Positions 1 to 64,000 of a stretch of DNA of 64,000 nucleotides are shown here, piece by piece; the stretch's first letter is position 1, and every line of letters begins with the position of its first letter. Both the position numbers and the translations under genes were made by a program. Where the stretch lies: positions 1,984,001-2,048,000 of the forward strand of contig NZ_AP019711.1 in assembly GCF_010537335.1 (NCBI RefSeq), in the 5' to 3' direction. A model generated the notes under the pieces. It was not told the DNA's origin and did not search any database. It was given only the letters and a program-made list of their open reading frames with translations. This DNA comes from Amedibacterium intestinale (GTDB lineage Bacteria; Bacillota_I; Bacilli_A; Erysipelotrichales; Erysipelotrichaceae).

Positions 1-197
1 GATTTCTTAAAAGGTTTATTGGCAACGATGCCAAGTTCATTCATCGCATGAAGAATACGACGATGTACTGGTTTTAATCCATCACGAACATCTGGAAGTG
101 CACGATCCACGATAACAGACATAGAATAATCCAAAAAGGATTTTCTCATGACTTCAGAAATATTGACTTCTATTAATCTGTCTTTATTTGTTTCCAT
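1..197 (-). CDS. gyrA: DNA gyrase subunit A, N-terminal fragment
   Basis: Only the first 65 or so codons are inside the window; the rest lies beyond the left edge. The visible reading frame starts [17 protein letters not shown] and continues through a region with the typical GyrA SYAMSVIV-like segment ([17 protein letters not shown]) and the LKPVHRRIL block. These precede the catalytic tyrosine region of type II topoisomerases. An ATG at 197 is preceded by a GGGAGG ribosome site. GyrA breaks and rejoins DNA as the A2B2 gyrase. The gene follows gyrB by 18 bases, so both are probably on one transcript. Confidence 0.96.
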
Positions 198-215
198 GTT
201 ATCCTACACCTCCCA

Positions 216-3267
<3,052 letters not shown>

Positions 3268-3271
<4 letters not shown>

Positions 3272-3471
3272 AACAATGTGATGGTTTTTCCTTCAATCAC
3301 AACAACATCGTTAGGATATAACTTTCTACCGCGTCGATCTTCCTTTTCTCCATTTACAGTAATATCCAATTCTTTTACCGCAAATTTTGCCTCACCGCCA
3401 CTTTGAATAAAGTCTGCTTTTTTTAATAACTGACCTAACGTAATATACTCATTTATAACCTTGATTTCCAT
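3268..3471 (-). CDS. yaaA: S4-domain RNA-binding protein YaaA
   Basis: Small S4-like protein of 67 residues, the conserved dnaN-recF spacer gene of Bacillota. The body shows the S4 pattern: ITLGQLLKKADFIQSGGEAK, then VNGEKEDRRGRKLYPNDVV. The frame opens eight codons earlier, but the ATG at 3471 has an AAAGAGGG site seven bases before it and gives the family N-terminus MEIKVINEYI. The stop overlaps the recF start (ATGA). RNA binding is inferred from the fold. The precise role, perhaps in ribosome assembly, is not settled for this family. Confidence 0.9.
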
Positions 3472-3584
3472 AAAAAACCCTCTTTCACATTCCACTCTAT
3501 TATACCATAAATACTAGGTTTTTTGTGAATTTAAAGGAATATTTTCATAGATTTTATGGATTTTTTCAGGTAAAAAAACAAGAA

Positions 3585-3620
3585 AAAAAGAGGTCATTTA
3601 AAATACATACAACCTCTTTT
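3585..3620 (-). terminator. Terminator between dnaN and yaaA
   Basis: AAAAGAGGT and ACCTCTTTT form a nine-pair stem around a 17-base loop. On the minus strand the second arm is followed by a T-rich run. It lies directly after the dnaN stop, so it would end or attenuate the dnaA-dnaN transcript before yaaA. Confidence 0.7.
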
Positions 3621-3633
3621 ATAAGTTTATAAA

Positions 3634-4752
3634 TTACGCATAAGTTCGCACTGGCAAAACAAGCTGCAAGACACTGTCATCATCAATTGCCTGCATGATA
3701 AATGGCTTCATTTCTCCGCATAGACTAAATTTAACAAGCCCACCGTTAAGAGCCTTCAATGCATCAAATACATAACGTCCATTACAGCTGATTTCTAAAG
3801 AGTTACCAGTAAAGCTGGCACTGTTTAAAACCTCCATAGAAGATCCTACTTCTACAGAACGAGAAGATAATACACATTCCTCCTCACTTAATGAAAACTT
3901 AATAACAGAAACTCCATCGCTTTTTATAAAGCTGGCACGATCGATTGCCCCAAGCAAGTCCTGTGCATCAATAGTAAGTTCATAAGAAAACTCTAATGGA
4001 ATCAAACGATTTGTTTCTGGATATACACCATCAATCAAACGTGTCTGAAGAATCGTGTTTTTCATAATAAACTGTGCTTTTTTATCATTTACCGTAACTT
4101 CTACATCAAAGTCATCTTCTAAGGTCTTTACAACCTCCTGTAAAGATTTAGAAGGTATTGTTATATTAAAGTTTAAATCTTCATTAATTTCAACTGTTTT
4201 CTTCGCAAGACGATAAGAATCCGTTGCTACACAATGTAATGTTTTATTTTCACAAGAGAAATTAACACCTGTTAAAACAGGTCTTGTTTCTTTATCGCTT
4301 GTCGCAAAACTTGTCTGTGTAATTACTTTTTTTAATGTTTCACCTTTGATTACAAAACATTCCTGTGGTTTTGAAAAATCAATTGCAGGATATTCACTAG
4401 CTCTCATCCCATTAATTTTAAACTCTGCAGTATTACCAGATATTTTTGTAAGAGTTCCATCAATCATTTCAAATTCAACAACATCAGCATCAATTTTTCT
4501 AACAATTTCCAATATATATTTTGCTTCAATAACAATAGATCCCATTTCATTGATCTCTAAAATACATTCTTCATCTTTCTGTAATGTAGTTTGAATAGAA
4601 ACATCAGAATCACTACCAGTTAATACTAATTCATGTTCCTTCGCTTCAATCTTAATACCAGAAAAAGCAGGTAATGGTGAAAAATTAGAAATAGCTCTAG
4701 ATGCTACCGATAAAGCGTTATAAAAATCTTTTTTACTTACCTTGAAATACAT
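3634..4752 (-). CDS. dnaN: DNA polymerase III sliding clamp (beta subunit)
   Basis: Ring-shaped processivity clamp, 372 residues, full length. The three clamp domains are recognisable: the N-terminus MYFKVSKKDFYNALSVASRA with LPAFSGIKIEA, the middle ASEYPAIDF and ATDSYRLA region, and the C-terminus ending FIMQAIDDDSVLQLVLPVRTYA, the usual MPVR(T/L) clamp ending. The ATG at 4752 has a GGGAG site. It follows dnaA with a 148-base gap that holds two DnaA-box-like 9-mers. Confidence 0.98.
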   Translation of the reverse strand: MYFKVSKKDFYNALSVASRAISNFSPLPAFSGIKIEAKEHELVLTGSDSDVSIQTTLQKDEECILEINEMGSIVIEAKYILEIVRKIDADVVEFEMIDGTLTKISGNTAEFKINGMRASEYPAIDFSKPQECFVIKGETLKKVITQTSFATSDKETRPVLTGVNFSCENKTLHCVATDSYRLAKKTVEINEDLNFNITIPSKSLQEVVKTLEDDFDVEVTVNDKKAQFIMKNTILQTRLIDGVYPETNRLIPLEFSYELTIDAQDLLGAIDRASFIKSDGVSVIKFSLSEEECVLSSRSVEVGSSMEVLNSASFTGNSLEISCNGRYVFDALKALNGGLVKFSLCGEMKPFIMQAIDDDSVLQLVLPVRTYA

Positions 4753-4804
4753 GGGTAAAAACTCCCTTCTTTAATATATATTTAATAATAAATAACAATA
4801 AGTA

Positions 4805-4822
4805 TGTGGAAAATGTGGAAAA
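4805..4822. other. Pair of DnaA-box-like 9-mers in the dnaA-dnaN gap
   Basis: TGTGGAAAA occurs twice head to tail (4805-4813 and 4814-4822). Each copy differs at one position from the DnaA box TGTGGATAA. A box cluster on this side of dnaA, together with the larger one upstream, resembles the bipartite origin of Bacillus. Binding is inferred. Confidence 0.5.
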
Positions 4823-4900
4823 GTATAAATTAACCGCATAACTTAGGTATATTTTAACAAATTTTACTGTGGAAGAAAAGGTTGAAAACATATGGAAAAC

Positions 4901-6262
4901 TTAATTTCCAATACCTAGTTTTGTTTCTAACTGGAAAACAGCCTGCTGAAAAGTTTCGTTATCTTTTAACAGTTTTACCATTTTTTCATAACTGGACATA
5001 ATTGTGGAATGATCTCTATTTCCAAATTCAAATCCAATTTTTACAAATGGCATATGTAGATGTTTACGGCATAAATAAACCGCAATATGTCGTGCATTGG
5101 CGATATTTTTTGTTCTTGATTTAGATTCTAATTGTCCAACAGATAAGCCATAATATTCACAAACTACAGATTTGATTCGCTGTGCATTTAGAGTATTTTC
5201 TACAACTGCGACAACAGGATTTTCTTTGAATACTTCTTTCGCAAAGTCCAAATCGATAATTTCCGGATTATATAGAACAGCCTTGAAAAATAATTCATTT
5301 AAAGATCCTTCCAGCTTTCTGACATCACTGGAAAAACGAGTCGCTAAGAAATCTAAAACTTCATCTTGAATTAAAATTTCGCTTTCTCTTCTTCCCTCAA
5401 TCTTTTTTAATAAAATAGCTTTCGCTGTTTCAAATTCAGGAGATCCAACAGAAACTGTTAATCCCTGAGAAAAGCGGGAAATTAGACGATTTTCAATACC
5501 TTTTAATTCTGTAGGATGAATATCACTTGTGATAACAATTTGTTTATTGTCTCCTACCAATTTGTTGTATAAATTAAAGAAAACTTCCTGTGATGTACTT
5601 TGACGAAGACGCTGAATATCATCGATCATAACATAGTCATAAGAACATATTTTTTGTTTAACTTCTTCGACCGTTTTATTTTTCATGGATTCAATGATGA
5701 GTGTTACAAAGTCTTCACTATATATATATAAGACCTTATCTTCAGGACGAATTTCTTTTACATAGTTGGCGATAGAATGAATTAGATGCGTTTTCCCAAG
5801 ACCAGAGTTTCCATAAATAAACAAAGGATTATAAAACTGTCCAGGATAATGGCAGACAGCCATAGCAGCAGCCTGTGCTTCTCGATTGTTTTTACCAACA
5901 ACAAAGTTATCAAAATTAAATTCTTCTTTTATTTTATTTTCAAATAATATTTCATTTCGTTTCTGTGTTACAACTGCCGGCTCTATCATTTCAATTTCTT
6001 TTTGAAGTACAAGCTGACATACAACTGGATAACCAACAACTGAGCTTAATATATTTTGTATATCGATAAGTTCATGTTGTAAAACCTGTTTTTCAATTTG
6101 TGTAGAAACAACTACTGTCGCAAATTCCTGGTTTATATCATAGAGTCTTGAACGTGCATAAAATGACTGAAACGAAACACTGTCAATGTCTTTTTTTTCT
6201 ACAAAAAGATCCATCGTCTTTTTCCAAATTTGAGAAAGTTCACCTTTATTACTATCTAACAT
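4901..6262 (-). CDS. dnaA: Chromosomal replication initiator DnaA
   Basis: AAA+ initiator, 453 residues. Domain I is residues 1-80, followed by a short linker. Domain III has Walker A GNSGLGKTHL and Walker B YVMIDDIQ. The arginine-finger region is ENRLISRFSQG. Domain IV carries the DnaA signature GNRDHSTIMSSYEKM near residue 420. It binds DnaA boxes and melts the origin. The gene is flanked on both sides by box-like 9-mers, which suggests autoregulation. Confidence 0.98.
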   Translation of the reverse strand: MLDSNKGELSQIWKKTMDLFVEKKDIDSVSFQSFYARSRLYDINQEFATVVVSTQIEKQVLQHELIDIQNILSSVVGYPVVCQLVLQKEIEMIEPAVVTQKRNEILFENKIKEEFNFDNFVVGKNNREAQAAAMAVCHYPGQFYNPLFIYGNSGLGKTHLIHSIANYVKEIRPEDKVLYIYSEDFVTLIIESMKNKTVEEVKQKICSYDYVMIDDIQRLRQSTSQEVFFNLYNKLVGDNKQIVITSDIHPTELKGIENRLISRFSQGLTVSVGSPEFETAKAILLKKIEGRRESEILIQDEVLDFLATRFSSDVRKLEGSLNELFFKAVLYNPEIIDLDFAKEVFKENPVVAVVENTLNAQRIKSVVCEYYGLSVGQLESKSRTKNIANARHIAVYLCRKHLHMPFVKIGFEFGNRDHSTIMSSYEKMVKLLKDNETFQQAVFQLETKLGIGN

Positions 6263-6294
6263 GATTCTTCATCCTTTCAACAGGGTTCATTGTA

Positions 6295-6660
6295 CTATAT
6301 TTTGTGGAAAAAAACTATGTAAAAATAAGGGAGAATAATTTTTCCACAGGAAAACGTACAAAAAACATGATAAATTAAGGCTTATCCACATTTTCCACAA
6401 ATATCCACATGGAAAACTATGAGGAAATCCACAGTGGAAAAATGTTGAATGTGGGAAAGTGGATAAATGTAAGAAAATAATTTATATAATAAAATTTCTC
6501 AACATTAAAATAATACGATAAATAAAGGGTAATATAGACTTTACCACAGTTTCCACACTATGTGGAAAACTATACTGAAATACATGTGGGAAAGTAGTGG
6601 AAAACATGTGAATAAGTTTAAATAAGGATAAAAAGCTGACTTTTCCACAAAAATGTGGTG
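6295..6660. other. oriC: Chromosomal replication origin (oriC), dnaA-rpmH region
   Basis: The dnaA-rpmH gap is non-coding and packed with DnaA-box-like 9-mers. Exact consensus boxes TTATCCACA at 6382-6390 and TGTGAATAA at 6607-6615 are visible. One-mismatch copies TTTTCCACA or TGTGGAAAA lie at 6303, 6340, 6391, 6561 and 6641, and AGTGGATAA lies at 6458. A strongly AT-rich block at 6468-6535 could be an unwinding element. The neighbours (dnaA, dnaN, rpmH) are those of Gram-positive origins. Which block actually melts cannot be told from sequence. Confidence 0.88.
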
Positions 6661-6748
6661 AAAATGAACATCTCTTTTATAAGGAAAGAAAAAACTTGGT
6701 AAAGGATGATTTCAAGATTTACAGAGTTTCAATTTTTTTCATATTTTA

Positions 6749-6777
6749 TTGACTTTACTAATAAATTTATGTATAAT
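6749..6777 (+). promoter_or_regulatory. Promoter of rpmH-rnpA
   Basis: TTGACT at 6749-6754 and TATAAT at 6772-6777 are separated by 17 bases, a near-ideal sigma-A promoter. The rpmH start is 54 bases downstream with a GGAGGTGG ribosome site. Confidence 0.82.
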
Positions 6778-6830
6778 TTGTGGGCAATGCTCAATTTGTA
6801 TAAAAGAAAAAGAAGTGGAGGTGGCTCTTA

Positions 6831-6965
6831 ATGAAAAGAACATATCAACCGAGCAAAAGAAAACACCAGAAAACACATGGATTCAGAGCCAGAATGGCTA
6901 CTGTTGGAGGACGTAAAGTTTTAGCACGTCGTCGTAGCAAAGGTAGAAAAGTGTTATCAGCTTAA
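6831..6965 (+). CDS. rpmH: 50S ribosomal protein L34
   Basis: A 44-residue, very basic protein beginning [18 protein letters not shown] and ending KGRKVLSA, the exact L34 pattern. It is a large-subunit ribosomal protein, and its place beside rnpA and the origin is universal. A terminator-like hairpin follows within three bases of the stop. Most transcripts may therefore end there, leaving rnpA at lower expression. Confidence 0.98.
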
Positions 6966-6967
6966 AA

Positions 6968-6991
6968 AATCACCTTCGGGTGATTTTTTTT
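6968..6991 (+). terminator. Hairpin terminator between rpmH and rnpA
   Basis: AATCACC, a TTCG tetraloop and GGTGATT form a compact seven-pair stem followed by a run of T. It probably attenuates read-through into rnpA. Confidence 0.85.
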
Positions 6992-7019
6992 CAATGGTAA
7001 AAAAAGAAGGGAAAAAAAT

Positions 7020-7346
7020 ATGAAAAAGGAATTTCGAATAAAGAAGACACAGGAATTTGCGGAAATCCTGAATTACAAAAAGTTTTATACTTGTCCTTCC
7101 TTTGCCATTTATGTAAAACCAAAAAAAGAAGAGCATGCAAGAGTTGGAATTTCTGTTGGAAAGAAGCTTGGTAAAGCTGTACAAAGAAATAAAATTAAAC
7201 GTCAGGTTCGTATGATGGTACAGGAAATTTATGATTTTAGTGAAAATTTCGATACAATTATACTTGTACGTGTAAAATATAAAGAAGAAAGTTATCTAAA
7301 CAACAAAAAACTCTTGGAAAGATTGGTTAAAAAAGTTAAAATATAA
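7020..7346 (+). CDS. rnpA: Ribonuclease P protein component
   Basis: Protein cofactor of RNase P, which matures the 5' ends of tRNA; 108 residues. The RNR-type signature appears as KLGKAVQRNKIKRQVR in the middle, preceded by RVGISVGKK. The N-terminus KKEFRIKKTQEFAEIL is typical. It starts 54 bases after rpmH, downstream of the attenuating hairpin, and is followed by yidC after 30 bases. Confidence 0.97.
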   Translation: MKKEFRIKKTQEFAEILNYKKFYTCPSFAIYVKPKKEEHARVGISVGKKLGKAVQRNKIKRQVRMMVQEIYDFSENFDTIILVRVKYKEESYLNNKKLLERLVKKVKI

Positions 7347-7376
7347 AGGTAGGCAATTTTAATGAGGAGAATACAA

Positions 7377-8369
7377 ATGAAAAAATTTTTTAAAGGAAAA
7401 AAGAAGTTTCTTCTAGTTGCTACGTTAATGATGGTTCTACTTACAGGATGTAGTGTTCCACGTGATCAAAAAACGGGAAAAACATACATTAATTCCATCA
7501 TAACGATTAAAGAAGAAACTGTTCAGAAAAAGAATGTAAGTTTTGAACCTGGTTCAAAAGAAGAGAAACAGTATAAAGATTTAAAACCGGAAGATACGAT
7601 TACAATTCCAAAGACAACATGGAAAGATGCTTTAGAAGAAAGCTGGTTTAATGGTTTAATTGTTTATCCTATTTCTCAGCTTATTAACTTTGTTGCAGGA
7701 TTCAGTGATGGCGGTGTAGGTATCATCGTTGCAACAATTTTGATTCAGTTAATTATCTTCTTATTCTCAATCAAGTCACAGGTAGCAAGTCAGCGTATGC
7801 AGGCTCTGCAGCCAGAAATGCAAAAAATTCAGGCAAAATATGCAGGAAGAACAGATGATCGTGCAAAAATGATGCAGGCGCAGGAAATGCAGGCATTGTA
7901 TTCAAAATATAAGATCAATCCTTTTGGTACAATTTTAGTAACATTTATTCAGTTCCCTGTAATTTTAGGAATGTATCAGGCAACCATGAGAGCTTACAGT
8001 GTTGTAACGGGTTCTTTTATCGGTATTGATTTGACAAAATCACCAATTGAAGGATTGGGTGATAGTTTTTGGTATATCGTTATCTTTGGATTGATGATTA
8101 TCTTCCAGCTATTATCTTTCAAAATTCCTCAGTGGCTGCAGGAAAGAAGAAACAAAAAGAACCATGTCAAAGAAAAGAAATATGCACAGCCAGATAAAAA
8201 AGCAAATGGTATGATGGGTTCAATGAACATGATGATGTACATGAGTACTGCTATGATTGCTGTATTTGCGATTAACTGGCCACTTGCAATGTCATTCTAC
8301 TGGTTAGTAGGTTCTGTTGTTCGTGTTGGACAAAACTTTGTAGTTCATAAATACTTTATGAAAGACTAG
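7377..8369 (+). CDS. yidC: Membrane protein insertase YidC/SpoIIIJ
   Basis: Inserts membrane proteins alone or with SecYEG. From the ATG at 7377 (GAGGAG site seven bases before) it is 330 residues; an ATG five codons earlier lacks a site. A lipoprotein signal ends in the lipobox LLTGC. The conserved core is shown by YPISQLINFVAG, the QMQALQPEMQKIQAKY-type coiled segment and the membrane stretch NPFGTILVTFIQFPVILGMYQA. Five membrane segments fit the Gram-positive form. It is encoded between rnpA and jag, as usual. Confidence 0.96.
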   Translation: MKKFFKGKKKFLLVATLMMVLLTGCSVPRDQKTGKTYINSIITIKEETVQKKNVSFEPGSKEEKQYKDLKPEDTITIPKTTWKDALEESWFNGLIVYPISQLINFVAGFSDGGVGIIVATILIQLIIFLFSIKSQVASQRMQALQPEMQKIQAKYAGRTDDRAKMMQAQEMQALYSKYKINPFGTILVTFIQFPVILGMYQATMRAYSVVTGSFIGIDLTKSPIEGLGDSFWYIVIFGLMIIFQLLSFKIPQWLQERRNKKNHVKEKKYAQPDKKANGMMGSMNMMMYMSTAMIAVFAINWPLAMSFYWLVGSVVRVGQNFVVHKYFMKD

Positions 8370-8380
8370 GAGGGATTCCT

Positions 8381-8998
8381 ATGAAAACATATACTGCTAA
8401 AAATTTGGATGAAGCTTTAAAAGCTGCTGCTGAAGATAAAAATGTAATGATAAGTGATCTTACATATACAGTAGTAGAAGAGTCAAATGGCTTTTTAGGA
8501 ATTGGTAGTAAGACAACAATTTCTGCCTATTGTAAAAAAGATATTTGTGTGTTCATGAAAGAATATTTACAAAAATATTTTAATGGAATTGGTATGCAGG
8601 CTGATGTTGAAGTCAGTGAACAAAATGATTTCTATAAAGTTACATTAGATGCGGAAAACAATGCAATCCTAATTGGAAAAAACGGACAGACATTACAGTC
8701 GATCAATAATGTATTGCGTTCTGCTGCATCTGGTGAATTTAAACGTCGTGTACGAGTATTAATTGATATAAACGGCTACAAAGAAGAAAAATATGAAAAA
8801 GTATGTGCTCTTGCAAAACGTATCGCAAGAACAGTACAACGCTCTAGAACAGATGCCGTTTTAGATCCTATGCCTGCAGATGAAAGAAAAGCAATTCATA
8901 ACTGTTTAAGTGATATGAATTATGTTTCAACTGTAAGTGAAGGCGAAGGTAGTGAAAGACGATTAAAAATCGTTTATAATCCTGATAAGCATAAATAA
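8381..8998 (+). CDS. jag: Jag/KhpB RNA-binding protein
   Basis: 205 residues with three parts: an N-terminal Jag domain (residues 1-50, with SNGFLGIGSK), a KH domain (NAILIGKNGQTLQSINNVL) and a C-terminal R3H domain (RTDAVLDPMPADERKAIHNCL). The family partners KhpA, binds small RNAs and affects cell elongation and division. It sits 11 bases after yidC in the same operon. It is the last conserved origin gene here: the usual next genes mnmE and mnmG are absent and a hairpin cluster follows. Confidence 0.95.
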   Translation: MKTYTAKNLDEALKAAAEDKNVMISDLTYTVVEESNGFLGIGSKTTISAYCKKDICVFMKEYLQKYFNGIGMQADVEVSEQNDFYKVTLDAENNAILIGKNGQTLQSINNVLRSAASGEFKRRVRVLIDINGYKEEKYEKVCALAKRIARTVQRSRTDAVLDPMPADERKAIHNCLSDMNYVSTVSEGEGSERRLKIVYNPDKHK

Positions 8999-9008
8999 AA
9001 AAATTCAT

Positions 9009-9031
9009 TAGGGTGAGGAGAACCTCCCCTT
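9009..9031. repeat. Hairpin repeat, copy 1
   Basis: A 23-base block is repeated exactly at 9223-9245. Its core GGTGAGGAGAACCTCCCC folds as GAGG-AGAA-CCTC extended by GGG/CCC with one bulged T. This copy has no T-run of its own and is followed at once by a large terminator. Confidence 0.7.
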
Positions 9032-9032
9032 C

Positions 9033-9086
9033 AGACCGTTGACAAAGTCGCTCTTTGAGCAGACTTTGTCATTCGGTCTTTTTTTT
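9033..9086 (+). terminator. Terminator of the rnpA-yidC-jag operon
   Basis: A long stem with three stacked helices: AGACCG/CGGTCT, GACAAAGTC/GACTTTGTC and GCTC/GAGC around a TTT loop, ending in eight T. It is unusually large for a simple terminator and lies 35 bases after jag. Confidence 0.85.
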
Positions 9087-9109
9087 ATCCCCACTTTTGT
9101 ATAAAAAAC

Positions 9110-9206
9110 AGGTGATTTTAAGCTATCATTTACCAAAAATCACCTAGTAAAAGGAATCTTTCTACCACTTTTTTTAAATTGGTTTTATATATTTTCAAAA
9201 TATATA
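9110..9206. repeat. Two further perfect inverted repeats in the jag gap
   Basis: AGGTGATTTT at 9110-9119 pairs with AAAATCACCT at 9136-9145. A 10-base arm at 9186-9195 pairs around a single C with 9197-9206. Neither is followed by a T-run. No reading frame with a ribosome site is visible between 8999 and 9378. Confidence 0.6.
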
Positions 9207-9222
9207 GTTTGTCAACAACCTG

Positions 9223-9250
9223 TAGGGTGAGGAGAACCTCCCCTTTTTTT
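9223..9250 (+). terminator. Hairpin repeat copy 2, with T-run
   Basis: Second copy of the 23-base block found at 9009-9031, here followed by eight T, so it can act as a terminator on the plus strand. What transcript it would end is not clear, because no gene lies between it and the preceding terminator. Confidence 0.7.
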
Positions 9251-9378
9251 TATGAAATAAATTCCTATTCGATTTATAATTATAAAATTAGTATAATGAA
9301 TTTGAAGATTACAAATAATATCGATTATTTATATTAAAGAATGTGTATTATAATTTAATAGAAAAGTGAGGGATAGTT

Positions 9379-10038
9379 ATGGTGTATATAGCAAAAAGTA
9401 TTGCAAAAGAACTTCAATATGTGAAATTGGGAATTTTAGAATATGAAGCAGAGATAAGAGAAAGTGATAATGAAATAAACAATTTGTTAAATGAAAAAAT
9501 ATCCGAATTATCAAATATGAAGATGGAAGATATTCGTAAAATAAATGCAGTAGAAGATACTAGAGCTGCCTATAAGTTATTAGGAAATAATCCTAGCAAA
9601 TACCGTAATGCAGCAGAAGCAATGCTTAGAAGAATTATAAAACAAAAAGGTCTTTATCAAATTAATAATATTGTTGATATAAATAATTATATGTCTATAA
9701 GCAGTGGATATACTGTTGGATCTTATATGTTGGAAAATATTGATGGTGATGTTTGCTTGGATGTACAAAAAGAAGATGCCTATTATGATGGGATTGGGAA
9801 AGAGAAAGTTAATTATAGTAAAATGCCTGTATTATTTGACGGAAAAGGAGCTTTTGGAAGTACAACGAGTGATAGTCAAAGAACAATGGTAAAAATGGGG
9901 AATCATAAGATAATAAGCGTGATCTACTGTTTTTCTAATACAGAATTAAACGCAGTAATACAAGAATACAAAAAATTATTAGTACAGTATGCAGGAATAC
10001 ACGAAGAAGAGATATATGAGTATATTGTTGAGAAATAG
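9379..10038 (+). CDS. B3/B4 tRNA-binding domain protein
   Basis: 219 residues matching the stand-alone B3/4 family related to the editing-type domain of PheRS beta chains. The recognisable run includes DTRAAYKLLGNNPSKYR, SAEALLRR-like AAEAMLRRIIKQKGLY, NNIVDINNYMSISSGY and FGSTTSDSQRTMV. GTGAGGGA precedes the ATG. These proteins bind or proofread aminoacyl-tRNA by homology, but the substrate of the stand-alone form is not established. It stands alone between two terminators, directly before an insertion-sequence remnant, which suggests an accessory position. Confidence 0.85.
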   Translation: MVYIAKSIAKELQYVKLGILEYEAEIRESDNEINNLLNEKISELSNMKMEDIRKINAVEDTRAAYKLLGNNPSKYRNAAEAMLRRIIKQKGLYQINNIVDINNYMSISSGYTVGSYMLENIDGDVCLDVQKEDAYYDGIGKEKVNYSKMPVLFDGKGAFGSTTSDSQRTMVKMGNHKIISVIYCFSNTELNAVIQEYKKLLVQYAGIHEEEIYEYIVEK

Positions 10039-10085
10039 GGAATGAGTGTATTTATGGGGAATTATCAATATTTATAAAGCTAATA

Positions 10086-10119
10086 AACAACACCTCTTAC
10101 CATAGAAGTGTTGTTTTTC
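10086..10119 (+). terminator. Terminator after the B3/4-domain gene
   Basis: AACAACAC and GTGTTGTT form an eight-pair stem extended by TCT/AGA, followed by five T. Confidence 0.75.
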
Positions 10120-10190
10120 TTGTTATGAGAAAACCCCTAGATAGTCTAGGGGTTCAAAAAAGCTTTAGCGATGAGTCTTTAAAAGAAAAA

Positions 10191-10247
10191 CTCCTTTTGA
10201 TAAAAAGAAAATGCGGCTTGGCAACTGCAAAGACATATCAAAAGGAG
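10191..10247 (+). promoter_or_regulatory. Leader hairpin that masks the tnpA ribosome site
   Basis: CTCCTTTTGATA at 10191-10202 is a perfect inverted repeat of TATCAAAAGGAG at 10236-10247, and the second arm contains the tnpA ribosome site. Folding would hide it. IS200 elements are known to repress their transposase translation this way, and the device is intact here although the gene is broken. Confidence 0.75.
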
Positions 10248-10256
10248 GACGAAAAA

Positions 10257-10547
10257 ATGAATAAATCATCTAACGACTTACATACTCTATCACACACTAC
10301 ATGGAATTGCAAATATCATATAGTATTTGCTCCAAAGTATAGAAGAAAAGTATTTTATGGAGAAAAAAGATTAGAGATAGGAGCAATATTGAGAGAATTA
10401 TGTAATTGGAAGGGAGTACATATAATAACAGCAGAAGTATGTCCCAATCATGTACATATGCAATGGAAGACACCAGTGGCTAGATATAGAGCATTAAAGA
10501 AATCTCATTTAAAGTTAATGATAAATAATTTTCTTAGAATATTATAA
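10257..10547 (+). pseudogene. tnpA: Truncated IS200 Y1 transposase TnpA
   Basis: From the ATG at 10257 the frame reads as a Y1 transposase: HTTWNCKYHIVFAPKYRRK, the middle GAILRELCNWKGV and the HUH metal motif as NHVHM. After that residue the similarity stops abruptly and 28 unrelated residues follow to the stop. The family is normally near 150 residues; this one is 96 and lacks the helix with the catalytic tyrosine. A deletion at about 10460 is the likely cause. It cannot be catalytically active. Confidence 0.85.
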
Positions 10548-10670
10548 AAAATAACAAAAATACTTATTATTTTAACATGCACTGATAAATATATTTCATA
10601 TTTATTCAAAAAAAAGTAAAATAATATTTCATAATGGGCGTAAGTATGTTATATTACATATATAGATTAG

Positions 10671-13073
<2,403 letters not shown>

Positions 13074-13074
13074 A

Positions 13075-13401
13075 ATGAATGAAATGGAAATGATTATTTT
13101 TGAAATTATTAGTAATGGAGGTACTGCAAAAGGATTATCTTATGAAGCAATTGCTTCTGCAGAAGAAGGTAATTTTGAAAAAGCAGATGAATTGTTAAAA
13201 GAAGCGGATGAATATTTAGTAAAAGCACATCAAATACAGACAGATTTAATTCAATCAGAAGCTGCTGGAAAACATCACGATGTTACAGTATTATTTGTAC
13301 ATGCTCAGGATCACTTGATGACATCTATGGAAGTACGTACATTAGCTGAAAATATAATCAAGATGAATAAAAGATTATACTCATTAGAAAATAAAGGATA
13401 G
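13075..13401 (+). CDS. PTS lactose/cellobiose-family IIA component
   Basis: 108 residues, all helical, of the LacF/CelC type. The phosphorylated histidine lies in LFVHAQDHLMTSM near residue 82; the N-terminus has the usual IISNGGTAKGLSYEAI. It passes phosphate from HPr to IIB. Its IIB and IIC partners are 1.2 kb downstream with two other genes between, and no other IIA is visible in the window. Confidence 0.94.
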   Translation: MNEMEMIIFEIISNGGTAKGLSYEAIASAEEGNFEKADELLKEADEYLVKAHQIQTDLIQSEAAGKHHDVTVLFVHAQDHLMTSMEVRTLAENIIKMNKRLYSLENKG

Positions 13402-13405
13402 AGTT

Positions 13406-14143
13406 GTGAAATATTTAGAAGTAAAACATAAAGATAAAACTATTCGAGGATTTTTACATGGAAATAATAAAAGTGATGTTGTACTCATTTTTCATGGTTT
13501 TACAGGTAATAAAGTAGATCATCATGGAATGATAAAAACTTTTGCTCAAGATATAGCATTTTCTGGTTTTTCAACATATAGATTTGATTTTTTAGGTTCA
13601 GGAGATAGTGATGGTAATTTTTTTGAAGAAGAGAGTATTTCTTCTCAAATTGAACAAGCCAAAACAGTTATTCAATCTTTTGTTGAAAAAAATTATAAAA
13701 TACATATATTTGCTTTTAGTATGGGAGGAGTTGTAGCAACACATCTTTTAAATGATAAAAACATTCAATCACTTTTCCTATTATCTCCAGCAGGAAACTT
13801 TAATGAAATTTTAAAGAGAATGATAACTCAATCAGGAAAAAGACATACAGATGGTGCAGAAATCAATGGATTTCATATTTCAAATGAATTTATAGAAGAA
13901 GCTGAAACATTCTCTTATTTTGATGATATTTGTTATTTTAAAGGTCCTGTACAGTTAGTACAAGGAACAAAAGATCAATATGTGTCAAAAGAAAGCTTTT
14001 TATCCTATAAGTCTATTTTTAAAAACTGTTATGCAGTATGGATTGAAAATGCAGATCATTGTTATAGCGAAATTTCTACAACAGAGAGTGTAAGAAAGGA
14101 GATTATTAATTTTTATGGCAAAATTAAAAACATGGCAATATAA
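13406..14143 (+). CDS. Alpha/beta hydrolase (esterase-like)
   Basis: 245 residues, GTG start. The fold is that of cinnamoyl-esterase-like hydrolases: HGFTGNK oxyanion loop, nucleophile elbow AFSMGG, acidic residue in QGTKDQYV and histidine in ENADHCY. The elbow has alanine where most relatives have the first glycine of GxSxG. It lies between PTS IIA and IIB/IIC and overlaps the next gene by 29 bases, so it belongs to the salvage operon. It might remove an acyl group, such as the 6-O-acetyl of MurNAc, from imported wall sugar. That idea rests on context only. Confidence 0.8.
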   Translation: MKYLEVKHKDKTIRGFLHGNNKSDVVLIFHGFTGNKVDHHGMIKTFAQDIAFSGFSTYRFDFLGSGDSDGNFFEEESISSQIEQAKTVIQSFVEKNYKIHIFAFSMGGVVATHLLNDKNIQSLFLLSPAGNFNEILKRMITQSGKRHTDGAEINGFHISNEFIEEAETFSYFDDICYFKGPVQLVQGTKDQYVSKESFLSYKSIFKNCYAVWIENADHCYSEISTTESVRKEIINFYGKIKNMAI

Positions 14144-14477
14144 GAATAGAAAAAAACCTAGAAAATACCGTACTTCATTAGGAACTACAGATTATGATAT
14201 TCCTATGTTTGGATATCGAAGTGCATTAATAATTCTATTAGTAACATTTTTAGCATTATTAATTATACCGGCAATATGTGATTTAATTAATGTAAACTAT
14301 CATTTACCTACAGTAATTTTAGGTGGTTTATGCTCCGGTTTTTCAGTTTCCTTTTCGCAATTTTTTATTGAGAGAAAAATTGGAATATGCCGTAGTTTTT
14401 GGATAGTAGGAGGTTTATTATCTTTATTCGTTGCAATGATGCTATTCCTATTAATATACGCAGGAATAATTATGTAA
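14115..14477 (+). CDS. Small membrane protein of unknown function
   Basis: 120 residues with a basic N-terminus rich in Lys/Arg (about residues 1-25) and three hydrophobic helices near residues 37-57, 65-85 and 95-118. I do not recognise a family. The start is inside the end of the hydrolase gene, so the two are translationally linked. Its location beside the PTS genes suggests a membrane role in the same pathway, but nothing in the sequence shows what that is. Confidence 0.65.
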   Translation: MAKLKTWQYKNRKKPRKYRTSLGTTDYDIPMFGYRSALIILLVTFLALLIIPAICDLINVNYHLPTVILGGLCSGFSVSFSQFFIERKIGICRSFWIVGGLLSLFVAMMLFLLIYAGIIM

Positions 14478-14483
14478 ATGCTA

Positions 14484-14499
14484 AAATAAAATTTTATTT
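14484..14499. repeat. Perfect 16-base AT palindrome
   Basis: AAATAAAATTTTATTT lies just after the small membrane gene and before the promoter of the IIB gene. It may be a weak stem or an operator; AT-only palindromes also arise by chance in such DNA. Confidence 0.35.
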
Positions 14500-14529
14500 C
14501 GTTAAAAATTAAAAAAAATTAAAATTATA

Positions 14530-14558
14530 TTGCAAGAAAACGTTTACACTGTTATAAT
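14530..14558 (+). promoter_or_regulatory. Promoter with embedded cre (CcpA) site before PTS IIB
   Basis: TTGCAA at 14530 and TATAAT at 14553 are 17 bases apart. A 14-of-16 match to the catabolite-responsive element, AAGAAAACGTTTACAC, spans 14534-14549 and covers the spacer, a position that predicts repression by CcpA. The IIB-IIC genes therefore appear to have their own glucose-controlled start. Confidence 0.75.
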
Positions 14559-14586
14559 TAAAATATAAAAGAAAGGAGATTTTTTT

Positions 14587-14901
14587 ATGAAAGTATTATT
14601 AGTATGCTCACAGGGGATGTCAAGTGCAATTGCAGCAAAAGCATTACAGGATACTGCTGTAAAACAAGGATTAGATATTACAGTTACAGAATGTAGTACA
14701 CAAGCATTTGCAGAAGAAATTAAAAATGGTTACGCAATTGGAATGGTTGCTCCACAGATTCGTCATCGTTTTGATGTATTAAAAAAACAAGCAGATGATG
14801 CTGGTATTCCATGTATCTTGATACAGCCTCAGGGTTATACACCTTTAGGTGGTCCTAAATTACTTGCTCAAATAAAACAAGAGTTAGGTGAGTTAAAATA
14901 A
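14587..14901 (+). CDS. PTS lactose/cellobiose-family IIB component
   Basis: 104 residues with the phospho-cysteine at position 8 in VLLVCSQGMSSA, the signature of cellobiose-type IIB. The later GMVAPQIRHRF and the C-terminal PLGGPKLL segments also match. It hands phosphate from IIA to the sugar on IIC. AAAGGAG precedes the start and IIC follows after 33 bases. Confidence 0.95.
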   Translation: MKVLLVCSQGMSSAIAAKALQDTAVKQGLDITVTECSTQAFAEEIKNGYAIGMVAPQIRHRFDVLKKQADDAGIPCILIQPQGYTPLGGPKLLAQIKQELGELK

Positions 14902-14934
14902 GGGACGTTTTGTAAAATGAGAGGAGAAAAATAG

Positions 14935-16287
14935 ATGTTTAACGCAATCACAAAATTTATGGATGAAAAGCTATCAACACCTATGGCAAAATTGGCTGAA
15001 CAACGTCACTTAAGAGCTATTCGTGATGGTATTATTGCAACTTTACCATTAATCATCGTTTCATCAATGTTCATGGTAATTGCATTCTTACCAAATTCAA
15101 TGCCACAAGATTGGGGTATTACACAATTTATTGCTGAAAATCAAACAAAAATTTTAATGCCATATCGTGTATCTATGTATATTATGACTTTATATGCTGT
15201 ATTCGGTATCGGTTATTCTTTAGCAAATTCTTATGATCTTGATGGTCTTTCTGGTGGAATACTTGCAGAATTAGCATTTTTATTAACAATTATTCCTAGC
15301 TCAATTCCTGCACAAACTGAAGCAATTGCTTCATTAGCTTCTCAAAATGCAGAATTAGCTAATTATTTATCTGCTGTACCTACTGGATTTGTGTTACCTA
15401 TGACAAATTTAGGATCGGCTGGTATGTTTATAGGTATTATTGTTTCGTTCTTTGCTGTTGAGGTATATAGATTCACACAAAAGAGTGGTTTTAAAATTTC
15501 AATGCCACCACAAGTCCCATCATCTGTTGCACGTTCATTTGAGGCATTAACACCTACAGCTATTGTTCTATTGGCAGTTGCAACTGTGACTATGTTCATT
15601 GGTATTGATGTTCATGGAATTATTTCGAAAATAATTTCTCCATTAATTCGTGCTACAGATTCATTGCCTTCTGTGTTGTTAATTATATTTATAACACAAT
15701 TCTTTTGGTCATTTGGTATTCATGGATGGTCAATCGTAGGATCATTGGCACGTCCATTATGGTTAGTATTATTAGAAGAAAATACAACAAATTTTGCAGC
15801 ACATGCTGCTGTTACAAATGTTGCAGCTGAGCCATTTTATCAGTGGTTCGTTATGATTGGAGGATCTGGTGCAACAATTGGTTTAGCAATCCTATTCGCA
15901 ATACGTTCAAGATCTGCTTATGGTAAAGCGTTAGGTAAGACAGCAATAGTTCCTGCTATCTTTAATATAAATGAACCAATGATTTTCGGGGCTCCTATCG
16001 TATTAAATCCAATGTTAATTATTCCTTTTATAATTGCGCCTATGTTAAATGGTCTTATTGCTTGGTTTGCAACAACTATGGGGTTAGTTAATAATGTTGT
16101 AGCAAGTTCACCTTGGACTTTACCAGGGCCAATTGGGGCATTCCTTGCATGTGGAAATGATTGGCGTGCTGCAGTACTAAGTATTGTTTTAATCATATTA
16201 TCTATTTTAATTTATTATCCATTCTTTAGAATGTATGATAAACAATTATTAGCTGATGAAAATAGTAATGAAATAGTTCAAGATTAA
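14935..16287 (+). CDS. PTS cellobiose-family IIC permease
   Basis: 450-residue membrane permease with about ten hydrophobic segments. The family marks are FWSFGIHGW, NINEPMIFGAPIVLNP and the C-terminal WTLPGPIGAFL. Known members carry cellobiose, lactose or diacetylchitobiose. Here the neighbours suggest a MurNAc-GlcNAc type disaccharide. The known muropeptide permease MurP belongs to the glucose-type family, so this would be a different transporter class for the job. Confidence 0.93.
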   Translation: MFNAITKFMDEKLSTPMAKLAEQRHLRAIRDGIIATLPLIIVSSMFMVIAFLPNSMPQDWGITQFIAENQTKILMPYRVSMYIMTLYAVFGIGYSLANSYDLDGLSGGILAELAFLLTIIPSSIPAQTEAIASLASQNAELANYLSAVPTGFVLPMTNLGSAGMFIGIIVSFFAVEVYRFTQKSGFKISMPPQVPSSVARSFEALTPTAIVLLAVATVTMFIGIDVHGIISKIISPLIRATDSLPSVLLIIFITQFFWSFGIHGWSIVGSLARPLWLVLLEENTTNFAAHAAVTNVAAEPFYQWFVMIGGSGATIGLAILFAIRSRSAYGKALGKTAIVPAIFNINEPMIFGAPIVLNPMLIIPFIIAPMLNGLIAWFATTMGLVNNVVASSPWTLPGPIGAFLACGNDWRAAVLSIVLIILSILIYYPFFRMYDKQLLADENSNEIVQD

Positions 16288-16295
16288 ATTATTTT

Positions 16296-16326
16296 ATGCC
16301 TTGTTATAATATAAACAAGGCATTTT
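16296..16326 (+). terminator. Stem-loop between PTS IIC and mupG
   Basis: ATGCCTTGTT and AACAAGGCAT form a ten-pair stem followed by TTTT. It could attenuate transcription or stabilise the upstream message so that PTS and enzyme genes are expressed at different levels. Confidence 0.65.
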
Positions 16327-16355
16327 ATAAATATAAAAGAAAGGAAATTATAAAA

Positions 16356-17450
16356 ATGAGAAGATTAGGTATTTCAATTTATCCAGAAAAATCAGATAAA
16401 GAAACAATTTTAAATTATATAGATAAAACATCAAAAGCTGGATTTTCTAGAATTTTTTCTTGTTTACTATCCGTAGAGAAAAGTAAAGAAGAAATTATAA
16501 AAGATTTTAAAGAAATAAATACATATGCGAAATCAAAAGGATTTGAAATTATTGTAGATGTTTCTCCAAGAGTATTTAATCAATTAGGTATTAGTTATCA
16601 AGATTTGACATTCTTTAAAGATATTGGAGCGGATGGATTAAGATTAGATATGGGATTTACTGGTAATGAAGAAGCTATTATGACTTTTAACCCATATGAT
16701 TTAAAGATTGAAATTAATATGAGTAATGATGTTCATACTATTGATACTATAATGGATTATAAACCAAATCGATATAATTTATATGCTTGTCATAATTTTT
16801 ATCCACATGGCTATACTGGATTAGGTTTGGAATTCTTTGAAAATTGTACAAAACGATTTTCTAAATATGGACTACGTACAGCTGCATTTGTTACAAGTCA
16901 AAATAAAGATACTTTTGGATCTTGGCCTGTAACGGAGGGTTTGCCTACACTTGAAATGCATCGTCATTTGCCTATGGATGTGCAAATAAAACACTTTATT
17001 GCTATGGATAGTATAGATGATATTTTAATTTCTAATTGTTATCCTACAGATGAGGAAATAGATAAAGTAAAAGGTTTAGATTTATCTCTTTTAACATTAG
17101 ATGTTGAATTATATAAAGATACGCCAGAGATTGAACAGAAAATCTTATTTGAAGAACTTCATTTTAATCGAGGTGATCAAAATGAGAATATGATACGATC
17201 CACACAAAGTAGAGTAAAATATAAAGGACACCATTTCGCATTATTTCATGCACCAGAAATTATTCGACGTGGTGATGTAATCATTGAAAGCAGTGAATAT
17301 GGTCATTATGCTGGTGAATTACAAATAGCTCTGCATGATATGAAAAATAGTGGCAAGACGAATGTAGTAGGACATATACGAAAAGAGGAACATTTTTTGT
17401 TAGACTATATTAAACCATGGCAGAAATTTCGTCTTAGAAAGGTAAAATAA
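16356..17450 (+). CDS. mupG: GH170 6-phospho-N-acetylmuramidase (DUF871)
   Basis: 364 residues from the ATG at 16356, which has an AAAGGAAA site; the frame is open 20 codons earlier without one. The TIM-barrel DUF871 family is recognisable from GISIYPEKSD at the N-terminus, the GADGLRLDMGF strand, NFYPHGYTGLG and the C-terminal HIRKEEHFLLDYIKPWQKF barrel-like domain. The founding member, MupG of Staphylococcus aureus, splits MurNAc-6P-GlcNAc from the MurNAc-6P side. Location beside murQ and a PTS makes that function likely here. Its stop shares one base with the kinase start. Confidence 0.87.
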   Translation: MRRLGISIYPEKSDKETILNYIDKTSKAGFSRIFSCLLSVEKSKEEIIKDFKEINTYAKSKGFEIIVDVSPRVFNQLGISYQDLTFFKDIGADGLRLDMGFTGNEEAIMTFNPYDLKIEINMSNDVHTIDTIMDYKPNRYNLYACHNFYPHGYTGLGLEFFENCTKRFSKYGLRTAAFVTSQNKDTFGSWPVTEGLPTLEMHRHLPMDVQIKHFIAMDSIDDILISNCYPTDEEIDKVKGLDLSLLTLDVELYKDTPEIEQKILFEELHFNRGDQNENMIRSTQSRVKYKGHHFALFHAPEIIRRGDVIIESSEYGHYAGELQIALHDMKNSGKTNVVGHIRKEEHFLLDYIKPWQKFRLRKVK

Positions 17451-18358
17451 TGAATTATTATGTTGGAATTGATGGAGGAGGTACTAAAACAGCATTTGCA
17501 TGTTATAATGAAGAAAAAGAATGTGTTGCAGAATGTATCTTAGAAAGTTGTCATGTTTTACAAGTTGATAGAGAAAAGGCAATTTCCATACTTAAGCAAG
17601 GTCTAGAAAGGCTAGCGCAATCTCTAAAAAATGATGTTGATGTACATTTCTATATTTGTGCAGGATTAGCTGGATATGGAAAGGATAAAGAATTAAGAAA
17701 AAGAATCGAGTCTATTTGCGAAGAAAGCTTTAAAAATCATAAATATGTTATTTGTAATGATGGAGAAATAGCATTAGCAGGTGCTTTAAATGGTAAAGAT
17801 GGAATATTAGTAATTTCTGGGACCGGATCAATTGCATATTCGACATTACAAGGTCACACAGAACGAAGTGGTGGATGGGGATATATGTTAGGAGATGAAG
17901 GAAGTGCTTATTGGATAGGTAAAAAGCTACTTCAAGAATATACAAAACAATGTGATGGTAGACATTCTCGTACTGATCTCGTTGAATTTGTTAAAAATTC
18001 ATTAAAATTGAAAGATGATTATGATCTTATATCATATACTGCCAATATATTAAAAAATGATCGGGGAAAAATCGCAAAATTAGCACTTTTAGTAAATGAT
18101 TTAGCAAAGAAAAACGACAAAGCAGCCCTTCGTATTTATGATGAAGCCGCAAGAGAAATTGCTGAGATAATACACTCTTTATCGAAATCTTTTCCAAATA
18201 AATGCTATGTAAGTTATATAGGTGGTGTTTGGAAAGCAAAAGAGCTTATTATTGATCCATTAAAATATTATTTAAATGAAAATATTATTCTAGAAGAACC
18301 AAAGTATCCTCCTGTTTTTGGAGCGTATCTTATTGCATATAATCTTTTTAAAGTGTAA
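17450..18358 (+). CDS. BadF/BadG-family amino-sugar kinase (GlcNAc or MurNAc kinase)
   Basis: 302 residues of the ASKHA fold: phosphate-1 loop GIDGGGTKTAFA at the N-terminus, SGTGSIAY phosphate-2 region, then GGWGYMLGDEGSAYWIG typical of N-acetylglucosamine kinases of this family. Related clostridial MurK phosphorylates both GlcNAc and MurNAc. After MupG action free GlcNAc is released, and this enzyme would turn it into GlcNAc-6P. The start overlaps the mupG stop (TAATG), so they are made together. Confidence 0.88.
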   Translation: MNYYVGIDGGGTKTAFACYNEEKECVAECILESCHVLQVDREKAISILKQGLERLAQSLKNDVDVHFYICAGLAGYGKDKELRKRIESICEESFKNHKYVICNDGEIALAGALNGKDGILVISGTGSIAYSTLQGHTERSGGWGYMLGDEGSAYWIGKKLLQEYTKQCDGRHSRTDLVEFVKNSLKLKDDYDLISYTANILKNDRGKIAKLALLVNDLAKKNDKAALRIYDEAAREIAEIIHSLSKSFPNKCYVSYIGGVWKAKELIIDPLKYYLNENIILEEPKYPPVFGAYLIAYNLFKV

Positions 18359-18387
18359 AGTAAGTGTGTAATGAAAAGAGGGATAAT

Positions 18388-19239
18388 ATGAGCTGTATTT
18401 ATAAAATAAAAGAGGGAAGAAAGTCTTTTACTTCTACAGAAAAGAGAATTGCAGATTATATTCTCAATTATCGTTTAGAAACTGTTGAAGCTTCTGTTCA
18501 AGATTTAGCGGAAAGAACTAATACTTCAGCAGCGGCATGGATTAGATTTTCAAAAAAATTAGGTTATAAAGGTTTAACAGCATTAAAAATGGATTTAGCA
18601 AAAAATGATGATGATAATGAAAAAGATGAACTATTTAATGTCTTGATTAAAGAAAATGATTCAATTGATGTAATGGTTCGCAAGGTTCAACAAATTTCTT
18701 TACATTCAATTGAACAGACCTATAAATTACTAAATCTAAATACTTTAAAAAATGCTATTCAATTAATAATTCATGCGAGAAACATATATTTAATCGGTAT
18801 TGGTGGAAGTGGTCTGGTATGTACAGATTTTATGCATAAACTAACAAGAGTAAATCATAACGTAATATACCATGAAGACCCTCATATTTTATTAGCTAGA
18901 ATCGCTCACATGCAAGAAAATGATGTATTGGTTGCCATTAGCTATAGTGGAGAAACACACTTAGTAAATGTAGGAGTAGAAAAGGCAAAAGAACTTAATA
19001 TACCGATTATTGCTATAACACAATATAATGTGCGTAGTACATTATCAAAATTAGCTGATATTAATCTTTATACACCAGTTATTGAAAAAGATCTTCGTTT
19101 AGGGGCTATTTCTTCTAGAAATGCATCATTAGAGTTAACTGATTTAATATATTATGGTGTTATAAAAGAAAATATAGATCAGGCAAAAAAAGATCTAACT
19201 AAAACAAGAGAACTAATTCATGAAGTAAATAATAAATAA
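18388..19239 (+). CDS. murR: MurR/RpiR-family regulator
   Basis: 283 residues from the ATG at 18388, with AAGAGGG before it. The N-terminal helix-turn-helix (about residues 1-75) has the pattern FTSTEKRIADYIL and the C-terminal SIS domain has IGIGGSGLVCTDF and ISYSGET. RpiR-type SIS domains bind phospho-sugars; MurR senses MurNAc-6P. It lies between the kinase and anmK and most likely controls the cluster. It differs from common relatives in having AAAWIRFSKKLGYKG where AtVVRF is usual, still a normal recognition helix. Confidence 0.88.
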   Translation: MSCIYKIKEGRKSFTSTEKRIADYILNYRLETVEASVQDLAERTNTSAAAWIRFSKKLGYKGLTALKMDLAKNDDDNEKDELFNVLIKENDSIDVMVRKVQQISLHSIEQTYKLLNLNTLKNAIQLIIHARNIYLIGIGGSGLVCTDFMHKLTRVNHNVIYHEDPHILLARIAHMQENDVLVAISYSGETHLVNVGVEKAKELNIPIIAITQYNVRSTLSKLADINLYTPVIEKDLRLGAISSRNASLELTDLIYYGVIKENIDQAKKDLTKTRELIHEVNNK

Positions 19240-19253
19240 GATGAGGAGAAAAA

Positions 19254-20393
19254 ATGTTAGCAATAGGATTAATGTCTGGAACATCTTTAGATGGAATAGA
19301 CGCAGTTTTATGTGAAGTTACAGGGTTTGGTGAAAATACTAAAATTCGTCAGATAAATTTTTGTACTTGTGAAATTCCTCTTAATATTAAGGAAAAAATA
19401 CGTCGTTGCTGTGCAAATGAAAAAATTACTACAGATTTAATTTGCTCATTAAATTTTGAATTAGGTGAACAATTTGCATTAGCAGCATTAAGTGTTTGTC
19501 ACAAAGCAGGTATAAATAGTAAAGATGTTGCATTCATAGCAAGTCATGGACAAACAATTTATCATATACCACATGCTTATGGTGACTGTGTTCCTAGTAC
19601 TTTACAGATAGGAGAAAGCGCAATAATTGCACAACGATGTCAATGTCCTGTGATTTCTAATTTTCGTGTTAAGGATATGGCAGTAGGTGGTGAAGGTGCA
19701 CCATTAGTTCCATACAGTGAGTTTATTTTATATAGAAAAGAAGATGAAGCAGTTGCATTACAAAATATAGGTGGAATAGGGAATGTTACTGTTTTACCGG
19801 CTGGATGCACTATTGATAATGTATATGCATTTGATACTGGGCCAGGAAATATGATTATTGATGAAGCAATGAGAAAATTATATAGAAAGTCATATGATGA
19901 AAATGGTTTGATAGCATCAAAGGGAAGAATAATTGAAAATCTAAAAGATGAATTGATGAAACATTCGTATTTAAATTTAAAACCACCTAAAACAACTGGT
20001 CGTGAAATGTTTGGAGAGCCATTTACAGATGAATTATTAAAATGTTATCAAGGAGAAAATAAAGAGGATATTATAGCGACATTAACATGGTTTACAGCCT
20101 ATTCTATAGCTGAAAGTTATAGAAAATTTGTCTTACCAAATCATCAATTATCTGAAGTAATTTTAGGTGGAGGAGGGGCTCATAATGCCACTCTTAAGAA
20201 GATGATTGAAAATGAGCTGCCAAATATAAAAATATTGACTCAGGAAGATAAAGGTTATTCATCAGATGCTAAAGAAGCAATTGCATTTGTGATATTAGGT
20301 AATGAAACTATGCATCAACATTTTTCAAATGTGCCAAATGCAACTGGTGCAAAACAAAAAGTTATTTTAGGAAATATTACATATCCTAATTAA
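19254..20393 (+). CDS. anmK: Anhydro-N-acetylmuramic acid kinase
   Basis: 379 residues. The N-terminal IGLMSGTSLDGIDAVLCE, the middle ASHGQTIYH and DTGPGNMIID, and the late ILGGGGAHN are the AnmK marks. It opens the 1,6-anhydro ring and phosphorylates the sugar to MurNAc-6P, the substrate of MurQ. Anhydro sugars come from lytic transglycosylases, so the cluster accepts both PTS-imported and anhydro forms. It is the last gene before a bidirectional terminator. Confidence 0.97.
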   Translation: MLAIGLMSGTSLDGIDAVLCEVTGFGENTKIRQINFCTCEIPLNIKEKIRRCCANEKITTDLICSLNFELGEQFALAALSVCHKAGINSKDVAFIASHGQTIYHIPHAYGDCVPSTLQIGESAIIAQRCQCPVISNFRVKDMAVGGEGAPLVPYSEFILYRKEDEAVALQNIGGIGNVTVLPAGCTIDNVYAFDTGPGNMIIDEAMRKLYRKSYDENGLIASKGRIIENLKDELMKHSYLNLKPPKTTGREMFGEPFTDELLKCYQGENKEDIIATLTWFTAYSIAESYRKFVLPNHQLSEVILGGGGAHNATLKKMIENELPNIKILTQEDKGYSSDAKEAIAFVILGNETMHQHFSNVPNATGAKQKVILGNITYPN

Positions 20394-20441
20394 TAATGAT
20401 TTGTTAATAAATTTCTATACTATAAAAATATTTAAGTAAAA

Positions 20442-20483
20442 AAAAACAGATGATTTATGGTATTCCTATTATCATCTGTTTTT
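20442..20483. terminator. Bidirectional terminator between anmK and the MATE gene
   Basis: AAAAACAGATGAT at 20442 pairs with ATCATCTGTTTTT at 20471, giving a T-run on both strands. It closes two convergent transcripts. Confidence 0.85.
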
Positions 20484-20531
20484 ATATATTTTTAAAAGAA
20501 TAATGTCTATTGTAAATCAACAACTATACTT

Positions 20532-21929
20532 TTAATGTTTAATTTCTTTCTGTTTTTCTTTTTCACGCATTCCTTTTAATAATTTTTTAATTGTTATTAT
20601 AAATAAAATAACAGTTGTTGTAGTTGCGATGAAGTCTGCAATAGGTTCAGCTAAGAATACAGCTTCTACATCATTTTCCATAAATGTAGGAAGCAAATAA
20701 ATTAAAGGAATTAGTACGATAATTTTTCTAAACAATGCAAGGAATGTAGAAATCTTAGGTTTTGCGAAAGCAATAAATGTCTGTTGACATGCAACCTGTG
20801 CACCCATAACAATCATACCTGCCATATAAATACGTAATGCCCAAACAGTTAATGGTACAAGATCAGCATCATTTGTAAATATCATAACCATTAGCTGTGG
20901 TGCAAACATAGCAATTAACCAGATAATAGAGGTATAAATTAAAGAAGAAAGTAGAATCAGCTTGAATCCTTTCTTTACACGTTCAGAGTTATTTGCACCA
21001 TAGTTATAACTAATAATAGGTTGTCCACCTTGTGTAAGTCCTTGTAATGGAAGCATTGCAAACTGCATACAACTAGATAAAATTGTCATAGCACCTACAG
21101 CTAAATCTCCACCATATTGTAATAAAGATGAGTTAAAACATAATACTAGAATACTTTCGGTTGACTGCATAATGAATGGTGCAACACCAAGACTGATACA
21201 TGGGAGTAATACATCTTTTGAAATAGGAAAATTCTCTTTTTTTAATTTTAAAATTGTATTTTTTCCAACAAGGAAATAAATTGCCCATACAGCACTAATC
21301 GACTGTGAAAGAACTGTTGCAAGTGCAGCACCTCTAACCCCCATATCTAATCCAAAAATGAAGATTGGATCTAATACAATATTTGTTACTGCACCAATAC
21401 AAACTGTTAACATACTAATTTTAGAAAATCCTTGTGCAGATATAAAAGCATTTAATCCTAATGTCATCTGTACAAAAATTGTACCAATTGCATAAATATT
21501 AATATAGCTAATTGCATAAGGAAGTGTATTTTCACTTGCGCCAAACAATAACAATAGTGGCTCTTTAAAAACTAATACAACAATTGTAAGTAGAAGGGAA
21601 GTGATAAACAATGCAGAAAAACAGTTACCAAGAATTTTTTCTGCCCCTTTATTGTCTTTTTTTCCCATTAAAATACTTGCACGTGGGGCTCCTCCCATAC
21701 CTACAAGATAGGCAAACGCGGAAACGATCATAATGATAGGAAAACATACTCCAACACCAGTTAAGGCTGCCGCTCCAACTTCTGGTATATGCCCAATATA
21801 CATACGATCAACCATATTGTAAAGGGCATTTACGATTTGTGAAAGTATGGTTGGTACAGCTAAAATAAATAATAATCTGCCAACTGGTTCCTTTCCTAAA
21901 TCTACTTCTTGTGACATTTTTAATTTCAT
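20532..21929 (-). CDS. MATE-family multidrug efflux transporter
   Basis: 465 residues with twelve hydrophobic helices. The N-terminal GRLLFILAVPTILSQIVNAL and MVDRMYIG and the repeated QPIISYNYGA motif near residue 290 are typical of MATE (NorM/DinF) exporters driven by sodium or protons. The start overlaps the stop of the MarR gene by four bases (ATGA). The pair forms a regulator-pump operon, and an antibiotic- or bile-like inducer is likely but cannot be named. Confidence 0.92.
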   Translation of the reverse strand: MKLKMSQEVDLGKEPVGRLLFILAVPTILSQIVNALYNMVDRMYIGHIPEVGAAALTGVGVCFPIIMIVSAFAYLVGMGGAPRASILMGKKDNKGAEKILGNCFSALFITSLLLTIVVLVFKEPLLLLFGASENTLPYAISYINIYAIGTIFVQMTLGLNAFISAQGFSKISMLTVCIGAVTNIVLDPIFIFGLDMGVRGAALATVLSQSISAVWAIYFLVGKNTILKLKKENFPISKDVLLPCISLGVAPFIMQSTESILVLCFNSSLLQYGGDLAVGAMTILSSCMQFAMLPLQGLTQGGQPIISYNYGANNSERVKKGFKLILLSSLIYTSIIWLIAMFAPQLMVMIFTNDADLVPLTVWALRIYMAGMIVMGAQVACQQTFIAFAKPKISTFLALFRKIIVLIPLIYLLPTFMENDVEAVFLAEPIADFIATTTTVILFIITIKKLLKGMREKEKQKEIKH

Positions 21930-22375
21930 AACGCATCTCTCCTTATTTTTTTATCCAAACAAGATCTAATTTTGTTTAGTGTTTTTTCTGTTTGTTCAAA
22001 TTCCTCTGGTGAAATATCTTTAAAAATCTCCTCATTTATTTTATCTTTTAAACTTACTATTTTTTTAATTATAGTATTTGATTCCTTAGTTAATAAAAGA
22101 TGCTGTATTCTTTTATCTTTTTCATCTTTTTTACTAATAAGAAGTTTCTTTTTGATTAGAGAATCGATACTTCTAGAAACTAATGTCTTTGAAACATTCA
22201 GACAAACACATAATTGCATACTTGTATTGATATTAGGATTGTTGTGCAAAAATAAAAGAATATCTATTTCATTAGGTGAATAGTTTTCTTCCTTAAAATA
22301 AGAGTAAAATTCATTAACATAGACCTTTCTTATATACATACAGGCTTTTAACATTTCTTCTACATTTGTAAGCAT
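21926..22375 (-). CDS. MarR-family regulator
   Basis: 149 residues from the ATG at 22375 (GGAGGG site). The winged-helix part is shown by NEIDILLFLHNNPNINTSMQL, LNVSKTLVSRSIDSLIKK and the wing KKDEKDKRIQHLLLT. Helices before and after make the usual dimer interface. It is first in the operon with the MATE pump and has a palindrome in its own leader, so it probably represses itself and the pump until a ligand binds. Confidence 0.9.
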   Translation of the reverse strand: MLTNVEEMLKACMYIRKVYVNEFYSYFKEENYSPNEIDILLFLHNNPNINTSMQLCVCLNVSKTLVSRSIDSLIKKKLLISKKDEKDKRIQHLLLTKESNTIIKKIVSLKDKINEEIFKDISPEEFEQTEKTLNKIRSCLDKKIRRDAL

Positions 22376-22389
22376 AAAACCCTCCATTA

Positions 22390-22438
22390 GTTTACAAGTA
22401 AACAATTATTAGTATAGTAGATTTATTGATTAAGTCAA
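22390..22438 (-). promoter_or_regulatory. Promoter and palindromic operator of the marR-MATE operon
   Basis: On the minus strand TTGACT (22438-22433) and TATACT (22416-22411) are 16 bases apart. Just downstream, GTTTACTTGTAAAC at 22403-22390 is a perfect 14-base palindrome that would cover the start of transcription, a typical MarR operator position. Confidence 0.72.
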
Positions 22439-22466
22439 TAAGAATAGTGAAAAAATAGGAATAAAA

Positions 22467-22504
22467 AAGACCTAAACAATAAAAAATCGTGTTATTTAGG
22501 TCTT
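22467..22504 (-). terminator. Terminator upstream of marR, facing the glycosyltransferase operon
   Basis: AAGACCTAAA and TTTAGGTCTT form ten pairs, extended by ACA/TGT. The T-run is on the minus strand, so it ends a transcript coming from the glycosyltransferase side. Confidence 0.7.
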
Positions 22505-22520
22505 GCTTATTCTACCAGCA

Positions 22521-22655
22521 TTATAGTCCTAGCAGATTCAATTTATAAATTAAATCTCTAAGTTTATCATTTTCAATAAACATTATCATATAGATAGGCA
22601 AATACATATTACACTTTTCCAACCATTTTTATAAAATTTTATGCACTTTTCCAAC
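22521..22655 (-). mobile_element. Possible IS21-type remnant
   Basis: CACTTTTCCAAC occurs twice (22612-22623 and 22644-22655), reading GTTGGAAAAGTG on the minus strand, like the repeats near IS21-family ends. Below it a 22-codon frame (22589-22521) contains NDKLRDLIYKLNLLGL, which resembles the start of IstB helper ATPases, and then stops. The rest of 22376-22877 shows no gene. The assignment is tentative. Confidence 0.35.
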
Positions 22656-22877
22656 TTCAAAGAAAATTTTAAGTGTCTTTTTTATATAATATCGTATTTT
22701 ATTTAGTTTGATATATTTCTTAAAACTTTTGCAGTTATAAAGTTTGTTATTCGAAAGTTGATTTAACTAATTCTTATTTTCTACTTTGAGAAGAATATAA
22801 TAATGTATTCCAAAAGATTGATCACTGATTTAAACATATTATGAAAAATAGTGAAGTAGTTAACCTCACTATTTTAT

Positions 22878-22949
22878 CTATATACTGAGTACAATGACGA
22901 CAATCAAAAGAAGGATAAATAGAATAAATAACAAGTTTCTTTTTTTCAT
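22878..22949 (-). CDS. 23-residue membrane peptide coupled to the glycosyltransferase
   Basis: The frame starts MKKRNLLFILFILLL and consists of a basic tip and one hydrophobic helix ending in serine-isoleucine. Its ATG overlaps the glycosyltransferase stop in an ATGA, and AAAGGAG lies eight bases upstream inside the preceding gene. A real start site and tight coupling favour translation. It may be a membrane partner of the synthase. An upstream in-frame ATG two codons earlier is too near the ribosome site. Confidence 0.55.
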   Translation of the reverse strand: MKKRNLLFILFILLLIVVIVLSI

Positions 22950-24214
22950 TTCCATTGCTCCTTTCTGTGAAATAAACGAATACAATATCCATGTAAAGAA
23001 GAAATACTTTGTATAAACTGAAAAAATAATAGAAATCCAACAAATCCTGAGATAGAGTTTTGAAACTCTATATGAAGCTTTTTTTGATATAAATACATCG
23101 TTGCATATAAAAGGATACAAAAGATAATTGTAAATAAAGTTAAAAATCCAATAAAATAGTAATAACCTAAAAAAGCAAGTATAACTCCTGGAATAAATCC
23201 AAATAAAAAAGCTAGATCTAAATAAATTACCGATAGATTGATAGTGGTGAAAAATTTTGGATAAAATCCTGTTTGTTTCCATGGCGGAATAAAGCTAAGT
23301 CCTTCAATCATACCAATTGCCCAGCGTTTACGCTGATTATACAATCCATCAAAAGTAGCTGGAACTTTTGTATAGCCTACCGCAGATGGTTCATAAGTAG
23401 AGGCTAGCTTTTTGTTTAATATTTCATAGGTTAATACAATGTCTTCACCCATTACATCTTTCCACCCGTTCATACTTTTTACAACAGCAGTCTTATAGGC
23501 ACTAAAAGCTCCTTGTGCGACAAGAGTAGAATGATAAGAGCCTTGAAATCTTTTTACAGATGCAATACTTAAAAGATAATCATAAGTTTGTATCTTTGAT
23601 ATAAAAGAGTCATTTGTGTTTTTAACAAATAAATTTGCCGCAACACATGCACTTTTTTTATATACAATGTGATTCATAATATTTTGTACAGCATGTTTTT
23701 CTAGACAGGTATCCGCATCTACAGTAAGAAAATAATTTGTATTAACGAAACGTAAACCATGATTTAAAGCCTTTGATTTTCCTAATTCTTTACAAAATGT
23801 ATACTCTAAAGTACATTGACAAGGAACATCTTTTCTCATTGAACATACCATTTCTTTTGTTTTATCTGTAGAGGCATTGTCCACAACAATCACTCGTATA
23901 TGACCAAGATATTTTTGGTTAAGAATACTCTGTATGGTTTCTTTTATATTAACTTCTTCATTATGATCACATAAAAGAAGGGTTATATCTTCATCAGTAT
24001 TTGGATAGTGTTTCATTTTTTGGTTTAACAGATTAGAAAAAAACATGGTATTCATTAAAAAACCAGGCAACAACGCAATACCGATAATTACCCACCATAC
24101 ATAAATTACAGGTAGTTCATCACTTATTTCTCTTCCCCATATAAGTGCAAAATATAAAGAAAAGAAAAACCAGCAAAGCCCATAACCTATAGAAAGAATA
24201 AATTTTATATTCAC
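22946..24214 (-). CDS. Processive family 2 membrane glycosyltransferase
   Basis: 422 residues from a GTG at 24214 that has GGAGGG six bases before it. Two membrane helices come first, then a GT2 domain with VVDNAST, the metal site VDADTC, the GED base and the processive-enzyme motif NQRKRW, followed by about four membrane helices. This layout is that of PgaC, hyaluronan or cellulose-like synthases. No deacetylase, export or c-di-GMP gene is adjacent, so the polymer cannot be named. A 23-residue membrane peptide follows with overlapping codons. Confidence 0.87.
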   Translation of the reverse strand: MNIKFILSIGYGLCWFFFSLYFALIWGREISDELPVIYVWWVIIGIALLPGFLMNTMFFSNLLNQKMKHYPNTDEDITLLLCDHNEEVNIKETIQSILNQKYLGHIRVIVVDNASTDKTKEMVCSMRKDVPCQCTLEYTFCKELGKSKALNHGLRFVNTNYFLTVDADTCLEKHAVQNIMNHIVYKKSACVAANLFVKNTNDSFISKIQTYDYLLSIASVKRFQGSYHSTLVAQGAFSAYKTAVVKSMNGWKDVMGEDIVLTYEILNKKLASTYEPSAVGYTKVPATFDGLYNQRKRWAIGMIEGLSFIPPWKQTGFYPKFFTTINLSVIYLDLAFLFGFIPGVILAFLGYYYFIGFLTLFTIIFCILLYATMYLYQKKLHIEFQNSISGFVGFLLFFQFIQSISSLHGYCIRLFHRKEQWK

Positions 24215-24571
24215 TTTATCCCTCCCTTGTTTCAATATATGCAAAAGAAAAAAAGGAGAAAAGGTGTATGTACAGTATTCAAGAAATAAACATATAAAGT
24301 TTAAGTGAAGTAAACATGCTCCAGGAAAAGTAATTCTAATTTTTATTTGTTAGATAGATAGAGTTTATTTTCTAAAAAAAGTAACTTTAATTGTTTTTTT
24401 TGTAGATATTTTTGTATTTTTACCTATTTGTTTCGTATAAGTTAGTGAACAGGGTAAATGTATGCCCTGTATATCACGATATCGGTATAGACAAACAATA
24501 TTCATGTTTTTATAATGAAGATGAATATGTATCATCTTCCGATATCCGTAAAAAAAGAAAGGAAATAGGTG
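24215..24571. other. Non-coding gap with a structured leader
   Basis: The divergent gap between the glycosyltransferase and the Rpn gene holds no credible gene. Its right part is structured: a hairpin ACAGGG/CCCTGT at 24449-24470, an outer stem GATATCGG (24478-24485) with CCGATATC (24539-24546), and nested inside it GAAGATGA (24517-24524) with TCATCTTC (24532-24539). The stems end 12 bases before the AAAGGAAA site of the Rpn gene, so this may be a regulatory RNA leader. Confidence 0.5.
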
Positions 24572-25591
24572 ATGCGTATGTCAAATCTGGATATTTTATC
24601 CAGGGATTTCTGGAAGGACAACAAGCGTTTTGCGGATTTATTCAACACGGTCTTATACGAAGGAAAACAGGTCATTCTTCCTGAAAAACTGATGGAGGCA
24701 GACAGCAATCTGTCAGGAAGCATTCAGACAAAAAAGAAGGAAGATGTCTTTGTTGAAAGAAGGGCAGATCTAATTAGAAAGTTTGCAGGGGACAGTGAAT
24801 ATGCGATCTTCCTGCTGGAAAACCAAAGCCACATCCATTATGGGATGCCTTTGCGGGTAATGATGTACGATGCCTTAGGGTATCGTGAAGAATGTGCAAA
24901 GAAGAAAAGAGAAAATAAAGGAAATGCAGTTTATGCAAACAGGGATGAATTCCTGTCAGGAATGCGAAAAGAAGAGAGAATCCATCCTGTATTTACTCTG
25001 GTGGTATACTATGGGGAAAAGCCATGGGATGGACCAAGAAGATTAAAAGACATGATGGTGGATATGCCAAAATGGATGGAGAAAAGCTTCAGCGACTATT
25101 CTATGAACCTGCTGGAAATACGGTCAAGTGAACATACATTTCAAAACGAGGATGTAAGCAAGCTTGTTTATATGATCCAGCACATCTACAGAAAACAGAT
25201 AGAAGAGATGAAAAAAGAATGTGCAGATGTGTATGTAAAAAAAGATGTCATAAAGCTGGCAGGAGTTATAACAGAAAATGAAGAAATCATAAAGTATGCG
25301 GAAGAACACAAAGAAGAGGAGGTACTAAATATGTGTGAAGCAACGAAACAGTGGGAAGAGGAAATTGGAAGAAGAAACACAAACAATATCATCAACATGA
25401 TGGGAGTAAGAAAAGAAGGAGAAGAAAACCTAGCACCGGAAGAAGCAATTGAAAGATTAAAACTAAAAGAAAAAACAGAAGGTGAAGAAAATGGAGAACA
25501 CAACAAATCAATAGAAATAGCAGAGAAAATGAAAGAAAAAGGATATTCTACAAAAGAAATAGAAGAACTAACAGGAATCCTTCTACATTAG
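24572..25591 (+). CDS. Rpn-family recombination-promoting nuclease / putative transposase
   Basis: About 339 residues. The PD-(D/E)XK nuclease core is in the N-terminal half: DFWKDNKRFADLFN, then ERRADLIRKF and YAIFLLENQSHIHYGMPLR, where the acidic and E-x-Q residues of the Rpn active site lie. FTLVVYYGEKPWDGP follows. The C-terminal half is a variable helical region rich in Glu and Lys. Rpn proteins cut DNA and stimulate recombination and may act in defence. Codon use in the first half looks more GC-rich than in the neighbours. Confidence 0.85.
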   Translation: MRMSNLDILSRDFWKDNKRFADLFNTVLYEGKQVILPEKLMEADSNLSGSIQTKKKEDVFVERRADLIRKFAGDSEYAIFLLENQSHIHYGMPLRVMMYDALGYREECAKKKRENKGNAVYANRDEFLSGMRKEERIHPVFTLVVYYGEKPWDGPRRLKDMMVDMPKWMEKSFSDYSMNLLEIRSSEHTFQNEDVSKLVYMIQHIYRKQIEEMKKECADVYVKKDVIKLAGVITENEEIIKYAEEHKEEEVLNMCEATKQWEEEIGRRNTNNIINMMGVRKEGEENLAPEEAIERLKLKEKTEGEENGEHNKSIEIAEKMKEKGYSTKEIEELTGILLH

Positions 25592-25690
25592 AGTTACATA
25601 TAATTTCTTTTCTATGATTTTATACTTCTAAGAATAGTTAAATAAAATGAATTGAATTTTATGAACGCAAAGGTATATGTACTAAAAAGT

Positions 25691-25726
25691 AAGGAGCTAT
25701 TGGATTGATTAGCCATATAGCTCCTT
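25691..25726. terminator. Stem-loop between the Rpn and GH13-like genes
   Basis: AAGGAGCTAT and ATAGCTCCTT form ten pairs between two convergent genes. The T-runs on either side are short, so termination strength is uncertain. Confidence 0.6.
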
Positions 25727-25746
25727 TATGATAATGTTTTGTGTAT

Positions 25747-27744
25747 TTAGTTTTTTTCTATTTTTCTTTGAAACAATAAAAATTTAACTTCACCCGGTTG
25801 AAATTCTAGTGGTATGTTTCTAAATGTATCGAAAGAAACATCATGAACATAAGGGTCTTCTGTAGATAAAATCTGATGTACATCATTTAAGGAAAAAGGA
25901 AGTTCTGTGAAGAGATTTTCTGTATGAATCTGCAGGGATGTTACATTATGAATATTTGTATTGGCTACAACCATTAAAGCCGAATCATCTTTTATATATG
26001 TAAATCCCAAGGCCTCATCTTTTGGAGAAGAAAACCATACAGGGATACAATGTTCAGGTGTGCAATTCCATACATATTTCTGTCGCAGTTTTTCAGCAGG
26101 TTCCAAGATAGAGGCTAAAGCATTTAAATCAGAATTTCTGTAATCAAAAGCATAAGAATCCAGATAAGCCTGTTTTAAATATCTTGGATCATCTTTTGAT
26201 ACGGTATATAAGTATTTTGAATCTCCATATTCACTTAATTGAAGAGGCTGTGTTTCCATACATTCTGCACCATTCAACATAAATGGAATGGCATTTGGAA
26301 GAAAATGACTCATTACATGAAGTAAAATACTGAGCTTTTTACCTCCATCCATACAGCAGATTCGTCTTGCGTCTGTATATTCACCAGCCGCAAATACAGG
26401 ACAAGGATTTTGTTTTAAACGATAGGCAAACGTTTGAAAGCTTCGATTCCATATATCACTACTCTCATATCCGCTGCTTCCACTTATCGCATCAAATCCT
26501 TTTTCTATCCAAAGACTACAATTTTCTATTGTGTTTTCTTCTACGATCATCACAAAATCTTTATGATTTCTTTTTGCAGCTTTACAAATTTGTTTTTGCA
26601 GCTTTTCACTCAGTAAATAAGGTTTCTGCAGAAAGATACCATCAATATGGAAATTGTCTTTCATCCATATGATATTTTCACAAAGCATATCCCATAATTC
26701 CTGTATAGGCAGTTTTCCTGGATGAAGATCATTTCGAATTGTATCTTCACTCATATAAGGAATTTCTGTTGATATATGTTTTGGAATATGAGAAGAAGGT
26801 TTTTCATATAATCGAAAGAGGGTTGTATCATCATCACAAGGAATATTTGCGTTAATTTGATCAACGATAAAAGGTGCAACAGTGATATCATAAGCATCTT
26901 CTATTTCTTTTAAAGTAGAAAAACTATCTGTTTTTGGATATTTTCTGAACTGTGCAATATGCGATTTTACATCTTCACTTTGATAAAAATCTTTTAATGT
27001 ATATGTATGAGGAATCACATTGTTTGGCAGTGCACTGCATTCTGGAGCGTGATAATCTTTTAGATAATCTTTTTGAATCCAGTAAAACCATTCTGGATGT
27101 TTTTTGATATAAACATTTTCTCTTGCTAATTTTCCCGGGCAATATTCAAAAATAACACGCATCCCCATATAATGACATGCCTCTACAAAAGCTGCACACT
27201 GCTCTTTTGCATTCATATCAACCAAAGAATCCGCTAAGTTTTCATCAACAGATTGAAAATCATATACGGCTTCCTTGACTGGATATTTATGATGTCTAGA
27301 AGTTTTCCCAAGCTTTGCAACACTGGATAATAAAATGGTATTGATACCCATACGTTTTAAAAAGGGAAGCAGGATCATGCTTTTTAAAAATGTTCCATTA
27401 TCATGCATATGATAAAGATTATCTTGGCTGACATGTTCATCACGATCATGATCCCATGCGGAATGTGCACGTATATTCATTGCATAGATACTTGTATTTT
27501 TTAACCACTTTTCATTTTTATCCTCTAATTTCTTGGATTGATCTTCATTTTTTTCAAACATGGAATGCAAGGTATAGTTATAAAAACTATACGGATTAAC
27601 GATGATTTCTTTTGATTTTAAAACATGTGCAGATTTATATCCATACGTGTTCCAGGAGGAAGGAATTACATAATTATAAATATCTTTATGATGAAGTTCT
27701 TCCTGTTTTTCTAATGTCTCTAACAGACATTTTAAGTATTTCAT
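25747..27744 (-). CDS. GH13/GlgE-like protein with eroded catalytic motifs
   Basis: 665 residues from the ATG at 27744 (GGAGG site). The order of parts is that of alpha-amylase family, GlgE-like proteins: FLKRMGINTILLSS, GMRVIFEYCPGKLARE followed by KKHPEWFYW, a middle domain and a C-terminal beta domain. The four conserved GH13 regions are degraded. Region I lacks DxxxNH (EYCPGK), region II reads HIDGIFLQK so the R-x-D nucleophile is gone, region III has VEEN and region IV SGSSGYES has no HD pair. It probably binds rather than cleaves glucans. It is divergent from a binding lipoprotein gene. Confidence 0.72.
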   Translation of the reverse strand: MKYLKCLLETLEKQEELHHKDIYNYVIPSSWNTYGYKSAHVLKSKEIIVNPYSFYNYTLHSMFEKNEDQSKKLEDKNEKWLKNTSIYAMNIRAHSAWDHDRDEHVSQDNLYHMHDNGTFLKSMILLPFLKRMGINTILLSSVAKLGKTSRHHKYPVKEAVYDFQSVDENLADSLVDMNAKEQCAAFVEACHYMGMRVIFEYCPGKLARENVYIKKHPEWFYWIQKDYLKDYHAPECSALPNNVIPHTYTLKDFYQSEDVKSHIAQFRKYPKTDSFSTLKEIEDAYDITVAPFIVDQINANIPCDDDTTLFRLYEKPSSHIPKHISTEIPYMSEDTIRNDLHPGKLPIQELWDMLCENIIWMKDNFHIDGIFLQKPYLLSEKLQKQICKAAKRNHKDFVMIVEENTIENCSLWIEKGFDAISGSSGYESSDIWNRSFQTFAYRLKQNPCPVFAAGEYTDARRICCMDGGKKLSILLHVMSHFLPNAIPFMLNGAECMETQPLQLSEYGDSKYLYTVSKDDPRYLKQAYLDSYAFDYRNSDLNALASILEPAEKLRQKYVWNCTPEHCIPVWFSSPKDEALGFTYIKDDSALMVVANTNIHNVTSLQIHTENLFTELPFSLNDVHQILSTEDPYVHDVSFDTFRNIPLEFQPGEVKFLLFQRKIEKN

Positions 27745-27899
27745 AATGAGAACCTCCAATACTATTTAACATGTATAGTATATCATATTTACATCGATAA
27801 ACTGTATATTTCTATAAAAAGTAAGCGATAACACGATTTCACTGTTCGACAAATTTGATAAATATCTTTTTGTATACTCAAAAGCAGGAGAGATGAAAA

Positions 27900-29066
27900 T
27901 TGAAAAAGAAACTTCTGCTTATACTTATGTTTATGTACTTGGCTTCTGGTTGTACAGCAGCTACGAAAATAGAAAAGCTTCCTATGGAGGACAATGGAAG
28001 AATCATTGTTGAAGTGGAGAATGAAGATTATGCGTTAAAATTAAAAGAGTTATGGAACAAAAGATATCCAAATAAACAGAGTGCGATTATATTTCGTATT
28101 TCTCCATACATGCCGCATAAAGAATTGGATGCAGATATTATATGGACAAATGATTTGGAAGCTTTACAACTAACATCAAAATTACAAAACATACCAATAC
28201 AGGAAGAATATAAAATAGAAAAACATCTAGTAAGAAAAGAACTAGAACATATATTTGTGCCTGTTTGCGCAAAGGGAAAACTTTTTCTTTATAATGAACA
28301 AACTTTACATGAGAAAGGGAAAAAGATAGAGGATTTAGAAAGCTTTGAATCTATGATGGAGAATCATATTTCTTATTATCACAGTCATGATTTAGATTAT
28401 ATATATCCATTTATTAAAGATGGTTTTATCATGCAGGATAAAAGAAAACAAGAAAATTATCCAGACAAAGAAATATTCAGTGTACAGATAGATCATTATA
28501 AAAAGCTGTATCACGATGCACATTTTATGGACGATATTTACTTGCAGCCTAACTTCTTTTTCGATGATACCTATCCATGTGGATTGTTTGACAGTGAAGT
28601 ATCTATCGAAAATACAATACCATATAAACAGCAAAAACTTCATTATATGCCAATGCCCACATGGAATGATCAGCAACTTCATCCTGCTTGTGTAACCTAT
28701 GGATTTGCGGTAAATAAGAAAAGTAAATATTCTGGGTTAGCGCAGGCGTTTCTAGAATTAGTAAAAAGCAAAGAAGGTATCCAGGCATTAGCGGATAGTC
28801 AAGTTTCTGTTCCTTTAATAAAAGAAGAGGATTTTGATGACTTTTATATTTTTGACCATACAAGAAAAGAAAAAATACTTGCGATGAATGCATCAGAGCT
28901 TTATCCATTGATACAATTAAGGAATACGAATAAAAATTTGTATTCTATTTTACAGAATGTAGATATTACAGGCATTTTACAAAACTATATTTGTTCAAAG
29001 CAATCATCTCTTCATGTATATGAAGAAATTTATGAGCATATGCAACATTTTTTAGATGATTCTTAA
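27900..29066 (+). CDS. Extracellular solute-binding lipoprotein, sugar-type
   Basis: 388 residues, TTG start with an AGGAG site. A lipoprotein signal (MKKKLLLILMFMYLASGC) puts the lipid-modified cysteine at residue 18. The body looks like a divergent family 1 binding protein: DADIIWTNDLEALQ, VPVCAKGKLFLYNE and the closing MPMPTWNDQ with YGFAVNKKSKYSGLAQAFLELV. Such proteins feed ABC sugar importers, but no permease or ATPase is nearby. With the GH13-like gene diverging from it, a maltodextrin sensing or binding role is possible. Confidence 0.7.
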   Translation: MKKKLLLILMFMYLASGCTAATKIEKLPMEDNGRIIVEVENEDYALKLKELWNKRYPNKQSAIIFRISPYMPHKELDADIIWTNDLEALQLTSKLQNIPIQEEYKIEKHLVRKELEHIFVPVCAKGKLFLYNEQTLHEKGKKIEDLESFESMMENHISYYHSHDLDYIYPFIKDGFIMQDKRKQENYPDKEIFSVQIDHYKKLYHDAHFMDDIYLQPNFFFDDTYPCGLFDSEVSIENTIPYKQQKLHYMPMPTWNDQQLHPACVTYGFAVNKKSKYSGLAQAFLELVKSKEGIQALADSQVSVPLIKEEDFDDFYIFDHTRKEKILAMNASELYPLIQLRNTNKNLYSILQNVDITGILQNYICSKQSSLHVYEEIYEHMQHFLDDS

Positions 29067-29759
29067 TTACAGGTTTCTTAAATCTTGTTGAATAGAAGTT
29101 TTATGGATGGTTTGTATATCCTTTCTTTTTAATACTTTGGCAGGACAGCCAGCAACCACACAGTTTTCTTCTACATCTTCTAATACTACAGCACCCGCAC
29201 CAACAACGGCGTGTTTTCCAATATGCACCCCTTCTAAAATAACAGCATTTGCCCCAATCATAACATCATCTTCGATAATAACAGGTTTGGCACTGGCAGG
29301 TTCTATTACACCAGCAATTACACTGCCTGCCCCTATATGACATCTTTTTTTGATAATGGCTCTGCCACCTACGACCGCATTCATATCAATCATCGTATCT
29401 TCTCCAATACTGGCCCCGATATTAATGACAGCTCCCATCATAACGACAACATGTTCTCCTATATCTACCTTGTCTCGAAGAATAGCACCAGGTTCTATTC
29501 TTGCATGACAAGATAAAGGATTAAAAAGATCACAGGCAGAATAGCGACAGGAGGATTCCACATGATATTGTATAATATATTCCTTATTTTTCTCTAAAAC
29601 AGGATGAATATCTTCCCAGTCTCCAAAGATAATCTTATCTTGTATTCCATATATTTCTGTATTTGGAAAATCTACAGGCTGTTTTGTTTTTATATATATA
29701 CATACTGGAGTTTTCTTTTTTGCATTTTTTAAATAGGCAATGATATCTTTAGATTCCAT
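29067..29759 (-). CDS. dapH: Tetrahydrodipicolinate N-acetyltransferase
   Basis: 230 residues from the ATG at 29759, six bases after AAAGGAG. The C-terminal half is a left-handed beta helix with hexapeptide repeats: ARIEPGAILRDKVDIG, GAVINIGASIGEDTMID, IGANAVILEGVHIGKH and VVAGCPAKVL. The N-terminal part is the DapH alpha-helical domain. The enzyme acetylates tetrahydrodipicolinate in the acetyl branch of diaminopimelate and lysine synthesis. The start lies inside the end of dapF, an 11-base overlap. Confidence 0.95.
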   Translation of the reverse strand: MESKDIIAYLKNAKKKTPVCIYIKTKQPVDFPNTEIYGIQDKIIFGDWEDIHPVLEKNKEYIIQYHVESSCRYSACDLFNPLSCHARIEPGAILRDKVDIGEHVVVMMGAVINIGASIGEDTMIDMNAVVGGRAIIKKRCHIGAGSVIAGVIEPASAKPVIIEDDVMIGANAVILEGVHIGKHAVVGAGAVVLEDVEENCVVAGCPAKVLKRKDIQTIHKTSIQQDLRNL

Positions 29760-30561
29760 CATATACTCCTTTCGCAATTCTAGAAGCACTTCCAACCATA
29801 TGGATATGTTCTTCTTCTAAAAAAACTCCCAATTCCCCTTTCAAAAATAAAATATTCATCATGGAGGAAGTGTTTTTAAATCGATGCGAAGCCGCAAAGG
29901 CAGCACAAGCACCACTGCCACAAGACAAACTTAATCCAACACCTCTTTCATACGTACGAACAGCAAGGGTAGAGGTATTTATAATTTGTACAAAGTCTAC
30001 ATTTGTGCCATCCTGAAATAAAGGATGATGACAAATTTGTTCTCCCCAATCCATAATGTTATCTTCTTGTAAACGATCTACAAAAATAACGGTATGTGTG
30101 TTTGTCATAAAAAAACTATAACCTTTTAGTACCGTTCCATCTTTCATAAGAAAAGGATAAGGAAGGCGATATAAATCTTTGCGAACACCTATTGCATCCG
30201 CATCATATAAAGGAATTCCCATATTCACATTTACCATAAAGGGATCAAGTGAAAGAATCTGTATAGGAATTTTTTGTTTCCCACATGTTAAATCATAAGA
30301 AGTATCTCTGCATATTCCTTCATCATAACAGTATTTCGCATAGCATCGTATGCCATTTCCACACATTTGCGCATAAGAGCCATCCGCGTTATAAATTTCC
30401 ATTGATAATTCATCAGAAAGAATAATACCATCTGCCCCAATGCCAAAATGACGATCACATAACTTTTTCGTTAATCTATAGATATCTTGATTCTTTACCT
30501 CTTTTTTATTCAAAATAAGAAAATCATTTCCAAGTCCATGATATTTATAAAATGTAAGCAT
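29749..30561 (-). CDS. dapF: Diaminopimelate epimerase
   Basis: 270 residues. The two catalytic cysteines lie in AQMCGNGIRCYAKY and SLSCGSGACAAF, and the N-terminal FYKYHGLGNDFLIL is diagnostic. It converts LL- to meso-diaminopimelate, the cross-linking amino acid of the wall and the precursor of lysine. It heads a two-gene operon with dapH. An M20 deacetylase of the same pathway is encoded 0.7 kb away on the other strand. Confidence 0.97.
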   Translation of the reverse strand: MLTFYKYHGLGNDFLILNKKEVKNQDIYRLTKKLCDRHFGIGADGIILSDELSMEIYNADGSYAQMCGNGIRCYAKYCYDEGICRDTSYDLTCGKQKIPIQILSLDPFMVNVNMGIPLYDADAIGVRKDLYRLPYPFLMKDGTVLKGYSFFMTNTHTVIFVDRLQEDNIMDWGEQICHHPLFQDGTNVDFVQIINTSTLAVRTYERGVGLSLSCGSGACAAFAASHRFKNTSSMMNILFLKGELGVFLEEEHIHMVGSASRIAKGVYDGI

Positions 30562-30658
30562 ATTTCACCATCCCTAATAGGAACTATATGCATGATCTTT
30601 GAAAAGAATGTCTTTTCATATAAGAAAAGTTTCGATATAATGAACAACGGTGAAGTAT

Positions 30659-31147
30659 ATGATCATTAGAAATGCAGAAAAAAAGGATATAGAAAGAATT
30701 TTAGAAGTCTTTGCAAGTGCGAAAGCATATATGAGAAAAAATGGAAATACAAAACAGTGGGCAGACAGTTATCCGGATACGGAAACAATTTTAGAAGATA
30801 TAAAAGAAAAACAGTTTTATGTTATGGAAGAAGACAATTGTATTCATGGAGTGTTTGCATTTATTATCGGAGAAGATCCAACTTATCGCATCATTGAAAA
30901 TGGAGAATGGAAAAGTGATACCCTGTATGGTACAATTCATCGTTTAGCAAGCACAGGCTACACAAAAAATGTTTTCCATGAAGTCATGAACTTCTGTTTA
31001 CAAAAAATTTCTCATATACGTGCAGATACACATGAAGATAATCTTATTATGCAGAATCTATTATTAAAAGAAGGATTTGAAGAATGTGGGATTATCTATG
31101 TCAGAGATCATACCCCAAGAAAAGCTTACCAGTATATAAAAGGATAA
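30659..31147 (+). CDS. GNAT-family N-acetyltransferase
   Basis: 162 residues from the ATG at 30659, giving the usual MIIRNAEKKDIERIL start; a GTG three codons earlier has no site. The later ADTHEDNLIMQNLLLKEGFEECGIIYV is the standard GNAT C-terminal motif. A tryptophan-containing TKQWADSYPD segment near residue 35 is seen in a subgroup of unknown substrate. It lies between dapF and the M20 gene but is not clearly in their operon. Confidence 0.88.
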   Translation: MIIRNAEKKDIERILEVFASAKAYMRKNGNTKQWADSYPDTETILEDIKEKQFYVMEEDNCIHGVFAFIIGEDPTYRIIENGEWKSDTLYGTIHRLASTGYTKNVFHEVMNFCLQKISHIRADTHEDNLIMQNLLLKEGFEECGIIYVRDHTPRKAYQYIKG

Positions 31148-31279
31148 GCTTTTTCTATATAAAGACTTTTAACATCTTTTTTATCGTCTTTCTACTTATC
31201 ATATATTTATATAAGTAATTTAAGAGCAGGAAATACGTAATTTTATTCATGTTATAGAAGAAGAAACATATTCTATAGT

Positions 31280-32377
31280 ATGAAAAGAATACAAAGATAT
31301 AGACAAGAACTTCATAAACGAGCAGAATTAGATATGCATCTTCCAAAAACAATATCTTATTTAAAAGAGCAGTTAAAAGGATTGCCATGTGAAATCATTG
31401 AGGTAATCCCTTCTTCTTTATGTGTATATTTTAATGCGAATAAGGAGTATACAGTTGCATTTCGAAGTGATATGGACGCATTGCCAATAGAAGAAGATGA
31501 AAGTCATACGATAGTATCTATGCAGAAAGGCGTTATGCATGCCTGTGGTCATGATGGACATATGGCAATGTTACTGGAAACAGCACAAAGAATAGTTAAA
31601 TATTATAAGTCTTTAACGTGCAATGTACTGCTTATTTTTCAGCCAGGAGAAGAAAGATGTGCAGGTGCAAAACGCTTATGTGAAAAGCATATTTTAAAAA
31701 CTTATCATGTAAAAGCTATTTTTGGTCTTCATCTTATGCCAAAGATAGAAAAAGGTAAAATTGCAGGAAAACCGGGACCTATGATGGCAGGTAGTCATGA
31801 GATTATGATTGATATAAAAGGAAAAGGAGTGCATACAGCACAATATCGAAAAGGGAAAGATGCTTTAGAATGTGCTGCATCTTTTCTTATGAATATTTAT
31901 GGAAGAATAAACCTATCACATGTTTTATGCCGTATCAATTATATGAAAAGTGGAACCACATGTAATATTGTTTCCGATTTAAGTCATATGGAAGGAACGA
32001 TACGCTATTTTGATAAGAATATGCTTAATCTTTATTTAAATAAAATGAATCAAATAAAGATAGAAATGGAAAAACGATATGGTACGAGTATAAAAATAGA
32101 ACTATCGGATGGATATCCTCCTTTATGTAATGATCAAACGATATTTCAAAATATTTTTCGATTAAATAATCCATTGTTGTATCAACTAGAAGAACCATAT
32201 TATACAAGTGAAGATTTTTCTTATTATCTACAAGAATGTCCTGGTGCATTTTTCTTTCTTGGTTTAGGTGATACAGCTCCATTACACAGTAAAACATTTG
32301 ATTTTGATGAGAGTGTATTGGACAATGGTGTAGAATTTTATGAATGGATATTACAACATAAAGATGAAATATGCTAG
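31280..32377 (+). CDS. M20 metallopeptidase, probable N-acetyldiaminopimelate deacetylase
   Basis: 365 residues. The di-zinc site is shown by FRSDMDALPI, HACGHDGHMAML and QPGEERCAGA, and the dimerisation domain by GKGVHTAQYRKGKDA. C-terminal YTSEDFSYYL and the LHSKTFDFDE segment complete the amidohydrolase pattern. The subgroup deacetylates N-acetyl-amino acids. Proximity to dapF-dapH suggests the acetyl-DAP step of lysine synthesis, but hippurate-type hydrolases look alike. The ribosome site is weak. Confidence 0.82.
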   Translation: MKRIQRYRQELHKRAELDMHLPKTISYLKEQLKGLPCEIIEVIPSSLCVYFNANKEYTVAFRSDMDALPIEEDESHTIVSMQKGVMHACGHDGHMAMLLETAQRIVKYYKSLTCNVLLIFQPGEERCAGAKRLCEKHILKTYHVKAIFGLHLMPKIEKGKIAGKPGPMMAGSHEIMIDIKGKGVHTAQYRKGKDALECAASFLMNIYGRINLSHVLCRINYMKSGTTCNIVSDLSHMEGTIRYFDKNMLNLYLNKMNQIKIEMEKRYGTSIKIELSDGYPPLCNDQTIFQNIFRLNNPLLYQLEEPYYTSEDFSYYLQECPGAFFFLGLGDTAPLHSKTFDFDESVLDNGVEFYEWILQHKDEIC

Positions 32378-32402
32378 ATAAAAAATTTGGAATAAAAAGT
32401 CA

Positions 32403-32432
32403 TTGACATTATTTTTAATAGTAGAGTATAAT
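32403..32432 (+). promoter_or_regulatory. Promoter of the antitoxin-like RNA
   Basis: TTGACA at 32403-32408 and TATAAT at 32427-32432, both exact consensus hexamers, are 18 bases apart. No gene with a ribosome site follows; the transcript would meet the terminator at 32471-32500 after about 60 bases. Confidence 0.8.
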
Positions 32433-32439
32433 AATTATG

Positions 32440-32500
32440 GATAAATTATCGTGATGATCCACAGGAAAGAAAAAGGAACGGCTGCCACCGTTCCTTTTTT
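32440..32500 (+). ncRNA. Candidate antitoxin RNA of a par/Fst-like module
   Basis: A roughly 60-base RNA is predicted between a consensus promoter and a strong hairpin terminator. Its first part contains AAATTATCGTGATGAT (32443-32458), and TCCACAGGAAA overlaps its end at 32458-32468. The complement of the toxin start region holds AAATTATCGTAATGAT (32576-32591) and TCCACAGGAAA (32596-32606) in the same order. The RNA can therefore pair with the toxin message across its start codon. It has no open frame of note. The start is estimated from the promoter. Confidence 0.72.
32471..32500. terminator. Shared bidirectional terminator of the toxin and antitoxin RNAs
   Basis: AAAAGGAACGG, loop CTGCCA, CCGTTCCTTTT make an 11-pair stem with T-runs on both strands. 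It lies between the two convergent promoters, so both transcripts end in it and share complementary 3' ends. Confidence 0.85.
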
Positions 32501-32513
32501 ATGCTGTTGTTGC

Positions 32514-32600
32514 CTATTTCTTCTTATCCATCCAATCGCAGATCCAATGACATATTGTACCTGCAATAATAGAAGAAATTATCGTAATGATAATCTCCAC
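32514..32600 (-). CDS. Fst-like small hydrophobic toxin candidate
   Basis: 28 codons from a GTG at 32600. The peptide has a long Ile-rich membrane helix (EIIITIISSIIAGTIC) and a polar tail with HWICDW, then MDKKK. The ribosome site is the full anti-16S sequence AAGGAGGTGAT, nine bases before the start. That site lies in the loop of a CAGGAA/TTCCTG stem. The 5' end (GTTGCC) can also pair with GGCAAC just after the stop. Size, helix and charged tail fit type I toxins of the Fst superfamily; the match is by features, not by a search. Confidence 0.65.
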   Translation of the reverse strand: MEIIITIISSIIAGTICHWICDWMDKKK

Positions 32601-32652
32601 AGGAAATCACCTCCTTCCTGTTCGTTTAGAGGCAGGCAACCTTGTAATTATA
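32600..32652 (-). promoter_or_regulatory. Toxin promoter -10 and leader hairpin
   Basis: TATAAT reads at 32652-32647 on the minus strand; the -35 is weak. A 40-base leader follows, with CAGGAA (32620-32615) pairing with TTCCTG (32605-32600) around the ribosome site. The leader structure would slow translation until processing or refolding. Confidence 0.5.
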
Positions 32653-32706
32653 ACATTGTAAAAAATAGGATAATAAAAAATAAACTATTTCTGTATGATA
32701 TTAAAA

Positions 32707-32744
32707 AAACTCAAGAACGCATGTGTATATGCAATCTTGAGTTT
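32707..32744 (-). terminator. Terminator of the PepSY lipoprotein gene
   Basis: AAACTCAAGA pairs with TCTTGAGTTT over ten bases with an inner GCAT/ATGC helix, and seven T follow on the minus strand. Confidence 0.8.
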
Positions 32745-32772
32745 AAAATTAACTGATAATTTTTAAAACAAT

Positions 32773-33672
32773 TTAATCGAAACTATCTACTTCCCATTTT
32801 AAGATGTTTCCAGTGTAGGCATCAATCTCAAATTCATATTCTTTATTATTGAAATTAATTTCACCTTCATATGTATATCTTCCATCATCTTTTTCTAATT
32901 CAATATAGATGTTAGAAGAAGTGGCTCCGCTTACTTTTGCCAAAGCAATAGACATTGCTTTATCTTTTGATATCATGCTGTTAGAATTAGAAGAATTATT
33001 GTTTTTTTCATAGTCTTTATCAGCTTTTAAAATAGTTCCATTGCTTTTCGCAATATCATATTCATATTCATAATTTCCAGTATAGAAACTTACAGAATAT
33101 GCTTCCTGTCCATGTTCCCAGTCATTTTCTATTTTTAATCCTTTTACATTGCTTTCACTTACTTTCGCATGAGCAAAGGCGATAGATTTCGCTTTTTCTT
33201 TGGTAATACTTGAAGAAGCAGGAGTTTTATTAGAAGAACTAGATTTGTTTGTATTGTTTGATGGAGTATTAGAAGCAGTAGTTTTATTATTTGAATTTGA
33301 AGTTGTATTTACAGTAGTGGAAGTATTGTTTTTCTTAGAATCTGTATTTTTTTCATTGTTCATTGCAGATGTTAAATTTTCAGATTCATTTTTAAGAATT
33401 TCACCTGTGCTGCGATCAATATCATAATCATATTTTTTATCTTTTGTGTAAAATTCAATAGAATATACATCTTTTCCATTTTCTTTATCTTTTGTTAGTT
33501 GTATAGATGCAACATCTTTTTCATTCACATTCGCATGATTATAAGCAGTAGTTTTTGCGCTATCTTCACTGATATAAGATCCATCTGAAGCTGTATTTGC
33601 CATTCCATTTGAACATCCGGCTAAAATTGCAACTGCTAATAATGGATAACATAATTTGTATAATTTTTTCAT
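32773..33672 (-). CDS. Lipoprotein with three PepSY domains
   Basis: 299 residues. The signal ends in the lipobox ILAGC (cysteine 20). Three PepSY repeats follow, each beginning ISEDSAKTTAYNHA-like and ending YDIDRSTGEIL-like, at about residues 34-92, 155-215 and 233-298. A 60-residue linker of Asn, Thr, Ser and Lys separates the first and second. PepSY domains are thought to restrain proteases or modulate the cell surface. The gene lies 61 bases after a sensor kinase and is probably part of that regulon. Confidence 0.88.
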   Translation of the reverse strand: MKKLYKLCYPLLAVAILAGCSNGMANTASDGSYISEDSAKTTAYNHANVNEKDVASIQLTKDKENGKDVYSIEFYTKDKKYDYDIDRSTGEILKNESENLTSAMNNEKNTDSKKNNTSTTVNTTSNSNNKTTASNTPSNNTNKSSSSNKTPASSSITKEKAKSIAFAHAKVSESNVKGLKIENDWEHGQEAYSVSFYTGNYEYEYDIAKSNGTILKADKDYEKNNNSSNSNSMISKDKAMSIALAKVSGATSSNIYIELEKDDGRYTYEGEINFNNKEYEFEIDAYTGNILKWEVDSFD

Positions 33673-33733
33673 ATTTCATCTCTCCTTTTTATCTTTTACA
33701 TCTATAATTTAACAGGCAAAGATTAAAGAAAGA

Positions 33734-35098
33734 TTAAAATATTTCATTTTTTTGAGAAATTTCAAAGAAAAATTTTGTTCCTTTATGCAGTGTGCTTTCA
33801 ACATGAATCACCCCATGATGTACCTCTATGATCCATTTCACCATGGATAAACCTAATCCACTGCTTTCACTATTTGATCTGGCACTATCTGCCTGATAGA
33901 AACGATTCCATATATATGGAAGGTCTTTTTCATGTATACCACATCCATCATCTTCCACACTTCCATAAATATATCCATCATGGCTTGTTAAAGAAACATG
34001 AATATGTCCATTTTCTTTTCCATACTGCAAAGCATTATTTAACAGATTCATCCACAAACGGATAAGAAGTGTCTGATCTCCATAAATTTGTATATTTTCT
34101 TCAATTTCATGTGTTATGGAAATATTTTTTTCTTTGGCATATAGCTGGCATTCTTCGATTGCCATTTCACATAATTCTGTAAAGTTTAAACGCTCCATAT
34201 GCAGTTTTTCTCTTCCCTGATCAGCTCTTGATAATAAAAGAAGCTGGGATAACATGTTTGTTAGTATGCGTGTTTTTTTATGGATAACAAGCAGTTTTTC
34301 TCTTATTGTTTCATCTAAATTATCTGTATCTAATAATGCATCACACTGCATAGAGATAACACTTAATGGAGTACGAAGTTCATGTGAAACATCGGATGTA
34401 AATTGCTGTTCACGTTTGATGGAGTCTTCTACCTGGTCTAATAATTCATCAAAAGTATTCGCAAGATGATAAATTTCATCTTTTCCATTTCCTAAATGAA
34501 TTCTTCTTGATAAATCTTTTTCTTTTTGTATGCTTTGTACAGTATTTGTTATCTGATACACAGGAGAGAGCGCTTTTTTTGCCATAAAATATCCAATAAC
34601 AGCAGTAAGAAATATAAATAAAGGCAGAAGTATGAGTGCAAGACGAAGTACATTATAAAAAGTAGATTCTGTCTTTGTTAAAGATAAGATTCCTCTTACA
34701 TAAAGCATTTCATTTTCATTAAGGGGAGTGGAAATATCCATAACATAATAACGTGTATGGTTACTGGTTATTTCACGAATATAACCATTTTCTAAGGGAG
34801 AATCATTGGAAAATCCATATGGAATTCTTCCATAAAGCAATTCTTTATACTGGTTATAGACAGATAAATATACACCATCTTCCAGCTGCATGAGTTCAGA
34901 ATCAAATTTTACTTTTCCATCATTGATATGAATTTCTTTTAAAGAGGAAGATACACGTTCTTCTAACGTATGTTTTGCATTTGTAAGTATCTGCTGCTCT
35001 CCCAAAGAAAATAGAATTCCTAAAATAATGCATACGATGATAGTGGATAAAAGAGTATAAAGGAGTGTTAGTTTTGCACGAATAGAAAATCGTTTCAT
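33734..35098 (-). CDS. Two-component sensor histidine kinase
   Basis: 454 residues: two membrane helices near 10-30 and 155-178 bracket an extracellular sensor, then HAMP, HisKA with the phospho-histidine in FTSDVSHELRTPLSV, and an ATPase with NLLNNALQYG, VEDDGCGI and GLGLSMVKWI. The extracellular domain has no family I recognise. The start overlaps the regulator stop by four bases. With a PepSY lipoprotein downstream, an envelope-stress or peptide-sensing role is plausible. Confidence 0.95.
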   Translation of the reverse strand: MKRFSIRAKLTLLYTLLSTIIVCIILGILFSLGEQQILTNAKHTLEERVSSSLKEIHINDGKVKFDSELMQLEDGVYLSVYNQYKELLYGRIPYGFSNDSPLENGYIREITSNHTRYYVMDISTPLNENEMLYVRGILSLTKTESTFYNVLRLALILLPLFIFLTAVIGYFMAKKALSPVYQITNTVQSIQKEKDLSRRIHLGNGKDEIYHLANTFDELLDQVEDSIKREQQFTSDVSHELRTPLSVISMQCDALLDTDNLDETIREKLLVIHKKTRILTNMLSQLLLLSRADQGREKLHMERLNFTELCEMAIEECQLYAKEKNISITHEIEENIQIYGDQTLLIRLWMNLLNNALQYGKENGHIHVSLTSHDGYIYGSVEDDGCGIHEKDLPYIWNRFYQADSARSNSESSGLGLSMVKWIIEVHHGVIHVESTLHKGTKFFFEISQKNEIF

Positions 35099-35769
35099 GA
35101 TGGATCCCTCAAAACATAACCCTGTCCGCGTATTGTATGTATAAGTTTTTCATCTTCACCATCATCAATTTTTCTTCTAAGATAACGGATATAAACATCA
35201 ATGACATTAGAGCCTCCACTAAAATCAAAACTATAAATATGCTGTTCTAAAGTGTCTCTGGATAATACGACTCCTTTATTTTGCATCATATAACGAAGAA
35301 GTGAGAATTCTTTAGAAGATAACTGGATTTCTCTATTGCCTCTTTTCACCTGATGGCTATCAAGATGCAGCGATAGATTTCCAGCTTGTAAAACATTATT
35401 TTTTTGTGTCGATGTTTTTCTTAATAGAACGCGAAGTCTGGCAAGTAATTCTTCTAAAGCAAAGGGTTTTACAAGGTAATCATCTGCCCCAAGATCAAGT
35501 CCAAGAACACGATCATCTATACTATCCCTTGCGGTTAAAAGAAGAATCGGTAACTGATTTCCATTTTCTCTTAGTATTTGTAATACTTCAAGCCCTGTTT
35601 TCTTTGGCATCATAATATCAAGAATTGCGGCATCATACTCTGCACTTTCCAGATAATCCAAAGCTTCTTCACCATCAAAACAGCGATCAACACTATAGCT
35701 TTCCTGTTTAAGTTTCTGTGCCAGGATTTGATTTAAATCTTTTTCATCATCCGCAATAAGTATTCGCAT
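35095..35769 (-). CDS. OmpR/PhoB-family response regulator
   Basis: 224 residues. The receiver domain shows DDEKD, the phospho-acceptor in AAILDIMMPKKTG, LTARDS and the lysine in DDYLVKPFA. The C-terminal winged helix has LSSKEFSLLRYMMQNKG, the recognition helix NVIDVYIRYLRRKID and the ending RGQGYVLRD. A GGAGGTGAT site precedes the ATG. It forms an operon with the kinase and very likely the PepSY gene. Confidence 0.96.
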   Translation of the reverse strand: MRILIADDEKDLNQILAQKLKQESYSVDRCFDGEEALDYLESAEYDAAILDIMMPKKTGLEVLQILRENGNQLPILLLTARDSIDDRVLGLDLGADDYLVKPFALEELLARLRVLLRKTSTQKNNVLQAGNLSLHLDSHQVKRGNREIQLSSKEFSLLRYMMQNKGVVLSRDTLEQHIYSFDFSGGSNVIDVYIRYLRRKIDDGEDEKLIHTIRGQGYVLRDPS

Positions 35770-36027
35770 CCAATCACCTCCGTAGGATTTATATTTTCAT
35801 TGTAGCATAAGAAATCCTTAAAAGAGTAGGGGAATACATTGAATATTTTCTTATTTGAATAATAAAAGAATAGTTATGGTATTGTAGTATCACATGAAGT
35901 ATATACTAAACTTTTATTCGTTATGTTATAGTAAAAATACAGGGAAATAAGAATAAATTTATAGAAAGTTTTGTATTTTCATCTTTTTGCATCGTAATAA
36001 ATTATGAAAGATAAAAGAGGTGAAAGA

Positions 36028-36864
36028 ATGATAGAGAATACAGAACTGGCATCTGCTATGGAAACTAGAGGAAAAGGAAAGGCAATTGATGATTACTGTA
36101 AAAGAGTATTGTCAAATAAAGATGTAGTAAGTTATATACTTGAAAAACTTGTCTTAGATAACAAGGGATATTGCGGTATAAAAGAAAGCAATATTGTAGA
36201 TGAAAGCATACCAGGTGCAAGAATAGAGTATGACAAGCTCTATGAAGTAAAACTTCCTAAAACGAAGATATTTGTAAACATAGAAGCACAAAGCAAAGAA
36301 AATCCAGGGTATCCATTGATTAACAGAGCAGTTTATTATGTGAGTAGATTGATTGATCGACAAAAGAATAAGTCAGAAGGATTCATGAAATCAAGATATG
36401 GAGAAATGAAGGAAGTGTATTCTATATGGATTATCATGGATATGGATGTGAAAAAAGAGGAAATGATAGAAGTACATACATTTCCTGAAAAAGAGGATAA
36501 GACATTGATGAATATCATTATGGTATATCCATTAAAAGAAGACAGTGAAAATGAAGTCATCAGATTTTTACACATCTTATTTGTATCAGATATGGAAGCA
36601 GCTGAGAAAAAGCAGATATTAGAAGAAAAGTATCAGATAAAAATGACAAGAGAACTAGAGGAGGCAATGGATGATATGTGTAATGTAATTGAATATTATG
36701 AAAGAAAGTCAAGATTAGAAGGAGAAGTAAATACAACGCTCAAGGCTATAGAAAAAATAGAGAAAAATATGTATTTGAGCAGAGAAGAAGCAATGGACGT
36801 TTTAGAAATCAGTGGAGAATTAAAAAGTAAGATTCTTGACAGGTTAAAAGAAGTAAAATCGTAA
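36028..36864 (+). CDS. PD-(D/E)XK nuclease-family protein (transposase-like)
   Basis: 278 residues from the ATG at 36028, seven bases after AGAGGTG. The core KIFVNIEAQSKENPGYPLIN followed by RAVYYVSRLID is the E-x-Q nuclease motif of the family often called PDDEXK transposase. The first acidic motif is in SIPGARIEYDKLYEV. The C-terminal third is helical with a REEAMDVLEIS HTH-like ending. These are gut-Bacillota accessory genes of unclear role. It is related in fold, not closely in sequence, to the Rpn gene at 24572. Confidence 0.78.
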   Translation: MIENTELASAMETRGKGKAIDDYCKRVLSNKDVVSYILEKLVLDNKGYCGIKESNIVDESIPGARIEYDKLYEVKLPKTKIFVNIEAQSKENPGYPLINRAVYYVSRLIDRQKNKSEGFMKSRYGEMKEVYSIWIIMDMDVKKEEMIEVHTFPEKEDKTLMNIIMVYPLKEDSENEVIRFLHILFVSDMEAAEKKQILEEKYQIKMTRELEEAMDDMCNVIEYYERKSRLEGEVNTTLKAIEKIEKNMYLSREEAMDVLEISGELKSKILDRLKEVKS

Positions 36865-36954
36865 GTTTTTAAATATTGACTTAGTAATAAGATAGTAAAA
36901 AAGGTTGTGATTTAAGGAGAAATTCACTTATTTTTCACAACCTATTCTAGTATT

Positions 36955-37998
36955 TTACAAATCATCAACAAGTGCACTGCTTTTCGCATAGGCAGAGCTT
37001 CTTGCTTCAAAAAAGTCTGTTTTAATTAAATTCGCATTAGAATACATACTTACCCATTCCATAGAAGCTGGCTCTTTTTCATATCCTTCATACAAGATAC
37101 CAAAACCAAGAGAATTACTTCTAAGGTTTCCAAGATACTTGATATAATCAGATACCATTTCCATTGTTAGACCTTCAATGTCATTGCCGATGACATATGC
37201 AGCCCAGCGAATTTCTTCTTCTACACCATGACGAAGCATTGCTTTATATTCTTTGATATGTATATCACTAAATAATTCAGGTTCTTCTTTTTGAAGTTCC
37301 AATATCATATTTCTAAATAGCCATAGATGGGTATTTTCATCACGATTGATATAACGAATTTCCTGCACAGAACCACTCATTTTTCCCATACGTCCTAAAT
37401 TATAAAAGAACATAAATCCAGAGTAAAAATAAATTCCTTCTAAAATGTAGTTTGCCATCAATGTTTTCATTAGATGTTCTCCATCTTTATGTTCCATAAA
37501 GTCATTGTATAAATCACCAATAAACTTATTTCTGTTTAACAAGCGTTCATCATTTTTCCATTGATACAAAATATCATTGCGTTCCTGTGGAGAACAAATA
37601 GAATCAAGCATATAACTATAACTCTGTGAATGAACTGCTTCCTGGAAAGCCTGGATCGTAAGACATAGATTTACTTCATTCGCTGTAATATAATCCCCAA
37701 TATTAGGTAAGTTAGCTGTCTGGATAGAATCTAGAAAAATCAGAAAAGACAATGTTTTATCATAAGCACTTTTTTCTGCAGGACTTAATTGACGATAGTC
37801 TTTTACATCTTGTCCCAAATTGATTTCTTCAGGAATCCAAAAGTTATTCATTGCCTGGCGATACCAATCAGATACCCATGTATATTTCATATTATTAAAG
37901 TCATTTAGATTGGTTGTATTTCCATTGATCATTCTTCGATTGACAACTTCACAATCTCCATACTCATTAAATAAAGGTTTTCTTAAAAGTTCTTTCAT
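36955..37998 (-). CDS. nrdB: Ribonucleotide reductase small subunit
   Basis: 347 residues from the ATG at 37998 (AAGGAA site). The di-iron ligands fit LSFLIFLDS, the ExxH in FQEAVHSQSYSY, and ENTHLWLFRN with the later EEIRWAAYVIG. A radical-site tyrosine is expected near SYMLDSI. It forms the radical cofactor for NrdA and pairs with it to reduce nucleoside diphosphates. It lies 13 bases after nrdA. No nrdI is adjacent, so a class Ia-like rather than Ib cofactor is likely. Confidence 0.94.
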   Translation of the reverse strand: MKELLRKPLFNEYGDCEVVNRRMINGNTTNLNDFNNMKYTWVSDWYRQAMNNFWIPEEINLGQDVKDYRQLSPAEKSAYDKTLSFLIFLDSIQTANLPNIGDYITANEVNLCLTIQAFQEAVHSQSYSYMLDSICSPQERNDILYQWKNDERLLNRNKFIGDLYNDFMEHKDGEHLMKTLMANYILEGIYFYSGFMFFYNLGRMGKMSGSVQEIRYINRDENTHLWLFRNMILELQKEEPELFSDIHIKEYKAMLRHGVEEEIRWAAYVIGNDIEGLTMEMVSDYIKYLGNLRSNSLGFGILYEGYEKEPASMEWVSMYSNANLIKTDFFEARSSAYAKSSALVDDL

Positions 37999-38011
37999 AT
38001 ACATTTCCTTT

Positions 38012-40528
38012 CTAAGAAGCGCAGGATTCGCATTCTTCTACTTCTAATGATTTGCTTCGAACGTAATATATTGTTTTTACACCATATTCCCATGCATGAA
38101 TATACAGCATTAAGACTTTGCGTAAAGTAAATTCGTTTGTAATATATAAATTGACAGATTGTGCCTGATCAATATGACGCTGACGAGTTCCTGCAGCTTT
38201 TACGATCCACTCCTGATCAATAAGATGTGCATTTTTATATAACCAGAAAGTTTTAGGAGTTAAATCAGGTGCTACACGAGCAATCATACTTCCTTTCTTT
38301 TCTTCCAGGAAATATTTATTCATAATTGGATCTACTCCTGCTGTTGTACCTGCGATAATGGAAGTAGAACTTGTAGGGGCAACAGCTATCAGCCATGCAT
38401 TGCGCATTCCATGTTCATGCACCTCTTTTTCCAGATTCTTCCATTTTTCTTGTATGTAATTTCGTTTTGTAAAATAAGAACCATTATCCCAGTCGCTGTT
38501 CTTAAATAATTCGTACATACCTTTTTCTTTTGCCAGCTGCATACTTGCTTGAATCGTATAGTAGTTAATATCTTTAAATAACTGATCTACAAACTGTAAA
38601 TGTTCATCACTTTCAAAAGACATTCCATTTTTCACAAGCATATGATGATAGCCACTTACTCCTAAACCAATTGGACGATATTTCTGGTTTGTAATTTTTG
38701 CGTAAGGAACTGGATAATAATTTAAATCAATAACATTATCCAAAGCTCTCACAACAACAGAAATAATCTGCTGTAATTCATTGCGATTATTTACATCAAT
38801 ATTTCCAAGACTTAAACTTGCCAGGTTACATACAACAAAATCTCCTGGTTTATTTTTATTTACAACAATGGTTTCTCCATTTACTTCAACAATTTCTGGT
38901 TCTTCTATTTGTAATGGTGACATGTTTTGTGCAATCTCTGTACAAAGATTACTGCAGTAGATAATACCGCAATGGTTGTTTGGATTCATACGATTCACAT
39001 GATCACGATTAAAGGTAAATGGAGTACCTGTTTCAACTGCAGACTTTAAGATTAGACGAACAACATCTTTTAAAATCATTTCACGCTTTGAAATGCGTGC
39101 ATCATTTACACAGTCAAAGTAGCGTTGTTCCCACTCTTCTCCATAATAATCTTCTAGTGCATACCCCTTTACTTTTAAAATTTCATGTGGGCACATAAAA
39201 TACCATGTAGCATTTAAATCTTCTTTTGCCATTTTCCAGAATAAGTCAGGATAACAAACTGCTGGGAATACATCATGTGCTTTCATTCGATCATCCCCAT
39301 TGTTTGTACGAAGGTTTAAAAACTCTGGCAGATCCTTATGCCATGCATCTAAATAAACAGCAACCGCACCTTGACGTACACCTAGCTGATCGACAGCAGT
39401 TGCGGTATCATTAACAAGTTTAATCCAGCGAATAACTCCACCGGCAGCTCCTTCAAAACCACGAATATCACTTCCATTGGCACGAACTTTTCCAAAATAC
39501 ATACCCATTCCACCGCCATGTTTTGATACCTGTGCAAAATTATCAATTGATTTATAAATATTGGATAAGGTATCATCAACAGTATCAATGAAACAGCTGG
39601 ATAGCTGATGGTATGGTTTTCTGGCATTGGACATGGTTGGAGTAGCCATTGTTACCTTTAACATACTTAAAATATCATAAATCTGTTTAGCCCAGTATAC
39701 GCGATCTTGTTCCTTTATTGCTAAATGCATCGCAATTCCCATAAACATTTCCTGTGGTGTTTCCAATACTTCATGATTATGAGAGATTAATAAATAGCGT
39801 TTCATAACAAGCTCTAAACCACTGTAAGTAAACAATTCATCACGTTCATCTTTTAAGTAAGATTGTAATTCATCAATTTCTTCTTTGGCATACTGTTTTA
39901 AGATATAATCTCCATATAATCCTTCTTTTGTACAATAAGTAATCTTATCATAAAAAGAAGATATGCCGAGTCTTGCCATACGAGCATGTACATCTTGTTT
40001 TAGCTGCCATGATAAAAAACGAGATGCGATATATTCCCATTTAGGAGCTTCTCTGCTGATAAGTTCTACACATGCTTTCATAAGCATACGTAAACGCATA
40101 TCTTTGCTCATATCTTCTTTTAAGAATGATAAAAATTTCATACGCAATGCTTTAAAATCATAGACCTCTGCTGAGAAATCTTTTTGTATTTTCTGCATAA
40201 CAGGAAGTATCGCTTCCTCTTGTAAATCCTTAACAAGCTTCATCATTAATTCTCTATTTTCCATGCGTTTTTGACGATATAGGATATAAGCTTTCGCCTG
40301 TGAGTAATAATCATGCTTCATTAATTGTTCTTCTACTAAATCCTGTATCATTTCAACAGAGGGAGTCGTTTGATAAGATAAACAAATCGTTTCTATTTCC
40401 TGGGAAATATCTTTACATAAATCTTTATTGCATATCGTATTTGTACCTGTAAATACTTTAATTACTGCATCCTCAATTTTCTTTTTATCAAAATTTTGTA
40501 TTGAACCATCTCGTTTTACAATATCCAT
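38012..40528 (-). CDS. nrdA: Ribonucleotide reductase large subunit
   Basis: 838 residues. An N-terminal ATP cone (MDIVKRDGSIQNFDKKKIEDA) gives overall activity control. The barrel has SSCFIDTVDDTLSNIY, the active-site NLCTEI region and the PTSSTSIIAGTTAGVDP loop. The C-terminus ends in a redox-active CESC pair for thioredoxin. With nrdB it makes deoxynucleotides aerobically. I see no consensus NrdR box in the 120-base upstream gap. Confidence 0.97.
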   Translation of the reverse strand: MDIVKRDGSIQNFDKKKIEDAVIKVFTGTNTICNKDLCKDISQEIETICLSYQTTPSVEMIQDLVEEQLMKHDYYSQAKAYILYRQKRMENRELMMKLVKDLQEEAILPVMQKIQKDFSAEVYDFKALRMKFLSFLKEDMSKDMRLRMLMKACVELISREAPKWEYIASRFLSWQLKQDVHARMARLGISSFYDKITYCTKEGLYGDYILKQYAKEEIDELQSYLKDERDELFTYSGLELVMKRYLLISHNHEVLETPQEMFMGIAMHLAIKEQDRVYWAKQIYDILSMLKVTMATPTMSNARKPYHQLSSCFIDTVDDTLSNIYKSIDNFAQVSKHGGGMGMYFGKVRANGSDIRGFEGAAGGVIRWIKLVNDTATAVDQLGVRQGAVAVYLDAWHKDLPEFLNLRTNNGDDRMKAHDVFPAVCYPDLFWKMAKEDLNATWYFMCPHEILKVKGYALEDYYGEEWEQRYFDCVNDARISKREMILKDVVRLILKSAVETGTPFTFNRDHVNRMNPNNHCGIIYCSNLCTEIAQNMSPLQIEEPEIVEVNGETIVVNKNKPGDFVVCNLASLSLGNIDVNNRNELQQIISVVVRALDNVIDLNYYPVPYAKITNQKYRPIGLGVSGYHHMLVKNGMSFESDEHLQFVDQLFKDINYYTIQASMQLAKEKGMYELFKNSDWDNGSYFTKRNYIQEKWKNLEKEVHEHGMRNAWLIAVAPTSSTSIIAGTTAGVDPIMNKYFLEEKKGSMIARVAPDLTPKTFWLYKNAHLIDQEWIVKAAGTRQRHIDQAQSVNLYITNEFTLRKVLMLYIHAWEYGVKTIYYVRSKSLEVEECESCAS

Positions 40529-40648
40529 AGTCTCATCCTTCCATACTTATAAATATTATTATAATGGACGAAAAGGGAGTATCGCAATTCATGTGCTTGT
40601 TAATAATTTCGTAAATAATGATTGCTTGTACCATCCATTATGCAACGT

Positions 40649-41617
40649 TTATTTCTCTGTATAAATATACACTTTTTTGATATTGTCTCTTTCTTTTTTT
40701 AAATAGTAAAAGAAACTAAATAAACAAACAGACATTGCCACAAGAAGCAATATATGAAAACTTTGAAGATACCAAATGAAAAAAAAGAAAAACAAAAGAA
40801 GTGGAAATAAGTGCAATTTTAGTGTTACTTCCAATGCTGCACATATGGGCCAGTAGCTCGCTTTTCCATTATCTAATTTGATAAATAATTTTTGTAATAA
40901 ATTATCGGCTGTGTTTTTATATCGCATTGCCTGCAGCTGCATAGGAGTAAATTTAAGATTGGGAAACATTTTACTTAAAACCATTTCTCGATATAACTTT
41001 CTTCTCATACAATAAGGCAACGCAATACATAATCCAATTAGCACAAGGATACAAAAACATAGGACAAACTGCCAATAAGTAAAAAAGAAATTTGCCCACT
41101 GTTTTTCATTAAAGATACAGAAAAGAAGAAACAAAGGTGTCATTCGTTTTGTGATATTAAAAACAGTAATTGTCCCCATGGTAGAAAGATAACCTTTTGA
41201 TGTCTTAAAACAGGAATAGAAAAAACCAGTGAAATATAAACATTGAAAGCATAATAGATAACGTAAAAATGCGATAGATACAGTAGATTCTAAACTGTAG
41301 TAAAATAAGATGCCAATTCCTGCAACAGGAATTTGAAATAGAAGCAATGCAAGAAGTTTTCCTATATAGTTTCTACGATAAGATTTTGGATATGCCAGTA
41401 TACTTTTCCAGCAGTGTGGCTGTTCTTCTTCCCACGCAATCTGATAAAACAATAAAAGAAACAAAAACACAACAAGCATAGTAAAGGAAATAGATGAGTA
41501 TTGTGATGTTAAAAATTGTTGCATCTGTGAATGAAAAGCGAATATTCCTAAAGCTATCAAAAGACCATATTTGCATTTTGGGTTTCTTATGATACGCAAT
41601 AATTCAAATGAAATCAT
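40649..41617 (-). CDS. ABC exporter membrane subunit (EcsB/ABC-2 like)
   Basis: 322 residues with about eight hydrophobic segments and short loops. The N-terminus LLRIIRNPKCKYGLL and the TM pairs resemble the permease half of small ABC-2 exporters. The cargo is unknown. The start overlaps the ATPase stop by four bases, so both halves are made together. The gene ends 120 bases before nrdA but on the same strand with its own stop. Confidence 0.78.
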   Translation of the reverse strand: MISFELLRIIRNPKCKYGLLIALGIFAFHSQMQQFLTSQYSSISFTMLVVFLFLLLFYQIAWEEEQPHCWKSILAYPKSYRRNYIGKLLALLLFQIPVAGIGILFYYSLESTVSIAFLRYLLCFQCLYFTGFFYSCFKTSKGYLSTMGTITVFNITKRMTPLFLLFCIFNEKQWANFFFTYWQFVLCFCILVLIGLCIALPYCMRRKLYREMVLSKMFPNLKFTPMQLQAMRYKNTADNLLQKLFIKLDNGKASYWPICAALEVTLKLHLFPLLLFFFFFIWYLQSFHILLLVAMSVCLFSFFYYLKKERDNIKKVYIYTEK

Positions 41618-42279
41618 AGCTGTTCATCTCCTAAATGAAAATAAGCGTGAATTTCTTTTTCTTCTTTACTATCTAATGCCAGCTGCTGTCCATCAAGTAC
41701 TAACAGACGATCAACGATATCTAAAATATCTGAGGTCGTATGACTGGTGATAAGGAAGGTTTGTTTTTGTTTCTTTTTCTGTATCCAAGCACATAATTTT
41801 TCACTGCTTTTCGCATCTAAGGCAACAAAAGGTTCATCCATTATGATCAAATCCGCATTGCTTAAAAGTATACAGGCAATTCCTGCTTTTTGTGCCTGTC
41901 CAGAACTGCACTGATCGATTCTTTGCTGGAGATAATCAATCGACAGCATTTCTAAAACTTGCTGTACCTCTTCATCTTGCAGATTCAGGTTCTTTCCACG
42001 AAAAGAACGATAATAATAACGAAGATTTTCCAAGACACTTAAATGAGGATACAGGGGATGTTCAAAGGGAAGATATCCTATTTTCATATCGTTTGTGATT
42101 TTTCCCTCATCTGCAGGAAGAAACCCACATAAAACATTTAATAAAGTACTTTTTCCAGCTCCATTTTTTCCACTCAGTAAGATACATCCTTCATTATCAT
42201 GAATAGAAAAACTGATATCTTTTAAATTCCATTCTGTATCGTAAGCAAAATATACTTCCTCCATTTTAAGTAGTTTCAT
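41614..42279 (-). CDS. ABC transporter ATP-binding subunit
   Basis: 221 residues with Walker A SGKNGAGKSTLLNVL, signature CSSGQAQKAGIA, Walker B LIIMDEPFVALD and the switch histidine in LITSHTTSD. The signature has CSSGQ where LSGGQ is common, still functional in many exporters. It energises the membrane subunit encoded next. Confidence 0.93.
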   Translation of the reverse strand: MKLLKMEEVYFAYDTEWNLKDISFSIHDNEGCILLSGKNGAGKSTLLNVLCGFLPADEGKITNDMKIGYLPFEHPLYPHLSVLENLRYYYRSFRGKNLNLQDEEVQQVLEMLSIDYLQQRIDQCSSGQAQKAGIACILLSNADLIIMDEPFVALDAKSSEKLCAWIQKKKQKQTFLITSHTTSDILDIVDRLLVLDGQQLALDSKEEKEIHAYFHLGDEQL

Positions 42280-42501
42280 ATCTTTCTCCTTTTTCTTATT
42301 TATTTGTTCATCTCATACAAATTCTATACCCAGAGGAGAATACCCGTCAATAAATATTCCATTTTTGTATTAAATAAGATGAAATAAAATAAAATCATAG
42401 AGAGTATCTACAAAAAGTTTAGGATTGCATACAAGATAATAAAATTTATTTTAAAAAAAGAATTGTATTATTTGTGTTTTTTGTATAAAATATAAATATA
42501 A

Positions 42502-42589
42502 AAAGGGAGTAGCTCACGCATGCGTGGAGTGTATCGTCAATACGATTGTTTCTTTCAATCCGGTTCACTTCGTAAGTAGCAAGACTTTT
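42502..42589 (+). ncRNA. yybP-ykoY manganese riboswitch aptamer
   Basis: The element shows the conserved parts of the family in order: GGGAGTAGC at 42505-42513, the middle helix CGTCAATACGATTG with CAATCCGG opposite, and the closing AGTAGCAAGACTTT ending at 42588. AAAG at the 5' side pairs with CTTT at the 3' side as P1. The family binds Mn2+ and controls exporters. It is followed at once by a competing terminator and then the CaCA gene. Confidence 0.87.
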
Positions 42590-42617
42590 GTTGATTAAGC
42601 AATAAAAGTCTTTTTTT
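42581..42617 (+). terminator. Expression-platform terminator of the Mn riboswitch
   Basis: AAGACTTTT (42581-42589) pairs with AAAAGTCTT (42604-42612), followed by seven T. Its left arm is the same sequence that closes the aptamer P1 stem, so metal binding would prevent the terminator and switch the gene on. Confidence 0.82.
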
Positions 42618-42640
42618 ATTGCTGGAAAGGAAATGATAGT

Positions 42641-43561
42641 ATGATTTTAGCATGTGTTTTTATCGTTTTAGGTTTTTTCTTTTTAGTAAAAGGTGCAGAT
42701 GTATTTGTTGATAGTGCTTCTGGTGTTGCCACAAAATTAGGGGTTCCAACTCTTGTTATTGGTTTAACGATTGTTGCATTTGGAACATCAATGCCAGAAC
42801 TTGCCGTCAGTGTTACAGCGGCTTTGGAAAAAGCAAATGAAATTGCAGTAGGAAATGTAGTTGGTTCTAATATCTTTAACTTATTAGTTGTCGGTGGTTT
42901 AAGTGCTTGTATTTATCCTCTAATTGTAAATCCGGCAATTATGAAAAGAGATTGGCCATTATCTACACTGGCAGCAGGTGTTTTGTTTCTATTCTTATTG
43001 CCCGATTTAACTATTAGTAGAATTGAAGCTGCCATACTTCTAGTATGTTTTGGTTTTCTGTTATATGTACAAATCAAACATACAAAAAATGAAACAGAAG
43101 AGAAAAAAGAAGAGCATCGCTCTATGCCTAAATTACTGCTTCTTCTAGTTCTTGGAATTGCAGGAATTGTAATTGGAGGAAAGCTGACAGTAGAAGGCGC
43201 AACTTCTTTAGCACGAATTTTAGGATTGAGCGAAACACTAATTGGATTAACGATCGTTGCGATAGGAACAAGTCTTCCTGAATTAGTAACAAGTGTTGTA
43301 GCTGCTAAAAAAGGGGAAAATGAAATTGCCATGGGGAATATCATTGGATCTAACTTGTTTAATATATTATGTATTCTAGGTATATCTTCTATTTTAAGTC
43401 CTATTCATGTAGAAATGACTGCACTTATGGATGTAGGAATCCTTACCTTGATTTCTTTAGGATTCTGGTTTGTATGTAAAAAATTCTCTTTAGATAGACG
43501 TGTAGGAAGTATCATGGTAATTACGTATGTTATTTACATGGTATATATAATCCTGCGATAA
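42641..43561 (+). CDS. CaCA-family cation exchanger (probable Mn2+/Ca2+ exporter)
   Basis: 306 residues with ten hydrophobic helices in two repeats. Each repeat has the alpha motif: GLTIVAFGTSMPELAVSV and VGNVVGSNIFN in the first, GLTIVAIGTSLPELVTSV and MGNIIGSNLFN in the second. Family members exchange Na+ or H+ for Ca2+. The manganese riboswitch upstream argues for Mn2+ export in this case. A terminator follows. Confidence 0.93.
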   Translation: MILACVFIVLGFFFLVKGADVFVDSASGVATKLGVPTLVIGLTIVAFGTSMPELAVSVTAALEKANEIAVGNVVGSNIFNLLVVGGLSACIYPLIVNPAIMKRDWPLSTLAAGVLFLFLLPDLTISRIEAAILLVCFGFLLYVQIKHTKNETEEKKEEHRSMPKLLLLLVLGIAGIVIGGKLTVEGATSLARILGLSETLIGLTIVAIGTSLPELVTSVVAAKKGENEIAMGNIIGSNLFNILCILGISSILSPIHVEMTALMDVGILTLISLGFWFVCKKFSLDRRVGSIMVITYVIYMVYIILR

Positions 43562-43573
43562 TTTATTCATATG

Positions 43574-43603
43574 AGCTGCGGATACAAAACTGCAGCTTTT
43601 TTT
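43574..43603 (+). terminator. Terminator after the CaCA gene
   Basis: AGCTGC and GCAGCT form a stem with a 12-base loop, followed by seven T. Confidence 0.75.
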
Positions 43604-43685
43604 ATATAAAAATACTCTTCTATAAATAAAGAATATAAGAATTCCTTACGTTATAGAAGAGTATAGAAAAACAATTAAATAAGTC

Positions 43686-43805
43686 TTATAGTAAGCTGCT
43701 TGCGACTAGTATAATTCCCAAAAAGATTTCCGCAATTAAAACATTTCGGAATGTAAAGACATGATCGATAAGCTGATCATAACTGATTGAATAATTTTTA
43801 ATCAT
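43686..43805 (-). CDS. Small membrane protein, 39 residues
   Basis: The frame begins MIKNYSISYDQLIDHVF and ends in a 20-residue hydrophobic helix, AEIFLGIILVASSLL. An AAAGGGG site lies seven bases before the ATG. It lies 15 bases after another small membrane gene on the same strand. I recognise no family. A single C-terminal helix suggests a tail-anchored peptide. Confidence 0.55.
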   Translation of the reverse strand: MIKNYSISYDQLIDHVFTFRNVLIAEIFLGIILVASSLL

Positions 43806-43820
43806 TATAGTACCCCTTTT

Positions 43821-43970
43821 CTAAAGAAACATATAAGAAATTAAAATAAATAAGCACATAAATATTATAACCAGAAGAACACCTTTTATACTAAAAACGA
43901 TATTAGAAATTTTGCTGGAAGAAGTTTTTGGCAATGTAACATTATGTACATAATCGTGCTGCTCTTTCAT
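43821..43970 (-). CDS. Small membrane protein, 49 residues
   Basis: The frame starts MKEQHDYVHNVTLPK with a polar N-terminal half, and the second half is a hydrophobic helix ending ILISYMFL. A GAGGGG site lies eight bases before the ATG. It comes first in a two-gene small-protein operon. The pair shares the layout of a polar head and a C-terminal helix but not clear sequence similarity. Function unknown. Confidence 0.55.
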   Translation of the reverse strand: MKEQHDYVHNVTLPKTSSSKISNIVFSIKGVLLVIIFMCLFILISYMFL

Positions 43971-44150
43971 AATAATTTCCCCTCTTTTGTGATGTGTATA
44001 TTAGCACATCTATCTTGTCTAAATTATAACATGATTATATTATAAATACTTATATCTTGCTTAATTGTAAGATAAATTTTAGAAAACTTTAGAATTCAGA
44101 AAGAATTATGATAAATATGGTAAAATAAAGAAACATAGGGAAGTGAGAAT

Positions 44151-44810
44151 ATGAAAGAATGGAAAGAGTTATTTGAACAGGAAGAAAAAAAAGAATATTA
44201 TCAAAAACTTATGCAGTTTCTAGATGAAGAATATGCCCATAAAACAATCTATCCTCCAAGAGAAGATTTGTTTACATGTTTTGAGGCATGTTCCTATCAG
44301 GATGTAAAAGTCGTTATGTTAGGTCAAGATCCTTATCATCGACCTCAGCAGGCACATGGGTTATGTTTTTCTGTAAGAAAAGAAGTAAAGCTGCCTCCAA
44401 GTTTAAAAAATATGTATAAAGAATTAAAAAGTGATTTGGATATTGATATGCCAAGTCATGGATATTTGATTGACTGGGCAAAGCAGGGGGTATTTATGAT
44501 GAATGCTGTCTTAACCGTAGAAGAAGGAAAAGCAGGAAGTCATCAGAAAAAAGGATGGGAAATCTTTACAGATAAAGTGATTGAAACATTAAATGAACAT
44601 GAAGAAGGCATTGTTTTTCTTTTGTGGGGAAACTGGGCACAGAAAAAAGCCAAGCTTATTACAAACCCACAGCATAAAATTCTTATGTCAGCACATCCTT
44701 CCCCACTATCTGCATACCAGGGATTTTTTGGAAGTAAACCGTTTTCTAAAACAAATGAATTATTAAAAGAAATGGGAAGAACACCGATTAACTGGAAGAT
44801 TGAGGAATAA
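44151..44810 (+). CDS. ung: Uracil-DNA glycosylase
   Basis: 219 residues. The water-activating aspartate is in VVMLGQDPYHRPQQAHGLCFS and the catalytic histidine in SAHPSPLSAYQGFFGSKPF; LLWGNWAQKK is also typical of family 1. It removes uracil from DNA as the first step of base excision repair. It stops two bases before the folC start, so both are one operon. Confidence 0.98.
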   Translation: MKEWKELFEQEEKKEYYQKLMQFLDEEYAHKTIYPPREDLFTCFEACSYQDVKVVMLGQDPYHRPQQAHGLCFSVRKEVKLPPSLKNMYKELKSDLDIDMPSHGYLIDWAKQGVFMMNAVLTVEEGKAGSHQKKGWEIFTDKVIETLNEHEEGIVFLLWGNWAQKKAKLITNPQHKILMSAHPSPLSAYQGFFGSKPFSKTNELLKEMGRTPINWKIEE

Positions 44811-44812
44811 AT

Positions 44813-46075
44813 ATGTGGAAAGATGCAAAAGCGTTAATTGAAGAAATAGAACATAGAAAAAACAGAGGAAATACACTGGAACATTTTAAGAACTATATGG
44901 AAAGTATAGGGAATCCTCATAAAGATCTAAAGGCAATCCATATTGCAGGAACAAATGGAAAAGGAAGTACAACCAATTATATACGTAGTATTTTACAAAG
45001 TGCAGGATATAAAACAGGAAGCTTTACATCTCCTTATATCATTACGCATCGAGATCGTATTCGTATCAATGATATTTATATCAGTGAAGAAAAGTTTGTA
45101 GAAATTGCACAACAGTATTATGATGGCTGGATGAAATGGGATCTAAGCATGTTTGAAATTGATATGGCCATTGCCTGTATATGGTTTAAAGAACAGCAGG
45201 TAGATGTTGCCGTGTTTGAAACTGGTCTTGGAGGCAGGCTGGATTTTACAAATATCTTAAGCCCAATGGTTAGTGTGATTACTAACATTGGCATGGATCA
45301 TATGGAACTTTTAGGAGATACCTATGAGAAAATTGCGGAAGAAAAAGCTGGTATTATCAAAGAGGGAATTGATGTAATAACTGCAGAAAGAAAAGAAGAA
45401 TGTCTACAAGTCTTTTTTCAACATGCAAAGAACATGAAAAGTACATGTATATGTGCAGAGGAAGTAATTCCTGTATGGAAAGATAAACATTTATATTTTA
45501 ACTATAAAGGATATAGGGATATTGCATTGTCTACCAAAGCAGAATATCAATGCAGCAATGCAGCCCTGGCTTTAGAAACGATATTCTATTTACATGAACA
45601 TAAGAAGTTACATGTCACACAGGAACAAATGCGCAAAGGATTGTATGAAGCAGTTTGGATCGGACGTTTTGAGGTACTTAGAGAAGAACCTTTGTTTATC
45701 ATTGATGGAGCACATAATTCTCATGGAATCAAAGCGTTATGTAACTCTTTAAAAGGTATACAGGATATACAAGTTATCTTCTCTGTATTAAAAGATAAAA
45801 ACTTTGAAGAAATGCTTCAACAATTAGAAACCATTACAAAAGATATTACCGTATGTCCTTTTATGAATGCACGAGCATTAGATATACATATACTAGAAAA
45901 CAGACCACATATCACAGTAAAAGATTCCTATGAAATTGCAATTCAGGAAGCATTAAAAAAAGAAAAACCAATTGTTGTGACAGGTTCTCTGTATTTTATT
46001 AGTGAAGTAAGAAAATGGATTTACGATACAGGATTATTGAATAAAGAGAAAAGTAACAGGATAAATTATTTATAA
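44813..46075 (+). CDS. folC: Folylpolyglutamate synthase / dihydrofolate synthase
   Basis: 420 residues of the Mur-ligase fold. The P-loop is HIAGTNGKGSTTNYI, then FTSPYIITHRDRIRIN, ETGLGGRLDFTN, the lysine-carbamate region with EEKAGIIK, and the C-terminal domain opening IIDGAHNSHGI. It adds glutamate to folates and may also make dihydrofolate. It follows ung directly. Confidence 0.96.
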   Translation: MWKDAKALIEEIEHRKNRGNTLEHFKNYMESIGNPHKDLKAIHIAGTNGKGSTTNYIRSILQSAGYKTGSFTSPYIITHRDRIRINDIYISEEKFVEIAQQYYDGWMKWDLSMFEIDMAIACIWFKEQQVDVAVFETGLGGRLDFTNILSPMVSVITNIGMDHMELLGDTYEKIAEEKAGIIKEGIDVITAERKEECLQVFFQHAKNMKSTCICAEEVIPVWKDKHLYFNYKGYRDIALSTKAEYQCSNAALALETIFYLHEHKKLHVTQEQMRKGLYEAVWIGRFEVLREEPLFIIDGAHNSHGIKALCNSLKGIQDIQVIFSVLKDKNFEEMLQQLETITKDITVCPFMNARALDIHILENRPHITVKDSYEIAIQEALKKEKPIVVTGSLYFISEVRKWIYDTGLLNKEKSNRINYL

Positions 46076-46121
46076 CTTTTCATGCATCTTGTTTTGTACT
46101 ATAATAAGCAAGGTGATGAAA

Positions 46122-47021
46122 ATGAAGAACTTTGATTTACATATGCATTCCAACTACAGCAAAGATGGGGAATTAACTCCAAAAGAACTGATTGCGATAG
46201 CGAAAGAAAAAGAATTGGAAGTCATTGCATTAAGTGATCATGACTGTATGCTTGGAATTGATGAAATGATAGAAGAAGGAAAAAAAGAAGGAATTCGTGT
46301 TATTCCTGCTATCGAATTTTCTACGTTGTTTGAAAATGGCAGTGATTGTCATTTGCTTGGATATAATTTTGATTATAAGCAGGAATATTTCCAAACTATC
46401 GGAGCAGTTTTGCAGAAGAGAATGGATGAAGCTTTTCATGTTCGTGTAGAAAAACTAAGAGCTATGTATCCTGTACATATAGATGAAGAACAGGTTTTAA
46501 AAGATGCAGGAAATGAAAATCCATGGTTTTTAATGTGTGAAAGAATGTTTAATGATCCAGCACATGCAGATATTGAAGATTTTAAGGACTATCGCAAAGG
46601 CGGTAAACGAAGCGATCCAGCTCCTGTAAATTTCTTTTGGGATAAATGCCAAAAAGGAAGTCCGCTTTATGTACATGTTGAAATGCCATCTTTTAAAGAA
46701 ACAGTGAAAAAAATACACGATGCTGGAGGAATAGCTGTTTTAGCACATCCATTTAGAACGTTTTATCATAATGAAGAATTATTGGAAAAAGCAATCGAAT
46801 GTGGTATTGATGGAATAGAAGCCTATAGTAACTATCATGATGAAGAAATGAATCGCTATTATGCAGATTATGCAAAGAAACATGGTTTATTAATTACTTG
46901 CGGAAGTGATTTTCATGGAAAGCTTAAACCAAGCATAGAAATGGGAAATTATGGAAGTCATGTTGATGGGAAGGAAGAAATTTTACAAAACTTTTTACAT
47001 GCAATAGATAAAGAAAGGTAG
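46122..47021 (+). CDS. PHP-domain phosphoesterase (RNase AM / YciV-like)
   Basis: 299 residues from the ATG at 46122, which follows AAGGTGAT and gives the usual FDLHMHSNYSKDGELTP N-terminus. Metal ligands appear in HMHSNYS, SDHDC, IEFST, VLAHPFRT and CGSDFHGK. Relatives hydrolyse short RNA or 3',5'-nucleoside bisphosphates. It lies downstream of folC with its own small gap. Confidence 0.9.
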   Translation: MKNFDLHMHSNYSKDGELTPKELIAIAKEKELEVIALSDHDCMLGIDEMIEEGKKEGIRVIPAIEFSTLFENGSDCHLLGYNFDYKQEYFQTIGAVLQKRMDEAFHVRVEKLRAMYPVHIDEEQVLKDAGNENPWFLMCERMFNDPAHADIEDFKDYRKGGKRSDPAPVNFFWDKCQKGSPLYVHVEMPSFKETVKKIHDAGGIAVLAHPFRTFYHNEELLEKAIECGIDGIEAYSNYHDEEMNRYYADYAKKHGLLITCGSDFHGKLKPSIEMGNYGSHVDGKEEILQNFLHAIDKER

Positions 47022-47040
47022 TTTAACAACTATCTTTTTT
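47012..47040 (+). terminator. Terminator after the PHP gene
   Basis: GGTAGTT and AACTATC (one G-T pair) with a four-base loop, followed by six T. Confidence 0.7.
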
Positions 47041-47084
47041 CGTAATGTTTTTCATGAAAAAGTAATAACAGAAAGGATGAAATC

Positions 47085-47528
47085 ATGCAGTTTAAACAAA
47101 TAAATAAAAAGAATCAGGAAGAGATTGAAAACTTATCTATAAAAGATGAACAGGAAGGCTTTCTAGAGAGTGTAAAACAATGTTTATTAGATGCAAGTAA
47201 GAATCCGGAATGGGTATGTGCTGGCATTTATGAAAAAGATATACCCATAGGTTTTGCTATGTATGGAATGATTTCATTGACTACACCGAAAAATCAGGTG
47301 TGGATCGATCGTTTTATGATTGATAAGAATTTTCAAGGAAAAGGTTATGGTAAAAAGGCATTTCAAGAACTTATTCATATAGTGAAAGAAGCATATCATA
47401 AAGACAAAATTTATTTAAGTGTTTATGAAAATAATAAAGCCGCTATTCACATGTATAAAAGTTTAGGTTTTCGCTTTAATGGAGAACTGGATTTTAATGG
47501 TGAAAAGGTTATGGAACTTTCTATGTGA
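47085..47528 (+). CDS. GNAT-family N-acetyltransferase (spermidine-type)
   Basis: 147 residues. The acetyl-CoA loop is FQGKGYGKKAFQELI and the C-terminal SVYENNKAAIHMYKSLGFRFNGE is typical. WIDRFMIDKNFQGKG resembles spermine/spermidine acetyltransferases of the BltD/SpeG type. The substrate is not proven. AGAAAGGATG precedes the start. Confidence 0.9.
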   Translation: MQFKQINKKNQEEIENLSIKDEQEGFLESVKQCLLDASKNPEWVCAGIYEKDIPIGFAMYGMISLTTPKNQVWIDRFMIDKNFQGKGYGKKAFQELIHIVKEAYHKDKIYLSVYENNKAAIHMYKSLGFRFNGELDFNGEKVMELSM

Positions 47529-47614
47529 TAAAAGCGTATTCTTTCATTTACCTTCCTAGCTTTTTTATATAAATCAGTTTATAATCATGGTATAAGACAG
47601 GAAAGGAAGAGACT

Positions 47615-49291
47615 ATGACAAGAGAAGAAGCTTTAAAAGGTATAAATGAAAATCTTGGTAATCGTGTATATGTATGTGGACATAAACATCCAGATACGGA
47701 CTCTATTGTATCTGCTATTTCATATGCAAAGTTTCTGCAGAGAAAAGGCATAGATGCGATACCTTGCAGATTAGGTAAGATAAATACAGAAACAGAATAC
47801 TTATTAAAACGTTTTGGTTTTGAAACTCCAATGCTGTTTGAAGATGCAAGAGCAACTATGGATGAAATAGAGATGGATCCACCATTAACCATTACTCCAC
47901 AAACTACCATATATGAAACCCTGCAATTGATGAATGAATATAATAAACAATCTTATGGGGTCGTGAATGAAAAAGGACAGTTAATGGGAATGGTTACTAG
48001 AAGCGATATTTCTAATATTGGTTTGGGTGACACAGCTGTAGGTATTCAGTTATTAAAAGAAACAAAGATGGAGGATATTGCGAAAACATTAAAGGGAAGA
48101 GTCATTTATGATGCACAAACTCCACATTTTAGTGGAAAGGTAAGTATCATAGCCCTAACAGAATCTGGGTTATCCAACTATGATATAAAGGATCGTATGG
48201 TATTGCTTGGAAATGATGTTGAAGCACAGAAAACCGCAATTAAAATGGGTGCTGGAGTCTTAGTTATCGTATGGACAGAATATGTGCCTGAAGATGTTGT
48301 AGAATTGGCAAAAGAATATAACTGTTCTATCCTAATATCCGGACATGGAACAATGAACACTTCTCGTTATTTATATTTTTCACCTCCAGTACAGCTGATC
48401 ATGAAGAAAAATGTAATTAGTTTCAACATTGATGAATTTGTTGAAGATGTTGGGAAAAAGATGTTGAAGACACGTTATCGAAGTTATCCAGTTGTAGATA
48501 ATGATAACTATTTAAAAGGATATGTATCCCGTTACCATATCTTGAATTATCATAATAAAAAAGTTGTTTTGGTCGATCATAATGAATATGCACAGTCTGT
48601 AAAAGGAATTGAAAGTGCAGATTTGATAGAAATTATTGATCATCATCGTATTGGTGATATTGCGACAACAAGACCAATTTCCTTCCGTAATGAAATTATT
48701 GGAAGTACAGCATCTATCATTACTTCTATATATTTGGAAAATCAGATGGATATACCAGAAAATTTAGCAGGTTTACTATTAGGTGCGATACTATCTGATA
48801 CTTTAAAATTCAGATCTCCTACAACAACTCCAAAAGATAAAGGACTTGCGCAAACACTGGCAAAAATTGCTGGACTTGACATAAAAGAATTTGCGGCTGA
48901 TATGTTTAAAGTAAGTTCCAATATAAGCAAGAAAAGTGTGAAAGAACTGATTAATCAGGATATTAAACGTTTTGAAATTGATGGAAATGTTATTATGATT
49001 GCTCAGGTAATTATATCCTCTGTTGTGGAAGTAAAAGTCATTGAAGATGAACTTCAAAAAGAACTTGATAAATTTACAAAAGAAAACAGATTGGATTTGT
49101 GTGTGATTGCCTTTACAAGTATATTAGAAAATGGTTCTATCTTCTATTCTGCTGGAGAAAAGAAAAATGCAATCTTTGAAGCTTTCCCTAACAGAGAAGG
49201 GGAAGAACACAGTTTCCAGGAAGATATACTATCAAGAAAAAATCAGATCGTTCCATTGTTATCAAGGGCAATTATCAACGCAGTTATTTAA
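47615..49291 (+). CDS. ppaC: Manganese-dependent inorganic pyrophosphatase with CBS and DRTGG domains
   Basis: 558 residues, far longer than the 310-residue minimal family II enzyme. DHH motifs are CGHKHPDTDS at the N-terminus and IIDHHRIGD after the insert. The insert, about residues 65-310, holds a CBS domain (TIYETLQLMNEYNKQSYGVVNE), a DRTGG domain and a second CBS (KKMLKTRYRSYPVVDND). The C-terminal DHHA2 domain closes the active site. CBS-type enzymes are inhibited by AMP or ADP and activated by diadenosine polyphosphates. Confidence 0.96.
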   Translation: MTREEALKGINENLGNRVYVCGHKHPDTDSIVSAISYAKFLQRKGIDAIPCRLGKINTETEYLLKRFGFETPMLFEDARATMDEIEMDPPLTITPQTTIYETLQLMNEYNKQSYGVVNEKGQLMGMVTRSDISNIGLGDTAVGIQLLKETKMEDIAKTLKGRVIYDAQTPHFSGKVSIIALTESGLSNYDIKDRMVLLGNDVEAQKTAIKMGAGVLVIVWTEYVPEDVVELAKEYNCSILISGHGTMNTSRYLYFSPPVQLIMKKNVISFNIDEFVEDVGKKMLKTRYRSYPVVDNDNYLKGYVSRYHILNYHNKKVVLVDHNEYAQSVKGIESADLIEIIDHHRIGDIATTRPISFRNEIIGSTASIITSIYLENQMDIPENLAGLLLGAILSDTLKFRSPTTTPKDKGLAQTLAKIAGLDIKEFAADMFKVSSNISKKSVKELINQDIKRFEIDGNVIMIAQVIISSVVEVKVIEDELQKELDKFTKENRLDLCVIAFTSILENGSIFYSAGEKKNAIFEAFPNREGEEHSFQEDILSRKNQIVPLLSRAIINAVI

Positions 49292-49298
49292 ATATAAG

Positions 49299-49336
49299 AA
49301 AAAGATACTCTATTCATTTGTTAAGAGTATCTTTTT
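49299..49336. terminator. Bidirectional terminator between ppaC and the DUF885 gene
   Basis: AAAAAGATACTCT and AGAGTATCTTTTT form a stem with T-runs on both strands between convergent genes. Confidence 0.85.
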
Positions 49337-49339
49337 CGT

Positions 49340-51091
49340 TTATTTCTCAGGGGATTTTATATAATCCTCTATATTTTCCTGAATAACAGAGAATGGGGCA
49401 TTTCCACTTTTTAATAATGTTTCTATAAATTTTTTATCATCGTATTTGTCATTCATAGTGTCTTTTGCTTCTTTATGTAATTCGTAAATTTCCATATACC
49501 CAATACCTGCACTTAGGAAATTTCCTGGATTTGTACAAATTGCTTTATATAATTTTTCTGTAGTTTCACTATCAAGATTCAAACTCGTTATGTTCTTTTT
49601 AAAATCTTCATATGTCCAGCCTTCATAATGGATACCAATATCTGCTCTTGCAAGCAATGCACTTTGTAGTGGAAGAGATTTTCTTTGCAGCTGTATTGCA
49701 CGTTTTTCTTCATGCTGAAGATGATTTATTGCATTTTCAGCAGCATAGATTGCATAGCCATTACGGAAAGATGAATTATCTGCACAGTAATTCATCCATA
49801 AGCTAGGATTTGTTTGATTGTTGTATAGAGTCTGATACAAAGTACCAGGTGCAATGGTTTGAGCTATGATGGAATATGCATTTAATGAATTAGGAGAATT
49901 AGTGCCTAACTCAGAACGAATTAAAACTTGAATTGGATCTTCACTGTCAACGCTAAATGGAAGGATTTCTGATGAAATAAGGTCGTTTTTTAAATCCGTC
50001 GCTGGTATGATTTTATAAGGACGAAGTTCAATGCCTGGATAATTTTCTAAAGTGTATTTTTCTAAAGCTTTTGCGACATCTTCGTAAGTTTTGTACTCTG
50101 TATAAATTTTATTATCCAGCCAGTCGGCATAAACATCATAATCTTTAGATGCCAATAAAAGTTCTGCATCTTTTGCATCGCTAATAATACTATCTAGCAA
50201 CTCAATGCTGTCTTTAATAGAACGATCATTCTGTGTATTCTTCTTAAAGAGATATTCATAATAATCGTCTCCTTTTTTAATCGTATCATATCCTGTTATA
50301 TGATTATCTTCATCTTTGATACCATTAACAAATGTTTTTAAGGAAGTATAAGCAGGAATCAGTTCTTTCTCATAAGCATCTTGTAACTGCTTAAGATACT
50401 CTTTTTCTTTTTTTGCATCTAAATGTACAGCTTTTACTTTATTTTCTAATGTTTTATAGAAAGTGTTATTTTCTAAAATATTATCACATACAGAAAGTAC
50501 TCCTTCTTTATCAAGAATTAAAGTATTTTCTTCAATTTGCTGCTTCGTATAGGAAATAGCTTCTTCCATACAGCTTTTGGTACTTCTAACAAGACTGATA
50601 AGTGATTTTACATCATTTTCATTTTCTACACGTAATCGTTCCAGATTTCTCTGCATGGAAATATGAATCCCATTATTTGTAGTAAATAACTGTTCCATAT
50701 AACGATAATCTTTATCTAATGCATCTTCTTGAAGTTCTAAGTTATATTTATAGCTAGTATAAACTTCCTGCTGTTTCTTGCTTAATAAGTCATAATCAAA
50801 TTCTTTCAAAGCTTTCTTTTTTTCTTTTAGCGTTTCTTTTATTTTATCTGTATCTTTATCTGTTGTAATCTGAAATTCTGGTTTTGCTTTTGTTTCATCA
50901 ATTCCAATATCCTTGGGTTTTGTAAAATAGGAATGCATTGTTAGATAATCATTTTGCATACTTTCCTGAAATTCTTTATTTATAAAAGTTTCAAATGCCG
51001 CTATTTCTTCTTGCGGATCCTTTTTTGAACATGCTCCTAAAGAACATATCATAGCAGCAGATAAAGCACATAATGTTATTTTTTTTAACAT
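49340..51091 (-). CDS. DUF885-type lipoprotein lacking the metal-binding motif
   Basis: 583 residues from the ATG at 51091 (AGAGGAG site). The lipobox is CSLGAC. The helical DUF885 fold is recognisable by length and by the C-terminal core. Active relatives have HEGYPGH followed by LYQ and a later E-GWA. Here the same place reads AQTIAPGTLYQT and RNGYAIYAAE, so both histidines and both glutamates of the zinc site are missing. It is probably a pseudo-peptidase retained as a surface lipoprotein. Confidence 0.75.
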   Translation of the reverse strand: MLKKITLCALSAAMICSLGACSKKDPQEEIAAFETFINKEFQESMQNDYLTMHSYFTKPKDIGIDETKAKPEFQITTDKDTDKIKETLKEKKKALKEFDYDLLSKKQQEVYTSYKYNLELQEDALDKDYRYMEQLFTTNNGIHISMQRNLERLRVENENDVKSLISLVRSTKSCMEEAISYTKQQIEENTLILDKEGVLSVCDNILENNTFYKTLENKVKAVHLDAKKEKEYLKQLQDAYEKELIPAYTSLKTFVNGIKDEDNHITGYDTIKKGDDYYEYLFKKNTQNDRSIKDSIELLDSIISDAKDAELLLASKDYDVYADWLDNKIYTEYKTYEDVAKALEKYTLENYPGIELRPYKIIPATDLKNDLISSEILPFSVDSEDPIQVLIRSELGTNSPNSLNAYSIIAQTIAPGTLYQTLYNNQTNPSLWMNYCADNSSFRNGYAIYAAENAINHLQHEEKRAIQLQRKSLPLQSALLARADIGIHYEGWTYEDFKKNITSLNLDSETTEKLYKAICTNPGNFLSAGIGYMEIYELHKEAKDTMNDKYDDKKFIETLLKSGNAPFSVIQENIEDYIKSPEK

Positions 51092-51187
51092 GTAAAAACT
51101 CCTCTCCATCATCTTATCTATTATAACAAGCTTTTTGCCATGCAACAAACATTTTTCCTCTTACAAAATATTAATATATAAAATGTG

Positions 51188-51225
51188 TTGACATGTTAAC
51201 TGTACTATGACTATAATACAGTTAA
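51188..51225 (+). promoter_or_regulatory. Promoter and 9+12+9 operator of the GntR/ABC operon
   Basis: TTGACA at 51188 and TATAAT at 51212 are 18 bases apart. TTAACTGTA (51196-51204) and TACAGTTAA (51217-51225) are perfect inverted arms around the -10 box, a convincing self-operator for the regulator that starts 13 bases later. A half-site TACAGTTTA recurs at 51646 before the next gene. Confidence 0.8.
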
Positions 51226-51237
51226 GGAGGGATAAAC

Positions 51238-51606
51238 ATGGTTTCTTTTAAAGAAATACAGTTTAATAAAAAAGAAGCAGTCTATCCACAGTTAGTTGCA
51301 TATGTAAAAAAACAAATTCTGATTGGATCTGTTGAAAATAATGAAGAACTTCCAAGCAGAAGAGAGCTGGCTCTATCTTTAGCAATTAATCCCAATACCG
51401 TACAAAAAGCATATAAGATACTGGAAGATGAGGGTATCATACGTACAATATCCAATGTGAAAAGTGTAATATGTGTAAATGAGGAAATTAAAGAAACAAT
51501 ACAAAAAGAATATATACAAAAACATTTACAGGGATTTATAGAGGAATGTAAAAGTGTAAACTTATCTTTTCAAGAAGTAGTATCCCTGTTAAGTGAGTAT
51601 TGGTAA
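51238..51606 (+). CDS. GntR-family regulator, YtrA type
   Basis: 122 residues: an N-terminal winged helix (YPQLVAYVKKQILIGSVENN, LPSRRELALSLAINPNTVQKAYKILEDEG) and only a short C-terminal helical dimerisation tail, which defines the YtrA subgroup. YtrA-type repressors usually control the ABC genes beside them and respond to wall-acting antibiotics. AAGGAGG precedes the ATG. Confidence 0.93.
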   Translation: MVSFKEIQFNKKEAVYPQLVAYVKKQILIGSVENNEELPSRRELALSLAINPNTVQKAYKILEDEGIIRTISNVKSVICVNEEIKETIQKEYIQKHLQGFIEECKSVNLSFQEVVSLLSEYW

Positions 51607-51665
51607 TATTCATTTTTATTTACATTTGGTATATTAGTATCATAATACAGTTTAGGAGGTAAGTT

Positions 51666-52384
51666 ATGAAAGATATATTTCAATTAATGGAGTCATCCTG
51701 TGGATCTTATTTAAAAAAATCATAGGCAGTTTTACATCGATCGCCTTGGCAGAGTTTCTTATTTGCTGGTGGAAAATAAAAGATATTACGTATTTAGATA
51801 TTAGAGATATAAGTTTTCAGTTTGAATTTACACTTGGTATTCTTTTATCTGTGGTATTGCTTATATGGTTTAATTTTCAAAGGGTAAAACGATTTGTAGA
51901 AAGCGGAGGACTTACAAGAGTAAAACTTCTTCCTATATCTTCTAATGCTTATGCATATAGTGAGTTGTTATTGGCATTTATTGGAGTCATTAGTTTGGTA
52001 ACAATCCAGTATGTGGCAGCTTTTGGATTATTATTTATACATAAATCTGCCTATGTGTATGAATCCAATGCTTTATTCTTCGCATTATTAAATAGTGATG
52101 CATTATCATGGTATGTACTTTCTTCTGTTGATGCACTGAAAATATTCTTAATACTTATTGAGATAAGTTATTGTTTGATGATCTTATCCAATACCCTTAT
52201 AAAAGAAGATAAAGGGTTTAATGTGGCAGTAAGTCTTGCATTCGTATTCATTTTAAGTTTATTTAATTTCGCATTTTTTAATGATACTTATATATTTCGT
52301 GAAATTTTTTCTTATTTGCTTCTACTTATTGTATCGCATTTCTATGTAAGAAGAGTATTTTCAAAAAGGAGGTTAAGTATATGA
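51666..52384 (+). pseudogene. ABC permease-like membrane protein, N-terminus frameshifted
   Basis: An ATG at 51666 with AGGAGG starts MKDIFQLMESS but stops after 19 codons at a TAG. The main membrane frame, one base behind, runs from about 51680 to 52384 and has no start with a ribosome site; the first usable codon is a TTG at 51746. From there 212 residues form about six hydrophobic helices. The sequence TTTAAAAAAA before the TAG is a possible -1 slip site that would join the frames. Either the gene is mutated, the read has a base error, or a programmed shift operates. Confidence 0.6.
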
Positions 52385-53619
52385 TGAGAACAAAATGGAT
52401 ATTTATACTAAGTGTACCTGTTATAGTGTTATCTTTATGTATGGCAAGTAGCATCCATATTATGTCAAAAGCTGAATTTCCTCTTACTACTATACAAGGC
52501 AATAAAGAGTATTTAGAAGGAATTACAATAGAAAGTACTATTTTTCAAAACAAGGGGGCAGTATCTGTTGATTTAATGGGAGAAAATATTTCTTATACAT
52601 ATGAGGAAGGTCTTTATCAAACAGAGCAATTCCCACCATCGTTTGAAACATCTATTATTAAAAGTTCTATAAAAGGAAGAAAAGAATTATCAAAAAAAGA
52701 AGTTGAATATATAACTAGCTTTCATAGTAATATCACTGAAAAAGTAATTACATGTTATGAACTGGAACAAGCAACTTTCAAATATAGTTGGTTTAATATT
52801 TTTTCTCCAAAACAAAATGAGACTTTTACATTAAAGAGTACGAAAAATATAAAGCTAATTGAAGAAAAAGTACAATATTTGTATGATGATTACAGTGAAG
52901 AAGCAAATGATACAGGAGAAAATTATTACTTATATGTAAATGATGGAATGTCAGAATCGACGATACGTATAGATTACTCAGACAATTATTTAACTACGAG
53001 TGATGGAAATTATTTAATCACAACAAGATTTGAATCAATGGTAACACCATCAAGATTATACTATATTGACTATAGTAATAAGAATAAGGAAAAAATTAAA
53101 AAAATAGCTGAATTTTCTAAAGACAGATATCCGTTTGTAATGAAAGAGGTAGATGGAAAAGCGGTTGTAATATCACAGGATAAAAACAAAAAGAACTACA
53201 TTTCCGCATATGGAGAAGATGGAAAGTTGATAAATGAAAAAAGTCTTCCATTAGATCTTTATTCAAATGATTATATGTTTTATTATGAAAATATATGTAT
53301 AAATAATAAATATTTAATTTTAGAGGATGAAGATGAGATTCATGTTATTGATTGTGATAATATGGAAGTGATTAAGAATTATACCATAGATTCATCAACC
53401 TCTATTACTGATATGTACTATAAAGATGGATTACTTTATCTAATAGAAAAAGTGGGAATGACACCTGATGTTGTTATAAAAGTATTAGATGAAAACGGAG
53501 TTGTGTTTGAAGGTAATTGGATTCTTTTAAACTATAAGAAAGAAATAAAAGAGAATTTGAGAAATAATATATGGGATTATTCTCCTTCCGTGTACTATGA
53601 AATAGAGGTGAAAAGATGA
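52381..53619 (+). CDS. Membrane-anchored extracytoplasmic protein of the ABC operon
   Basis: 412 residues: one N-terminal hydrophobic anchor (residues 6-26) and a large, mainly beta outer domain with motifs such as DNYLTTSDGNYLITTRFES and ENICINNKYLILEDEDEIHVIDCDNM that look like beta-propeller blades. I recognise no named family. The start overlaps the preceding stop and the end overlaps the next start, so it is an integral part of the operon. It may be a substrate-contacting or sensing subunit. Confidence 0.72.
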   Translation: MMRTKWIFILSVPVIVLSLCMASSIHIMSKAEFPLTTIQGNKEYLEGITIESTIFQNKGAVSVDLMGENISYTYEEGLYQTEQFPPSFETSIIKSSIKGRKELSKKEVEYITSFHSNITEKVITCYELEQATFKYSWFNIFSPKQNETFTLKSTKNIKLIEEKVQYLYDDYSEEANDTGENYYLYVNDGMSESTIRIDYSDNYLTTSDGNYLITTRFESMVTPSRLYYIDYSNKNKEKIKKIAEFSKDRYPFVMKEVDGKAVVISQDKNKKNYISAYGEDGKLINEKSLPLDLYSNDYMFYYENICINNKYLILEDEDEIHVIDCDNMEVIKNYTIDSSTSITDMYYKDGLLYLIEKVGMTPDVVIKVLDENGVVFEGNWILLNYKKEIKENLRNNIWDYSPSVYYEIEVKR

Positions 53620-54347
53620 TGAAGCTATGTTTTCAACAGTTTACTTTTTTACTTCGTAAACTAGGATGGAAAGTTTTACTCCTGCTAGCCTTTTTATGGG
53701 TATTTTATTCCAGTAGCGATTTTATGATACAGTGGAATGGGGAATATATAGATATTGTAGCTTCAGACAATAAAGCTTTATATTATTGGTTTATTTGTAT
53801 ATTTATCATCGGTGCTGTATCTATCTTATTGTTGTACTCTATTTATCGATATAAAACAAGATGGATGTTGATTCAGGGAAATCGTTTGGCATATATATGG
53901 GCAGACATTCTGTTTCTTATGGTAGTTTTTATCTTGTGGTATGTAATGTTTATGCGTGTATACTACAGTTACTCTATTCAAGGATTAGCTTTAAATGAGC
54001 ATGTAGAAAAAGCAGAACGTATTGCACAGGCAGTTCAAATGTTTTATCTGTATTTACCAAAGCTTCCTCTAATGGGACAATTATTTCCTTATACGATAAA
54101 AAATATTATGCGTTGTTTTCTATTTATACTTTTTATAAGCGGTTGTATAGAATATGTCGTTTTAGTACTCATTAAGGAAAAACAGAAGTTATTAGAGATA
54201 ATCTATCTTGTAATAGTATTTGTATTGTCATGGTATATCTTGATGAACATAGGATTTCTAGGACAAATAGCATTTTATATTGGATTTTTCATTGTAAATA
54301 TCATAGGAAGTAAAAAGACTTGGATGAAAAAGAAGATGGGAGGATAG
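53616..54347 (+). CDS. ABC exporter membrane subunit
   Basis: 243 residues with six hydrophobic helices. The ATG overlaps the previous stop, and the ATPase gene starts four bases after its stop. It is the likely permease, together with the product at 51666. Sequence similarity to a named family is not evident by eye. Confidence 0.72.
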   Translation: MMKLCFQQFTFLLRKLGWKVLLLLAFLWVFYSSSDFMIQWNGEYIDIVASDNKALYYWFICIFIIGAVSILLLYSIYRYKTRWMLIQGNRLAYIWADILFLMVVFILWYVMFMRVYYSYSIQGLALNEHVEKAERIAQAVQMFYLYLPKLPLMGQLFPYTIKNIMRCFLFILFISGCIEYVVLVLIKEKQKLLEIIYLVIVFVLSWYILMNIGFLGQIAFYIGFFIVNIIGSKKTWMKKKMGG

Positions 54348-54351
54348 AAAA

Positions 54352-55035
54352 ATGTTAGAAGTAAAAAATGTAAGAAAATTATACGATAATAAGAATGGTA
54401 TTCAGAAAGCAAACTTTGCTTTAAAAGAAGGAGAGTTATGCGCTTTATTAGGAAGAAATGGAAGTGGGAAAACAACATTACTAAAATGTATACTTGGCTT
54501 ATGTGAAATTGATGATGGAGAAATTCTTTTTCAAGAAAAACCGGTAAATCTACAATATGAGCAGGTTGCTTTTATCAGTGCAGATGGAAGTTCTATGCCA
54601 TATATGAAAATTAAAGAGTATGGTAAGTTTTTACATCAGTATTATAAATCTTTTGATTTGGAAAAATATAAACAGTTATGTGAATCCATGCGATTAAAAA
54701 CAGATACAAAAATATCCTCTTTATCAAAAGGAGAGAAAATGAAAGTTGAACTTGCGGCTGGATTTGCAATGCAGGCAAAACTTATCCTTTTGGATGAACC
54801 CTTTACCTCATTAGATATTTATGCGAAAGAAGATGCAGTAAAATTACTTCTTGACCATATAAAGGAAGATACGATACTTCTTGTTTCAACACATGATATT
54901 GAAGAGGTGGAATCCATTGCGGATCGCTGTATTGTATTAAATGATGGAAATGTAGTAGAAGACTTTTATGTAGATACACTACATGACAGCGGCAGAGATT
55001 TAAAAACATATTTGCAGAAATATAGGCCAGAATAG
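54352..55035 (+). CDS. ABC transporter ATP-binding subunit (YtrB/EcsA type)
   Basis: 227 residues: Walker A LLGRNGSGKTTLLKC, signature SSLSKGEKMKVELA, Walker B LILLDEPFTSLD and switch VSTHDIEEVE. The LSKGEKMK signature is typical of the YtrB and bacitracin-type exporters controlled by small GntR proteins. It closes the operon before a terminator. Confidence 0.94.
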   Translation: MLEVKNVRKLYDNKNGIQKANFALKEGELCALLGRNGSGKTTLLKCILGLCEIDDGEILFQEKPVNLQYEQVAFISADGSSMPYMKIKEYGKFLHQYYKSFDLEKYKQLCESMRLKTDTKISSLSKGEKMKVELAAGFAMQAKLILLDEPFTSLDIYAKEDAVKLLLDHIKEDTILLVSTHDIEEVESIADRCIVLNDGNVVEDFYVDTLHDSGRDLKTYLQKYRPE

Positions 55036-55040
55036 AGTAA

Positions 55041-55068
55041 AAAAGAAGCCAGTTGTTAGGCTTCTTTT
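55041..55068. terminator. Bidirectional terminator between the ABC operon and the FAD protein
   Basis: AAAAGAAGCC and GGCTTCTTTT form ten pairs with an eight-base loop between convergent genes. Confidence 0.82.
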
Positions 55069-55079
55069 ATCTTTTCATC

Positions 55080-56453
55080 CTATTTGTTTCCGTATAAGTG
55101 TCTAGCTACATAAACACCACTTGCACTGGCATGACTTAAAGAGTGAGTTACTCCACTGCAGTCTCCAATGACATACAATCCTTTATGACATGTTTCAAGA
55201 TTTTTATCTAGTTCTACTTCTAAGTTATAGAACTTAACTTCTACTCCATACAATAAAGTATCATCATTTGCAGTTCCAGGTGCTACTTTATCCAACTGAT
55301 AAATCATTTCGATGATATCATCCAGCTGTCTTTTTGGAATGACCAAACTTAAATCTCCAGGTGTAGCAGTTAAGGTTGGAGTTACAAAGCTTTCTCTTAC
55401 TCTGCTTTCCGTAGAGCGCTGTCCACGAATCAAGTCTCCAAAACGCTGTACGATAACACCGCCACCTAGCATGTTAGATAGACGTGCAATGCTTTCTCCA
55501 TACTCATTGCTGTCTTTGAAAGGTTCTGTAAAATGATTAGATACCAGCAAGGCAAAGTTTGTATTTTCTGTATAGCGTGCAGGATCTTCATAACTGTGTC
55601 CATTAACTGTTACGATTCCATTTGTGTTCTCACTAACGACAACACCTCTTGGATTCATACAGAATGTACGAACTTTATCCTGGAATTTTTCTGTACGATA
55701 TACGATTTTACTTTCGTATAATTCATCTGTCAGTGTAGAGAAAATCGCATACGGAAGCTCTACACGTACACCGATATCTACACGATTGCTTTTTGTTTTG
55801 ATATTTAATGATTTACAAATATTTCCCATCCATTTGCTTCCACTGCGTCCAGTAGAGATGATGCAGGTAGTTCCTGTCCAGCTGGAATCACCAGAAGTAA
55901 TACGATAGCCATCTTCCAGTTTTTCTACAGAATCAATGTGTGTATTGAAGTGAATATCCACGCAGTCTTTTAACTGTTTATACAGGTTTTCTAATACGAT
56001 ATAGTTGATATCAGTACCTAAGTGACGAACATTGGCAGATAATAGATGCAAGTCGTTCTGCATACATACTTTTTTCAAGTGAGAATTTTCATTACAGTAA
56101 AGCTTTGTATCCTGTCCTCCATTTTCCACATTGATCTGATCTACATAATTCATCAAATCAATAGCTTCTTTTTTTCCAACATATTCATACAAAGTACCAC
56201 CGAATTCATTAGTGATGTTGTATTTTCCATCAGAGAAAGCTCCAGCACCACCAAAACCATTCATGATTCCACAAGTTTTACAGTTGATGCAGGATTTGAT
56301 CTTTACTCCGTCAATAGGACATTTTCTTCTTTCTAAAGAATTTCCAGATTCAAATAAACCAATCTTTAAATCACGGTTTAATTTTTTTGCTTCATAGGCA
56401 GAGAAGATTCCACCAGGTCCAGCACCGATAATCAGCAAGTCATAATTCATCAT
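55080..56453 (-). CDS. FAD-dependent dehydrogenase (COG2509-like)
   Basis: 457 residues. The N-terminal dinucleotide fold is DLLIIGAGPGGIFSAYEAKK, and the C-terminal FAD contact is GLYVIGDCSGVTHSLSHASASG. A cysteine-rich stretch, KSCINCKTCGIMNGFGGAG, follows the first fold and could bind a metal or disulfide. The family is widespread in Bacillota and poorly characterised. Two ATGs lie in tandem; the first has GGAGG nine bases before it. Confidence 0.87.
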   Translation of the reverse strand: MMNYDLLIIGAGPGGIFSAYEAKKLNRDLKIGLFESGNSLERRKCPIDGVKIKSCINCKTCGIMNGFGGAGAFSDGKYNITNEFGGTLYEYVGKKEAIDLMNYVDQINVENGGQDTKLYCNENSHLKKVCMQNDLHLLSANVRHLGTDINYIVLENLYKQLKDCVDIHFNTHIDSVEKLEDGYRITSGDSSWTGTTCIISTGRSGSKWMGNICKSLNIKTKSNRVDIGVRVELPYAIFSTLTDELYESKIVYRTEKFQDKVRTFCMNPRGVVVSENTNGIVTVNGHSYEDPARYTENTNFALLVSNHFTEPFKDSNEYGESIARLSNMLGGGVIVQRFGDLIRGQRSTESRVRESFVTPTLTATPGDLSLVIPKRQLDDIIEMIYQLDKVAPGTANDDTLLYGVEVKFYNLEVELDKNLETCHKGLYVIGDCSGVTHSLSHASASGVYVARHLYGNK

Positions 56454-56609
56454 ACGAGTATACCTCCATAATTTAAATGATAATGATAGGGAAACATAAT
56501 TTCCTAGGGTATTTTATCATAAAGAAGTAAAAAGTCCAGTAAAAAAATAAAAGTTAACAGTATAAAAGTGAAAGCGCTGTCTATACTTCATGATGCAAGG
56601 AGTGAAACA

Positions 56610-56996
56610 ATGAAAACATTAAAGTGGTTAACTGGAATTTGGGCAGCTTTGCTTATATGTATAATCGTATGCGATTCAAAAAGTGAACTTTTATATACGA
56701 TATGCTATGATACAAAAAACAATGCAAGTTATGAAATCAAGGAAAAAGTCCAGGATGTCTATAATGACCTGGTAAGTGGGGTACATAGCGATTCCTATGT
56801 AATCATGGTCATGAATAATCTGGATCATTTTGAGTTTGCTAAGGATATAAAGGCAGAGTGGAAAAACAATCAGTTATATATAGTACAAGGAAATGGAAAA
56901 GGAAGTGAAATTCATGGAACATTGGAGACATATAGTGTCTGTGTTCCAAAGGTACAGCCCCGCTCTTTCCTGCAAGAAATTTTTTCAGGATTTTAG
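56610..56996 (+). CDS. Small exported protein of unknown function
   Basis: 128 residues from the ATG at 56610 (AAGGAG site). An N-terminal signal or anchor helix (residues 5-22) is followed by a mixed domain with DTKNNASYEIKEKVQDVYNDL. That segment faintly recalls the opening of stage II sporulation protein R, but the rest does not match well enough to name it. It is followed by the YitT gene after 67 bases. Confidence 0.6.
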   Translation: MKTLKWLTGIWAALLICIIVCDSKSELLYTICYDTKNNASYEIKEKVQDVYNDLVSGVHSDSYVIMVMNNLDHFEFAKDIKAEWKNNQLYIVQGNGKGSEIHGTLETYSVCVPKVQPRSFLQEIFSGF

Positions 56997-57063
56997 GTTA
57001 TTGTTAGAAACCTGGAATCCTTTTCTTATGTTATAATCTTTTTGTATAGAAAGAAGTGATCTT

Positions 57064-57942
57064 ATGTTTTCCTTAAAAAAATCAGAATTATTAATCGAAT
57101 CATGCTGGCTTTTAGCTGGAAATATCATACTTGCGATTGGAGTAGCATGGTTTATTCTTCCGAATGATGTTTTAACAGGGGGACTTGCGGGTGTCGCAAT
57201 TGCCATAGAACCTATTTTTCATATTTCTCCAGAAATTGTAATTAATGTATTAACTGTTGTTTTGTTTCTTTTAGGAGCAGTTATCTTAGGGAAACGCTTT
57301 GCGGCAAAAACCATATTCAGTACATTTGCATATCCTATGTTTCTTTCTTTATTTTCCTATTTGGCTAATCATGTGATTGGGGCAGATGTTTTTATCATGG
57401 ATAAGTATTTAGCTACGATTTATGGTGGGGCTTTAATGGGAATAGGAATAGGATGTGTATTTCGTACTGGTGCCAGTACAGGTGGAATGGATATACCTCC
57501 ATTAATTTTGAATAAATATACGCATCTTCCTTTGCCATCCCTGGTCATGTTGATTGATGCGTTAACTGTTTTGTTAGGGGCAATGGTATATGGGTTGCAG
57601 CCAGCATTAATGGGGATTTTATCTGTATGGGTAAGCAGTTTTATGATTAATAAAACCTTGATGATTGGTGGACAGGAAGCCAAAAATGTGATGATTATTT
57701 CAAACAAGCATAAAGAAATCATGGAGTATATCCATAAAGAGTTAAATAGAGGTACAACATTATTACAGGCAGTTGGTGGATATTCTCAAGAAAAACGTCC
57801 AGTTATTATGGCTGTGATTGTGAAGAAACAGCTCCACGATTTACAGATGATCGTATCCCATATAGATCCAGAAGCTTTTGTGATTGTGACAGATACTAAC
57901 GAAGTACAAGGGCTAGGATTTACATATAAAGAAGAGTTATAG
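57064..57942 (+). CDS. YitT-family membrane protein
   Basis: 292 residues. Five or six hydrophobic helices (DUF161) begin NIILAIGVAWFILPNDVLTGG and include GIGIGCVFRTGASTGGMDIPP. The C-terminal 80 residues are the cytoplasmic DUF2179 domain (KEIMEYIHKELNRGTTLLQAVGGYS). The function of the family is unknown. AAGTGAT precedes the ATG. Confidence 0.93.
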   Translation: MFSLKKSELLIESCWLLAGNIILAIGVAWFILPNDVLTGGLAGVAIAIEPIFHISPEIVINVLTVVLFLLGAVILGKRFAAKTIFSTFAYPMFLSLFSYLANHVIGADVFIMDKYLATIYGGALMGIGIGCVFRTGASTGGMDIPPLILNKYTHLPLPSLVMLIDALTVLLGAMVYGLQPALMGILSVWVSSFMINKTLMIGGQEAKNVMIISNKHKEIMEYIHKELNRGTTLLQAVGGYSQEKRPVIMAVIVKKQLHDLQMIVSHIDPEAFVIVTDTNEVQGLGFTYKEEL

Positions 57943-58103
57943 AAAAGTAAGGGCATGGAACAAGGAAGCCTGTTATTTAACAGAAACATCACATGATACG
58001 AGTGCTATCATAAATAAGAAATTTTCAATTTCAAAAATAAAAGGTGTATCGAGGAGATGTTTTAGATAAAATGATGTAAATGTTTAACTTTATATGAAAA
58101 AAT

Positions 58104-58435
58104 GGAGGTTGGGTTGAACCGATAATTGAAGAAAAGTTTGACCCAGATCGTACATTGTTGACTATGCAATTTGTAAAAAAAGTGCCAGAAAAAAAGTGCC
58201 AGAAAAAAGTGCCAGAAATTTTTCAGATAAAAAAGTAACAAAGAAGACACAAATGCAGTATGATAAAATCTTGAATTTTATGAAAGATGATACTTGGTAT
58301 AAGGCGAGTGATTTCATGGCTGTATTAGATGTAAAAGATAGAAGAATTAAAGTATTATTAAATGAATTAGTTAAAAGTAAATTCGTTGTTGATGATGGTT
58401 CTACAAAAGGGAGAAGGTATAAGAAGAAAACATAG
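58104..58435 (+). pseudogene. C-terminal remnant of an AlbA/AAA-type regulator
   Basis: The remnant opens in mid-protein with GWVEPIIEEKFDPDRTLLTM, the usual tail of AlbA_2/ATP-binding regulators of gut Bacillota. It then has GTGCCAG-plus-A units at 58182, 58196 and 58209. The unit lengths are 14 and 13 bases, so the frame shifts inside them. The second frame (to 58435) carries a winged-helix ending KILNFMKDDTWYKASDFMAVL and DRRIKVLLNELVKSKFV. All the N-terminal domains are missing. The 160 bases before it show no gene. Confidence 0.75.
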
Positions 58436-58519
58436 ATTTATCATAAAAACGATTATAAGAAATTTTTATAGTCTTTATGTGATTAGAAACATTATGATTA
58501 TGAAGGGGAGGTATTGTAT

Positions 58520-59293
58520 ATGCAGAAATTCAATTATCATACGCATACTGAAAGATGTGGACATGCACAGGGAAGTGATGAGGCTTATGTACTAGAAGCT
58601 ATCAAAAATGGTTATACACATATAGGGTTTTCTGATCATGCACCCTATACGAATGGATATAGTGCAGGGGAGAGAATGCGTAAGGAAGAGTTACAGGATT
58701 ATATATCCTCTGTAAAAGCACTAAAAGAAAAATATAAAGATCAGATACATATTTCATTAGGTTTAGAATTTGAGTATTATGAAAGTCATTTAGAAGAATT
58801 AAAACAGTATAAAAATGATATGGATTACATGCTTTTAGGACAGCATGATGCCTGCTTGTATGGGAAGGATTTCTATACACATTCCAGTGATGAAGATATC
58901 TTAGAATATGCTTCTTTAATTGAAAAAGCATGTGAAAAAGAACTGCCAGATATCATTGCACATCCAGACTTGTTTATGTTTGGAAAAGAAGAATGGAATG
59001 AAGCATGTGAAAAAGCAGCACATATCATTTGCAAAAGTGCAGAAAAACATCATGTGTATTTAGAAATCAATTTAAATGGACTTCGTTATGGAAAACGACA
59101 GCTAGGGAAAGAATATCGTTATACCTATCCATATCGAAAATTTTGGGAAATTGCTTCTCAGTATGATGTGAAATGTATTTATGGACTGGATGCACATAAA
59201 CCGGAGAAATATGCAGATGAAGAATGTTATCACATTGTGGATGAGATATTGAAAGGAATTTCTTTGAAAAAAGAAGATAATTTAATTTATTAA
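58520..59293 (+). CDS. Histidinol-phosphatase-like PHP protein
   Basis: 257 residues from the ATG at 58520 (GGGGAGG site). PHP metal ligands are in YHTHTERCGHAQGSD, GFSDHAPY, LEFEYYE, GQHD, IAHPDLFMF and GLDAHKP. HisK of the same family removes phosphate from histidinol phosphate, but no his genes are near, so a different phosphate ester is possible. Confidence 0.9.
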   Translation: MQKFNYHTHTERCGHAQGSDEAYVLEAIKNGYTHIGFSDHAPYTNGYSAGERMRKEELQDYISSVKALKEKYKDQIHISLGLEFEYYESHLEELKQYKNDMDYMLLGQHDACLYGKDFYTHSSDEDILEYASLIEKACEKELPDIIAHPDLFMFGKEEWNEACEKAAHIICKSAEKHHVYLEINLNGLRYGKRQLGKEYRYTYPYRKFWEIASQYDVKCIYGLDAHKPEKYADEECYHIVDEILKGISLKKEDNLIY

Positions 59294-59321
59294 TTGTTTT
59301 TATATATAAGATTTTAAAAGA

Positions 59322-59364
59322 CAAGTGAAGGTAGTCGCAGCACTGTATCACTGTCTTTTTTTAT
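59322..59364 (+). terminator. Terminator after the PHP gene
   Basis: AGACA-GTGA pairs with TCAC-TGTCT with one bulge, followed by seven T. Confidence 0.65.
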
Positions 59365-59470
59365 GATATATAGAATTCGAAATCTTCATAAGTAATCGAT
59401 GATTTAGATCTAAAACTAAAAAATATATAAAAAATCAAAAATAATTGATAAAATCATACATGTGTGACAG

Positions 59471-59507
59471 TATAATGTAGCCGTTGACAAGATGAAAGCG
59501 CGCACAA
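59471..59507 (+). promoter_or_regulatory. -10 box and cre site of the beta-glucoside operon
   Basis: TATAAT at 59471-59476 is the likely -10; the -35 is unclear. ATGAAAGCGCGCACAA at 59492-59507 matches the catabolite-responsive element at 14 of 16 positions just downstream of the start of transcription, predicting CcpA repression. It is embedded between TTGAC and GTCAA arms that might bind the AraC regulator. Confidence 0.6.
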
Positions 59508-59545
59508 TTGTTCGTCAAGTCGTGATAAAAGTGAGGAGAAAATAA

Positions 59546-63126
<3,581 letters not shown>

Positions 63127-63130
<4 letters not shown>

Positions 63131-64000
63131 TTTTTATTTTTCTTAAATTGCATAGGACTTTGATTGGTGATTCTTTTAAATATAGAATTAAAATGACTTT
63201 GACTTGAAAAGTTTAAAATTATTGCAATTTCAGATAATGTATAGTTAGTATTCTTAATCAGATATTGAGCCTCTTGAACTTTTAATGTATGGATATATTC
63301 TTTAATGGTTTGAGAGGTTATTTTTTTAAATTGCGCAGACATATAGGATGGGTTCATTCCTGTTACTTCAGAAAGTTGTGATAAAGTAATATCTTGATGT
63401 AAATTATGAGATATGTATTCTTTTATCTTTTTTATCCATGGGGGAGTATCTAAATATTTATATTGTTGTACTAGTTTGGTAAAATCAGTTATTGCATCAT
63501 TAATTGTTTTTAATATTTGGTGTAAATCTTCACAATGATCAATAAGCTTTATATAAACATCAGATAAAGCATACGCTTTCGCAATAGAAACATTTGCACT
63601 GATAACTGTTCTTGTAAAAACAGTAACTGCAGATACTGCTTTGTATTTTGCACTTTGTAAATGATTTGTAGAGAGTTCAATTCCATCTTTGATTTGTAAT
63701 AGATCTTTTAATACTACACGAGCCATTGTGCTATTTCCATTTAAAATATATTTTAATATTTTCTCTTCATATTGATAACTATAACTATGAAGAGGGTTTT
63801 CTCTAACTGAAAAAGATTCGTACTGTAAAGCATTATCCATTTTTAAATGACTTTCACTTTTATGAAAGCTTTCTTTTAACTCTTCTTTACTAATAACATT
63901 TCCGGTTATCACCGTATAAACAAGATGATAAATATTAGATATATTTTGACTGACACTAGGTAGTCCCAGAAATGTGTCTGATGAAATAGTTTGCATGCAT
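63127..64000 (-). CDS. AraC-family regulator, 5' end outside the window
   Basis: At least 290 residues are visible, and the frame is still open at the right edge, so the N-terminus is missing. An ATG at 63996 is not a convincing start. The C-terminal 100 residues hold two helix-turn-helix units: DITLSQLSEVTGMNPSYMSAQFKK and LSEIAIILNFSSQSHFNSIFKR. The preceding helical region (FTRTVISANVSIAKAYALSD) is seen in regulators of PTS beta-glucoside operons. It probably activates the operon that converges on it. Confidence 0.88.

What the first reader, a model, noticed from the sequence alone, without database searches (positions are those of the whole stretch)
32403..32652. Compact par/Fst-like type I toxin-antitoxin module
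A 28-codon hydrophobic peptide on the minus strand has a full anti-16S ribosome site. A short RNA with a consensus promoter is made from the other strand. The two are convergent and share one bidirectional terminator (32471-32500). The RNA carries AAATTATCGTGATGAT and TCCACAGGAAA, which recur in order (15/16 and 11/11) on the antisense side of the toxin start (32576-32606), so it can pair over the GTG codon. The toxin message also has a hairpin around its ribosome site and 5'/3' end pairing. This is the architecture of the enterococcal par locus (RNA I/RNA II), here in the chromosome and apparently with its own toxin sequence.
Basis: partly seen in the sequence, partly recalled or inferred. 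Interest (0 to 1): 0.88.

Follow-up and report, generated by a model that had tools for sequence, protein, structure and literature searches.

The report
Chromosomal Fst/par toxin–antisense RNA module
A bacterium, probably of the gut family Erysipelotrichaceae, carries in its chromosome a tiny gene pair, a 28-residue membrane-type peptide and a short antisense RNA that can pair over its start codon; this is a known kind of toxin-antitoxin pair, in a lineage where the standard models miss it.

Summary
Window 32403-32652 has the core anatomy of an Fst/par type I toxin-antitoxin locus. A GTG-started 28-aa peptide follows an AAGGAGGTGA site. A convergent short RNA has a 12/12 consensus promoter. 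Both share a 13-bp terminator, and two repeats in the short RNA can pair with the toxin message over its start codon.

It is not chance. The genome holds a second intact copy, and a relative lies on the small Amedibacterium intestinale plasmid pABar1. The repeats differ among the three, yet match within each. Of 92 peptide hits in 44 genomes of the order, 62 match their own downstream repeat better than that of any unrelated locus tested; 27 do not pass the 99th percentile.

The window peptide fits the family motif (SxxxG, W, charged tail) but hits no Fst model of Pfam or NCBIfam. The plasmid relative hits NCBIfam Fst at E = 2.5e-4, below cut-off. Hiding of the ribosome site is unclear and the pAD1 U-turn is absent.

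Predicted pairing suggests that the two chromosomal pairs are partly insulated from each other. Transcription and toxicity are untested.

The parts
32403..32432 (+). Promoter of the short antitoxin RNA (RNA II): TTGACA-18-TATAAT
   Evidence: 12/12 consensus
32439..32503 (+). Predicted antitoxin RNA (RNA II), about 65 nt; ends inferred
   Evidence: start placed 7 nt after the -10, end at the T-run; folds
32443..32458 (+). Antitoxin-side direct repeat (DRa-like), AAATTATCGTGATGAT
   Evidence: 15/16 to 32576-32591, mismatch is a G-U pair in RNA
32458..32468 (+). Antitoxin-side direct repeat (DRb-like), TCCACAGGAAA
   Evidence: 11/11 to 32596-32606
32469..32500 (.). Shared bidirectional intrinsic terminator
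   Evidence: 5 of its pairs keep pairing through two-sided changes in paralogue or pABar1
32514..32600 (-). Toxin ORF, 28 aa, GTG start, SIIAG motif, W23 and charged tail
32576..32591 (-). Toxin-side DRa-like repeat, inside codons 4-9
32596..32606 (-). Toxin-side DRb-like repeat over the GTG start codon
32607..32616 (-). Shine-Dalgarno AAGGAGGTGA
32468..32643 (-). Predicted toxin message (RNA I), about 176 nt; ends inferred; 5' GGUUGCC pairs with 3' GGCAAC (5'-UH equivalent)
   Evidence: fold; consensus fold
32647..32652 (-). RNA I -10 (TGt-TATAAT, extended -10, weak -35)
   Evidence: TGn before the -10 also in paralogue, broken copy and pABar1

Best explanation
This is a chromosomal type I toxin-antitoxin locus of the Fst/par family. 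RNA I is a folded message for a 28-aa peptide that would insert into the membrane. RNA II is an antisense RNA of about 65 nt, made convergently from a strong, presumably constitutive promoter. As in pAD1 the two would first touch at their complementary terminator hairpins, then pair at two short repeats over the toxin start codon, which blocks translation; RNA II has to be renewed, so if it falls the peptide is made and growth stops. Shown here: the sequence elements, the pairing potential, and the co-change of the repeats between copies. Inferred: transcription, toxicity, order of pairing and turnover. As to role, the likeliest is a selfish or stress-linked chromosomal cassette with relatives on small plasmids, duplicated in this genome; no host function is shown. 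The confidence given is for the locus class and its mode of regulation; that the toxin is active in this genome I put at about 0.75 (the first two rivals overlap with this explanation).
For: Anatomy. Intact paralogue 0.27 Mb away on the same chromosome with terminator and repeats of its own. Close relative on Amedibacterium intestinale plasmid pABar1, 74.5% DNA identity over 77% of the query, E = 2e-28. Start-codon repeats differ among the three, yet both sides match within each (TTTCCTGTGG, TTTTACATGG, ATGCCATGG). Own RNA pairs bind best by prediction: full ddG -28.9, -19.1, -23.9 kcal/mol against -1.6 to -12.4 for the six crossed pairs. 92 of 102 rows tested (E up to 3.6e-5): 79 of 92 have a hairpin of 9+ effective pairs within 130 nt of the stop; own repeat beats the 99th percentile of unrelated swaps in 65 of 92 and every unrelated swap in 62 of 92; for the 64 of 92 whose peptide was not in the query alignment, 39 and 37. 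16 of 17 viral-contig hits and 3 of 3 plasmid relatives beat all 92 swaps. Peptide motif as in the family review: SIIAG and W (PMC7472228). pABar1 peptide hits NF033608 Fst at 2.5e-4.
Against: The window peptide itself hits no Fst model. PF13955 has 2 of 60 relatives at E <= 0.1 and 0 of 60 over cut-off; NF033608 has 15 of 60 at E <= 0.1, not the window's genome among them, and 0 of 60 over cut-off. An anti-SD helix is only weakly above shuffles across relatives (11 of 79 at p <= 0.05), and in the window's fold the SD is mostly unpaired. No U-turn (YUNR) in the window's terminator. 27 of 92 peptide hits do not exceed the 99th percentile for repeats, 15 of 92 not the 95th. 8 of 92 have an inner stop. 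No transcript or growth data.
Confidence: 0.92

Rival explanations
1. A functional but non-toxic small membrane protein whose message is regulated by a cis-antisense RNA: the par regulation is real, but the peptide serves as a signal or a membrane modulator at normal levels.
For: Deletion of Fst/Ldr systems has not been tied to a phenotype, plasmid stability apart (PMC7472228, read in part). 84 of 92 hits have no inner stop.
Against: Family members show many effects on cells when overmade (PMC7472228). The broken third copy has lost toxin frame and antitoxin side together, as expected if an unguarded toxin is not tolerated, though the order of events is unknown.
Confidence: 0.15
2. A decaying relic: an Fst locus that no longer makes an active toxin in this genome (GTG start, weak -35, D22 and M24 where relatives have K and L).
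For: Window peptide departs from the ICKWLD consensus at two of six positions; RNA I promoter lacks a good -35; a third copy in the genome is broken.
Against: No element is interrupted; repeats match 15/16 and 11/11, the odd one a G-U pair; the TGn-type -10 is shared with the plasmid copy.
Confidence: 0.15
3. Phage holin-like peptide or a chance ORF beside a bidirectional terminator between two convergent genes.
For: Weak Pfam hit to LydA holin, E = 0.035; the locus does lie between a + strand M20 amidohydrolase and a - strand PepSY-domain protein.
Against: Convergent 12/12 promoter, repeats that co-change between copies, and the same set of parts in many relatives. The holin score is far below its cut-off (14.6 against 28.4 bits).
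Confidence: 0.02

Closest known systems
par-like locus of Amedibacterium intestinale plasmid pABar1 (NZ_AP019696.1, peptide at 3691-3771; no gene listed there in PLSDB's table)
   Same: Peptide MEIIIPIITSVIAGTICHLICKWLDKK, terminator, repeats, 5'/3' pairing, TGn-type -10
   Different: Own repeat sequences (ATGCCATGG); plasmid-borne; ATG start
par of Enterococcus faecalis plasmid pAD1 (Fst, RNA I/RNA II), as described in PMC7472228
   Same: Convergent RNAs, shared terminator, two direct repeats over the toxin start, 5'/3' pairing
   Different: Here chromosomal; 28 rather than 33 aa; S in place of P in PxxxG; W present where Fst-pAD1 has V; basic rather than acidic tail; no YUNR in the terminator; RNA II predicted about 65 rather than about 40 nt
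par-EF0409 of the E. faecalis chromosome, as described in PMC7472228
   Same: Chromosomal; its message is not covered by the pAD1 antitoxin, ascribed there to differing repeats, so insulation of co-resident pairs is already known in kind
   Different: Other lineage; here two intact copies lie in one chromosome
Ldr/Rdl (enterobacteria)
   Same: Peptide motif: LdrD residues 15-35 align with residues 8-28 of the window peptide (PDB 5lbj, E = 0.95)
   Different: Rdl regulation is more hok/sok-like according to PMC7472228; here the RNAs are convergent with a shared terminator
C. difficile type I toxin (NCBIfam NF047374)
   Same: 9 of 15 members of alignment A1 hit it at E <= 1, best 5.5e-4; the window peptide does not
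   Different: Far below its cut-off (60 bits); model length 51

Membership tests
Fst/par type I toxin-antitoxin | Two convergent promoters, toxin message and short antitoxin RNA | tested here: met
   By sequence: RNA II TTGACA-18-TATAAT; RNA I extended -10 only. Promoter activity not tested.
Fst/par type I toxin-antitoxin | Shared bidirectional intrinsic terminator | tested here: met
   Stem 32470-32499, folds on both strands; two-sided changes kept in relatives
Fst/par type I toxin-antitoxin | Direct repeats DRa/DRb giving complementarity over the toxin start | tested here: met
   15/16 and 11/11; co-change in paralogue and pABar1; swap control
Fst/par type I toxin-antitoxin | Small peptide with a hydrophobic helix, [P/D/S/T]xxxG, W and charged C-terminus | tested here: met
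   SIIAG ... W23 MDKKK; motif definition from PMC7472228. No membrane predictor was run; hydrophobicity judged by eye.
Fst/par type I toxin-antitoxin | Similarity to curated Fst models (PF13955, NF033608) | tested here: inconclusive
   Window peptide: no hit. Paralogue 0.15, pABar1 2.5e-4, one order mate 1.1e-4, one family mate 4.2e-4, all under the 26-bit cut-off; 7 of 15 members of A1 hit NF033608 at E <= 1
Fst/par type I toxin-antitoxin | 5'/3' end pairing of the toxin message (5'-UH) | tested here: met
   GGUUGCC/GGCAAC in the fold of the window RNA; consensus of three loci keeps it with one broken pair in the paralogue
Fst/par type I toxin-antitoxin | Hairpin that hides the Shine-Dalgarno (5'-SL) | tested here: inconclusive
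   Window: start codon paired, SD mostly in the loop; paralogue and pABar1: SD paired. 11 of 79 loci at shuffle p <= 0.05
Fst/par type I toxin-antitoxin | U-turn YUNR in the RNA I terminator loop (present in pAD1, not in all homologues) | tested here: not met
   No YUNR in the window's terminator. PMC7472228 says that not all homologues have it, so it is not counted as defining
Fst/par type I toxin-antitoxin | Peptide toxic, antitoxin RNA protective | not testable with these tools
   needs expression
Ldr/Rdl | Ldr peptide profile | tested here: inconclusive
   PF13940 E = 0.079, 13.5 bits against a cut-off of 27
Ldr/Rdl | hok/sok-like regulation rather than convergent RNAs with a shared terminator | tested here: not met
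   convergent with shared terminator

The most novel reading that the evidence does not exclude
The window's order carries a large Fst clade that the curated models miss, that lies on chromosomes, small plasmids and phage-like contigs, is often multi-copy (24 of 44 genomes with hits, broken copies included) and in places in tandem. After each duplication the repeats diversify on both sides, so that every copy becomes its own insulated toxin-RNA pair; selection for insulation, not for the toxin's target, drives its evolution. The two intact copies in this genome would be a test case.
Probability: 0.3. Interest if true: 0.5.

Novelty: new member of a known kind. Interest (0 to 1): 0.38.

Why it matters
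Fst-like peptides with hits at E <= 3.6e-5 occur in 44 of 294 sampled genomes of the window's order, yet the two Fst models have no match over cut-off in the 60 relatives tried. Two pairs in one chromosome have diverged in their pairing sites, a natural set for asking how antisense RNA pairs keep apart after duplication. Par-like loci are already called ubiquitous in Firmicutes (PMC7472228), so the find widens a known family. What chromosomal Fst loci do for the host is an open question; this adds material but no answer.

Tried and rejected
Phage holin: weak Pfam hit only, rejected. Ldr/Rdl: same peptide motif, other RNA arrangement. Rfam, window 31000-34000: 5 matches at E <= 5, none over its gathering score; SpF25 sRNA matched both strands around the terminator at E = 1.3 and 2.5, taken as chance or terminator likeness. 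Plasmid integration as the source of the chromosomal copies: of 2,701 bases of pABar1 backbone only one 43-base match (E = 8.8e-4) was found in this genome. Anti-addiction by the chromosomal antitoxin against pABar1: predicted pairing of the window's RNA II with the pABar1 message is poor (ddG -1.6 against -23.9 for its own), the paralogue's RNA II is intermediate at -12.4; not supported for the window locus. Species name: a named-genome scan with the M20 protein found no relative; with the ribonucleotide reductase, 311 relatives, best 80 kept, the top one Longicatena caecimuris at 76%, but records very near the window may be left out there. The family and order names are inferred from these and from pABar1; Amedibacterium as genus is a guess. 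Protein searches of plasmids and phages with the window peptide gave nothing, although one search finds pABar1 by DNA; I take this as the low-complexity filter acting on the peptide, so those negatives carry no weight. An exact 22-base pattern from the start region was absent from viral contigs. PHROGs: only unknown-function families, best E = 0.012. My first layout script ignored the strand of the matches; redid it. The first swap control mixed in orthologous loci; one search dropped similar downstream regions. Papers: two surveys I recalled (Fozo 2010, Coray 2017) are not held. Type I toxin + Erysipelotrichaceae + antisense RNA: 0 papers; pABar1: 0; Amedibacterium + toxin: 3 listed, unrelated by title. 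Of the Fst searches (21 papers, 20 listed; 194, 20 listed; 204, 15 listed) I saw listings and abstract openings, except PMC7472228 (parts 1 and 3 of 5 and passages) and PMC6563280 (passages, which reports Fst-like sequences in two Clostridium species). This is an open-licence library, so absence there is weak.

Full report
What is there. Between the end of a + strand M20 amidohydrolase (31280-32377) and a - strand PepSY-domain protein (32773-33672) lie 395 bases. They hold, on the - strand, a 28-codon ORF (32514-32600) with GTG start behind AAGGAGGTGA, and on the + strand a short predicted transcription unit with a perfect sigma-70-type promoter (TTGACA-18-TATAAT, 12/12) that ends at the same hairpin (32470-32499) as the ORF's message. 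The repeat parts of the two predicted RNAs form a duplex of -36.1 kcal/mol; 1000 shuffles of the short RNA reach -27.8 at best, mean -13.5. The 11-base repeat covers the GTG. RNA ends are inferred from promoter and terminator positions.

Copies in the same genome. A DNA search of the window's own 2.49-Mb single-contig genome found two more places. The first (L002) is an intact copy: MEIIITIFTSVIAGTICHCICKWLDNKK, ATG start, terminator, repeats TCATTACGATATTT and TTTTACATGG on both sides, and a convergent TTGACT-17-TATAAT promoter that I read by eye from the sequence printed. The second (L003) is broken: the toxin frame is shifted and no antitoxin-side repeat is seen beyond the terminator, where a 439-aa frame on the other strand ends that looks like an IS transposase ('transposase' is my reading, no search was run). 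Loss of toxin frame and antitoxin together fits a toxic peptide, but the order of loss is unknown. A profile search of the genome found these three and only weak further matches (E of 0.097 and above).

Plasmid relative. The Amedibacterium intestinale plasmid pABar1 (4,730 bp, non-mobilizable by PLSDB) carries, with no gene listed there in PLSDB's incomplete table, MEIIIPIITSVIAGTICHLICKWLDKK with terminator, repeats (ATGCCATGG and TTATTCCGATAATT) and the same GTTGCC...GGCAAC end pairing. By DNA the window locus matches it at 74.5% over 77% of the query, E = 2e-28. Of the pABar1 backbone only a 43-base match is in the window's genome.

Co-change of the repeats. In the three intact loci the start-codon repeat reads TTTCCTGTGG, TTTTACATGG and ATGCCATGG, and in each the antitoxin side carries the same letters. 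Predicted binding (change in free energy on joining the full RNAs) is -28.9, -19.1 and -23.9 for own pairs and between -1.6 and -12.4 for the six crossed pairs; with a slightly longer message the paralogue's own pair gave -24.0. So sequence evolves while pairing is kept, which is the strongest evidence in this report that the antisense contact matters. Cofolding ignores kissing loops, so the numbers rank pairs and no more.

Wider test. From 15 peptides (the window's, the paralogue's and 13 from other genomes of the order, picked after their layout was seen) I searched 244 genomes of the family and 294 of the order (the sets overlap and are drawn from larger groups): 40 of 244 at E <= 0.05 and 52 of 294 at E <= 0.01 had a hit, the weakest of them probably chance. 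I took 92 of the 102 rows, in 44 genomes, and asked whether the start region of each matches its own downstream region better than those of unrelated loci. Own score exceeded the 95th percentile of 7,660 unrelated swaps in 77 of 92, the 99th in 65 and every unrelated swap in 62; for the 64 peptides not in the query alignment 50, 39 and 37; for the 39 of the window's own family 29, 20 and 20. Related loci are counted as separate rows, so these are not independent events. A hairpin of 9 or more effective pairs lies within 130 nt of the stop in 79 of 92. Of 17 IMG/VR contigs found by the alignment, 16 beat all 92 swaps, as do 3 of 3 plasmid relatives; two pairs of those contigs look the same in the parts compared. 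A composed consensus peptide finds 396 of 72,556 plasmid records at E <= 1, 329 of them Enterococcus, mostly with weak E-values. Three of these, from Streptococcus thermophilus, Enterococcus faecium and Carnobacterium, show the same layout with an AxxxE motif (no swap control).

Family. The review of the Fst/Ldr family (PMC7472228; [quoted passage not shown] It calls par-like loci ubiquitous in Firmicutes. The window has SIIAG and W23. A [PDST]xxxG at the same distance occurs in 63 of 84 uninterrupted relatives, and the W in 75 of 84. Curated models miss the clade: the window peptide hits no Fst model; PF13955 and NF033608 have 0 of 60 relatives over cut-off. Below cut-off, one order mate (1.1e-4), pABar1 (2.5e-4) and one family mate (4.2e-4) hit NF033608. 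In the PDB the only match is LdrD, E = 0.95 for the peptide and 0.078 for the profile.

What does not fit. SD hiding is unclear: in the window's fold the start codon is paired (0.85-0.99) but the SD is mostly in the loop, whereas paralogue and pABar1 pair it with an upstream stretch; across 79 of 92 loci the helix to the SD beats shuffles at p <= 0.05 in only 11. The window's terminator has no U-turn, which the review says is not universal. 27 of 92 hits do not pass the repeat test at the 99th percentile, 8 of 92 have an inner stop. The genus mate G001 shows no good hit (E = 0.038), so presence is patchy. Insulation of co-resident pairs is not new in kind: the review reports it for pAD1 and EF0409.

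Verdict. The mechanism (antisense RNA over the start codon of a membrane peptide) is inferred from anatomy and co-change; toxicity is inferred from the family. It is a new member of a known kind.

Noticed in passing
L003 1500-1665 and 1650-2969 (G000:C1 about 1603877): Third, broken copy of the module in the same genome; toxin frame shifted, antitoxin side not seen, and a 439-aa frame on the other strand, transposase-like by eye, ends at the terminator.
   Followed up: partly
G221:C12 19956-20706, G268:C6 162058-162487, G282:C252 8570-9030, G280:C74 3024-3438, G056:C148 23468-23922, G069:C7 33467-34030: Head-to-tail arrays of two or three Fst-like peptides, 327-501 bases apart.
   Followed up: partly
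G274, G280, G037, G155, G069:C3, G134, G269 (places): In 7 of 8 interrupted peptides a stop lies at the conserved W codon (TAG or TGA; G134 has a further one). TGG is one transition from a stop, which may be the whole reason, but the recurrence is striking.
   Followed up: no
NZ_AP019696.1 (L223) and NZ_CP084015.1 (L224): Small plasmids of Amedibacterium intestinale and Mediterraneibacter gnavus carry par-like loci with no gene listed in PLSDB's (incomplete) table.
   Followed up: partly
window 32705-32794 (-): Sub-threshold Rfam match to TD-2 RNA (35.9 bits, gathering score 48.7) at the 3' side of the PepSY gene; the stretch holds an inverted repeat.
   Followed up: no
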